From positions 1 to 36,878 of the forward strand of contig WQSX01000027.1 of NCBI GenBank assembly GCA_009787625.1: 36,878 nucleotides of DNA, given 5' to 3'. The notes under the pieces are model-generated. The model ran no database searches. It saw only the letters and a list, made by a program, of their open reading frames with translations, and was not told where the DNA came from. Each line of letters begins with the position of its first letter. Position 1 is the first letter of the stretch. The position numbers and the translations under genes are program-made. Source of the DNA: Oscillospiraceae bacterium (GTDB taxonomy: Bacteria > Bacillota > Clostridia > Oscillospirales > Oscillospiraceae). Below, in pieces: positions 1 to 36,878 of this stretch.

Positions 1-761
1 TTTGTTAAAACGTTTCCTGCTGTTATTTCAGGGGCTAAAAAGATGTCAACATCTCCTGTTACCGTTCCGCTGTATTTTTTTATTTTCGCTGTTTCCTCGC
101 TCACCGACAGGTCGAAGCTCAGGGGTCCTTCGACATGGCAGTCGCCGAGTTCGCCGTTTTTGCACATTTCCATTAATTTTTGAGCGTGTACGGTTTCAGG
201 CATTTTTTCGCTCACTGTCTCCACCGCCGCAAGTGCTGAAATCTTTGGTTTTTTTATGCCGAGTTTAGAGAAAAATTCTACTGCATTTTTTAAGATGTCC
301 ACTTTTTGCTCAAATGTAGGGTGCGGAAGCATTGCGGCATCTGTGATTGCCACCAGTTTATGATACGCAGGAACTTCCAGCACAGCCACATGCGACATAG
401 TTCCCGAACCTCTAATTCCTGTCTCCCTATCAAGCACGGGCTTTAATAATACCCCTGTGTCAACAATGCCTTTCATCAACACGTTGCCTTTGCCGTTTCT
501 GATAAGTTCCACCGATTTGACAGCCGCTTCGTGGTTGTCTTTTGCATCAACAATTACATCTTCGGGAACATCTTTTCCAAGCTTTTTGGAAATTTCCAAA
601 ATTTTGTCTCTCTCGCCAACGAGAATATATTTCATGGGAAGGGTCTCAGCCGCACTAAAAACCGCTTCAAGTGTATGCTCATCATGCGCCGCCGCAACTA
701 CAAGTGTCTTAGGCTCAGTAGCCGACAAGCTGTCTCTCAGTTCTTTAAAATTTTTATACAT
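1..761 (-). CDS. ptb: Phosphate butyryltransferase, C-terminal end missing
   Basis: The frame is open from an ATG at 761 to the window edge, giving 253 codons without a stop; the C-terminus lies outside. The translation begins MYKNFKELRDSLSATEPKTL and resembles the phosphate acetyl/butyryltransferase family, with a stretch reading VLMKGIVDTGVLLKPVLD and a later ITDAAMLPHPTF segment typical of Ptb rather than Pta. The enzyme interconverts butyryl-CoA and butyryl phosphate in the cytoplasm, the step before butyrate kinase in butyrate fermentation, though some relatives act on other branched acyl-CoAs. A strong GGAGGG ribosome binding site (767-772) supports the start. In related bacteria buk usually follows, which here would be off the left edge. 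The family call is firm; the exact acyl substrate is inferred. Confidence 0.88.
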   Translation of the reverse strand, partial: MYKNFKELRDSLSATEPKTLVVAAAHDEHTLEAVFSAAETLPMKYILVGERDKILEISKKLGKDVPEDVIVDAKDNHEAAVKSVELIRNGKGNVLMKGIVDTGVLLKPVLDRETGIRGSGTMSHVAVLEVPAYHKLVAITDAAMLPHPTFEQKVDILKNAVEFFSKLGIKKPKISALAAVETVSEKMPETVHAQKLMEMCKNGELGDCHVEGPLSFDLSVSEETAKIKKYSGTVTGDVDIFLAPEITAGNVLT

Positions 762-903
762 TTTTCCCTCCGGTATTGTTGTTTTATGGCTCAACCCACT
801 TCGTTAAATATACGTTTTGGCGGGTGCTTTTTTCGCTTTGTTTCCTAGCCACTTTATGATAGCATGAAAAGTGTCAAATAGCAAGCAATGGCAGTGGAGT
901 GTG

Positions 904-2190
904 TCAGTCTCTTAAGCACCCAACAGGAACAATGAGTATGCCATCTTCAGTTGTATATGCCATATCATATCCATTTACTACCATCATAAAGTCCGGCTCT
1001 TTAACGGTTCTTCTCTTCTTGTTTTTTTCGATAATTAATGCCTTTAGTTGCCTCAATTTTTCAATACCTTGCTCAATTCCACTCGAACCCAGCTTTGTCT
1101 GGACAAGCCCATATTTCCCATTGTCAAAATGAATTACATGGTCACACTCAAGCCCATACCTGTCCCTATAGTGTTTTACATACCCGCCTATTTTCCTTGT
1201 ATAAACACTTAAATCACGGTAAACCAGATTTTCAAACAGCAGCCCGAAGGTTTCGGGGTCCAGTGCCAGTTCTTTCGGCGAAATGTCCATTGCGGCTGTT
1301 GCTATAGAAGGGTCGATAAATCCTTTCTTTGGTGAAGTCCTGATACTTGTTTTTGACCTAAGATTTGGATTCCAACTTTCAACTTCATCAATTACATAAA
1401 GTCGCTTTAGTATATTTACGTATTCAAATAGCGTTGATTCCGAAACGCTACCATAATTATACTGAATATCTTCAAACAATGTTTTATCTGATTCGACTGT
1501 TGAAACATTTCTGGCATAAGAGCGCAAAATATGATTTGCTAAATTGGGGTTTCTGTTTCTTCCATCGACCCTCGAAATATCCGATTCGGTAAGTGCTTTT
1601 ATATATTCCTTTGAAACATCAAGAGCAGCATCTTCATCCAGCTTGAGTGCTGATGGCCACCCGCCACGGCATGTCAAATATGCCAGTCTTTCATAATTAA
1701 TATCTGACGTTTGACCACTTAATTTAATATTGCCGTCTCTGATTTCTTTCAGTGAAACGGAGCCGTTTGAGTCTTCGGTTTCAAAGAGTGTCATTGGTTT
1801 CATCTCGACAAATGACATCCTCCCAACTCCGGAATGCAGTTGTTTCGTCTCTTCGTCTTTTGGTGTGGTAGACCCGGTTAGAATATACAGACCCGGCTTA
1901 TTTTGCTTGTCTACATCTGTCCTCACGGCGTTCCAGATTTGTGGAATTTCTTGCCATTCGTCAATCAATTTTGGCTTGTTTCCCTCTAGGAGAAGCATTA
2001 TGTCGTTTTCGGCAATTTTCTTATATCTGTTACTTGTTTCACTGCTTTGCAAATCTATATCGCTTTTGGCAAACTGTTTAGCCGTAGTCGTTTTGCCACA
2101 CCACTTTGGCCCCTTTATAACAACAGAGCCGGTGATTTTTAGCTTCCTACGTATCTCATCATCCATTATTCTGCTTATATAGTTATTCAT
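904..2190 (-). CDS. AAA-family ATPase with DUF4143 domain
   Basis: This 428-residue protein has a Walker A motif GPKWCGKTT at residues 27-35, a Walker B-like LIDEWQE around residue 76, and a sensor-like ILTGS. The C-terminal half (from about residue 230) fits DUF4143, ending in a restriction-endonuclease-like core seen as ECDHVI then YGLVQTKLG. The architecture is the common AAA_14 plus DUF4143 family of predicted ATP-binding proteins. Its function is poorly known, with DNA-related or mobile-element-associated roles suspected. I chose ATG 2190 over the GTG one codon upstream because GGAGGG sits 6 nt before the ATG. It is a single gene, divergent from the S41 lipoprotein, with the 23-bp tandem repeat in the shared upstream region. 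Confidence 0.85.
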   Translation of the reverse strand: MNNYISRIMDDEIRRKLKITGSVVIKGPKWCGKTTTAKQFAKSDIDLQSSETSNRYKKIAENDIMLLLEGNKPKLIDEWQEIPQIWNAVRTDVDKQNKPGLYILTGSTTPKDEETKQLHSGVGRMSFVEMKPMTLFETEDSNGSVSLKEIRDGNIKLSGQTSDINYERLAYLTCRGGWPSALKLDEDAALDVSKEYIKALTESDISRVDGRNRNPNLANHILRSYARNVSTVESDKTLFEDIQYNYGSVSESTLFEYVNILKRLYVIDEVESWNPNLRSKTSIRTSPKKGFIDPSIATAAMDISPKELALDPETFGLLFENLVYRDLSVYTRKIGGYVKHYRDRYGLECDHVIHFDNGKYGLVQTKLGSSGIEQGIEKLRQLKALIIEKNKKRRTVKEPDFMMVVNGYDMAYTTEDGILIVPVGCLRD

Positions 2191-2239
2191 CACTTACCCT
2201 CCGTGATATGTACTTGTTTATACAACAATATAACACATT

Positions 2240-2319
2240 GGAGTGATTTGTGCAATACCATCGGAGTGATTTGGGGTTTTCCGTTGGAGTGATTTGGGGT
2301 GTTTCATCGTAGTGATTTG
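2240..2319. repeat. Four-unit 23-bp tandem repeat between divergent genes
   Basis: The 11-mer GGAGTGATTTG occurs at 2240, 2263, 2286 and, with one change (GTAGTGATTTG), at 2309. The period is exactly 23 bp with variable 12-bp fillers. A fifth diverged unit (TCATCGGAGCGATTTAGGC) lies at 4035-4053, just past the S41 gene. The array is directly upstream of the extended -10 promoter of the S41 gene and of the AAA/DUF4143 gene. It may be a regulator-binding array or decayed repeat sequence; no protein partner can be named. Confidence 0.8.
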
Positions 2320-2355
2320 GGCAAATAAACTTTATATATACAGTTGAGAATTTTC

Positions 2356-2364
2356 TGCTATAAT
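2356..2364 (+). promoter_or_regulatory. Extended -10 promoter of S41 lipoprotein gene
   Basis: The string TGCTATAAT is a perfect extended -10 (TGnTATAAT). No good -35 is seen 17 bp upstream, as is common for extended -10 promoters. A second TATAAT lies at 2371-2376. Transcription would start near 2371, about 35 nt before the ATG at 2407, and the 23-bp repeat array ends 37 bp upstream. Confidence 0.55.
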
Positions 2365-2406
2365 ATACTATATAATAAGTTTTTACACGATTTGGAGGTT
2401 AAGCTC

Positions 2407-4011
2407 ATGAAGGCATTTCACATTAAATTTCTCATAATAGCACACTTTTTATTACTGATTATGACTCTCACGGCTTGCTCAAATGAGCAAGATGAGTATG
2501 CTCACAACAATAACAATGACTTATATGACATTGACTATCAAATCGACTACGAAAATAATCAAGAAAATGAACCATATCCTGACGAAATGGGCACAGAGGT
2601 TCTTGGGCCGCTGACACTTGACGCTATACTAAACAAAGCATACTTACGGAGGCAAGCGATAATTAAACCCGATTATAACCGATTACTGGAGCTCACAGAG
2701 AGACGTGTGCCAACAACGGCGAATTTGCACAACTTTTTTACTGTGTCTGAGCGTGCCGACTATGTGTCTATCTCAGATGCCATTGCGGACACCGAGGAAC
2801 TGTTTGGGCTAATACATGATTTATATGGCGGCTACCTCTACTTTGGCGGGAGCGAAGTTTTTGGTGAAACAATGTCAAATATATTGGCATATCTCAAAGA
2901 CTATGGCGATGACGTGATTTCTGTGGATACATTTTCACAAACCATCCATAACCACTTATCAAGAATAATTATAGATAACCACTTCCACATAGAATGGCAA
3001 GCGGTAAGACAGGTAAGTTCAGCATTTTATCACACTCAAGACACTTTGGAGTTTATGTCGTCCGAATATGGCTTTAGATGCAAAACCACTGAGCGTTATC
3101 TTGTGCAAATTGCAGAATATAACCTCAATAATCTTATGCATTTGCATATGAATGAAAGCGGCGAGTTTTTCTACAGCCCTATTATTTTGCTGACTGAGGA
3201 ATATCTTCCCGGCAGTCTTGACCTTGAATTTTTCTACAGCGATGGCACAAACGAGTTTGTTTCTTTCGAAAAAGAAACACCGACAAGGCGCAACTTCATT
3301 CCGCCGCGTTTACAGCATATTGAAGGGATTCCCGTTGTAGCCGTGAGGCAAATGAATTTCCCCGAAAGTGCAGTTGGCGATGCCGCTCACGCAAGGCGGT
3401 TTCTATCTTTTGCAGAAGAGCTTGCGGATGAGCCGATAATAATTGTGGATATCCGCTCAAACGGCGGCGGATACGGAGGCTTGCCGAGACAGTGGCTACA
3501 TTTGTTAACAGGAGAACTCATCCCTTCAAACTATATTAGTCTGAGGGCTTGGGATTATACCGATTTTATGCAGTCAGTGGCTCAGAGCACACCCGATAAT
3601 TTTTTCCACATATCTGAAGAAACATTCATCAAATATATGAATCCGGCCCCTTTTGGGGATGGATACACAATTATGGATAAAGAGCCACCTGACAGAATTG
3701 TATACAGAGAACAGGTGCTGATTTTACTTGTTGACAGATTCAGTGCTTCCGCGGCAGAGGCTTTCACAGATTTGATACTCAACATGACAAACACCCTGAT
3801 TATCGGCAGCAACACAAACGGAACGCTCAATTTTGACTTAACATTTGGAAGTCTTTGGTTGCCGCGTTCCGGTATACATTTTGGGCTCGGAACTACAATG
3901 CACGTCTTTCCCGAAGGGCACCTAATCGAAGGGGTTGGAATCGTGCCGGACATTTGGGTCGCAGGCGACGCACTCGACGCAACCATCGCCATGCTCGGAC
4001 AATGGAGGTAG
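2407..4011 (+). CDS. S41-family peptidase, secreted lipoprotein
   Basis: The 534-residue protein has a lipoprotein signal peptide (hydrophobic residues 8-20, lipobox LTAC with Cys24) and so is expected to be anchored outside the membrane. The C-terminal half shows the S41 tail-specific protease fold: IIIVDIRSNGGGYGG, then ILLVDRFSASAAEAF with the likely nucleophile Ser448. At the place where CtpA-type enzymes carry GEKTFGKG with the catalytic Lys, this protein reads GSNTNGTLNF. It therefore resembles the IRBP/tricorn-like branch of S41, or it may have altered activity. No PDZ domain is obvious. ATG 2407 is chosen because GGAGGT lies 7 nt upstream; the longer open frame from 2344 has no ribosome binding site and would bury the signal peptide. 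Substrate unknown. Confidence 0.85.
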   Translation: MKAFHIKFLIIAHFLLLIMTLTACSNEQDEYAHNNNNDLYDIDYQIDYENNQENEPYPDEMGTEVLGPLTLDAILNKAYLRRQAIIKPDYNRLLELTERRVPTTANLHNFFTVSERADYVSISDAIADTEELFGLIHDLYGGYLYFGGSEVFGETMSNILAYLKDYGDDVISVDTFSQTIHNHLSRIIIDNHFHIEWQAVRQVSSAFYHTQDTLEFMSSEYGFRCKTTERYLVQIAEYNLNNLMHLHMNESGEFFYSPIILLTEEYLPGSLDLEFFYSDGTNEFVSFEKETPTRRNFIPPRLQHIEGIPVVAVRQMNFPESAVGDAAHARRFLSFAEELADEPIIIVDIRSNGGGYGGLPRQWLHLLTGELIPSNYISLRAWDYTDFMQSVAQSTPDNFFHISEETFIKYMNPAPFGDGYTIMDKEPPDRIVYREQVLILLVDRFSASAAEAFTDLILNMTNTLIIGSNTNGTLNFDLTFGSLWLPRSGIHFGLGTTMHVFPEGHLIEGVGIVPDIWVAGDALDATIAMLGQWR

Positions 4012-4057
4012 GGAGGCGATAATAAATGAGTATGTCATCGGAGCGATTTAGGCAAAC

Positions 4058-5263
4058 TCACTCCCCCTCCGACTCTTTAACCCTTTTCTCAGCCTCGTAA
4101 ACGCTTGCGGACTTGATAGCACCTCTGCCGAATTTGTTCCTGATTTCCATTAACGCCCCATCGAGCTTGTCGTGCCTTGCATTTGCGGCATCTTGAAACA
4201 GCGACATTTGGCGTGCGGGGGTTTCTGTGAAATTGCTCAGTGTTATGCCAATTAGTCTTATTGCTCTTTTTTCTATTTTCTTGAGCAGTTCTATAGCTGT
4301 GGCGTAAATTTCCCTTGTGCTGTTGGTTGCGTCACCGCTTTTCGAGCGTGTAATACTTTTCATATCGGCGTAAGTTACTTTTATTGTGATGGTTCGGGCG
4401 TATAAGCTCTTTTGCTGAACATCGCAACTCAGCCGCTCCGCTGTGAGTAACAGAAAATCTGCTAAATAATTAAAATCAGTAATATCCTTTTGAAACGTCT
4501 GCTCCGTGCCGATTGATTTGACTTCCGAATAGGGAGTCACTTCCCTTTTATCTATGCCTTGCGCCAACCCGACAATTTGGTGTCCGTGGTTTCCAAGCAA
4601 CGATGCTACACGGTCGGGTGCTTTTAGTATGTCACGGACTGTGGTGACTCCAATTTTTGCCAGTTCCTCGGCTGTTTTTATGCCAACGCCGTAAATGGTG
4701 CGCACGCTTCTGTCGCTTATAAGGCGCTGAAGAGCATCCGCATCTTTTATCTCAAAAAACCCGTCGGGTTTCTTCTCTTCGCTTGCAAGTTTTGCGGACA
4801 TCATGGAATATCCAATGCCAACGGAGCAAGTTAGGCCTACTTCGGCTTTTGTCCGCTCTCGTATTTCATGTCCGATAGCCGCCGCTCCGCCAAACATGTA
4901 GTCCGCTCCCGTGACATCGAGGTACCCCTCGTCTAGTGAGAGGTGCTCGATTTTGTCTGTGTACTTATCCCAAATTTCATGGATTTTTGCCGAGGCTTCT
5001 ACATATTTTTTCATGTTTGGGTGCATATAGATTCCGTCCGGGCATCGGCGATATGCTTCCTTAATACTCATTGCCGAGCGAATGCCAAACGTCCGCGCTT
5101 CGTAGCTGCAAGTAGCCACAACACCACGCTCGGACGGCAGTGCCCCGATAATCAGCGGCTTGCCCATGAGCGCCGGGTTGTCGCGCACTTCAACGGCGGC
5201 ATAGAATGCGTCCATATCTATATGTATAATTTTTCTTGATTTTTCAGGTTCTTTGGTCTTCAT
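4058..5263 (-). CDS. dinB: DNA polymerase IV (Y-family translesion polymerase)
   Basis: The 401-residue product is a complete Y-family polymerase. It has the N-terminal catalytic motif IIHIDMDAFYAAVE (Asp16, Asp18), the second carboxylate motif LDEGYLD (Asp111, Glu112), the helix-hairpin-helix thumb IYGVGIKTAEELAKIGV, and the little-finger domain. A beta-clamp binding motif QMSLF lies at residues 352-356. It performs error-prone bypass synthesis at damaged DNA. The ATG at 5263 overlaps the toxin stop codon as ATGA, implying translational coupling. An alternative ATG at 5275, with AGGA 7 nt upstream, would add four residues. The gene is the last of an antitoxin-toxin-dinB transcription unit, an unusual arrangement that links it to TA autoregulation. 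Confidence 0.93.
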   Translation of the reverse strand: MKTKEPEKSRKIIHIDMDAFYAAVEVRDNPALMGKPLIIGALPSERGVVATCSYEARTFGIRSAMSIKEAYRRCPDGIYMHPNMKKYVEASAKIHEIWDKYTDKIEHLSLDEGYLDVTGADYMFGGAAAIGHEIRERTKAEVGLTCSVGIGYSMMSAKLASEEKKPDGFFEIKDADALQRLISDRSVRTIYGVGIKTAEELAKIGVTTVRDILKAPDRVASLLGNHGHQIVGLAQGIDKREVTPYSEVKSIGTEQTFQKDITDFNYLADFLLLTAERLSCDVQQKSLYARTITIKVTYADMKSITRSKSGDATNSTREIYATAIELLKKIEKRAIRLIGITLSNFTETPARQMSLFQDAANARHDKLDGALMEIRNKFGRGAIKSASVYEAEKRVKESEGE

Positions 5264-5577
5264 TGAATCAACCATTCGTAATCCTGTCTGCAATCAACAA
5301 TATAATCCACCGACACAACAGAAGCGCTGATTTCATAAAAAATGAGATAGCGTCCTGCGCTTAACATCTTGCGGTAGCGACTATCAGAAATAAATTTATT
5401 ATCGTAAACAGGGTAACGCTCAGGAAATTCCGACAGAGAGGCAATATCGCCAAGTATCTTATCCATCAGCTTAAAAGCCGCATCTGTGCTGACTTGTGCG
5501 AGAAAATTGACGTGACTGTCAAGCATTGCGAGTGCAGCATCTGAAATTTCTATGGAGTATGAAGTGTGCTCGCTCAT
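5260..5577 (-). CDS. RelE/ParE-type toxin
   Basis: The 105-residue protein reads like the ParE/RelE superfamily of type II toxins. It has an amphipathic N-terminal helix pair (DAALAMLDSHVNFLAQ), a central SEFPERYPVYDN segment, and the typical RYRKMLSAGRYLIFYEI strand pair with basic residues, ending in a predicted strand before DYEWL. Members either cleave mRNA on the ribosome (RelE) or poison gyrase (ParE); the sequence alone does not decide which. The ATG overlaps the antitoxin stop as ATGA (5574-5577), and its own stop overlaps the dinB start. Tight coupling to a Phd/YefM-like antitoxin supports the call. Confidence 0.82.
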   Translation of the reverse strand: MSEHTSYSIEISDAALAMLDSHVNFLAQVSTDAAFKLMDKILGDIASLSEFPERYPVYDNKFISDSRYRKMLSAGRYLIFYEISASVVSVDYIVDCRQDYEWLIQ

Positions 5578-5852
5578 TTACTCTTACCGACTTCTTCTAT
5601 AGTTTTTGTCAGCATATTGCGGACTTCTTCAATTGAATGTCCTTTTGCCCCATTGAGTCTTGCAGTGCGAGCTTCCCATAAATTTTCAGCAAGCCTAAGC
5701 TCCTTAGCACGTCTTTCAAAAGATGTGATGTCCATGACAACAAGGTCACCTTCCCCATTTTTTGTGAGATAGACAGGCTCTCCGGTTTCCTTGCACAGTT
5801 TTGATATATCATTATAGTTACTTCTTATAGAAGCAGATGCCTTTATATACAC
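5574..5852 (-). CDS. Phd/YefM-family antitoxin
   Basis: The 92-residue protein has the Phd/YefM pattern: an N-terminal DNA-binding part with SIRSNYNDISKLCKETGEP and VYLTKNGEGDLVVMDITSFERR, then a charged C-terminal tail (about residues 50-92) expected to wrap the toxin. The start is the GTG at 5852. The upstream in-frame ATG at 5867 is part of the string ATGGAGGTGAT, whose GGAGGTGAT is the ribosome binding site, 7 nt before the GTG. It should neutralise the toxin and, together with it, repress its own promoter at 5878-5906. The stop overlaps the toxin start by 4 nt. Confidence 0.85.
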   Translation of the reverse strand: MYIKASASIRSNYNDISKLCKETGEPVYLTKNGEGDLVVMDITSFERRAKELRLAENLWEARTARLNGAKGHSIEEVRNMLTKTIEEVGKSK

Positions 5853-5877
5853 AAATATCACCTCCATATATAGTCAC

Positions 5878-5906
5878 ATTATAACTGAGTATTGCCATGA
5901 ACGCAA
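5878..5906 (-). promoter_or_regulatory. Promoter of antitoxin-toxin-dinB operon
   Basis: On the minus strand, TTGCGT (5906-5901) is separated by exactly 17 bp from a perfect TATAAT (5883-5878). It lies about 26 bp upstream of the antitoxin GTG and after the end of the alkA-like gene, so the three-gene unit probably has its own promoter in addition to any readthrough. Confidence 0.55.
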
Positions 5907-5929
5907 GAGAAAAGTATATAGCTTTTTGG

Positions 5930-6553
5930 TCATGGCATCACAAAAGAAGGGTCTGATATGTGCCATAGGTACAGCGAGGCAACGGAACCGTAGGGCGCAT
6001 ATCGTTTGGCGTACCGCTCAAATTTTTCTACCGGAAGCTGCTTTAACCTATATAGTTTCATCATACCTCTGCGGATTGCCAAATCGCCGTAGCTTATGAC
6101 ATTCGGGCGCATCAGTGAAAAAATTAGCAGCATTTCCGCTGTCCAAATGCCTATACCTTTCAGCGCAGACAAAGTTTTGATGACTTCATCATCGCTCATT
6201 TGCGGCAGAGCCGCAATGTCAAGGGTTTTGCTGACAACAGCGTCGGCGACACCTTTTACATAGCTCGCCTTTCGCATCGAAGTGCCGCAGGACTGTATCT
6301 CATCAATACTCAAAGCGGCAAGCCGCTCTGCGTCCATCTCGCACAGTTCGCTCAGCCGCCTGCACACTGTGTTCGCCGCTTTTGATGATATCTGTTGGCT
6401 GATAATGCTCTCCACAAGAGAAGAGAACACATCGGAATTCACCGAACGTTTGAGCATTCCGACATGGTCAATCACCGCCCCAAGTTTCTTGTCTCGCTTG
6501 CGGAGGTGGCTTATTTCCGTTTCGCCGTATTCAAAGAATTTTGTTTCGTTCAT
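5930..6553 (-). CDS. DNA-3-methyladenine glycosylase (AlkA-like, HhH-GPD)
   Basis: The 207-residue protein is a compact HhH-GPD base-excision glycosylase. It has SLVESIISQQISSKAANTV (the QQIS motif of the family), the hairpin LKGIGIWTAEMLLIFSL, and the catalytic aspartate in SYGDLAIRRG (Asp157). It removes alkylated purines such as 3-methyladenine from DNA. It lacks the N-terminal extra domain of E. coli AlkA, as many Firmicute homologues do. ATG 6553 is chosen because AGAGG lies 7 nt upstream; the open frame to 6610 contains only unlikely starts. It stands directly upstream of the TA-dinB unit on the same strand, forming a small DNA-damage neighbourhood. Confidence 0.88.
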   Translation of the reverse strand: MNETKFFEYGETEISHLRKRDKKLGAVIDHVGMLKRSVNSDVFSSLVESIISQQISSKAANTVCRRLSELCEMDAERLAALSIDEIQSCGTSMRKASYVKGVADAVVSKTLDIAALPQMSDDEVIKTLSALKGIGIWTAEMLLIFSLMRPNVISYGDLAIRRGMMKLYRLKQLPVEKFERYAKRYAPYGSVASLYLWHISDPSFVMP

Positions 6554-6635
6554 GTTGCTACCTCTTATTGAAGTATAGCCTAAAAAAACAAACAGTTCAA
6601 GGTTTATCAAAACTTGATGTTTTTTTTGCTAAAAA

Positions 6636-6651
6636 ACACCCTATAGGGTGT
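6636..6651. promoter_or_regulatory. 16-bp perfect palindrome, possible operator
   Basis: ACACCCTATAGGGTGT is perfectly self-complementary over 16 bp. It lies in the divergent space between the alkA-like gene and the surface-protein cluster, 11 bp upstream of a candidate -35 at 6663. A dimeric regulator site is the simplest reading. It lacks a loop and a U-tract, so it is not a typical terminator. Confidence 0.5.
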
Positions 6652-6662
6652 AGTTTGAAAAT

Positions 6663-6690
6663 TTGTTATGGTGTACTCTGTCACTGTAAT
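6663..6690 (+). promoter_or_regulatory. Candidate promoter of the WxL surface cluster
   Basis: TTGTTA (6663-6668), 16 bp, then TGTAAT (6685-6690). The -10 matches the consensus at 5 of 6 positions and the -35 at 4 of 6. It would give a leader of about 45 nt before the ATG at 6742. This is a weak call made on position and partial consensus. Confidence 0.35.
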
Positions 6691-6741
6691 CATTAATCAC
6701 ATAATCACCGATGTTTCACATCAAAAGGGACGGTCATTACA

Positions 6742-8088
6742 ATGAAAAAAGCAAAAAAGGATAAGTTCATATTTATGTCGCTCGCACTTGCATTTCTTCT
6801 TATGATAGGACTTCCCGCACTTGCAGGTACAGTACAGGCTGTGAGCGGGCCTGCCGGTATCACTTTAACTCCCGGACAAGGGCCGTTTCAAGTGAAGTTC
6901 CACAATAACTGGCCCGCAAGGAGTAGCGGACTCGCAGGCACAATCCTTGCAGAAAAAGGAGAGAGTCTGGCAGATGCTCTGGCTCGACTTGGGAAAACAA
7001 TGCCGTCGCCACCGGCACCGCCAATAAGCGAAATTGCACCAAACGGATACTCTTTTGGAGGTTGGTATATAAAGGTAGGCAGTACATATCAGCGATTTGA
7101 TGTAAATGACCCAATCGTAGCTCATACTGATATATTTGCACAGTGGCATATCGCTCCCATGGTTCCGGTAACGCTAAGCCCAAGCACGCCAAAACCGGCA
7201 GCGCCGACGCCGAGCACACCGAGACCAACTGTAGTTCCTACTCCAAGCCCGGCAACGCCGACACCGAACACGCCGAATACACCGAGACCAACCGCAACTC
7301 CCGCTCCGAACCCGGCAACGCTGAGTCCACCATTGGGTGGAGGTGGTCAATCAGGTGGAGATGGCACCGGCCAGATAAGTGGAAGCACCACAAACACGGC
7401 AGGTGGTGGCGCCACGAACCAATCAGGCGGAAACACTGCGAACCAAACGAGTGGGAACAGTCAAACTGTAAGGCAGAACACAGTAGCGGCACAAACACAG
7501 GCGCAAGAATCGGCACAACTGCCTGATGAACTGCAACAAAGCGATTTAACACCACAATATGAAGAGTCTGCCGATTCCGGATATGAAGAGCCAACCGAAT
7601 CTGCAAAGGAAGAATCAGATCAAATCGATCGATCCGCTTATAATGAAACATATACCGACGACGATCAGACTCCCCTTTTAGATAGAATCCCACTCACTCA
7701 AACAGGCGGTGAACCCACATTTGCGTTACTTAACTTAATTCTCAGTGTTGTTTGTTTTCTGATGGCACTTATAACGACAGTTAAAGTTTTACTTAGGACG
7801 CATTCTGAGCGTGAAGAATACATTGAAGCTACTTTACGCAATGAGCAATATGGTGAAAAATCCGCACATGTTCGCATTTTTGCAATCACACTTACAAACA
7901 TAGTCGGTTTAGCAGGCATAATCATACTCATACTCACGCAAACTTACCCCGCCTATATCATTTGGCTGGACAACTTTACAATATACCACGCAATCCTCTT
8001 CGGTATCAGCACTTTGGCATGTGTCTTGGCTTTAAGAAAAGGAAACGACGGAGACAGCGGTACAAGCCTCAGTAAATCGCCGCATTAA
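6742..8088 (+). CDS. Exported repeat protein with Pro/Thr linker and C-terminal membrane segments
   Basis: The 448-residue protein starts with a signal peptide (basic MKKAKKDK, hydrophobic core, cleavage near VQA around residue 34). It carries one Listeria-Bacteroides (InlB B/Flg_new-like) repeat, seen as NGYSFGGWY then DPIVAHTDIFAQW, at about residues 50-135. A Pro/Thr/Ala-rich spacer built on PTPSTPRP-like units follows (about 145-200), then a Gly/Ser/Asn/Gln-rich stretch and an acidic segment. The C-terminus has three or four hydrophobic segments from about residue 328, so it is probably membrane-anchored rather than sortase-anchored; no LPXTG is seen. As first gene of the WxL cluster it may serve as the membrane anchor or sensor of the complex. 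No enzyme motif is visible. Confidence 0.75.
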   Translation: MKKAKKDKFIFMSLALAFLLMIGLPALAGTVQAVSGPAGITLTPGQGPFQVKFHNNWPARSSGLAGTILAEKGESLADALARLGKTMPSPPAPPISEIAPNGYSFGGWYIKVGSTYQRFDVNDPIVAHTDIFAQWHIAPMVPVTLSPSTPKPAAPTPSTPRPTVVPTPSPATPTPNTPNTPRPTATPAPNPATLSPPLGGGGQSGGDGTGQISGSTTNTAGGGATNQSGGNTANQTSGNSQTVRQNTVAAQTQAQESAQLPDELQQSDLTPQYEESADSGYEEPTESAKEESDQIDRSAYNETYTDDDQTPLLDRIPLTQTGGEPTFALLNLILSVVCFLMALITTVKVLLRTHSEREEYIEATLRNEQYGEKSAHVRIFAITLTNIVGLAGIIILILTQTYPAYIIWLDNFTIYHAILFGISTLACVLALRKGNDGDSGTSLSKSPH

Positions 8089-8164
8089 TTAGCCAAAATG
8101 TACAATCATAAATTGTTTGTATTTTTTAGGATATCACTTTACTTGAAAGGAAGTAAAAAAAATC

Positions 8165-8866
8165 ATGAAGAAAAAAATCGTAACAATCACCCTCGCACTA
8201 GCACTGCTTGCAGGTACAACCGTAGTGGCAAGCGCAAACAACTCAGACGCAGGGATTACACTTGATCCCAACAACGAAGATCCTATCATTGTCGAGCCAA
8301 AAGACCCTAACGACCCCAACAACCCCGGCGACTCCCGTGTACCCGATAGTATTGAAGGTTTAGCTGCCGGACTCTATTTCGGTAAGCATGACATTGAGAT
8401 AGGAACAAAAACTTACAGCTCATTGCCAACAGCTGGAGACCAACCGGGGAATGACACGGGTTCAAGAGAGCGCGTTGGCTTGTCGGTTGAATCAGGAGTG
8501 AATTTCGTTGTAACTGTACAACTTGGCGAATTCTTTGTAGGTAATGACAATGCACATCAAGGCGCAAAACTCAACTTATTTACAAACGGCAACAAGCAAG
8601 ACGGTTCTGTTGAACTCGACGGAGTTTGGACTCAAAATGGCTGGCAAACATCAAAACATGCAGATATTAAAATTGCTGATAACCTGAATCTCACAGCCGG
8701 CGGCGCATCAACCACAGTTGTAACCGCTACAAATGTTTCAGGTACTGCTCCAACACTCTGGGCATCAAATTTCGCAGGTGAACTCACCATTTTAGGCGGA
8801 ACAGCACGATCAGGCGACGCAAAAGCAGATATGACTTGGCTCACCGTCCCCAGCGTACTCCCATAA
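8165..8866 (+). CDS. Small WxL-domain surface protein
   Basis: The 233-residue protein has a clear signal peptide (MKKKIVTITLALALLAG, cleavage near ASA around residue 26). An acidic Asp/Asn/Pro segment (DPNNEDPIIVEPKDPNDPNN) follows, then a WxL-like domain: GLYFGKHDI, GAKLNLF, and a C-terminal GTARSGDAKADMTWLTVP. WxL domains bind peptidoglycan non-covalently and pair with DUF916/DUF3324 partners, one of which is the next gene. The two signature motifs are degenerate: the proximal one reads LWASN and the distal one TWLTVP instead of TWTL. The domain call therefore rests on overall pattern and context. AAAGGAAGT upstream is an adequate ribosome binding site. Confidence 0.72.
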   Translation: MKKKIVTITLALALLAGTTVVASANNSDAGITLDPNNEDPIIVEPKDPNDPNNPGDSRVPDSIEGLAAGLYFGKHDIEIGTKTYSSLPTAGDQPGNDTGSRERVGLSVESGVNFVVTVQLGEFFVGNDNAHQGAKLNLFTNGNKQDGSVELDGVWTQNGWQTSKHADIKIADNLNLTAGGASTTVVTATNVSGTAPTLWASNFAGELTILGGTARSGDAKADMTWLTVPSVLP

Positions 8867-8912
8867 TCGAAATCACCCCCCTAAAATAACCAATACTCGG
8901 AGGATAAACAAC

Positions 8913-9983
8913 ATGCGTACATTAAAATCAATTCTTACTACGGCAATCGTATTATTATCAACCGCTCTCCTCGGCATCACTGCCGAGGCTGCGGGGGGGT
9001 ATTCGATATCACCTGAATTGCCCGACAACCAAATTCCTGAGACACACGGCTTTTTTGACCTCTATGTCTCGGCAGGTGATCAACAAATAACCATGTTTAT
9101 TGTCAATGATAATGACTTTGAAGCGACGTTCGAGATAAACCACTTTGCGGTCAGCACCAATATGAACGGTGTACTCGACTATACTGCTCCCGCTATTGCT
9201 GATGAGTCTCTGAAATATAACTTTGCGGACATTGCTTCTCTCGGTGTTGACTCGAAAGTTACTGTCCCGGCGAACACGTCCCTACCCGTAACGCTTAATT
9301 TGAACATTCCGCAGGGTGGGTTTGACGGCGTAGTGCTTGGTGCTGTTCACTTTTTACGCGATGCCACAGAGGAAGAGCTCGATAATTCAGGAATGTTCGT
9401 CAATCGTTTTGCGCACGTCATGATTGTCCGTTTGCAAGAGCGGGGTGCCGCAGAAGTAGCGCCTGATTTTATGCTCGGAGATGTGAGAGCCGAAACGATA
9501 AACTACACAGCCGCAATAGTCGCCGAGCTCAGAAATCCAATGCCCCGTCTCTCCATGGGTGCAAAGGTAAGTGCTGAAATTTTCGCTTCGGATTATGATG
9601 CTCCGATTTTCAGTGTGACTGATATGGATGTGGACTTCGCACCTAACACAGTGTTTCCTCTAACCATTTCCGACGAAGCGGGATATGGATTACACCCCGG
9701 TGATTATCTAGGAAAATTCAAGATAACTTTTGATGACAGAACCTGGGAGTTTGAACGTGAGTTTCACATCGCTCCGACTACAGCGGCAGAGGTGAATGCA
9801 GCTGCGCTCAACCAAGTAAATCATGTGCCCCAATACGCAACAGAAAAGACAATCATTTACATCTTTATAGGTGCAGGCATACTTTTAGCAACTCTAATTA
9901 TAACTTTTGTGGCCGTTAGGGGCAGAAAGTCCTACAAACGAGACTTGGAGCGTCTGCACGAGGCAGTGCAGTACAGCAAATAG
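8913..9983 (+). CDS. WxL-interacting protein (DUF916-DUF3324)
   Basis: The 356-residue protein has the classic layout of this family. It has a signal peptide (cleavage near AEA, residue 27) and the DUF916 immunoglobulin-like domain beginning GYSISPELPDNQI, with FFDLYVSAGDQQ and the conserved IPQGGFDGVVLGAVHFL. The DUF3324 domain (about residues 175-300) follows, and then a single C-terminal membrane helix (IIYIFIGAGILLATLIITFVAV) before a basic cytoplasmic tail. These proteins bind both WxL domains and peptidoglycan and hold the complex at the cell surface. GGAGG lies 10 nt before the ATG. Its place between two WxL genes matches the csc-type clusters of lactobacilli and enterococci. Confidence 0.93.
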   Translation: MRTLKSILTTAIVLLSTALLGITAEAAGGYSISPELPDNQIPETHGFFDLYVSAGDQQITMFIVNDNDFEATFEINHFAVSTNMNGVLDYTAPAIADESLKYNFADIASLGVDSKVTVPANTSLPVTLNLNIPQGGFDGVVLGAVHFLRDATEEELDNSGMFVNRFAHVMIVRLQERGAAEVAPDFMLGDVRAETINYTAAIVAELRNPMPRLSMGAKVSAEIFASDYDAPIFSVTDMDVDFAPNTVFPLTISDEAGYGLHPGDYLGKFKITFDDRTWEFEREFHIAPTTAAEVNAAALNQVNHVPQYATEKTIIYIFIGAGILLATLIITFVAVRGRKSYKRDLERLHEAVQYSK

Positions 9984-9997
9984 TCGGTTCGGCCGCC

Positions 9998-10093
9998 GCA
10001 GATGACGGGCAATTTGTTCCGCTTTTTTGCGAGCCATCGGGATCTACACCGCTGTTCTCACAAAAAAGACTCCACAAACTGCCCATCACCTGC
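9998..10093 (-). ncRNA. Structured hairpin element, copy 1
   Basis: A 96-nt stem-loop lies 14 bp after the WxLIP stop. The outer arms 9998-10017 and 10074-10093 pair at 17 of 20 positions. The inner arms 10022-10033 and 10057-10068 pair at 11 of 12. The terminal loop (23 nt, 10034-10056) and the internal loop (4 x 5 nt) are identical to copy 2. All four mismatches are A-C on the plus strand, which become G-U wobbles in a minus-strand RNA, so I assign the minus strand. The role is unknown: it could be a small RNA, an mRNA-end structure or a mobile palindrome. Confidence 0.6.
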
Positions 10094-10142
10094 TAACCTT
10101 TGAGCAATATACGCACAGTACAACGTAGACAAGGAGTACGTA

Positions 10143-12392
10143 ATGAAGACAAGAACCAGAATTATTTCAATCATGGTGTGCATTTTAATGCTTGCGACAC
10201 TGGTACCACCCGGCATTATCTTGCTTTCACAGGCACATACAGCTGCTGCCGATGATAATATTTATGAAACTGAGCATGCAGAAGTTACTGCTCCTGACAT
10301 CCCTGATCAGTTCCATGATACCGATTTCATTGAGTTTGAAGAAATTGCTCAAGTTTCGGACATTGCATCGCTTGATGATGAGTACGTGGCTGAAGAGGCC
10401 TTCTCTCTCGAATATGAGAGCAATGACACAGATACTGTCGACCCAGAAGAAGTCAACCAAGATGCAGATACTGCCGAGCTCGAAGATGATGAGCCGAATA
10501 TGCCGGATGAGCAGGTTGAAGCAGAACCCGAACATTTGCCGAACACACACACTGTATTCTTTATTTCGGAAGGCACCTCAGTTCCCATGCAGATTGTAAA
10601 CACCGGAGATACCGCCACTCCCCCACCTTCACCGACCCGTGCCGACTGGACTTTCATGCACTGGTCTCTTAGGGAAAATGGTGCTCCGTTTAATTTTGAT
10701 ACACCGATTTTAGGCAACACCGTGCTTTTTGCGGTGTGGAGTGATGGCCGGTTGGCTGAATATACTGTCGTTGTCTGGATTGAAAAGCCCAATATTGTAG
10801 GTGACCCCGGCACTAATAGCAGTAACTATATGTTCCACTCTTCCACTCGCCGCACCGATAATCAAAGGCGCGTTGCAGGTACTATGGCTGATTACACAAC
10901 ACTTGCCGCCGTTAATACTCTGCCGTCTTCCGCTCGAACTTTCACTGTTTCCAGCGGTGGTGTATGGGCTGAATTTCGACATGGTGAGAGTGCTATGGTG
11001 CGTGGCAATGGGACAACTGTTGTCAATGTATACTTTAAAAGGCTTGAGTTTGAGTACATCTTTGATATGCAAAGTCCCGGAACAACAAATGGTACCAACA
11101 GGCGCGCAAGAGCCATTCGTTTCCATGACGGCAGTGGACTTTACGGAAGAGGCACATATCCCGACGGCACAGTTTTAAGTGCGTATTCGTTTCGGGCAAA
11201 ATATGAGCAGGATATATGGGACTTATGGCCAAGCATCCAAACTGCTGACATTTACCAAACACGTCAGCAAGGTTCAGGCGGCAACTGGAACGGTGATCTA
11301 ACCGTTCAAGATAACTTCAGAGCTTGGCAAACTCCGTCAAATCTGCCGGGAGATTCAAAAATAATTACTCATAGGGATTCCATTTTAGAAAACATGGTTC
11401 CCAGAATGGGGTCGCCCGCAAGCAGAACAGTTACTTTTGAGGCAGAATTCGGCTCCACACATAAAATGGAAGCGACATACTGGTTTGAAGCACTCCCCCA
11501 TGAGCTGGGTCAGGAGGGTAATGAGACTTTGCGGTTCTCCTCCGGTCTGGGTTTTAAAGAGTATGCAAATTTTGAGCGTCTCAATCAGACTTTTCAAACT
11601 AACTTAACAAATATGTCTTATAGGCTTTTCAACGGTATGGAGTATGTCGGCAATAGCCACATCAGAAATCCGAGTGACGGTATTCATACGAAATTCAGGT
11701 TCTTTTTCACCCGCAACCGCTTTACTCTCAACTTTGATACACAGGGTGGCACGCCAATACCTGCCGTCAGCGATATAATGTTCGGCGATACCGTCGGGCG
11801 GCATCTTCCGGCAGATCCTCCGACGAAATTCCGTAACAATGGTGATCCTCTTGTCTTTGTGGGATGGTATCTTGATGCTGAGTTTTTCCAGCCACTAGAC
11901 CCGGCGATGACCATGCCAAACCGCAACCTCAAACTGTTTGCAAGGTGGACTTCAACTGTGATTATCCCGCCGAGCCTGGATTTTGGAGTCCATATGGTTT
12001 CTCCAACAACTCAGGTTTACAGGCTGGATAAACAGGTGGGTAATGGCATGACTCCTTTAGATAAGGCGGACATTGTTATTTTAAACCCGGCGTCGCACGC
12101 ATGGCACCTAATGGTTCAGTTTGGCGACTCCCCCAGCGATTCGACTCTTAAAAATATGCTCCGTCTCGGCAGTAACGGCATCGTAGGCAGTGATGCGGCT
12201 TCCGTAATTCACAGCCGCGGCGATGTCTCAGATACCGAAAACGACGATGATTCCGTGGTTACGTATACAATTCCTTGGAGGTCTTTGATTGAAAATGACA
12301 AAGATATTCAGGTAGTAGTTCCGCCCGGCACCGGCACAGGGCACTACAAAGCGACACTAACATGGACGCTGGTACCCGACCTCATGGGGTAG
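10143..12392 (+). CDS. Large WxL surface protein with Listeria-Bacteroides repeats
   Basis: The 749-residue protein has a signal peptide (to about residue 37) and a strongly acidic Asp/Glu-rich segment (about 38-130). A first Listeria-Bacteroides repeat (TFMHWSLRENGAPFNFDTPI then LFAVWS, about 140-200) follows, then a long middle region without a recognised domain. A second repeat comes next (FTLNFDTQGGTPIP then FVGWYLDAEFF and LFARWT, about 525-605). It ends with a C-terminal WxL domain, with a proximal motif HAWHLMV and the distal GHYKATLTWTLVP close to the end. It should sit on peptidoglycan through the WxL domain and pair with the WxLIP upstream; the repeats suggest adhesion. AAGGAG is 7 nt before the ATG. 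Hairpin copy 2 lies just after its stop. Confidence 0.88.
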   Translation: MKTRTRIISIMVCILMLATLVPPGIILLSQAHTAAADDNIYETEHAEVTAPDIPDQFHDTDFIEFEEIAQVSDIASLDDEYVAEEAFSLEYESNDTDTVDPEEVNQDADTAELEDDEPNMPDEQVEAEPEHLPNTHTVFFISEGTSVPMQIVNTGDTATPPPSPTRADWTFMHWSLRENGAPFNFDTPILGNTVLFAVWSDGRLAEYTVVVWIEKPNIVGDPGTNSSNYMFHSSTRRTDNQRRVAGTMADYTTLAAVNTLPSSARTFTVSSGGVWAEFRHGESAMVRGNGTTVVNVYFKRLEFEYIFDMQSPGTTNGTNRRARAIRFHDGSGLYGRGTYPDGTVLSAYSFRAKYEQDIWDLWPSIQTADIYQTRQQGSGGNWNGDLTVQDNFRAWQTPSNLPGDSKIITHRDSILENMVPRMGSPASRTVTFEAEFGSTHKMEATYWFEALPHELGQEGNETLRFSSGLGFKEYANFERLNQTFQTNLTNMSYRLFNGMEYVGNSHIRNPSDGIHTKFRFFFTRNRFTLNFDTQGGTPIPAVSDIMFGDTVGRHLPADPPTKFRNNGDPLVFVGWYLDAEFFQPLDPAMTMPNRNLKLFARWTSTVIIPPSLDFGVHMVSPTTQVYRLDKQVGNGMTPLDKADIVILNPASHAWHLMVQFGDSPSDSTLKNMLRLGSNGIVGSDAASVIHSRGDVSDTENDDDSVVTYTIPWRSLIENDKDIQVVVPPGTGTGHYKATLTWTLVPDLMG

Positions 12393-12419
12393 GGTTGGTG
12401 GTGTTCGCCGTTGGTTCCC

Positions 12420-12515
12420 GCAGAGGGTGGGTTGTTTGTTCCGCATTTTTGCGAGCCATCGGGATCTACACCGCTGTTCTCGCAAAAATGACTCCACAAA
12501 CAACCCACCCTCTGC
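12420..12515 (-). ncRNA. Structured hairpin element, copy 2
   Basis: This is a 96-nt stem-loop with perfect arms: outer 12420-12439 with 12496-12515 (20 bp), inner 12444-12455 with 12479-12490 (12 bp). The 23-nt loop (12456-12478) and the 4 x 5 internal loop match copy 1 exactly. The stem sequences differ from copy 1 at many positions but keep pairing. It lies between the convergent WxL and luxR genes, so it could also act as a bidirectional transcript end, although neither side has a clear U-tract. The minus strand is assigned from the wobble pattern of copy 1 and would follow the luxR stop. Confidence 0.62.
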
Positions 12516-12563
12516 TACACTTTGGGAAAACCCTGTCCCAAACCGTCCCTTGTCTCGTTCAGT

Positions 12564-15146
12564 CTACCCCACCAAATTCAGCTCAAAGGCTATGCGTACT
12601 GCGTCTAGGTTGTTGCTTGCGTCTAGTTTTATGTATAGAGATTGCAGAACTTTCTTTACTGTGTTTATTGACAGGAACCTGTATTGTGCGATTTCATCGC
12701 GCGTTAATCCCTTACACATATCGCTCAGGACTTCTCTCTCTCTCCCTGAGAGGGAGATTTTCTTTTGGATTTTGTGCTCACGCTTGAAGGTGTTTTCTAT
12801 GACCGCAACATTTTTTGCGAATATGGTAGCTTTGCGCTCTGTTGCACCTAACCATTTTGTGGGAATGCACGTGCTCTGCTCACTTACTGCTGTTATGACC
12901 GGAGTTATGTGTTTACCCATTTCTATGAATGGCATTTCAAACAAACCGTCATGTGATAACTTGTACGCCCGCTCTAAGCTTTTTACTGCGCTTTGTGCGT
13001 CGCCCGTTTTCATCTGTGCCACTGCAAAAAACAGTGAGAAAATCAGCTCTGAGAACAAAAATCGCTCATACGGCGGTCTGGGGTATGAGTTGTTTAGTAC
13101 GGCCAGTGATTGTGAATATTTGTTGCATTCTAAGTAGTATCTGACTCGGACAATCAGCTCTCTTGTTGGAATTCTGAAGTCTGAGCTTTCTCCTATGTCC
13201 GGTTCCGAAAATATCCATGGTGCAACCATTTCGGGGACACCTATATGTGAGTAGAATGAAGCTGTGATGATGTCGTAGAGCAGTTGTCCTCTGTATTTGC
13301 CTATTTTTCCGATGCTTTCGTACATTTGTATCAGAAATTCCTTTGCCAGCGGGTAATCACCTCTGTGTATAGCTATGCGTTGCATAAATTGCCTCAGCAA
13401 CATCGCTACGCCGCTGTGGCTGTTTTCACGTGCTTTTATTATTCCTCGCTGTGCGCTTATGATTGCTTCATCTAAGTCGTTTTTAAAATATGCAATTTCA
13501 CACTGAGCCCAATCGTCGTAGCCGTATAGCTTTTTTGGTGTTATTGTTTTTATTGTTGCCACCAGTTCTTTGGTGCTTTCTACAAATTTGTCAATAACTT
13601 CGAGCGTTGCGTTTTCCCCCACGAGGCAAGCAAAAGATCTAATGCCCGCAAGCGAGAATATGCCGCTTGTTTCCGCTGTGATGCCTGCGGCACTTAGTTC
13701 TGCTACTTTTTTTAGGTGCTGTGCTGTTTTAAACTCGTGTGTGGACACACATGTGTACTTACTAATTTGGGCGAGTGCGGTGTATGCATTTATTAAGACT
13801 TCCTCTCTATGGGGTGAATCTGTTTGCTCCCACTCTTGCACCAGTTTTTCTGTCACTTTTTCTGCGTGTTCAAACTCACCTATTCCAATCAGCAAGAATG
13901 GCTTTGTGAGTGCTTTTAGTCGAGTCAGTTCCGGGTTTTCGCGCACGTTGTCGCCCGTGTCCGGCTCGATATTTTCTATAATATCAAGGAAGAATTTACA
14001 TGTGTCTTTTGCCCAATTCTCCTGATATGTGCGCAAGACTTCAAGTATCCTTTCAAAGTTATGCGCTGCGGCATAGTATTTCACGGCAATTGTGTAAAAT
14101 CCGTTTTCAAAACACCATGTAGCCGCTTCTTCATAGGTGCTTTGTTTTTCTTCTTTGGATAATATTTCTTGCTTTTCTCTCAGAAAACTCAGGTATAGCG
14201 GGTGGAGTGTGTAATTATCGCTGAAGCTGTCATAGCTTATAAATGATGCGAGTTGTGCCGTTTGCTCTGTTGTTTCTTTTTCAAATATTTCCTGTAGCTG
14301 CGAGTGCGGTGACTGTGGCACAAGCGATAGTTTGACCAGTGTTTTTTTTATGTCTTCGGGAAAAACAGTCCACGCTTCACTTTCAAACAGTTTGTGGATG
14401 TTTTGCTCTGTGAGCCTTAATGCCATATCGGCGTTGCCGAGTGAGTTACTCATTATGTGTGAGAGCAGGTTTATTGCAAGTGGCCAGCCTTTGGTGCTTT
14501 CTGCAAACCTCTCTGCCATCTCTGATGTGCAGGTGAATTTCCGCCACTTGAAAAAATCTTGTATCTCTTCTTTTGTAAAACGCAGGTCGTCTTGCGTTAT
14601 CACGGCAAGTTTGCCCTTGGAGAGTATGTTTACCGTGTTTATCTCGGGTTCTGCTCTGGATATGATTATGACACAGGCGTTGGGCGCACGTAACTGAGCG
14701 CATCGCTCTGCGAATGTGAGTGCTTTTTTTGAGTTTATCAGGTGAAAATCGTCCAGAACCAAGATTGTTTTATCAGAGTTTCGTTCTCCTCGTTTTAATA
14801 TGTCGGCAAATTGTTTGAAGCGGGTGGCTGTTTCGGGAAAACCCAGTTCTTTTAGCTCTTTTGCGAGCTTTGGGTTATCGTGTGAGGTCGAATGGGTGTA
14901 GTTCTCCCAGTAGTGCGAGGCTACATTGTCGCTCTCAGTGAGCTGAAGCCAACGCACAATTGCGCCTTTTTGCCCATTTATGTAATTTTGCACAGCGGCT
15001 GTTTTGCCATACCCCGCACCCGCTATCATGTAGACGAGCTTGCACTCCGAAGCTCTTGCGATTAAGTCATTAACTCGTGGGCGCGGCATTATGTATTTTC
15101 TCAGTGGTGAAATATTAAAGGCTAAATCTTTTTTTGTTCTCGCCAT
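12564..15146 (-). CDS. MalT-like LuxR-family ATP-dependent regulator
   Basis: The 860-residue protein is a STAND-type activator. It has a P-loop MIAGAGYGKTAAV (Lys48), a Walker B KTILVLDDFHLI, an arginine-rich NB-ARC-like part (IISRAEPEINT), a long helical repeat region (about residues 330-780, TPR-like), and a C-terminal LuxR helix-turn-helix (LSGREREVLSDMCKGLTRDE then NTVKKVLQSLYIKL). Such proteins bind an inducer and ATP, oligomerise and activate transcription. The start is ATG 15146, with AAAGGA 9 nt upstream; earlier in-frame ATGs at 15164 and 15155 overlap that site. It is convergent to the WxL cluster, and regulators of this type often sit beside surface-protein operons, so control of that cluster is a reasonable inference. 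A palindrome overlaps its promoter. Confidence 0.9.
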   Translation of the reverse strand: MARTKKDLAFNISPLRKYIMPRPRVNDLIARASECKLVYMIAGAGYGKTAAVQNYINGQKGAIVRWLQLTESDNVASHYWENYTHSTSHDNPKLAKELKELGFPETATRFKQFADILKRGERNSDKTILVLDDFHLINSKKALTFAERCAQLRAPNACVIIISRAEPEINTVNILSKGKLAVITQDDLRFTKEEIQDFFKWRKFTCTSEMAERFAESTKGWPLAINLLSHIMSNSLGNADMALRLTEQNIHKLFESEAWTVFPEDIKKTLVKLSLVPQSPHSQLQEIFEKETTEQTAQLASFISYDSFSDNYTLHPLYLSFLREKQEILSKEEKQSTYEEAATWCFENGFYTIAVKYYAAAHNFERILEVLRTYQENWAKDTCKFFLDIIENIEPDTGDNVRENPELTRLKALTKPFLLIGIGEFEHAEKVTEKLVQEWEQTDSPHREEVLINAYTALAQISKYTCVSTHEFKTAQHLKKVAELSAAGITAETSGIFSLAGIRSFACLVGENATLEVIDKFVESTKELVATIKTITPKKLYGYDDWAQCEIAYFKNDLDEAIISAQRGIIKARENSHSGVAMLLRQFMQRIAIHRGDYPLAKEFLIQMYESIGKIGKYRGQLLYDIITASFYSHIGVPEMVAPWIFSEPDIGESSDFRIPTRELIVRVRYYLECNKYSQSLAVLNNSYPRPPYERFLFSELIFSLFFAVAQMKTGDAQSAVKSLERAYKLSHDGLFEMPFIEMGKHITPVITAVSEQSTCIPTKWLGATERKATIFAKNVAVIENTFKREHKIQKKISLSGREREVLSDMCKGLTRDEIAQYRFLSINTVKKVLQSLYIKLDASNNLDAVRIAFELNLVG

Positions 15147-15166
15147 AACGAGCATTCCTTTCATAA

Positions 15167-15175
15167 ATTATAGCA
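15167..15175 (-). promoter_or_regulatory. Extended -10 of the luxR-family gene
   Basis: On the minus strand the string TGCTATAAT is a perfect extended -10, the same motif as at 2356. Transcription would start near 15160, giving a very short leader that still contains AAAGGA. The -35 zone falls inside the palindrome at 15185-15208. Confidence 0.5.
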
Positions 15176-15184
15176 TAAAAATAG

Positions 15185-15208
15185 CTCATATATATCGTTA
15201 TATATGAG
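15185..15208. promoter_or_regulatory. 24-bp palindrome, likely operator of luxR-family gene
   Basis: Arms CTCATATATA and TATATATGAG (10 bp each, perfect) flank a TCGT centre. It covers the expected -35 position of the luxR-family promoter, where a bound dimer would block RNA polymerase. Autoregulation or control by a second factor is inferred. Confidence 0.5.
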
Positions 15209-15310
15209 TCTAGCATGAATTTATTAAAACATCAATAATTGTAAGGGTTGTACATGGAAAGTTTACTTTGTGGTTATAGCTTCTACTCCGCCGAAAACAC
15301 CTCACTCACC

Positions 15311-15424
15311 CGTCATTCTGCGCGTAGTCGCAGAATCCATCGAGGAAGTAAACCACAATAGGAACAGTTTGAGCGATTTTGACAGAATGTGCACTAGATT
15401 CTGCGACTTACGCGCAGAATGACG
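15311..15424. repeat. Palindromic MITE-like element A
   Basis: The inverted ends (15311-15337 and 15397-15424) match except for a 1-nt indel, starting CGTCATTCTGCGCGTA and ending GCGCAGAATGACG. Each end is also self-complementary (ATTCTGCG ... CGCAGAAT). The interior of about 59 bp has no coding capacity. It belongs to the same CGTCATT-ended family as the elements at 19337 and 22843. Confidence 0.75.
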
Positions 15425-15445
15425 TGAGGGTACTGAATATTTTCG
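15397..15445. repeat. 49-bp direct repeat, left copy
   Basis: It runs from GATTCTGCGAC to GAATATTTTCG and is repeated at 16060-16108 with one substitution (T to C). It contains the right end of element A plus 21 bp beyond. The two copies bracket the DUF4258/YgiT pair. Confidence 0.85.
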
Positions 15446-15474
15446 TTGCAAATCAAAGACTTATGAGCTATAAT
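15446..15474 (+). promoter_or_regulatory. Promoter of DUF4258/YgiT pair
   Basis: TTGCAA (15446-15451), a 17-bp spacer, then a perfect TATAAT (15469-15474). It begins at the base directly after the left 49-bp repeat. The leader would be about 20 nt to the ATG at 15501. Confidence 0.65.
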
Positions 15475-15500
15475 TAAACGAAAGAGCTTGGGGGTTGAGT

Positions 15501-15815
15501 ATGTTAGAAATCAAGCAAATACAAGAACTGTATCAAGTTCGAGCAGTTGAATTGACAGACCATTACCTCAATATGTTGGTGAAACGCAGTATTTCATTTG
15601 ATGATGTACGCTCTGCAATACTCAGCGGAATTATTATAGAACAATATCCCGACGACTATCCTTATCCGAGTTGTTTAATTTTAGGGTATGCACAGAATGA
15701 ACCATTGCACATTGTGGCAGGTTTAGGAAATGACAAACTTTGGATTATAACCACATACAAACCGGATGTCGATAAGTGGGAAGATGATTTTAAAACAAGA
15801 AAGGCGGCTCAATAA
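15501..15815 (+). CDS. DUF4258 protein, probable toxin
   Basis: The 104-residue protein fits DUF4258. The N-terminal helix contains HYLNMLVKRSISFDDVRSAI, followed by LSGIIIEQYPDDYPYPSCLIL and strand pairs HIVAGLGNDKLWIITTYKP. These small proteins have a RelE-like or MqsR-like fold prediction and are often encoded next to YgiT-type zinc-finger proteins in toxin-antitoxin-like pairs. The ATG at 15501 has GGGGGT upstream; a TTG two codons earlier is less likely. The stop overlaps the next start as TAATG. Toxicity is inferred from this arrangement, not visible in a catalytic motif. Confidence 0.75.
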   Translation: MLEIKQIQELYQVRAVELTDHYLNMLVKRSISFDDVRSAILSGIIIEQYPDDYPYPSCLILGYAQNEPLHIVAGLGNDKLWIITTYKPDVDKWEDDFKTRKAAQ

Positions 15816-16045
15816 TGAATTGTTTTTATTGCAAAGGCGACATGTCCGAAAGCGTCACGACTCACTTTACAGATTTAAGTACGTGCATGATTATCGTTAA
15901 GAATGTACCGTGCAGTGCCTGCACGGGGTGCGGTATAACCGTTTATAGTTTGGGAGTAGCAGAACGGTTAGAGCAAATTATCACAACCTCAAGGAGTGCA
16001 TTAACCGAGGTCGCAATTTTGCACTACTCAGAAATTGCAGCATAA
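15815..16045 (+). CDS. YgiT-type zinc-finger protein, probable antitoxin
   Basis: The 76-residue protein has two Cys pairs, CFYC at residues 3-6 and CSACTGCG in the middle, which form the YgiT/MqsA-type zinc ribbon. A C-terminal helix (VAERLEQIITTSRSALT) follows. It lacks the helix-turn-helix domain of full MqsA, so it may neutralise its partner without binding DNA itself. AAAGGCGG lies just before the ATG. Translational coupling to the DUF4258 gene supports a two-gene module. Confidence 0.75.
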   Translation: MNCFYCKGDMSESVTTHFTDLSTCMIIVKNVPCSACTGCGITVYSLGVAERLEQIITTSRSALTEVAILHYSEIAA

Positions 16046-16059
16046 TAGATAGTTAATTC

Positions 16060-16108
16060 GATTCTGCGACTCACGCGCAGAATGACGTGAGGGTACTGAA
16101 TATTTTCG
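16060..16108. repeat. 49-bp direct repeat, right copy
   Basis: This copy differs from 15397-15445 by one base. It carries the self-complementary ATTCTGCG ... CGCAGAAT hairpin, and it lies between the convergent YgiT and GH2 genes, where the hairpin could also serve as a two-way transcript end. Confidence 0.85.
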
Positions 16109-16112
16109 CATT

Positions 16113-17813
16113 TCACCCTTCATCCCACCACAACCCGCGCAGCATATCTGCGGCGGGTTTTTCTTTGTATTCTTTTGTGTACAGACCCTTTGCGTTGTGG
16201 CCCGGTACCGGTAGATCTTCTCCGTATTCCGGGCAGGCGAAGTCTTTTAGTAGCCATACGCAGACGCCTGATAACAAATTCTTTTCAACCAATTTCCAGT
16301 GTGACTGCAGTAGGTCACACTGTTTTTCTAAACTCTTTGAGTCGGATAAATAGGCATCGCTTCCTGTTTCGGTCAACAGCAGTGGCTTTCCCGGAAAGCG
16401 TTTTGCTATTTTTTCCCAGTATTCTTTCGCATCATCGGCGGAGCCGTAGTACCAACCATAGTATTCATTTACGCATATTACGTCGAATACTTCTAGGGAT
16501 TTTTCAAAGCGTGGTGTTATGCCGGGGGCTGTGAATGCGGCGTATGCCGCCGGGCGTGTGCTGTCCAGTTCTGTCACCAACTGCTTTAGCTCTAACAGTG
16601 CTTTTTTTGATTTTCTTGTAATGCTGAAACACTCGTTGCCCACGCCCCAGAACAAAACAGAGGGGTGGTTGCGCTCCCGCTCGATTAGCTTTATCAGGGA
16701 GCGCTTTACGCTGTCTAAATACTTCGGATCTGTAAGTTGCCGTGAGCTGCGCAGTAGCCGCCACAGCCCTCTCAGTCCCTGTTTGTTTTTACGGAGCTCT
16801 GCGCTTTTGCCGAATAAACCTTGTACAAGCCCCAGTCCCGCTTGATAGTTGGCAACTTCTGCGTAGACTAATAATCCTGTCTCGTCTGAGACATCGTAGG
16901 CGTCCTCTCGGTGGGGGTAATGCGCTAAGCGAGCCAGATTTCCGCCCAAGTCTTTTATCAAAAAAAGCTCTTGCCGTGTTATCTCTTTCGGGAGGGCATG
17001 TCCGTGGTCATAATGCTCTTCATGGCGGCAAACACCCTTTATTTTCAAGGCTTGTCCGTCAATTTGGATTTCACGCTCCGCTATTGCAATATCCCGAAAC
17101 CCGAAACGAACACTTTGCGACCCGAATGGGGTTTCGATTTTAAACACATGCAGATGCGGCGACTCCGGGCTCCAGCGCTCAGGATTTTCTACTATCTGTG
17201 AGTATTTTGCATGGGAAACATTCCCCTCTGCGTCGGCAAAGAGCAAATTACTTATGACTTCATCTCCGCTCGTGCGAACATCTGCCTTGAAACAGTACAC
17301 TTCGGGTAGACTCTCGATGTATAGCTCACGAAACACACCCGCATAGAGTTTCCAACCGGGCTTATGCCCCTCAAATTGCCGTGGCGGCAGTGTATATGGG
17401 GAAATACGGTTGTCTATCTCAATTCGTAATGTGTTCTCATCGCCGTATTTTAAAATATCTGTCACGTTGAAATAGGTCGGCAGATGTGGGTCGCATGACT
17501 GTCCCAGTCTGGTTCCATTGAGCCAAATTTCGGCATTGTGAAAAAATCCCTCTAAACACAACCTACGTATCCCTCGGCTTTTTTCACCTGAAAACACAAA
17601 CTTATGCTCTAAGGGCAATATCCCTTCAAAATGCTCAAGAAAATCTCCGATTTTATTAAAGCAACCGGGGATTTCAATTGTTTTGTCTAAGTCAGGCATA
17701 TGGTACGTGCCGTTTAGATTAAGCCGCGGGTGGTCTTGTTCAAAAAATGCCGTCGGGTATGGCAATCCGTTTTCAATAAAATACGGAACTCCGCCACATT
17801 CGTACCTCGTCAT
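16113..17813 (-). CDS. Glycoside hydrolase family 2 (beta-glucuronidase/galactosidase type)
   Basis: The 566-residue enzyme has the GH2 order: an N-terminal sugar-binding jelly-roll (LEGFFHNAEIWLNGTRLG, residues ~85-105), an immunoglobulin-like middle, and a TIM barrel. The conserved GVCRHEEHYDHG and LARLAHYPH segments are present. The acid/base Glu394 is in WGVGNE and the nucleophile Glu482 is in LLLTETGSDA. It retains sugars on hydrolysis of beta-glucuronides, galactosides or related glycosides; the substrate cannot be settled from sequence. No signal peptide, so it is intracellular. The start overlaps the SCP2-fusion stop as ATGA, and the operon begins with a GPH symporter, recalling uidB-uidA. 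It is shorter than many GH2 enzymes but complete. Confidence 0.9.
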   Translation of the reverse strand: MTRYECGGVPYFIENGLPYPTAFFEQDHPRLNLNGTYHMPDLDKTIEIPGCFNKIGDFLEHFEGILPLEHKFVFSGEKSRGIRRLCLEGFFHNAEIWLNGTRLGQSCDPHLPTYFNVTDILKYGDENTLRIEIDNRISPYTLPPRQFEGHKPGWKLYAGVFRELYIESLPEVYCFKADVRTSGDEVISNLLFADAEGNVSHAKYSQIVENPERWSPESPHLHVFKIETPFGSQSVRFGFRDIAIAEREIQIDGQALKIKGVCRHEEHYDHGHALPKEITRQELFLIKDLGGNLARLAHYPHREDAYDVSDETGLLVYAEVANYQAGLGLVQGLFGKSAELRKNKQGLRGLWRLLRSSRQLTDPKYLDSVKRSLIKLIERERNHPSVLFWGVGNECFSITRKSKKALLELKQLVTELDSTRPAAYAAFTAPGITPRFEKSLEVFDVICVNEYYGWYYGSADDAKEYWEKIAKRFPGKPLLLTETGSDAYLSDSKSLEKQCDLLQSHWKLVEKNLLSGVCVWLLKDFACPEYGEDLPVPGHNAKGLYTKEYKEKPAADMLRGLWWDEG

Positions 17814-19303
17814 GACCCAAGCACCCCAACCAGTTTCAGTGCCTTGCCCATATCGCCTTTTAGCTTCAATTTCCGCAGAGCATATGCCGCCGTGGGGTTT
17901 GTTTTGCCTGAGAGAATGCCTTTAAGTGTTTTCATACTCAAAGTGACTCTTAGGTCGGAAACTTCCCTATCTGTCGGCGTGGCTGAGCCGTTTTGCAAAT
18001 CCAGCGTGAACACACCTTCGCCGCTCACTTCAAAAACGGCGACAAAGTCGGTTTGCACATGGCTAAAGCGTTCTCGCACCTCGTCCATAACAAGCAGAAG
18101 CTCAGGGGAACACTCTATCTCTTTTTCGTGATTTTGCCCTGCGCTAGTTTTGCCTGTTGTGCTTTGTCCTGTCGTCTTTTGCCCCGCTTTAGTTTGCCCA
18201 ACCGTATTTTCTTCTGTCTCTGCATATTGACGTGCCGGGCGCTCAGTCGGCTCTTTAAAACCGCCGCTCAGGTAGTTCGGATTGCAGTATCCTATTCCTA
18301 TTCCTTGGCGAAACTTCCATGTAAATTCACCCGGATACAGAACTTCCGCACAAAATCCAATGGCTATCATACGAAACCAAGTCGCAAAACAGTTAGACAG
18401 CCCCTGCGGCTCCTGATAACCCGACCAGCCATCAAAGAGGCGAATGCCGCTTGTCACATCATAAAATCCACCGTCCTCCTGCTGAATGTGCAGTAGGTCG
18501 TTCAGTTTTTTCGTAAGATATGTTTTTATTTCTTCAGTGCGATAGCCATATGCCATAAAATGGGCTAAGATATCGGCAATATCCACATCAATGCAAGCCG
18601 AGGATATTTCGTTTGGAATCGACAAGCAGTGGTCGATGATCTTGCGGTATCGCGGCACAGGCTCGTTTAATTTGTAGAACAGGTGGAAATTGTGCGCCGC
18701 TCCCGCCATTGCCGATGTCAAATCATTTGTCGTGGGGTCGTGCCAGTAGCCAAATTCGTCTTGATTGTCGAGATGCCACTGATAGAGCTCCGTAAATAGG
18801 TCATGGCGGTCGGTGTATTCATAAAATGATGCGAGGTTCACGATATAGTTCCCCTCCGTCCAAGGTCTTGCCATATCACGTCGAACCAGCCACTCGGTGA
18901 GTTTTTCCGATGTGTCGTAGTCGCTTAGAAACCGAAACTCTTTTTGCGGTTTATGAGTCTCTTCCAACGCCGACAACACATAGTTTGTGATGTGAAAATC
19001 ATCGTATTCAAAGTCAGGATAATATAGCTCTTCCGCTTTCATCTCAGGAATTCGGTATGCCCCGGAATCAATTTGAAAGCTATTGAGAAACGCCGCCGTG
19101 GCGGCAGTATCCGGAAGCTCTTCCCCCATAAGACGCAGGCAACTCACGGCATTATATGTCGCGGGTAATCTCATGCCGGGAGTATGCACGGGTTTGTTGT
19201 ATGTGGAGTTAGTGAAAATACCCGGCTCCACTTCCATGCTTCTGAGAAACGCGGAGGCTCTTGTGCGGGAGTTGTCAATTTGGCTTGTCATGTTAGTTGC
19301 CAT
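17810..19303 (-). CDS. Helical toroid-like protein fused to SCP2 lipid-binding domain
   Basis: The 497-residue protein has two parts. Residues 1 to about 365 form a helical repeat region with segments such as FLNSFQIDSGAYRIPEMKA, HLDNQDEFGYWHD and LLHIQQEDGGFYDV, reminiscent of the alpha-toroid of prenyltransferases and squalene cyclases. The cyclase DxDD motif is not seen. A 5-residue repeat linker (VGQTK AGQKT TGQST TGKTS) follows, then an SCP2-like sterol-carrier domain (about 395-497, with FTLDLQNG and LSMKTLKGILSGKTNP). SCP2 domains bind lipids or other hydrophobic ligands. Start ATG 19303 has AAGGAG 6 nt upstream. The gene is coupled to the GH2 gene (ATGA overlap), suggesting it holds or presents a hydrophobic aglycone. 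The toroid call is less certain than SCP2. Confidence 0.75.
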   Translation of the reverse strand: MATNMTSQIDNSRTRASAFLRSMEVEPGIFTNSTYNKPVHTPGMRLPATYNAVSCLRLMGEELPDTAATAAFLNSFQIDSGAYRIPEMKAEELYYPDFEYDDFHITNYVLSALEETHKPQKEFRFLSDYDTSEKLTEWLVRRDMARPWTEGNYIVNLASFYEYTDRHDLFTELYQWHLDNQDEFGYWHDPTTNDLTSAMAGAAHNFHLFYKLNEPVPRYRKIIDHCLSIPNEISSACIDVDIADILAHFMAYGYRTEEIKTYLTKKLNDLLHIQQEDGGFYDVTSGIRLFDGWSGYQEPQGLSNCFATWFRMIAIGFCAEVLYPGEFTWKFRQGIGIGYCNPNYLSGGFKEPTERPARQYAETEENTVGQTKAGQKTTGQSTTGKTSAGQNHEKEIECSPELLLVMDEVRERFSHVQTDFVAVFEVSGEGVFTLDLQNGSATPTDREVSDLRVTLSMKTLKGILSGKTNPTAAYALRKLKLKGDMGKALKLVGVLGS

Positions 19304-19336
19304 TTTTTTCTCCTTGTTTGTTGTTTCGTTATCCAA

Positions 19337-19413
19337 CGTCATTCTGGGCTTGACCCAGAATCCCACGAATAACGCGCCACATAAGGGGATCGCGGGTCAA
19401 GCCCGCAATGACG
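19337..19413. repeat. Palindromic MITE-like element B inside the operon
   Basis: Ends CGTCATTCTGGGCTTGACC (from 19337) and GGTCAAGCCCGCAATGACG (to 19413). Each half is a local hairpin: ATTCTGGG/CCCAGAAT on the left and GCGGG/CCCGC on the right. It sits between the symporter stop and the SCP2-fusion start, so it lies within the transcript. Confidence 0.75.
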
Positions 19414-19433
19414 TGGTGATTTGTTAGCTCGGA

Positions 19434-20858
19434 CTACTTCGTTCTCTCCAGCATTTTCTCCACATCGCCTACCTCTTCCCCTCTTCTCCGTGCGTCAACC
19501 AGCTCCCGTAGTTTTCCTAAATTGTGGGGGCCGATTGGGAAGCGTGCCGCTGCGAATGCGCATATTAGGGAGCAGACCAAGGGTAGCAGAATTGTTGTCA
19601 TACGAATTGCAGTTACCGCTGTTTCGCTCTGCACAGCGGCATCTCCCACATACCCTGAAAATTGCAAAATTGCGCCAATCATCAGCATGGCAAGTGCAGA
19701 GGAAAGTTTGCGGATAAAGGTCATTATACCTGCATAAATCCCCTCATTACGCTCTCCTGTCAGAGCTTCATCGTAATCTGTCACCTCAGGGAGCAATGCC
19801 CATGGAACAGCGTAACTGGAGCCCATTCCAATGCCGTGAAATGCTGAAAAAGCGAGAATCAGCCACAGTGGTGTCTCCGGTCCGATTAATAGCAGTGTCA
19901 AAAGTCCCGCCGTTCTGAGCAGACAACCCACAACCATGGTTTTGGGCTTGCCCCAGCGTTTAATCAGCATGATATAAAATGGCAGGCTGAGAACAGCTAC
20001 AACCATTGTAAGGCCAACAACCAGCGAGAAGTAGCCCTCACGCAGAAGATAGAAATTCAAGAAATAGATAAAATTGGCTCCTGTGATATCATTCGGTATA
20101 AACGCAAGGAGATAGACCGCCACCAAAATGCGAAAAGGCTTGTTTTTGCCCATCTGCTTAAGTGAGGTGCCTATCTTGGTTGGGTGCTTTTGTGCCGGAG
20201 CTATCTCTCTGCCCCGCATGACGAAATACATGAGTAGCCAAATTGCGCCGAAAATCAAAGCAAAGAGCAATGCCATAAGGATATATCCAACCCGCACGTC
20301 TCCGCCGATTGATTCGATAATCAGCATGGGCACAACAGCGGCAAGCAATGCGCCGAATACTGAAAACGCCATTCTCGTACCGATAATCGAGGTGCGCTGT
20401 CCTGCGTCGGGGGAAAGCTCCGGTGCAAGTGCCGCATAGGGCACCATGACGATTGCGAAAGCGCCGTTGAAGAAGCAAAATACAAAAATATAGTAGAGCA
20501 CCAGCCACCAACCACTCAGTGCCGGCACATACCAGATAAAGATAAAGCTGATAACCACAGGGATAACGCCCCAGAGGAAAAACGGTGCCCGCCGCCCGCG
20601 CTTTGAGCGGGTGCGGTCTGAGATTGTTCCCATGAGCGGGTCTGTAATCGCATCAAACACTCCGCCGATGAACACAACCAACCCAGCTTGCAGTGGGGAT
20701 ATCCCCGCAATATTTGTCAGGAAAAAGAGGTACAGTAATCCTACGATGCCCATTGCACCGCCGCCGTAAAAATCTCCGAGCCCATATACCAGCCGAACCT
20801 TGCGCATCTCCTTTGGCGGCAACGGGCTTGCGGTGATATCGGTTTTTTCTTGTGTCAT
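19434..20858 (-). CDS. GPH-family sugar/glycoside:cation symporter
   Basis: The 474-residue protein has about 12 membrane segments and the family signature of glycoside-pentoside-hexuronide carriers (MelB, XylP, UidB). The early GLGDFYGGGAMGIVG, the loop FIGGVFDAITDPLMGTISDR-TRSKRGRR, and the central YAVPWALLPEVTDYDEALTGERNEG are all present. It imports a sugar or glycoside with Na+ or H+ across the cell membrane. AGGAAG lies 8 nt before the ATG. As first gene of the operon with the SCP2 fusion and GH2, it probably brings in the glycoside that GH2 cleaves. Substrate undetermined. Confidence 0.92.
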   Translation of the reverse strand: MTQEKTDITASPLPPKEMRKVRLVYGLGDFYGGGAMGIVGLLYLFFLTNIAGISPLQAGLVVFIGGVFDAITDPLMGTISDRTRSKRGRRAPFFLWGVIPVVISFIFIWYVPALSGWWLVLYYIFVFCFFNGAFAIVMVPYAALAPELSPDAGQRTSIIGTRMAFSVFGALLAAVVPMLIIESIGGDVRVGYILMALLFALIFGAIWLLMYFVMRGREIAPAQKHPTKIGTSLKQMGKNKPFRILVAVYLLAFIPNDITGANFIYFLNFYLLREGYFSLVVGLTMVVAVLSLPFYIMLIKRWGKPKTMVVGCLLRTAGLLTLLLIGPETPLWLILAFSAFHGIGMGSSYAVPWALLPEVTDYDEALTGERNEGIYAGIMTFIRKLSSALAMLMIGAILQFSGYVGDAAVQSETAVTAIRMTTILLPLVCSLICAFAAARFPIGPHNLGKLRELVDARRRGEEVGDVEKMLERTK

Positions 20859-20882
20859 GTTTGTTACTTCCTTTGTTTTGAA

Positions 20883-20926
20883 ATAGGAAAATCCTATAAA
20901 GTCACTCGGGTATGAGTAATATTATA
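20883..20926 (-). promoter_or_regulatory. Candidate promoter and operator of glycoside operon
   Basis: On the minus strand TATAAT lies at 20926-20921 but no good -35 is apparent. Downstream, at 20883-20897, is the palindrome ATAGGA-AAA-TCCTAT, placed after the predicted transcription start where a repressor could block elongation. Part of the motif (ATAGGA) recurs at 20924-20929, overlapping the -10. Confidence 0.4.
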
Positions 20927-20957
20927 GGACTTATATACTACAGGAATGATAACACCA

Positions 20958-20975
20958 ATTGTATTTTTTTACAAT
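20958..20975. promoter_or_regulatory. ATTGTA/TACAAT inverted repeat
   Basis: Arms of 6 bp flank six T residues in the 230-bp space between the divergent symporter and pilB genes. It is a possible regulator site; the stem is too short to call a terminator. Confidence 0.3.
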
Positions 20976-20990
20976 GTTTTTCTTTTAAAT

Positions 20991-21018
20991 ATTATCCACT
21001 TTTACCCATTATCCACTT
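20991..21018. repeat. Two DnaA-box-like direct repeats before pilB
   Basis: ATTATCCACTT occurs at 20991-21001 and at 21008-21018. Each contains TTATCCACT, one base off the DnaA box TTATCCACA. They lie just upstream of and touching the TTGACA of the candidate pilB promoter. Confidence 0.45.
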
Positions 21019-21044
21019 GACATTTTCCCATAATATGAGAGAAT
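21017..21044 (+). promoter_or_regulatory. Candidate pilB promoter
   Basis: A perfect TTGACA at 21017-21022, 16 bp, then GAGAAT at 21039-21044 (4 of 6 matches). The leader would be about 38 nt. The -35 overlaps the second TTATCCACT repeat, so a factor bound there would affect expression. Confidence 0.45.
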
Positions 21045-21088
21045 AGCAAAAGCCACCTCTATCAAAGCGAAAGGGTTGTTTTAAAACT

Positions 21089-22786
21089 ATGACAGTTCCA
21101 CAAAATAAAAAACTCAGGCTCGGCGAGGTACTTATTGACTCCGGGAATCTGACCTTGGAGCAACTTGAGCGTGCGCTCTCCCTGCAAAAAGCGTCAACTG
21201 AGCGAAAGCGGCTTGGCGAAGTGTTGATAGAAAACGGCATGATTACGGAGGATCGCCTCAACACAGCGATGTCAACACGACTTGGAATCAGATATGTCCC
21301 CATCAGCGAGTGCCCCATAGATCTCGACACGGTTGCCCTCATTCCCAGGGACATAGCTCAAAAGCACTGCCTTATAGCGACATCATCGGACAAAAACACG
21401 CTCACAGTTCTGATAAATGACCCGCTCAACTACTATGCACTCGAAGATGTAAAGCTCATCTCCAAAATGCAGCAAATTGAACCGCTAATATGTAAAAAAG
21501 ACGAAATAGTCCAAGCGATAAATCGCAGCTACTCAGAAATAGACGCACACAAAGCCGCACGTGACGCAAACGAAAGCATCGGCGAATCCAGTGCATTCTC
21601 CTACATCGACATCACCGAAACAGCCGACGACACACCCGTCGTCACACTCATAAACTCAATGCTCCAAAAAGCACATAGCGCCGGAGCCAGCGACATACAC
21701 ATCGAACCCTTTGAAACACAAACACAAATCAGAATCCGCATCGACGGGCAAATTGTTGACTACACAAAACTCTCACAAGCCCTGCACAGCTCACTCACAG
21801 CAAGGCTTAAAATACTCGGCAACATGGACATAGCCGAAAAACGCGCACCGCAGGACGGCTCATTCCGGGCAAAACTTGACGGGCTGGACCTCAATGTGCG
21901 CATCTCCTCCCTGCCGACGATTTACGGCGAAAAACTTGTTCTCAGGTTCCTCAGCCAATCCGGAGTTCTGGACAACGCCGACACATTTGGCATGGAGCAT
22001 GACGACTACATGAAAGTCCTCTCCCTGCTCGGCTCCCCCCATGGACTTCTCTACATAACAGGCCCGACAGGTAGCGGAAAAACCACCACGCTCTACATGC
22101 TCATAGAATATCTCACAAAAAAAAGTGTCAACATAGCAACAATCGAGGACCCCGTGGAAAAAACCATAGAAAAAGTCAACCAAACACAGATAAACCCACT
22201 TGCGGGGCTGACTTTCGAATCGGGACTGCGTTCGATACTCCGCCAAGACCCCGACGTAATCATGATTGGTGAAACCCGCGACTCAGAGACAGCCACAATA
22301 TCAGTGCGAAGCGCACTCACAGGGCATCTGGTGCTCTCATCTCTACACACAAATGACTCCATTTCGGCAATAGTGCGCCTTATAGACATGGGAGTCGAGG
22401 ATTACCTGCTCTCAAACTCCCTCGTAGGCGTTGTTGCCCAACGGCTTGTCAAAAAGATTTGCCCATTTTGCCGTGTAGAATATGAGGCGTCCGAGAGCGA
22501 CAAAGCCGCAATGAGAAACTATGACATTGACATATTAGCCAGAGGTCAAGGCTGCCATAACTGCAACAACACCGGTTACAGAGGCAGGGTCGCTGTTCAC
22601 GAAATCCTCACTGTTGACGCTCGAATCAGGAGCCTTATGACCTCCGGTACAGGCATAGAGGACATAAATGCATACGTACAAGAAAACAACCTGATGAAAA
22701 GCCTCCGAACCAGTCTGCTCGCACTCGTCAAAAATCGCAAAACCACAATCGAAGAGCTCTTAAAGCTCACCTACTTTGTACAATAG
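21089..22786 (+). CDS. pilB: Type IV pilus extension ATPase PilB
   Basis: The 565-residue protein is a full GspE/PilB ATPase. It has an N-terminal MshEN-type domain (LRLGEVLIDSGNLTLEQLERA, residues ~6-150). The T2SS E domain carries Walker A GPTGSGKTT (Lys331), the Asp/Walker B stretch RQDPDVIMIGETRD and LSSLHTNDS. The zinc tetracysteine pairs are Cys458/461 (CPFC) and Cys489/492 (CHNC). It powers pilus assembly at the cytoplasmic face of the membrane with PilC. The ribosome binding site is weak (AAAGGG about 14 nt upstream). It is the first gene of the plus-strand pilus locus, separated from pilT by palindromic element C. Confidence 0.95.
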   Translation: MTVPQNKKLRLGEVLIDSGNLTLEQLERALSLQKASTERKRLGEVLIENGMITEDRLNTAMSTRLGIRYVPISECPIDLDTVALIPRDIAQKHCLIATSSDKNTLTVLINDPLNYYALEDVKLISKMQQIEPLICKKDEIVQAINRSYSEIDAHKAARDANESIGESSAFSYIDITETADDTPVVTLINSMLQKAHSAGASDIHIEPFETQTQIRIRIDGQIVDYTKLSQALHSSLTARLKILGNMDIAEKRAPQDGSFRAKLDGLDLNVRISSLPTIYGEKLVLRFLSQSGVLDNADTFGMEHDDYMKVLSLLGSPHGLLYITGPTGSGKTTTLYMLIEYLTKKSVNIATIEDPVEKTIEKVNQTQINPLAGLTFESGLRSILRQDPDVIMIGETRDSETATISVRSALTGHLVLSSLHTNDSISAIVRLIDMGVEDYLLSNSLVGVVAQRLVKKICPFCRVEYEASESDKAAMRNYDIDILARGQGCHNCNNTGYRGRVAVHEILTVDARIRSLMTSGTGIEDINAYVQENNLMKSLRTSLLALVKNRKTTIEELLKLTYFVQ

Positions 22787-22842
22787 CGTGAAGACCCCTT
22801 TATAGTCGTTACTGTTCAAGCCGAAAACAGCACTAAAGAGCT

Positions 22843-22922
22843 CGTCATTGCGGGCTTGACCCGCAACCCCCCACGGATATGCTCATTATTCATAGGATTG
22901 CGGCTCGGAGGCCGCAATGACG
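22843..22922. repeat. Palindromic MITE-like element C between pilB and pilT
   Basis: It runs from CGTCATTGCGGGCTTGACC to GCCGCAATGACG. The left half forms ATTGCGGG/CCCGCAA and the right half ATTGCGGC/GCCGCAAT. It lies in the 248-bp pilB-pilT gap upstream of the pilT promoter and could fold in readthrough mRNA. Confidence 0.75.
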
Positions 22923-22980
22923 TGATACGTGCGAATAGCAACTTAAAGCCTGAAATTTAGCGGAATAACCCTAAATTTTC

Positions 22981-23008
22981 TTGACAATTTCTACATTTCG
23001 TGCATAAT
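22981..23008 (+). promoter_or_regulatory. Strong promoter of pilT and downstream pilus genes
   Basis: TTGACA (22981-22986), 16-bp spacer, CATAAT (23003-23008), which is 11 of 12 consensus positions. Transcription would start near 23015, giving a leader of about 20 nt before the TTG start. Confidence 0.65.
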
Positions 23009-23034
23009 ATATACTTTGAAAGGTGGAGAGGGTT

Positions 23035-24090
23035 TTGCAGATAAACGACATTTTAATAACCGCCAAAGACAGGCGGGCGAGCGATGTACACATCACAGCC
23101 GATCGCAATATAATGTTACGCATCGACGGTCAGCTCGTAGAAACAGAGCTTGCCTTTAGTTATGATGAAAAGCAGTCGATGATTCTCTCACTTTTGTCGG
23201 AAAAACACAGCAAAAAAGTTCAGTCGGGCGGCGACGTTGACACAAGCTATGAGACACACACCGGTATACGTTGCCGTGTCAATGTATTTCACCAACAAAA
23301 GCGCATTGCCGCCGCTATCAGGCTTCTCAATGAAAAAATACCGACATTTGACGAACTACACCTGCCCGAAGCCCTGCGAAACCTCGCAAACGAGCCGCGC
23401 GGGCTGATATTGGTCACAGGCCCCACAGGCAGCGGTAAGTCCACAACACTTGCGGCGATGGTTGACTACATCAACGACACCAGAGCCTGTCATATCCTGA
23501 CGGTTGAGGACCCCATAGAATACGTCTACAAACAAAAGAAATCACTTATCCATCAGCGAAGCGTCGGAGAAGATGTCGATAGTTTCTCACTTGCGTTGCG
23601 CAGTGCCATGAGGGAGGATCCTGATGTCATACTCGTGGGCGAAATGCGGGACTTTGAAACAATCTCGGCAGCCATAACGGCAGCGGAAACAGGACATCTG
23701 GTGCTATCCACACTGCACACAACCGGAGCGGCGATGACCGTTGACCGCATAATCGACGTATTTCCGCCCCACAGTCAGCACCAAATCCGCACACAGCTCG
23801 CAGGCGTGCTAAAAGGAGTCGTAACGCAGACATTACTCCCAAGGGCACGCGGAGAAGGTCGTGTGGCGGCATTTGAAATAATGACAGGCACCGACGCAGT
23901 CAGCAACTTAATCCGTGAGGGCAAGGGCCATCAATTAAACTCCGTAATCCAAACAGGCACCCGCCAAGGCATGATTTTACTGGACGACTATCTGGCAAAC
24001 CTAGTCCGCACAGGCACCATAACAAGAGATGCCGCCGTCGAAAAAGCGGGAAACAAAACAGAGCTGATAGCCGCCATCGGCAGGGTATGA
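23035..24090 (+). CDS. pilT: Type IV pilus retraction ATPase PilT
   Basis: The 351-residue protein shows the PilT features: an N-terminal INDILITAKDRRASDVHI, Walker A GPTGSGKST (starting at residue 129), the Asp box ILTVEDPIEY, Walker B REDPDVILVGEMRD, the His box LSTLHTTGA, and a C-terminal SNLIREGK motif matching the PilT AIRNLIRE signature. It retracts pili, giving twitching motility and DNA uptake in other species. I choose TTG 23035, because AGGTGGAG lies 6 nt upstream and family members start directly before the LNDLL-type motif. The GTG at 23023 overlaps that site. Confidence 0.93.
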   Translation: MQINDILITAKDRRASDVHITADRNIMLRIDGQLVETELAFSYDEKQSMILSLLSEKHSKKVQSGGDVDTSYETHTGIRCRVNVFHQQKRIAAAIRLLNEKIPTFDELHLPEALRNLANEPRGLILVTGPTGSGKSTTLAAMVDYINDTRACHILTVEDPIEYVYKQKKSLIHQRSVGEDVDSFSLALRSAMREDPDVILVGEMRDFETISAAITAAETGHLVLSTLHTTGAAMTVDRIIDVFPPHSQHQIRTQLAGVLKGVVTQTLLPRARGEGRVAAFEIMTGTDAVSNLIREGKGHQLNSVIQTGTRQGMILLDDYLANLVRTGTITRDAAVEKAGNKTELIAAIGRV

Positions 24091-24219
24091 GGAAAGTAAA
24101 AGGTAACACCAAGCGCAAAAATTTGCCTATGCAATATAACGCATACACATTCATCGCTTAGCATCTACACAAGACACACCTCGTATGCAGTGTGATATCA
24201 AGAAATGGAGAAATACTAG
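24091..24219. other. Leader region of the major pilin gene
   Basis: This 129-bp gap holds a small inverted repeat, TATGC-GCATA (24128-24145), and a GGAG about 10 nt before the pilin ATG. No convincing -35/-10 pair is seen, so the pilin may be transcribed from the pilT promoter or from an unrecognised one. Confidence 0.35.
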
Positions 24220-24717
24220 ATGAGTACATTAACAAAAACCCTCAAAAGCAGAAAAGGCTTCACCCTGATGGAAGTCATCGTAGTCCTGATTATCCTCGCA
24301 GTCCTGGCGGCGGCACTGATTCCGACGTTTTTAGGCTTTATAAATCAAGCGGCATCCGCCACAGCAATCGCCGATGCTCGACTCGGACTCACGGCGGCAC
24401 AGGCGGTTGTTACAGAGTCTGTTGGTCGAAATGTAGCAGTGCCTACCAATATAACTGATGACCCAACTTTTATACAAATTGTAAATAGTGATATAGGTAC
24501 CGACGCTAACCTAAGATTCGGTAATGTTAGTCGTAATGACTATAACCGCGTTGATACAATCCAGTATACATCAGGGGGTACCAATCCATGGTTTGTGAGG
24601 ATTGATCATATCAATGGGACACAAACTCAGCAAGGTGGTACCGATAACATCACCCATTGGGGCTTACCGCGCTCCCCAGACCCAACCCCCCCAACAGACC
24701 CGCCAACAGATCCGTAA
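24220..24717 (+). CDS. Type IV major prepilin
   Basis: The 165-residue prepilin has a class III leader of 13 residues ending in KSRKG, then FTLMEVIVVLIILAVLAAAL with Glu at mature position 5. This is the hydrophobic helix that packs in the pilus core. The globular part is about 120 residues with no cysteine, so it lacks the disulfide loop of Gram-negative pilins. The tail is Pro/Thr/Asp-rich (SPDPTPPTDPPTDP). It is processed by the PilD encoded next. The position between pilT and pilD, and the following hairpin, suggest it is the major subunit. Confidence 0.9.
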   Translation: MSTLTKTLKSRKGFTLMEVIVVLIILAVLAAALIPTFLGFINQAASATAIADARLGLTAAQAVVTESVGRNVAVPTNITDDPTFIQIVNSDIGTDANLRFGNVSRNDYNRVDTIQYTSGGTNPWFVRIDHINGTQTQQGGTDNITHWGLPRSPDPTPPTDPPTDP

Positions 24718-24756
24718 ACTCTAAGCACCACACCACAAGCATACAAAAACACGACG

Positions 24757-24791
24757 CAACGCCTGTTTTAAACAACATTAAACAGGCGTTG
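24757..24791 (+). terminator. Hairpin between pilin and pilD (attenuator or mRNA stabiliser)
   Basis: CAACGCCTGTTT (24757-24768) pairs perfectly with AAACAGGCGTTG (24780-24791) around an 11-nt loop. No U-tract follows, so it is more likely a partial terminator or processing/stability element. It would keep pilin mRNA more abundant than the downstream assembly genes. Confidence 0.55.
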
Positions 24792-24856
24792 TGTAAGGTC
24801 TACCAAAGCTTGGCTCACCCCCGCTTACACACTCCTAACTGATTAAAGGAGTCAAA

Positions 24857-25621
24857 ATGGAAACAGCAATTGTCTACATTTTTTTTGCGATTTTCGGCGC
24901 ATGTATCGGTAGCTTCATAAATGTCGTAATATCGAGGCTTCCGCAGAAGGGTTCGTTTTTTAGGAGCAGGCGCTCAACCTGCCCAACCTGTGGTGAAGTC
25001 ATTCGCCTTTACGACCTCGTACCCATTATCAGCTACCTCATACTGCTCGGTAAATGCAGACACTGCAAAGCCCGCATCTGTCCCCGTTATCCACTGGTCG
25101 AAGCGGCGGGTTCGCTTTTTGCTGTCGCCTGCCTGTTTGTATTTAACCTGACACTTACTGCGCTGATGGTATACATCGTGACCGTTATCCTACTGGCTGT
25201 GTCGGTGATAGATTTAAATACAAAACAGATACCAAACCCGCTGATAATTGCCCTTATCCCCCCCGCTATAGCTTCTATATGGCTTTTGCCTGATGTCACG
25301 ATACTATCCCACATAATAGGACTCTTTTCCATAGCGCTGCCCATGCTGCTCATTACGCTCATCGTAAAAGGAGCGTTTGGCGGCGGCGATATCAAGTTAA
25401 TGGCGGTCTGCGGCTTTTTACTCGGTTGGCAGTTCACCTTACTTGCTTTTTTTGTGGCACTCCTGCTGGGTGGAAGTGCAGCAAGCTTCCTATTGCTTAC
25501 CAAACGCAGAAATCGCAAACAACACATGGTGTTCGGGCCTGCGCTCTGTGTGGGAATAACCACCGCCCTATTCTTTGGTAGCCACCTAATAAACTGGTAC
25601 CTGTCACTATTCTGGTTTTAA
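24857..25621 (+). CDS. pilD: Prepilin peptidase PilD
   Basis: The 254-residue membrane protein has all family hallmarks. The N-terminal GACIGSFINVVISRLP is followed by the cytoplasmic Cys pairs Cys42/45 (CPTC) and Cys67/70 (CRHC) of the methyltransferase-type domain. The two catalytic aspartates are Asp119 in VIDLNTKQIPN and Asp178 in GGGDIKLM. About seven to eight hydrophobic segments follow. It cleaves and N-methylates prepilins and the pseudopilins encoded on the opposite strand. AAAGGAG precedes the ATG. Confidence 0.95.
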   Translation: METAIVYIFFAIFGACIGSFINVVISRLPQKGSFFRSRRSTCPTCGEVIRLYDLVPIISYLILLGKCRHCKARICPRYPLVEAAGSLFAVACLFVFNLTLTALMVYIVTVILLAVSVIDLNTKQIPNPLIIALIPPAIASIWLLPDVTILSHIIGLFSIALPMLLITLIVKGAFGGGDIKLMAVCGFLLGWQFTLLAFFVALLLGGSAASFLLLTKRRNRKQHMVFGPALCVGITTALFFGSHLINWYLSLFWF

Positions 25622-25632
25622 GGGGAAAAAAT

Positions 25633-26826
25633 ATGCCAAAATACTCATACACAGCGCTTGATATGACAAACAAAAAAGTAAACGGAGAAGTCGACGCACG
25701 TGACGATGAAGATTTGCGCCGAATCCTCCGTACCGGAGGATTGTCTGTCACCAAGTACTCTGCCATAGAGGATAGGCGCAACCTATATCGCCTGAAAACA
25801 AAAGAAGTCGGCGAATTCTCGCGCCAGATAGCGTCAATGCTATCGAGCGGAATAACAGTCGTCCGCGCCATGGAAATACTAAAAGACCGCGACTTTTCCC
25901 CAAAACTCCTCAGAGTGTATGAAAAACTCCACAAAGATGTCCAAATGGGCTACACACTCGCTGAGGCTATGCAGCTCCAAAGCAGGTCATTCCCCGAATT
26001 GTTTATCAACATGTATGCCTCCGGAGAAGCGAGCGGACAGCTTGAAATGGTCGCAACAAAAATGGCAGAGCACTACGACAAAGACTTTCGCATAAACGCA
26101 AAAGCAAAATCAGCTATGACATACCCCATTGTACTCCTCGTCACAACCGTTGCGGTTATCATGATAATATTTACCGCCATACTCCCGAGTTTTTTTGAAC
26201 TGTTTGAAGACGTGGACCTACCTGTCATCACCGATATCATGATAGGCATCAGCCAATTTATGCAGGACTATTGGTTCATCGTCATTATAGCTCTGCTGAT
26301 ATTTATACTGGTATGGCAGACACTTCTCTTGAACACAAAAGTGAAGTACCAATATGACCGAATCAAACTCAAACTACCCGTGGCGGGCAAGCTTTTCAGG
26401 ACAATATACACAGCAAGATTCGCAAGGACACTCTCGTCACTATATTCAAGCGGAATCCCAATGATTCGCGCCTTGGAAATAACAGGGACAATCCTAAACA
26501 GCAAGTTCCTCGAAGCACAGTTTCCCGAGCTCATAACAGATGTCCGAAACGGTGAGCCACTTTCAGCGGCAATAGCAAAAGTCGAAGGCTTAGACAGGAA
26601 ACTCGCGGCGACCGTCATGATAGGTGAAGAATCCGGCAGACTCGACAGTATGCTCGAATCGACGGCGGAAGGCTTTGATTACGAAGCAGAAATCGCAATC
26701 GAAAAACTCGTGCAACTACTACAACCTGTGATGATAGTGATACTCGCACTCATCATTTTACCCGTAATATTATCCGTCATGCTCGCTATGATGGAAATTT
26801 ATAACAACCCACACGCATGGGGCTGA
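25633..26826 (+). CDS. pilC: Type IV pilus inner-membrane platform protein PilC
   Basis: The 397-residue GspF/PilC protein has two T2SS F domains. The first is around residues 57-180 (EFSRQIASMLSSGITVVRAMEIL) and the second around 258-380 (ARFARTLSSLYSSGIPMIRALEI). Each contains the SGEASGQL or GEESGRLD signature, and membrane helices lie near 165-190, 205-230 and at the C-terminus. It is the membrane platform rotated by PilB and PilT. AGGGGA precedes the ATG and the gene is 11 bp from pilD. Confidence 0.94.
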   Translation: MPKYSYTALDMTNKKVNGEVDARDDEDLRRILRTGGLSVTKYSAIEDRRNLYRLKTKEVGEFSRQIASMLSSGITVVRAMEILKDRDFSPKLLRVYEKLHKDVQMGYTLAEAMQLQSRSFPELFINMYASGEASGQLEMVATKMAEHYDKDFRINAKAKSAMTYPIVLLVTTVAVIMIIFTAILPSFFELFEDVDLPVITDIMIGISQFMQDYWFIVIIALLIFILVWQTLLLNTKVKYQYDRIKLKLPVAGKLFRTIYTARFARTLSSLYSSGIPMIRALEITGTILNSKFLEAQFPELITDVRNGEPLSAAIAKVEGLDRKLAATVMIGEESGRLDSMLESTAEGFDYEAEIAIEKLVQLLQPVMIVILALIILPVILSVMLAMMEIYNNPHAWG

Positions 26827-26854
26827 TATTTAAACAGAAAGAGCGGCAAATCAA

Positions 26855-28315
26855 ATGAAAGCATCAATTTACATATCAAGCGGTGATATAAAACTGCTCA
26901 CATATTCAAGATCAGGCTCAGGCATTAGGGTAAAGGGATACTACACCCACCCTTTGCCTGATGAATCTGTCTTGGGTGGTGTAATCCTTGATGCAGGCTC
27001 TGTGACGGAAGGCATAAAAAGTTTAAAACGCAATCACCCCTCCGCTTTCAAAGACATCTCACTGGTACTGGACGGCAGCTATGTATACACAAAACAAATA
27101 AACGTACCCGGCAAACTTTCAGCAAAAATGTACCGAAGAATCATAAAAGACGAATTTTCCGACGTAGCATCGGATGCCGATAACCTCATCTGCGACTACA
27201 TTATACAAAAATCCGACGACAACCAATCAAAAAACATTTTAGCCTTTGGCATTGAGATGGCAAACGTGCGGTCGTACACGGAAATCTTCTACTCCGCAGG
27301 TGTGGAGCTTCGCACCATACACTTTGGAATACGCGCCCTGCTCCGCTATGTAACACACCGAAAAGAACTTAAAAACGCATCATTTGTATTAAATGCGGTT
27401 GACGAAGAGCAAATGCTCTCCATAATTTTCCAAAATACCGTCAGTATGCTTCAGCAACGGACAAGACTCTTCCCCGACGCCACAGGTTCATCGGCACAGA
27501 GCATGATGGACGGGCTATCGGGAATCATTGCGTTCAATAGGTCGCAGAACTTTGGCGAAATCACCCACAGCTATTATCTGGGACGAAGCGGCTCTGAAAT
27601 AAGCGCCGTATCAAGAATGGGTGACCACCCCGAAATACGTTTTAGCACCATGAACATTTACAGTAGCACGCCGGGAGCAGAGGCACTGCCGCCCGACGCA
27701 TTTTTTGTATTCCTAAACGCACTGCTGCCCGACTCGGAACGCGATCTGTTCTACAACATAAAAATGCAGGAAAAAGCAAAAAGACAGGAGCGCCCAAAAA
27801 ACTTCTACATACCCATAGCGGCGTTTATCCTACTGCTGCTCGGCGCGGCGGTAGCGGCACTGCTATTTTTGACAAACCAAATTGAGGAAGAAATCACCGA
27901 GCTCCAAAACTTCCTTAACGCACCGGCAACCATCGAGGCGAGAGACGAAGTTGGAATGCTGAGAGTCGAAACCGCACGGCTAAACTCACAGCGCATATCA
28001 ACAGAAGCTCATATAAACCACACGGCGGCCTTGCCGCAAGTCTCAAGAGAGATTATAACCGTCCTCGAACACGTCGGCAGACCCAATGTCAGGATTCTGG
28101 GACTAAGCTTTAATTCGGCAAACGGCATTATGAGTGTGTCCGCCTCAGGTCCATCCATGCACGATGCCTCAAACTATGTCGAGCGGCTGCGGCGCGAAAG
28201 CATAATTGCCGAAGTATATCACACCGGCTACAGAATTGCGGCAGACGGTGAGTTCGTTTTCACTATTGATGTTATAAAAAATAATTGGAGAGGTGGGGTC
28301 GCTGTCAATGATTAA
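26855..28315 (+). CDS. Fused PilM-PilN-like pilus alignment protein
   Basis: The 486-residue protein joins two proteins that are separate in Gram-negative bacteria. Residues 1 to about 300 look like the actin-like PilM/GspL cytoplasmic domain (ISSGDIKLLTYSRSGSG, SLVLDGSYVYTKQINVPGKL, and the GIEMANVRSYTEIFYSAGVEL segment). The stretch of about 317-340 is a membrane helix (PIAAFILLLLGAAVAALLFL). The remainder is a coiled-coil and PilN-like ferredoxin-fold domain (VRILGLSFNSANGIMSVSASG). It would link PilB/PilC in the cytoplasm to PilO outside. It overlaps the pilO start by 8 bp. Confidence 0.82.
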   Translation: MKASIYISSGDIKLLTYSRSGSGIRVKGYYTHPLPDESVLGGVILDAGSVTEGIKSLKRNHPSAFKDISLVLDGSYVYTKQINVPGKLSAKMYRRIIKDEFSDVASDADNLICDYIIQKSDDNQSKNILAFGIEMANVRSYTEIFYSAGVELRTIHFGIRALLRYVTHRKELKNASFVLNAVDEEQMLSIIFQNTVSMLQQRTRLFPDATGSSAQSMMDGLSGIIAFNRSQNFGEITHSYYLGRSGSEISAVSRMGDHPEIRFSTMNIYSSTPGAEALPPDAFFVFLNALLPDSERDLFYNIKMQEKAKRQERPKNFYIPIAAFILLLLGAAVAALLFLTNQIEEEITELQNFLNAPATIEARDEVGMLRVETARLNSQRISTEAHINHTAALPQVSREIITVLEHVGRPNVRILGLSFNSANGIMSVSASGPSMHDASNYVERLRRESIIAEVYHTGYRIAADGEFVFTIDVIKNNWRGGVAVND

Positions 28316-28871
28316 AAAGTTGAGCAAAAGAGAAAAAATACTGCTGTTCTCAGCAATATTGCTATTAGTTTCATATGTCACCATACAGTTCGTCATTTTT
28401 CCGATGTTTGAGCGCTACACACAGGCACAAGTCACTTTACAGCTCCTTAGCGACGAACGCGCTATCGCTGAGGCAGAGATAACAAATCTACCGATTTACA
28501 GAAGCGAAAACGCTTTTGCGCTCGAACGCCTTGACGAAATAACCTCAGCCTTTCCCGTTCTGGTGCCCAACGAGGACATAGACATGCTCATGACAAGCCT
28601 GGTTTTAAGGCATAACCACAGCCCCACACTCCTGAACATAACAAGACAGCAACCACCACAAGGGGCAGAAGAAGGCGAGCCGCATCTATTCACCTTTGTG
28701 ACTGTAAACATGAATCTGATAGGCAGTCTGGATTCGCTGTACAGCCTGGTACATGAAGTCGAGGGCCTCAACTTCATGCGAATCACAAACCTAAGCCACT
28801 CAGCTATGGCAGGAGCCCCCCAATACAGCACAAATTCGATTACGTTTGAACTTAAATACATTATTGCGTAA
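28308..28871 (+). CDS. pilO: PilO-like pilus assembly protein
   Basis: The 187-residue bitopic protein has a short cytoplasmic N-terminus (MIKKLSKREK), one membrane helix (ILLFSAILLLVSYVTIQFVIF), a coiled coil, and a small alpha/beta domain (about residues 85-187). This is the PilO/GspM layout. ATG 28308 is chosen because GAGAGGTGGGG lies upstream. The identity rests mainly on topology and position after the PilMN fusion. The stop is only 11 bp from the stop of the convergent pseudopilin gene, with no room for a terminator. Confidence 0.78.
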   Translation: MIKKLSKREKILLFSAILLLVSYVTIQFVIFPMFERYTQAQVTLQLLSDERAIAEAEITNLPIYRSENAFALERLDEITSAFPVLVPNEDIDMLMTSLVLRHNHSPTLLNITRQQPPQGAEEGEPHLFTFVTVNMNLIGSLDSLYSLVHEVEGLNFMRITNLSHSAMAGAPQYSTNSITFELKYIIA

Positions 28872-28882
28872 GTAGTTTGTTA

Positions 28883-29386
28883 TTACCCAAGCATCAAGGG
28901 CAATACGGTATACGTGCGGTATATCTCAGCTGTGGCACCGCCCGGTCCACCGGACGGAAAAATTGTAACCTCAACTTGAAAAGCCGGAGACTGATTGACA
29001 TTAACTTCAAAAACCTCAAATGAAATCTGCTTGCCGCCGTAAAATTCTCCGGGGAAAACCAAATTCCCATTACGGAGCAAATGTCCATCATCATTGACGG
29101 AAAAAGTGATCTCTTCCAGAGCAGAAGTAAACACCAAACTACCATCACCGGAATTATCAAAGTCAATAGAATCTTCTGAAACCGCACCGGATAACTGACT
29201 GATAATTGTATTACCCACACTGTCGAGTATAGTATTATACTCGGCTAAACTGTTTGCCCTGGAATATGCCAGCATCATAGGAGAAATTACCATAATGACA
29301 GTGCTTGCCAAAATGGCAAACATCAGCCCCGCAACAAGAATCTCCATAAGCGACAATCCCTTGTCGGACTTCAAAGCACTAATCAC
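28883..29386 (-). CDS. Pseudopilin (minor pilin) with class III leader
   Basis: The 167-residue protein has a 10-residue leader ending in SDKG, then LSLMEILVAGLMFAILASTVIM with Glu at mature position 5, as in PilW/PulJ-like minor pilins. The globular part carries no clear family motif. The start is GTG 29386, preceded by a perfect AGGAGG 6 nt upstream. It is the last gene of the minus-strand minor-pilin unit and would be matured by PilD. Minor pilins usually prime pilus assembly and sit at the tip. Confidence 0.85.
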   Translation of the reverse strand: MISALKSDKGLSLMEILVAGLMFAILASTVIMVISPMMLAYSRANSLAEYNTILDSVGNTIISQLSGAVSEDSIDFDNSGDGSLVFTSALEEITFSVNDDGHLLRNGNLVFPGEFYGGKQISFEVFEVNVNQSPAFQVEVTIFPSGGPGGATAEIYRTYTVLPLMLG

Positions 29387-29428
29387 TTCACACCTCCTTA
29401 AAGTACAAATAAAAGGACAACCAAACCA

Positions 29429-29842
29429 CTAATCGGCAGGACGAAAAACTAAAAACCCATCAGCATCCGAATACTCAACATCATGACTTGAAACTCTGGA
29501 GACAGGAACACCGGTGGCATAACAATTAAAAGAAAAATAAATAACCCCATCAGATGGCAAATCATCAGAAACCATCAAATCATTGACCATATCCTGCGCC
29601 ACTGTTGCCCTATTAATCGCATCACCTGTTATCACTAAGGAAAACCTGATGATGGTCACGGCAGTCGTCAAAAGTATCCCAAAAATCAAAATGCTGACAA
29701 CAACCTCCATCATGGACACACCCTTTTCCGACCTGAGAGGAGCTGCAAGCCCACACAAAAAACGACGCACCTGCAAACAGCATGTCTGCAAACAATCAGA
29801 CCCACTAAAGATTCCCGAAGATGATATTAACCGCTTAAACAT
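29429..29842 (-). CDS. Pseudopilin (PilV-like) with long leader
   Basis: The mature part starts after LRSEKG: VSMMEVVVSILIFGILLTTAVTI with Glu at position 5, about 96 residues long. From ATG 29842 the leader is 41 residues with four cysteines, unusually long for a type IV prepilin. The real start might be an internal GTG (residue 25), but no better ribosome binding site is seen there; GAGGGAG lies about 10 nt before 29842. The gene follows the PilX-like gene with a 43-bp gap. Confidence 0.75.
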   Translation of the reverse strand: MFKRLISSSGIFSGSDCLQTCCLQVRRFLCGLAAPLRSEKGVSMMEVVVSILIFGILLTTAVTIIRFSLVITGDAINRATVAQDMVNDLMVSDDLPSDGVIYFSFNCYATGVPVSRVSSHDVEYSDADGFLVFRPAD

Positions 29843-29885
29843 TATCTTATATGCTCCCTCTATATATTTTCTCCGCTTTATCAAA

Positions 29886-30596
29886 TCAACCACCAAACTC
29901 AGCGGCAATAACCTCAAAACTCAACAGCTCCCACGAGCCATACTCGCTCTCATGAAAATCCATCTCATAGCCAAGCGTCGGGTCGGTCATAGGGTCGGCA
30001 CTCAGTGCATCGGCATGGTCGGCATAGTCTGACAGCACTCCGCCCCGATACTCAAAAATCGCCTGTGTCGTGATAAGCCTGTCCGTGCTCAAACCAATAA
30101 CCGTCTCTATCTCGACAGTCACAACCATTCTCGCGCTGATTCGCGCAGTCCTTGGAACACGCGCAATACCCAGCTCAGGAATATCGCCAACAGGATCTGT
30201 AATCCTCACATCAATAAACGGAAACTCCAGCGTAACAGCCACATCACCCATATCCACACCGGGTATATCGACACCAAGCTCAATCTCACCCAAAGGCGCA
30301 TTCTCTTCATGTGCATCAAAAACAGCCCAAACAAGCTGATAAGCCAGAGACTCTTCAAAACCCGCATCGGCAGGGGTCACATTCAAGCTATGCTTGATGT
30401 TTCTGTTAATCGAATCGCTGAGCAGCATGGCGGCATTAAACCTCTCCTGCCTGATGTTTATACCGATATTTCCCGTTGCGGCAGCCATGACAGAAGTGCC
30501 CACGAGAAGAATCATCATCAGCACACCAAGCACAAAAAGAAGCGAAGCACCCGAGCGGCTCCTCAGCACCGAAACTATTTTGAAACCAACACGCAC
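29886..30596 (-). CDS. PilX-like minor pilus protein lacking Glu5
   Basis: The 236-residue protein has a basic N-terminus ending SRSG, then ASLLFVLGVLMMILLVGTSVMAAATGN. This resembles a prepilin helix but with Phe, not Glu, at mature position 5, as in PilX/GspK-type proteins. The rest is rich in beta-strand-like stretches and in Asp/Glu. The GTG at 30596 is chosen because the apparent ATG at 30611 lies in ATGGAGGTGAT, where GGAGGT is the ribosome binding site 7 nt before the GTG. It follows the giant adhesin by 45 bp and precedes two pseudopilins, so a tip-complex role (GspK-like capping) is inferred. Confidence 0.75.
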   Translation of the reverse strand: MRVGFKIVSVLRSRSGASLLFVLGVLMMILLVGTSVMAAATGNIGINIRQERFNAAMLLSDSINRNIKHSLNVTPADAGFEESLAYQLVWAVFDAHEENAPLGEIELGVDIPGVDMGDVAVTLEFPFIDVRITDPVGDIPELGIARVPRTARISARMVVTVEIETVIGLSTDRLITTQAIFEYRGGVLSDYADHADALSADPMTDPTLGYEMDFHESEYGSWELLSFEVIAAEFGG

Positions 30597-30641
30597 AACT
30601 ATCACCTCCATCGCCTGCGTCCATCATGGGCATTTATATTT

Positions 30642-33600
30642 TTAAGGCACTCCGTTACCATTGCCGGGCGGAGTCCCGTCGCCATTATTAGCGGATACCC
30701 CATTGCCATTGCCGTTGCCATTCGGCGGCACTCCGTTGTCGTCGTCCGGTATCGCTCCGCCCCCGTTATCCGGAGGTGTTGTTCCATCGTCATCGTCACC
30801 ATTTAAATCAAAACCATTTACATAATCAGAAATTCCTGCCGCTCCGCCGGCTATATTATCTACAGTCACGGTTATTCGTACACGCGGAGAGTCGAGAACA
30901 AACACATTACCACCCGCTCTTGTTGCTGTCAACATGATTTGGTAATAGAATATGTGGACGCCTCCCCCATCTGTCAGCGGTGTAAATACAACAAAATTGC
31001 CTCCGACCAAAACTGCGCTGAAGTAATCTGTCACGAGTTCATAGAACCCGTCGATATTTGTCGTCGTGACAGAAATGCCGTTTTCATCGCTCAAAACCAC
31101 TATCGGCGTGACCTCGTAGCCGCCATCATACAGTGTTTCCGAAGATGCATATCGCGTTATGTCCAGTATATGCGGCGGTACCGTAAAGGCATCAGGCAGT
31201 ATCCTCACCCTTATGCCCACGACAGGGTTTTCAAATGACAACAAGATAGGCAACAAGTTGTCACCTTGTCCGTATAAAAAGAGGTAATTAGATGTTGTGT
31301 GAACAAACGAAACACCGTACCCTATGCCAGTGTATATGAGGTTATAGCTAAAGTCAATACCCCTCACAATACTGTCGAGATTGACATTCGGTATAATCAG
31401 GCGATAAGCGCCGCCTTCACTATGCACAGTAAAGTGAACACCCTCTACCAACGGCTCAAAAATACCACCATTCACGCTTCGCATCACCGACGTCCTGTCA
31501 ATCTCAAACCCGCGCGGCATCAGTTCATTTATCTGACCGGAGGTATATACAGTTTCTGCCGCACCCAACACATTTTCAACTCTCAAATTCACCGCAAACG
31601 GAGCACCTGCGCCAACTGTCGCTCCGGTTGAGGGAGAGACAGGCGGGGTGGTAATAGTCTTTGATAACCTGATAGGAGCTATGTCTACTCGAATAGGCGG
31701 TGAAGCATTTCTGAGCACAACACCTGCATGTCCGAAGCGACCAAAGTCCTCGCGGTACTCCACCACGACCTGATTTCTGAAAAAGTACCATAACGTGGAC
31801 GTATTTATATCAGCGAATAAAGTTTCTCGGACGTTGATTCTAAAAGATATTCTGAGTATCTCTTCCGGGTCAGGCAGTTCACCCGCTCCCAGCACAGCGC
31901 CCGGTTCCAATCTAAAGCTCGCAGGCAGAGTAACCCTGAGTTCTCCGTCTATATCCAAGTCTGCGGTCACGCCCAGCGGAGTGGGGTCTGTTCCCATTGT
32001 GACCGCCACACTGCCCGGTACGATATATATATACTCTCCAAATGGTGCTATTTGATTTACTATCTCTACATTGGTTGCGGCGATTTCGCCCCAGTTACGC
32101 ACATATGTCACCACTTCGAGTTGACTGCCCGGTTGCACAAAGCTGATATCATTGCCGCTCAAGTCCCTGATGTAACTATCCACCGACAAGAAAGCCGGAG
32201 CGTTGAACGACACACCGCTGAGGAAGTTGCCCACTTGTGGAGCTGCTGTTTGCGATTGGAACGCAAACTCTGTGCGATTTTGCCCCTCAGGCACCTGATA
32301 TGCACCGTAGAAACGCTTCCACCCAAACTCCACCGTCCAATAACCTATGACATTTGTTCTCGCATACGCCAGCCATTCTGCCGCTCCGCTGTTGAAAACA
32401 TCTCTTGTTATTCCGTGAAGTGGTATGTTAGTGTCGCTGATAGCCCCTATGGAAAGCTCTCGCGTTGACCAAAACGTTATACCAACTCCGTTTCTCACCT
32501 GTGGTGGCGGCGGTGGCAGAGACGCCATAGGATTAGTGGGATTAGGGGCATCAACATCGCTCAAAGTATTCCCAATCCACACATCATACAGGAAAATAGG
32601 TGTAGAACCCTCTCCGGTATGATTGTGCGGGATGTTTTGAACCACTATTTGATTATTGAAAAGCTGCAGATAACCTATACCCCTGTGTAAGCTCAAATCA
32701 AACGGGGCTCCTTCGCCACCCACTGCTGCTTGGTTTGATGGTCCGTATGCGACAGTATTCCACGCACGAGGATTCCATCCTGTCGAATTTATGCGTGTAC
32801 CTCGGGCGGCAAGACCAATTTGATAGAAAATAGTACCGGGTATACTCGGACTATTTCGGTTTTGGCGCGGAGATATAGCCGGGCGAACCAGTATCATTAC
32901 ATTGTCACGCTCATAAAGCTGCTCGCAATTCACTACAATAGGAGGCATTTCCGGTGTCAATCCGCTGAGGAAGAAATCAAGTCTATCATCCGCTATGTCA
33001 GCACCGGCAGACGGCCTTGAGGTATGGAAAAAGGAGTAGTAGAACTGCTGACCCGGTGTCGTCTCGGCTTCCTGATACAGAGTACCTTGGATACTGGCAT
33101 TCAACTCCGCGTATCTGAATGACGATGTGATAACATTAGGAGGTTGATCCCAATATCCAATATGGTTGCTAAATGCCATTTGACCTACGAAACCAACATT
33201 TTGGTTTACAGGGGCCAATAGCTCTATCAAACGCCACCTGGGTGACGGGTTTCCTTGATTTCCGCCATAGTCTCCGTCATCGAAATAACTGCAGTACACC
33301 GGACGAGTATTCCAACCTGTCACAAAGTCCATATCAATGTACATCGCTATGTTATTAGGCTGAAATAGGTGATTAATACGAAAATCAGGAGCCAACTCGC
33401 TAAAATCACCATTGTCAAATCTCGGCGCGCGCGCTCTGCCGCTGGGTGAATACGCCGTCACCCAGTCGTCCCTGTCAACTTGACCGGGTACATAGAGGAC
33501 TGACTCCGGCCACCTTGTTGGTGCTCGCATATTCGTGATTATGGGGTATACATAACCCGTCGTCGGCTGGCTCCATACCTCATAGCTAAACTCACCATAT

Positions 33601-36600
33601 CTTTGCAACCACAAAAGGCCCATATCAAGGTGTCTTTGGTGTGCTGCTTCCATACCATCCGCGGGTGTTGGAAGTCCCATACCTCCACCGTAAAGGCGTA
33701 CAATAGGAGCTCCGCTCAGTAGATTGTAGGGCTCAAAAGTCCAGTTTTGCCCCTCATCAAGCGAATACCTGTCACCCGTAAGGAAGAAATTTGTCGCCAA
33801 CCCTATCTGCGTCAATGTCGGATTGCCGCCTCCAACAATCGGGAAAATCGTCGTCACCGGATTGCCGCCCTCAAATCCGGCGGAGTACGGAGCCGGTGCA
33901 ATATACAAAGTGCGGGTGACAACGCCGCTATTGTACCCGACTATGCCACCGACAAAGCCGCCGTCGGCACTTGAAATCGGAACATAATCAGGACTCGCAA
34001 CAGAGAGGAAGAAAACATCCCTAATCTCGCCATCATTCATGTTTGCACCGACAAAACCACCCAAGCGCACGCCGTCACCACCCACATGAGCAGTTGAGTA
34101 CTGAACGCTTGACAGCTCAATTATGCCCCTGTTTTCGCCTGCGATGCCGCCTGCTGCCTGCCCTGCCGCGCTACCTGTCATCGCAGAGTCCGCAAGTATC
34201 AGGTTTCGTATAGTACCGTTGTTTATCGAAAACAGACCGTTTGGTATAGCGGCACTTGCGGTAAGCTCGACTCGGCTGATTTTGTAGTTATGACCGTGGA
34301 ATATGCCGTTAAACTGCCTTCTGACAACGGCGTTGTAGGGATATTGATACACAGGAGAAGTGCCGTCTCCCAAGTCCCCACCTGTCACAGCACTAAAGCC
34401 TCTGTCATCATAAAAGTTGATGTCACGGTTTTGACCGAAAGTGAGCGCAGTATTTCCCGGTGCGGTGTTTACCTTGTCTATGTTTTGCAATTGCCAAGGT
34501 GTGCGGATATAGTACTCTCTCACATTATTCGGATTTATGGTGTAATTGAATATTGCCCCGGCAAAGAGTGGGTGCATAAGCCCTTCTATAAACTCTGTAT
34601 CAGCAGAATCTCGATGGTTGTTGATTGCATATAGTGTGTTGGATGTAGATAAGAATCTGAGTGGGACATGAGTGGTGTTTAAGTCATTACCCAGACGATC
34701 TTCCAGTTCGCCCAAATCAAGCTTGGAAAACCACACATAGTATTCGTCTGTGTCAAACAGCATATTATTCGGATCTGCCTGTGTAAATGTAATGGGTCCG
34801 GTTCCCATGCGATCGGCTTCGTCCCAGTTTTCGTCTGCCGGGATGGTGCCCGGGCGCACAAACATTCCCAAATTCGTCGGACCGCCGGGGATATAATAAT
34901 CCATCACCGCAATAATCATATACCCTGCTTCATGTACCGGTGCATCATCTCTAAGATGAAGTGCACCTGCGTTCGGCACAAGTATTTGCGTACTTGGGTA
35001 AAATCTGTACTCGCCATTATCATACCGCTCAAAGTACACCACGACAATATCTCCGTGATGCATCTCATCAATATCCTCCCAGCCCCACTGCTGCAATATC
35101 CCGTATGAAACATCCTCCTGTATGTCAGCAAACGGCATATTGTTTGATATCATCGGATATGGGTAGTGCGTATACAGGTTATTGCCGGGTACATACGTAG
35201 AGCCCGATGTAAAGCCATCACCGCCCAAGAATCCACCACCAAACACCCCTCGAAGATATTCTTTGGTAACAGACCTACCATGACCCAGCACTCCGTTTGC
35301 GATAAAATATGAGCGCTCAATTTCTCCGTCGCCGGTGTTGTGTCCCGCAATTCCGCCTGAACTGCTACCCACATACAACGCTACATAATTTGTAGCGTAG
35401 GTGCGGTCTATAGAGCCGTCATTAAACCCTGCAATGCCTCCTAAATAAGCATTTTCATCTGCCGCAAGCTGCGTAAATATCGGGTTGATAGAGAGCAAAT
35501 ACGGCTCCGTTAGGCTTACATTTTCTACATTGACTCTTGCGTTATTGAACGATGTATGTATCTCTCCATAGTTTCTGCCGACAAGCCCACCTATGGTACC
35601 GCCGCTTGCCACAACCGCCCCTCTGCCCGTGTTTGTATTGGTTAAGCTCGCACCGGCATTATCCTGAGCATGAGTGTTGAAAAATCCCGCATTAAACGAG
35701 TATGACAATACACCGCCATAGCTTATATACCCAACAATGCCGCCTGTATTACCGACTCCGCCTGTAATGCTTGAAAAGCTGTTGCTTCGGCTGATTCTGC
35801 CAACGCCGCCCTGTCCTCCTGCACCTATCTGCTCCATGCCACTGAGCCTTCCTGCTATCGCTCCTACGTTGTATGCATATGGTGCGTATATTTCCGCATT
35901 GAACAGAGAAACACCAACAACCGAAGCGTCGACAGCAGAACCGTAGTAATAAATGCCCCTGACTTCGGTAAACAGCCCCACATACGTTATGGTGGGCTCA
36001 CCGCCGGTGTCTATGCGGAGATTTTCAATCCGCCACTGTGAGTTATTGCCGCGCACCGCACTATACGTCCCCATAAACGGAAGAGGCGCAGCGCCCAAAC
36101 GCAGTCCGATAGGCATGAAATTATAGTCTGTTGTGCCGCCGGCAGCAAGCGTGCTCACGTCAATATGTGCCGTCTGTAGATAGTTATACATCGGGAAGTG
36201 GCGTATGTTGTTCAGATGCCTGACAGATGTCACCTCAAACATGCCATTCGGAAGCTCCGCGGCAAAATGCGTGTTGGCTGCATAAAACGAGTTAATGGCA
36301 GGAGCATTGTCCATCGTCAAGCGTGCCCGCACATTTAATGGTGCAGTTATAGGGGCAGGGGAAATGCCTGCACCGCCGCCGATTCCATATCTCTCACGGA
36401 TATTGTGTGGTTGGGTAAAAATATCACCCTCAATATAATCCAAAATCCAAATATAGCGGTTAAACATTCCCGCGACGTTGATTCCAAAATGATTTACTTC
36501 TATTACAGTTACATAATCACGATACAGAGCGTGGGTATTAAAAGTCAAGCTGTGGGTCAATGCAGCTCCAAAGGAAGATTGCATTGCAGAATAAGGGTTG

Positions 36601-36878
36601 GGGATGGTGATTAAATCTGCACCCGTATTTTCGCAGAATAGCTCAAACCCTCTGGCTCCTGCCGGTCCAAGCGGACTCAGCAGCAAAAATTCGGCAAAGA
36701 GGATATTTACCCTCCTGTCGGGGAGTGCAGGTATGCCGATGTTTAACCCCGGCTCCGCACCATAGGAGTCAAAAAAGCTCATCCCGTCAAAAATCCGGAC
36801 AATCTCGTCAATAGGCAGCGGCGGAAGAACCCCTGTATGCGTTACGCCAAAGTAACCCTGCCTGCGTAAAGAGGCATA
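30642..36878 (-). CDS. Giant GLUG-repeat adhesin, N-terminus missing, probable pilus tip protein
   Basis: At least 2,078 residues; the frame is open to the window edge, so the N-terminus and any signal peptide are outside. The ATG at 36782 is internal, because 32 further codons are open upstream of it. Two arrays of GLUG-type repeats are visible: nucleotides ~35900-35290 (GGIVGYIS, GGLVGRNYGEIHTSF, GGIAGFNDGSIDRTY, GGIAGHNTGDGEIERSYF) and ~34250-33880 (GGIAGENRG, GGFVGANMNDGEIRDVF, GGIVGYNSGVVTRT). DUF11-like repeats near 32170-31480 (LEVVTYVRNWGEIAATNVEI; APFAVNLRVENVLGAAETVY) follow. The C-terminus (30815-30642) is a Gly/Asn/Asp/Pro tail with FDLNGDDDDG and no LPXTG. It stands first in the minor-pilin unit, the place of PilY1-type tip adhesins. 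Confidence 0.85.
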   Translation of the reverse strand, partial: YASLRRQGYFGVTHTGVLPPLPIDEIVRIFDGMSFFDSYGAEPGLNIGIPALPDRRVNILFAEFLLLSPLGPAGARGFELFCENTGADLITIPNPYSAMQSSFGAALTHSLTFNTHALYRDYVTVIEVNHFGINVAGMFNRYIWILDYIEGDIFTQPHNIRERYGIGGGAGISPAPITAPLNVRARLTMDNAPAINSFYAANTHFAAELPNGMFEVTSVRHLNNIRHFPMYNYLQTAHIDVSTLAAGGTTDYNFMPIGLRLGAAPLPFMGTYSAVRGNNSQWRIENLRIDTGGEPTITYVGLFTEVRGIYYYGSAVDASVVGVSLFNAEIYAPYAYNVGAIAGRLSGMEQIGAGGQGGVGRISRSNSFSSITGGVGNTGGIVGYISYGGVLSYSFNAGFFNTHAQDNAGASLTNTNTGRGAVVASGGTIGGLVGRNYGEIHTSFNNARVNVENVSLTEPYLLSINPIFTQLAADENAYLGGIAGFNDGSIDRTYATNYVALYVGSSSGGIAGHNTGDGEIERSYFIANGVLGHGRSVTKEYLRGVFGGGFLGGDGFTSGSTYVPGNNLYTHYPYPMISNNMPFADIQEDVSYGILQQWGWEDIDEMHHGDIVVVYFERYDNGEYRFYPSTQILVPNAGALHLRDDAPVHEAGYMIIAVMDYYIPGGPTNLGMFVRPGTIPADENWDEADRMGTGPITFTQADPNNMLFDTDEYYVWFSKLDLGELEDRLGNDLNTTHVPLRFLSTSNTLYAINNHRDSADTEFIEGLMHPLFAGAIFNYTINPNNVREYYIRTPWQLQNIDKVNTAPGNTALTFGQNRDINFYDDRGFSAVTGGDLGDGTSPVYQYPYNAVVRRQFNGIFHGHNYKISRVELTASAAIPNGLFSINNGTIRNLILADSAMTGSAAGQAAGGIAGENRGIIELSSVQYSTAHVGGDGVRLGGFVGANMNDGEIRDVFFLSVASPDYVPISSADGGFVGGIVGYNSGVVTRTLYIAPAPYSAGFEGGNPVTTIFPIVGGGNPTLTQIGLATNFFLTGDRYSLDEGQNWTFEPYNLLSGAPIVRLYGGGMGLPTPADGMEAAHQRHLDMGLLWLQRYGEFSYEVWSQPTTGYVYPIITNMRAPTRWPESVLYVPGQVDRDDWVTAYSPSGRARAPRFDNGDFSELAPDFRINHLFQPNNIAMYIDMDFVTGWNTRPVYCSYFDDGDYGGNQGNPSPRWRLIELLAPVNQNVGFVGQMAFSNHIGYWDQPPNVITSSFRYAELNASIQGTLYQEAETTPGQQFYYSFFHTSRPSAGADIADDRLDFFLSGLTPEMPPIVVNCEQLYERDNVMILVRPAISPRQNRNSPSIPGTIFYQIGLAARGTRINSTGWNPRAWNTVAYGPSNQAAVGGEGAPFDLSLHRGIGYLQLFNNQIVVQNIPHNHTGEGSTPIFLYDVWIGNTLSDVDAPNPTNPMASLPPPPPQVRNGVGITFWSTRELSIGAISDTNIPLHGITRDVFNSGAAEWLAYARTNVIGYWTVEFGWKRFYGAYQVPEGQNRTEFAFQSQTAAPQVGNFLSGVSFNAPAFLSVDSYIRDLSGNDISFVQPGSQLEVVTYVRNWGEIAATNVEIVNQIAPFGEYIYIVPGSVAVTMGTDPTPLGVTADLDIDGELRVTLPASFRLEPGAVLGAGELPDPEEILRISFRINVRETLFADINTSTLWYFFRNQVVVEYREDFGRFGHAGVVLRNASPPIRVDIAPIRLSKTITTPPVSPSTGATVGAGAPFAVNLRVENVLGAAETVYTSGQINELMPRGFEIDRTSVMRSVNGGIFEPLVEGVHFTVHSEGGAYRLIIPNVNLDSIVRGIDFSYNLIYTGIGYGVSFVHTTSNYLFLYGQGDNLLPILLSFENPVVGIRVRILPDAFTVPPHILDITRYASSETLYDGGYEVTPIVVLSDENGISVTTTNIDGFYELVTDYFSAVLVGGNFVVFTPLTDGGGVHIFYYQIMLTATRAGGNVFVLDSPRVRITVTVDNIAGGAAGISDYVNGFDLNGDDDDGTTPPDNGGGAIPDDDNGVPPNGNGNGNGVSANNGDGTPPGNGNGVP

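Follow-up and report, generated by a model that had tools for sequence, protein, structure and literature searches.

The window, which is the whole stretch of 36,878 nt analyzed here (contig WQSX01000027.1 of an Oscillospiraceae bacterium), carries two hairpins of 96 nt. Copy 1 is flanked by a gene for a WxL-interacting protein (window 8913-9983, with both Pfam domains, upstream of the hairpin) and by a gene with a Listeria-Bacteroides repeat domain, and copy 2 sits on the far side of the latter gene, between it and a gene for a luxR-type regulator. Each hairpin consists of an outer stem of 20 pairs, a 4 x 5 internal loop, an inner stem of 12 pairs and a 23-nt terminal loop, as follows (a strand is assigned to the whole hairpins, not to their parts):

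9998-10093, minus strand: copy 1, whole hairpin; the minus strand is the better pairing one
9998-10017: copy 1, outer stem, left arm
10018-10021: copy 1, internal loop, left (TCCG); some other family members pair these positions
10022-10033: copy 1, inner stem, left arm
10034-10056: copy 1, terminal loop, 23 nt; the section that hardly varies among the copies of this genome
10057-10068: copy 1, inner stem, right arm
10069-10073: copy 1, internal loop, right (ACTCC)
10074-10093: copy 1, outer stem, right arm
10094-10105: copy 1, weakly conserved flank (TAACCTTTGAGC); terminal repeat not recognizable
12420-12515, minus strand: copy 2, whole hairpin; both strands fold about equally well
12420-12439: copy 2, outer stem, left arm; all 20 positions paired
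12440-12443: copy 2, internal loop, left
12444-12455: copy 2, inner stem, left arm; all 12 positions paired
12456-12478: copy 2, terminal loop, the same as the loop of copy 1
12479-12490: copy 2, inner stem, right arm
12491-12495: copy 2, internal loop, right
12496-12515: copy 2, outer stem, right arm
12516-12527: copy 2, weakly conserved flank (TACACTTTGGGA); terminal repeat not recognizable

The first-pass annotation had described the terminal loops and the internal loops (TCCG / ACTCC) of the pair as identical, which was borne out when both copies were read again. Its count of the differences was also confirmed in detail: five pairs have changed on both sides between the copies (four in the outer stem, one in the inner stem) and four positions on one side only, all of the latter being A-C on the plus strand of the copy at 9998 and therefore G-U on the minus strand. 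The predicted folding energy of copy 1 is -55.0 kcal/mol (z -9.5) for the minus strand and -38.0 kcal/mol (z -6.8) for the plus strand, and that of copy 2 is -62.2 (z -11.7) and -60.7 kcal/mol (z -12.4), respectively, so that the strand difference is individually visible only in the copy at 9998; both copies, on either strand, are more stable than 200 of 200 shuffles. The right-side conservation noted earlier (TGCTA, then TTTG) is present, but it belongs to a weak flank consensus. No T-run could be read after either hairpin on either strand, and an intrinsic terminator was rejected as a candidate on this ground. Rfam gave no match on the window, and no family reached its gathering score (the best sub-threshold match on a copy was mir-1467, 24.3 of 90 bits, E 0.14), in line with the earlier statement that no named RNA family is known to have this loop. 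One window copy, compared by blastn with phage records and with plasmid records, had no match in either. A possible resemblance between the loop and a sequencing-adapter motif was set aside.

The search of the genome and its relatives with the loop and with covariance models, foreseen in the first-pass annotation, was productive. The loop core was found at 135 places of this genome (G000) within 3 mismatches (69 forward, 66 reverse), and the reversed loop pattern at none in the same search, so that the number of places is far above chance. In the 131 sequences extracted with a tolerance of 4 mismatches, where a copy lying at a contig break could be counted twice, the stems vary yet stay paired while the loop is near-constant, with a perfect 21-nt core in 118. 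Twelve contigs of this genome start or end at a copy (C11, C12, C19, C33, C35, C36, C47, C49, C55, C64, C70, C84); because contigs break at copies of the element, the assembly hides some of them. The flanks show almost no consensus past about ten bases, and pairing of the two flanks into a basal stem was no better than that of mismatched flanks in this genome and in G005, a sister species, and weakly above it over all copies of G018 (22) and G006 (14). Some copies deviate from the common form: in L136:1432-1567 and L165:1526-1662 part of a second repeat (GCGGGCGACCGAGACGGTCGCCCCTACA type) lies in the loop region, and a separate short palindromic repeat (GGGGACGATGGCAATCGTCCCGC) adjoins the hairpin element in L027, L038 and L141. 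In L144 and L152 the apical part appears by eye to be inverted relative to its own ends, suggesting flipping between the arms.

Two covariance models were built, R1 from 36 copies of this genome and R2 from 45 copies of 7 genomes. In the 36 copies, 98.6% of the cells were paired versus 87.1% after shuffling, and double-changed cells numbered 124 versus 29.2 after shuffling and 7-21 with slid partners, although common descent inflates these counts, as the copies are not independent. In the 45 copies, double changes occurred at 18 of the 20 outer pairs, and one G-U pair was retained as G-U in 35. The internal loop is dispensable, being paired with other letters in several copies.

The remaining mismatches differ between the strands. 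On the minus strand, 129 sequences with 20 outer pairs each contained 254 G-T and 24 A-C pairs, or 163 and 24 when one always-wobble column was excluded, as found by an arm finder that weighted the two kinds of mismatch alike. The excess of G-T was present alike in columns led by GC, AT, TA and CG (sums over the seven commonest types per column), and four sister species agree, with G-T:A-C ratios of 52:10, 29:4, 34:1 and 11:3 (the 11:3 comes from 7 copies, p 0.06). The fold is thus very probably selected on the minus strand, where G-T is tolerated and A-C rarely so, as had been read from the window pair.

The first-pass annotation had further tied the hairpins to the surface genes that they follow, as antisense elements, and this could not be upheld. 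Of 116 scored copies, 19 overlap open frames of at least 80 aa and were set aside, and copies with too short flanks were dropped; the 97 that are free lie near the ends of genes (median distances of 23 nt to the 3' ends and 45 nt to the 5' ends of their neighbors) and are found in both orientations between co-directional genes (44 versus 29 of 97). The placement of the wider family shows that the neighbors in the window are not special. Moreover, the wobble bias is the same whether co-directional neighbors transcribe the minus strand of the element (42:6) or its plus strand (59:8). The bias being independent of the direction of the neighbors, the strand preference is a property of the element and not of its neighbors. 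A terminator scan found 5 sites versus 3.0 expected, with a limit of 8 nt on the loop that makes it blind to these hairpins.

Some copies have ends. In this genome, an element with intact ends is bounded by GTAACTATTCACC / GTAACTGTTCAGT-type terminal repeats, with 8 duplicated bases on either side; the repeats start with GTAAC/GTTAC and agree with those of an IS66 element over about 11-13 nt. In the 123 of the 131 sequences that entered these analyses (those at contig ends were dropped), both ends were recognized in 13 copies, one in 19 and none in 91, with one substitution allowed, and the two window copies are among the last. Direct repeats of 8 bp (1 mismatch allowed) at one fixed offset flank 10 of the 123 copies versus at most 3 in 8 shuffles, and no further fixed offset was found in this set. 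Perfect 8-bp repeats with GTTACACTTCACA- or GTAACTAGTCACA-type ends were found around 4 of 22 copies in G018 and 2 of 14 in G006, and target duplications around none of the 33 copies in G005 and the 6 in G007. The duplication offsets give, by arithmetic, a full unit of 133-142 nt with an inner hairpin of ~97 nt. One copy of G006 (L217:5082-5188), the right end of which is truncated, is surrounded by a direct repeat of ~23 bases, as seen by eye, unlike the usual 8 bp.

In G006, a complete IS66-family element of 1895 bp (L270:1372-3266) encodes a transposase (NF033517, E 4e-77) and has the ends GTAACTATTCAGT / GTAACTGTTCAGT and an 8-bp duplication (CTTTTTCA); it is the one of 13 IS66 loci with both paired ends and a duplication, and model R1 had no match in any of the 13. 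This genome has one partial IS66 match (an open frame of 217 aa, E 1.2e-9; the bin is 95% complete), and G018 has none despite 75 model matches of the hairpin; IS66 is present in 7 of the 19 genomes of the genus and does not track the copy number of the hairpin. IS66 is described, in the partial text of PMC11946415, with 8-bp repeats and ends that start with GTAAGCG, so that the fit with the GTAAC/GTTAC of the present family lies in target length and first bases, not in the whole end.

Comparison with G005 (873,633 bases in 75 partly overlapping loci) revealed empty sites. For 20 copies both flanks were found; one locus (L015) was not colinear and was dropped, and at none of the 19 remaining sites did the model match a hairpin in G005. 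The gap in G005 is 65 nt or shorter at 12 of them and cannot hold the element, and it is longer at 7, again with no model match. The 12 short-gap sites give a net insertion with a median of 128 bp (mean 128 bp, sd 21). It follows that the compared copies came after the split from G005, or that G005 lost them. One site seems to be filled in both genomes (L143/L140, at a contig junction, versus L177), possibly by coincidence.

In part of the family we therefore find terminal inverted repeats, a duplication of fixed length, empty sites and a short unit lacking a transposase gene, as in miniature inverted-repeat transposable elements (MITEs), together with ends in common with an autonomous IS66 element (L270 in G006); an intact IS66 transposase was not found in the 95% complete bin of the present genome. 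We are highly confident that the family is an IS66-type MITE. The first-pass annotation had set a MITE match against a selected RNA structure; MITE ends are indeed there, yet together with a covarying fold.

Outside one genus of Oscillospiraceae the family is almost absent. Model R2 matched in 14 of 19 genomes of the genus (at least 150, 107, 75, 38, 30, 24, 16, 10, 6 and 3 matches in the richest ten and a single match in each of four others; a place may be counted on both of its strands), G005 being second in copy number and G018 having the 75 matches. Several of the weakest single matches (L323, L325, L331) look like unrelated palindromes. In 196 other genomes of the order, with stricter filters, one weak match each was obtained in 2. 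The commonest sister loop, searched in degenerate form in 84,980 species genomes, occurred in 53 stretches of four Oscillospiraceae bins and had no match in the viral contigs; the exact 21-nt core of the loop was absent from both the genome contigs and the viral contigs (in both searches the genome of the window is possibly outside the set). A search of 59 other genomes for the loop within 3 mismatches gave 3 single places, all at 3 mismatches and none in the 18 genomes of the same genus. The named sister bins are presumably of termite gut origin, judging by their isolate codes. The loop hardly changes inside a species or subfamily but differs from one to the next: one main loop is found here, several in G005, a GGGCGAYRAGACCC-type loop in G018, G006 and G007, and other types in G008 and G009. 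Tandem CCGCTTACTGCTCA-like units adjoin a copy of G005 (L177, about 1008-1095).

Copies that lack terminal repeats keep their loop. It is perfect in 83 of the 91 copies with no recognizable ends (0.5% substitutions per site) and in 10 of the 13 with both ends, which thus do no better. G008 and G009, a close pair, have one locus in common at which the hairpin shows 1 change in 98 positions and its flanks 77 in 995 (Fisher p 0.007). At a second shared locus the hairpin is inverted in one of the two species and has 3 substitutions (two of which form one compensatory pair) and 22 gap positions versus 30 of 400 in the flank, and is not clearly slower than the flank; at a third, another hairpin appears by eye to be nested inside in G009. 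Hairpins that are 98-100% alike also occur in unlike flanks, and about 99 identical letters are common to four contig ends whose flanks are unlike, a hint that the hairpin may be copied or converted by itself. From the end-less copies with perfect loops and the shared loci we lean to selection on inserted copies, and selection in place after insertion seems to us slightly the better supposition.

This last set of data bears on the question of what moves. The hairpin might itself be the mobile unit, copied via a minus strand that folds (either RNA or, like REP/TnpA-REP, single-stranded DNA), with IS66-type ends confined to a sub-group and the fold selected during copying instead of in place. 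The 91 of 123 copies without terminal repeats, the flanks of end-less copies of this genome, which pair left to right no better than mismatched ones, the near-identical hairpins in unlike flanks and the indifference of the wobble bias to local transcription would all fit such copying, but we regard it as unlikely. The copy-richest genomes, G000 and G005 (bins 95% and 90% complete), contain no match to a Y1 transposase (PF01797) or a reverse transcriptase (PF00078), the net insertion has a median of 128 bp and is thus longer than the 97-nt hairpin, although a unit of ~120 nt would still be compatible, and this genome lacks a second fixed-offset target duplication. Both enzymes were accordingly rejected as movers: PF01797 had no match in G018 either (G006 has Y1 matches), and one reverse transcriptase match each was found in G007, G009 and G018.

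A palindrome may also be maintained neutrally, template switching copying one arm onto the other and gene conversion homogenizing the loop, with no function needed. Arm-to-arm exchange does happen, as the apical inversions (L144, L152) and the inverted shared locus of G008 and G009 indicate, and the species-specific loops look homogenized. Nevertheless, template switching brings back perfect pairs and should leave G-T and A-C in equal numbers, against the 163:24 observed, and it is the loop that is homogenized and not the stems, so that we give this explanation little credence. Very improbable, too, is that each copy acts as a host regulatory RNA in the transcript of its neighbor (a terminator, stabilizer or riboregulator): the closeness of the copies to gene ends would suit such a role, but their orientation is mixed, the strand bias is indifferent to which strand is transcribed, and the T-run is missing from both window hairpins on both strands.

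A published description of this hairpin family was not found in the open-access literature. Bacterial MITEs with folded transcripts (ERIC, Correia, and QMITE2 of Coxiella; partial text of PMC10969869) are likewise short and intergenic, with terminal inverted repeats, short duplications, a stable hairpin and tens to hundreds of copies; the present family differs in its IS66-type ends (IS66 is absent from the main text of that paper) and, as far as the partial text goes, in a loop that is near-invariant within species and different between them and in its strand-specific retention of wobble pairs. BOX, RUP and SPRITE of pneumococcus (partial text of PMC3049150) resemble it as interspersed structured repeats with a structure from RNAalifold and with repeats inserted in repeats, a likeness by description and not by sequence; no analysis of covariation was seen there, the string "covari" being absent from that text. 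REP elements (TnpA-REP; partial text of PMC8266576) are also palindromic, mostly intergenic and present in many copies; they are described there as 20-50 nt long, preceded by GTAG and with a hairpin recognized as a single strand. In many copies of the present family TAG precedes the hairpin, as in REPs, but the hairpin measures ~97 nt, GTAG is not constant and the bases ahead of the stem vary; with PF01797 unmatched in G000, G005 and G018, a REP/TnpA-REP system was rejected. The IS66 family (partial text of PMC11946415) shares the 8-bp duplications, the ends of young copies of this genome start with GTAA, and the ends are those of the complete element of G006; unlike IS66, the hairpin element has no transposase gene.

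Taken together, we consider it reasonably probable that the family consists of old MITE copies that were moved by an IS66 transposase and whose minus-strand fold is kept by a factor that binds the loop. Both window hairpins would probably be old copies of a non-coding miniature transposable element of about 133-142 nt that have lost their former ends, and an IS66-family transposase with matching ends would be the most likely mover, acting in trans. The inner ~97 nt would form a hairpin whose minus strand must fold, and the minus-strand nucleic acid, which is likely RNA rather than single-stranded DNA, would be bound at its loop by a putative factor that differs between species; such binding would preserve the fold and the loop after the ends decay. 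A bolder reading, which we offer tentatively and think rather doubtful, is that more than 100 dispersed copies are each selected as minus-strand RNA (or single-stranded DNA), independent of local transcription, with a loop read by a species-specific partner, and that the loop was swapped genome-wide when species diverged, the repeats and their partner co-evolving like lock and key.

Folded repeats are common in bacteria, but sequence alone seldom allows a test of whether their fold matters. The genus studied here combines hundreds of copies, many compensatory changes, strand-specific wobble pairs, species-specific loops and empty sites, and this combination allows a direct test of whether selection acts on mobile hairpins where they sit, and through which partner. 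The functional strand of a repeat can be read from its wobble pairs, and a family with an unusually strict fold and loop is a good test case for the role of such repeats in bacteria.
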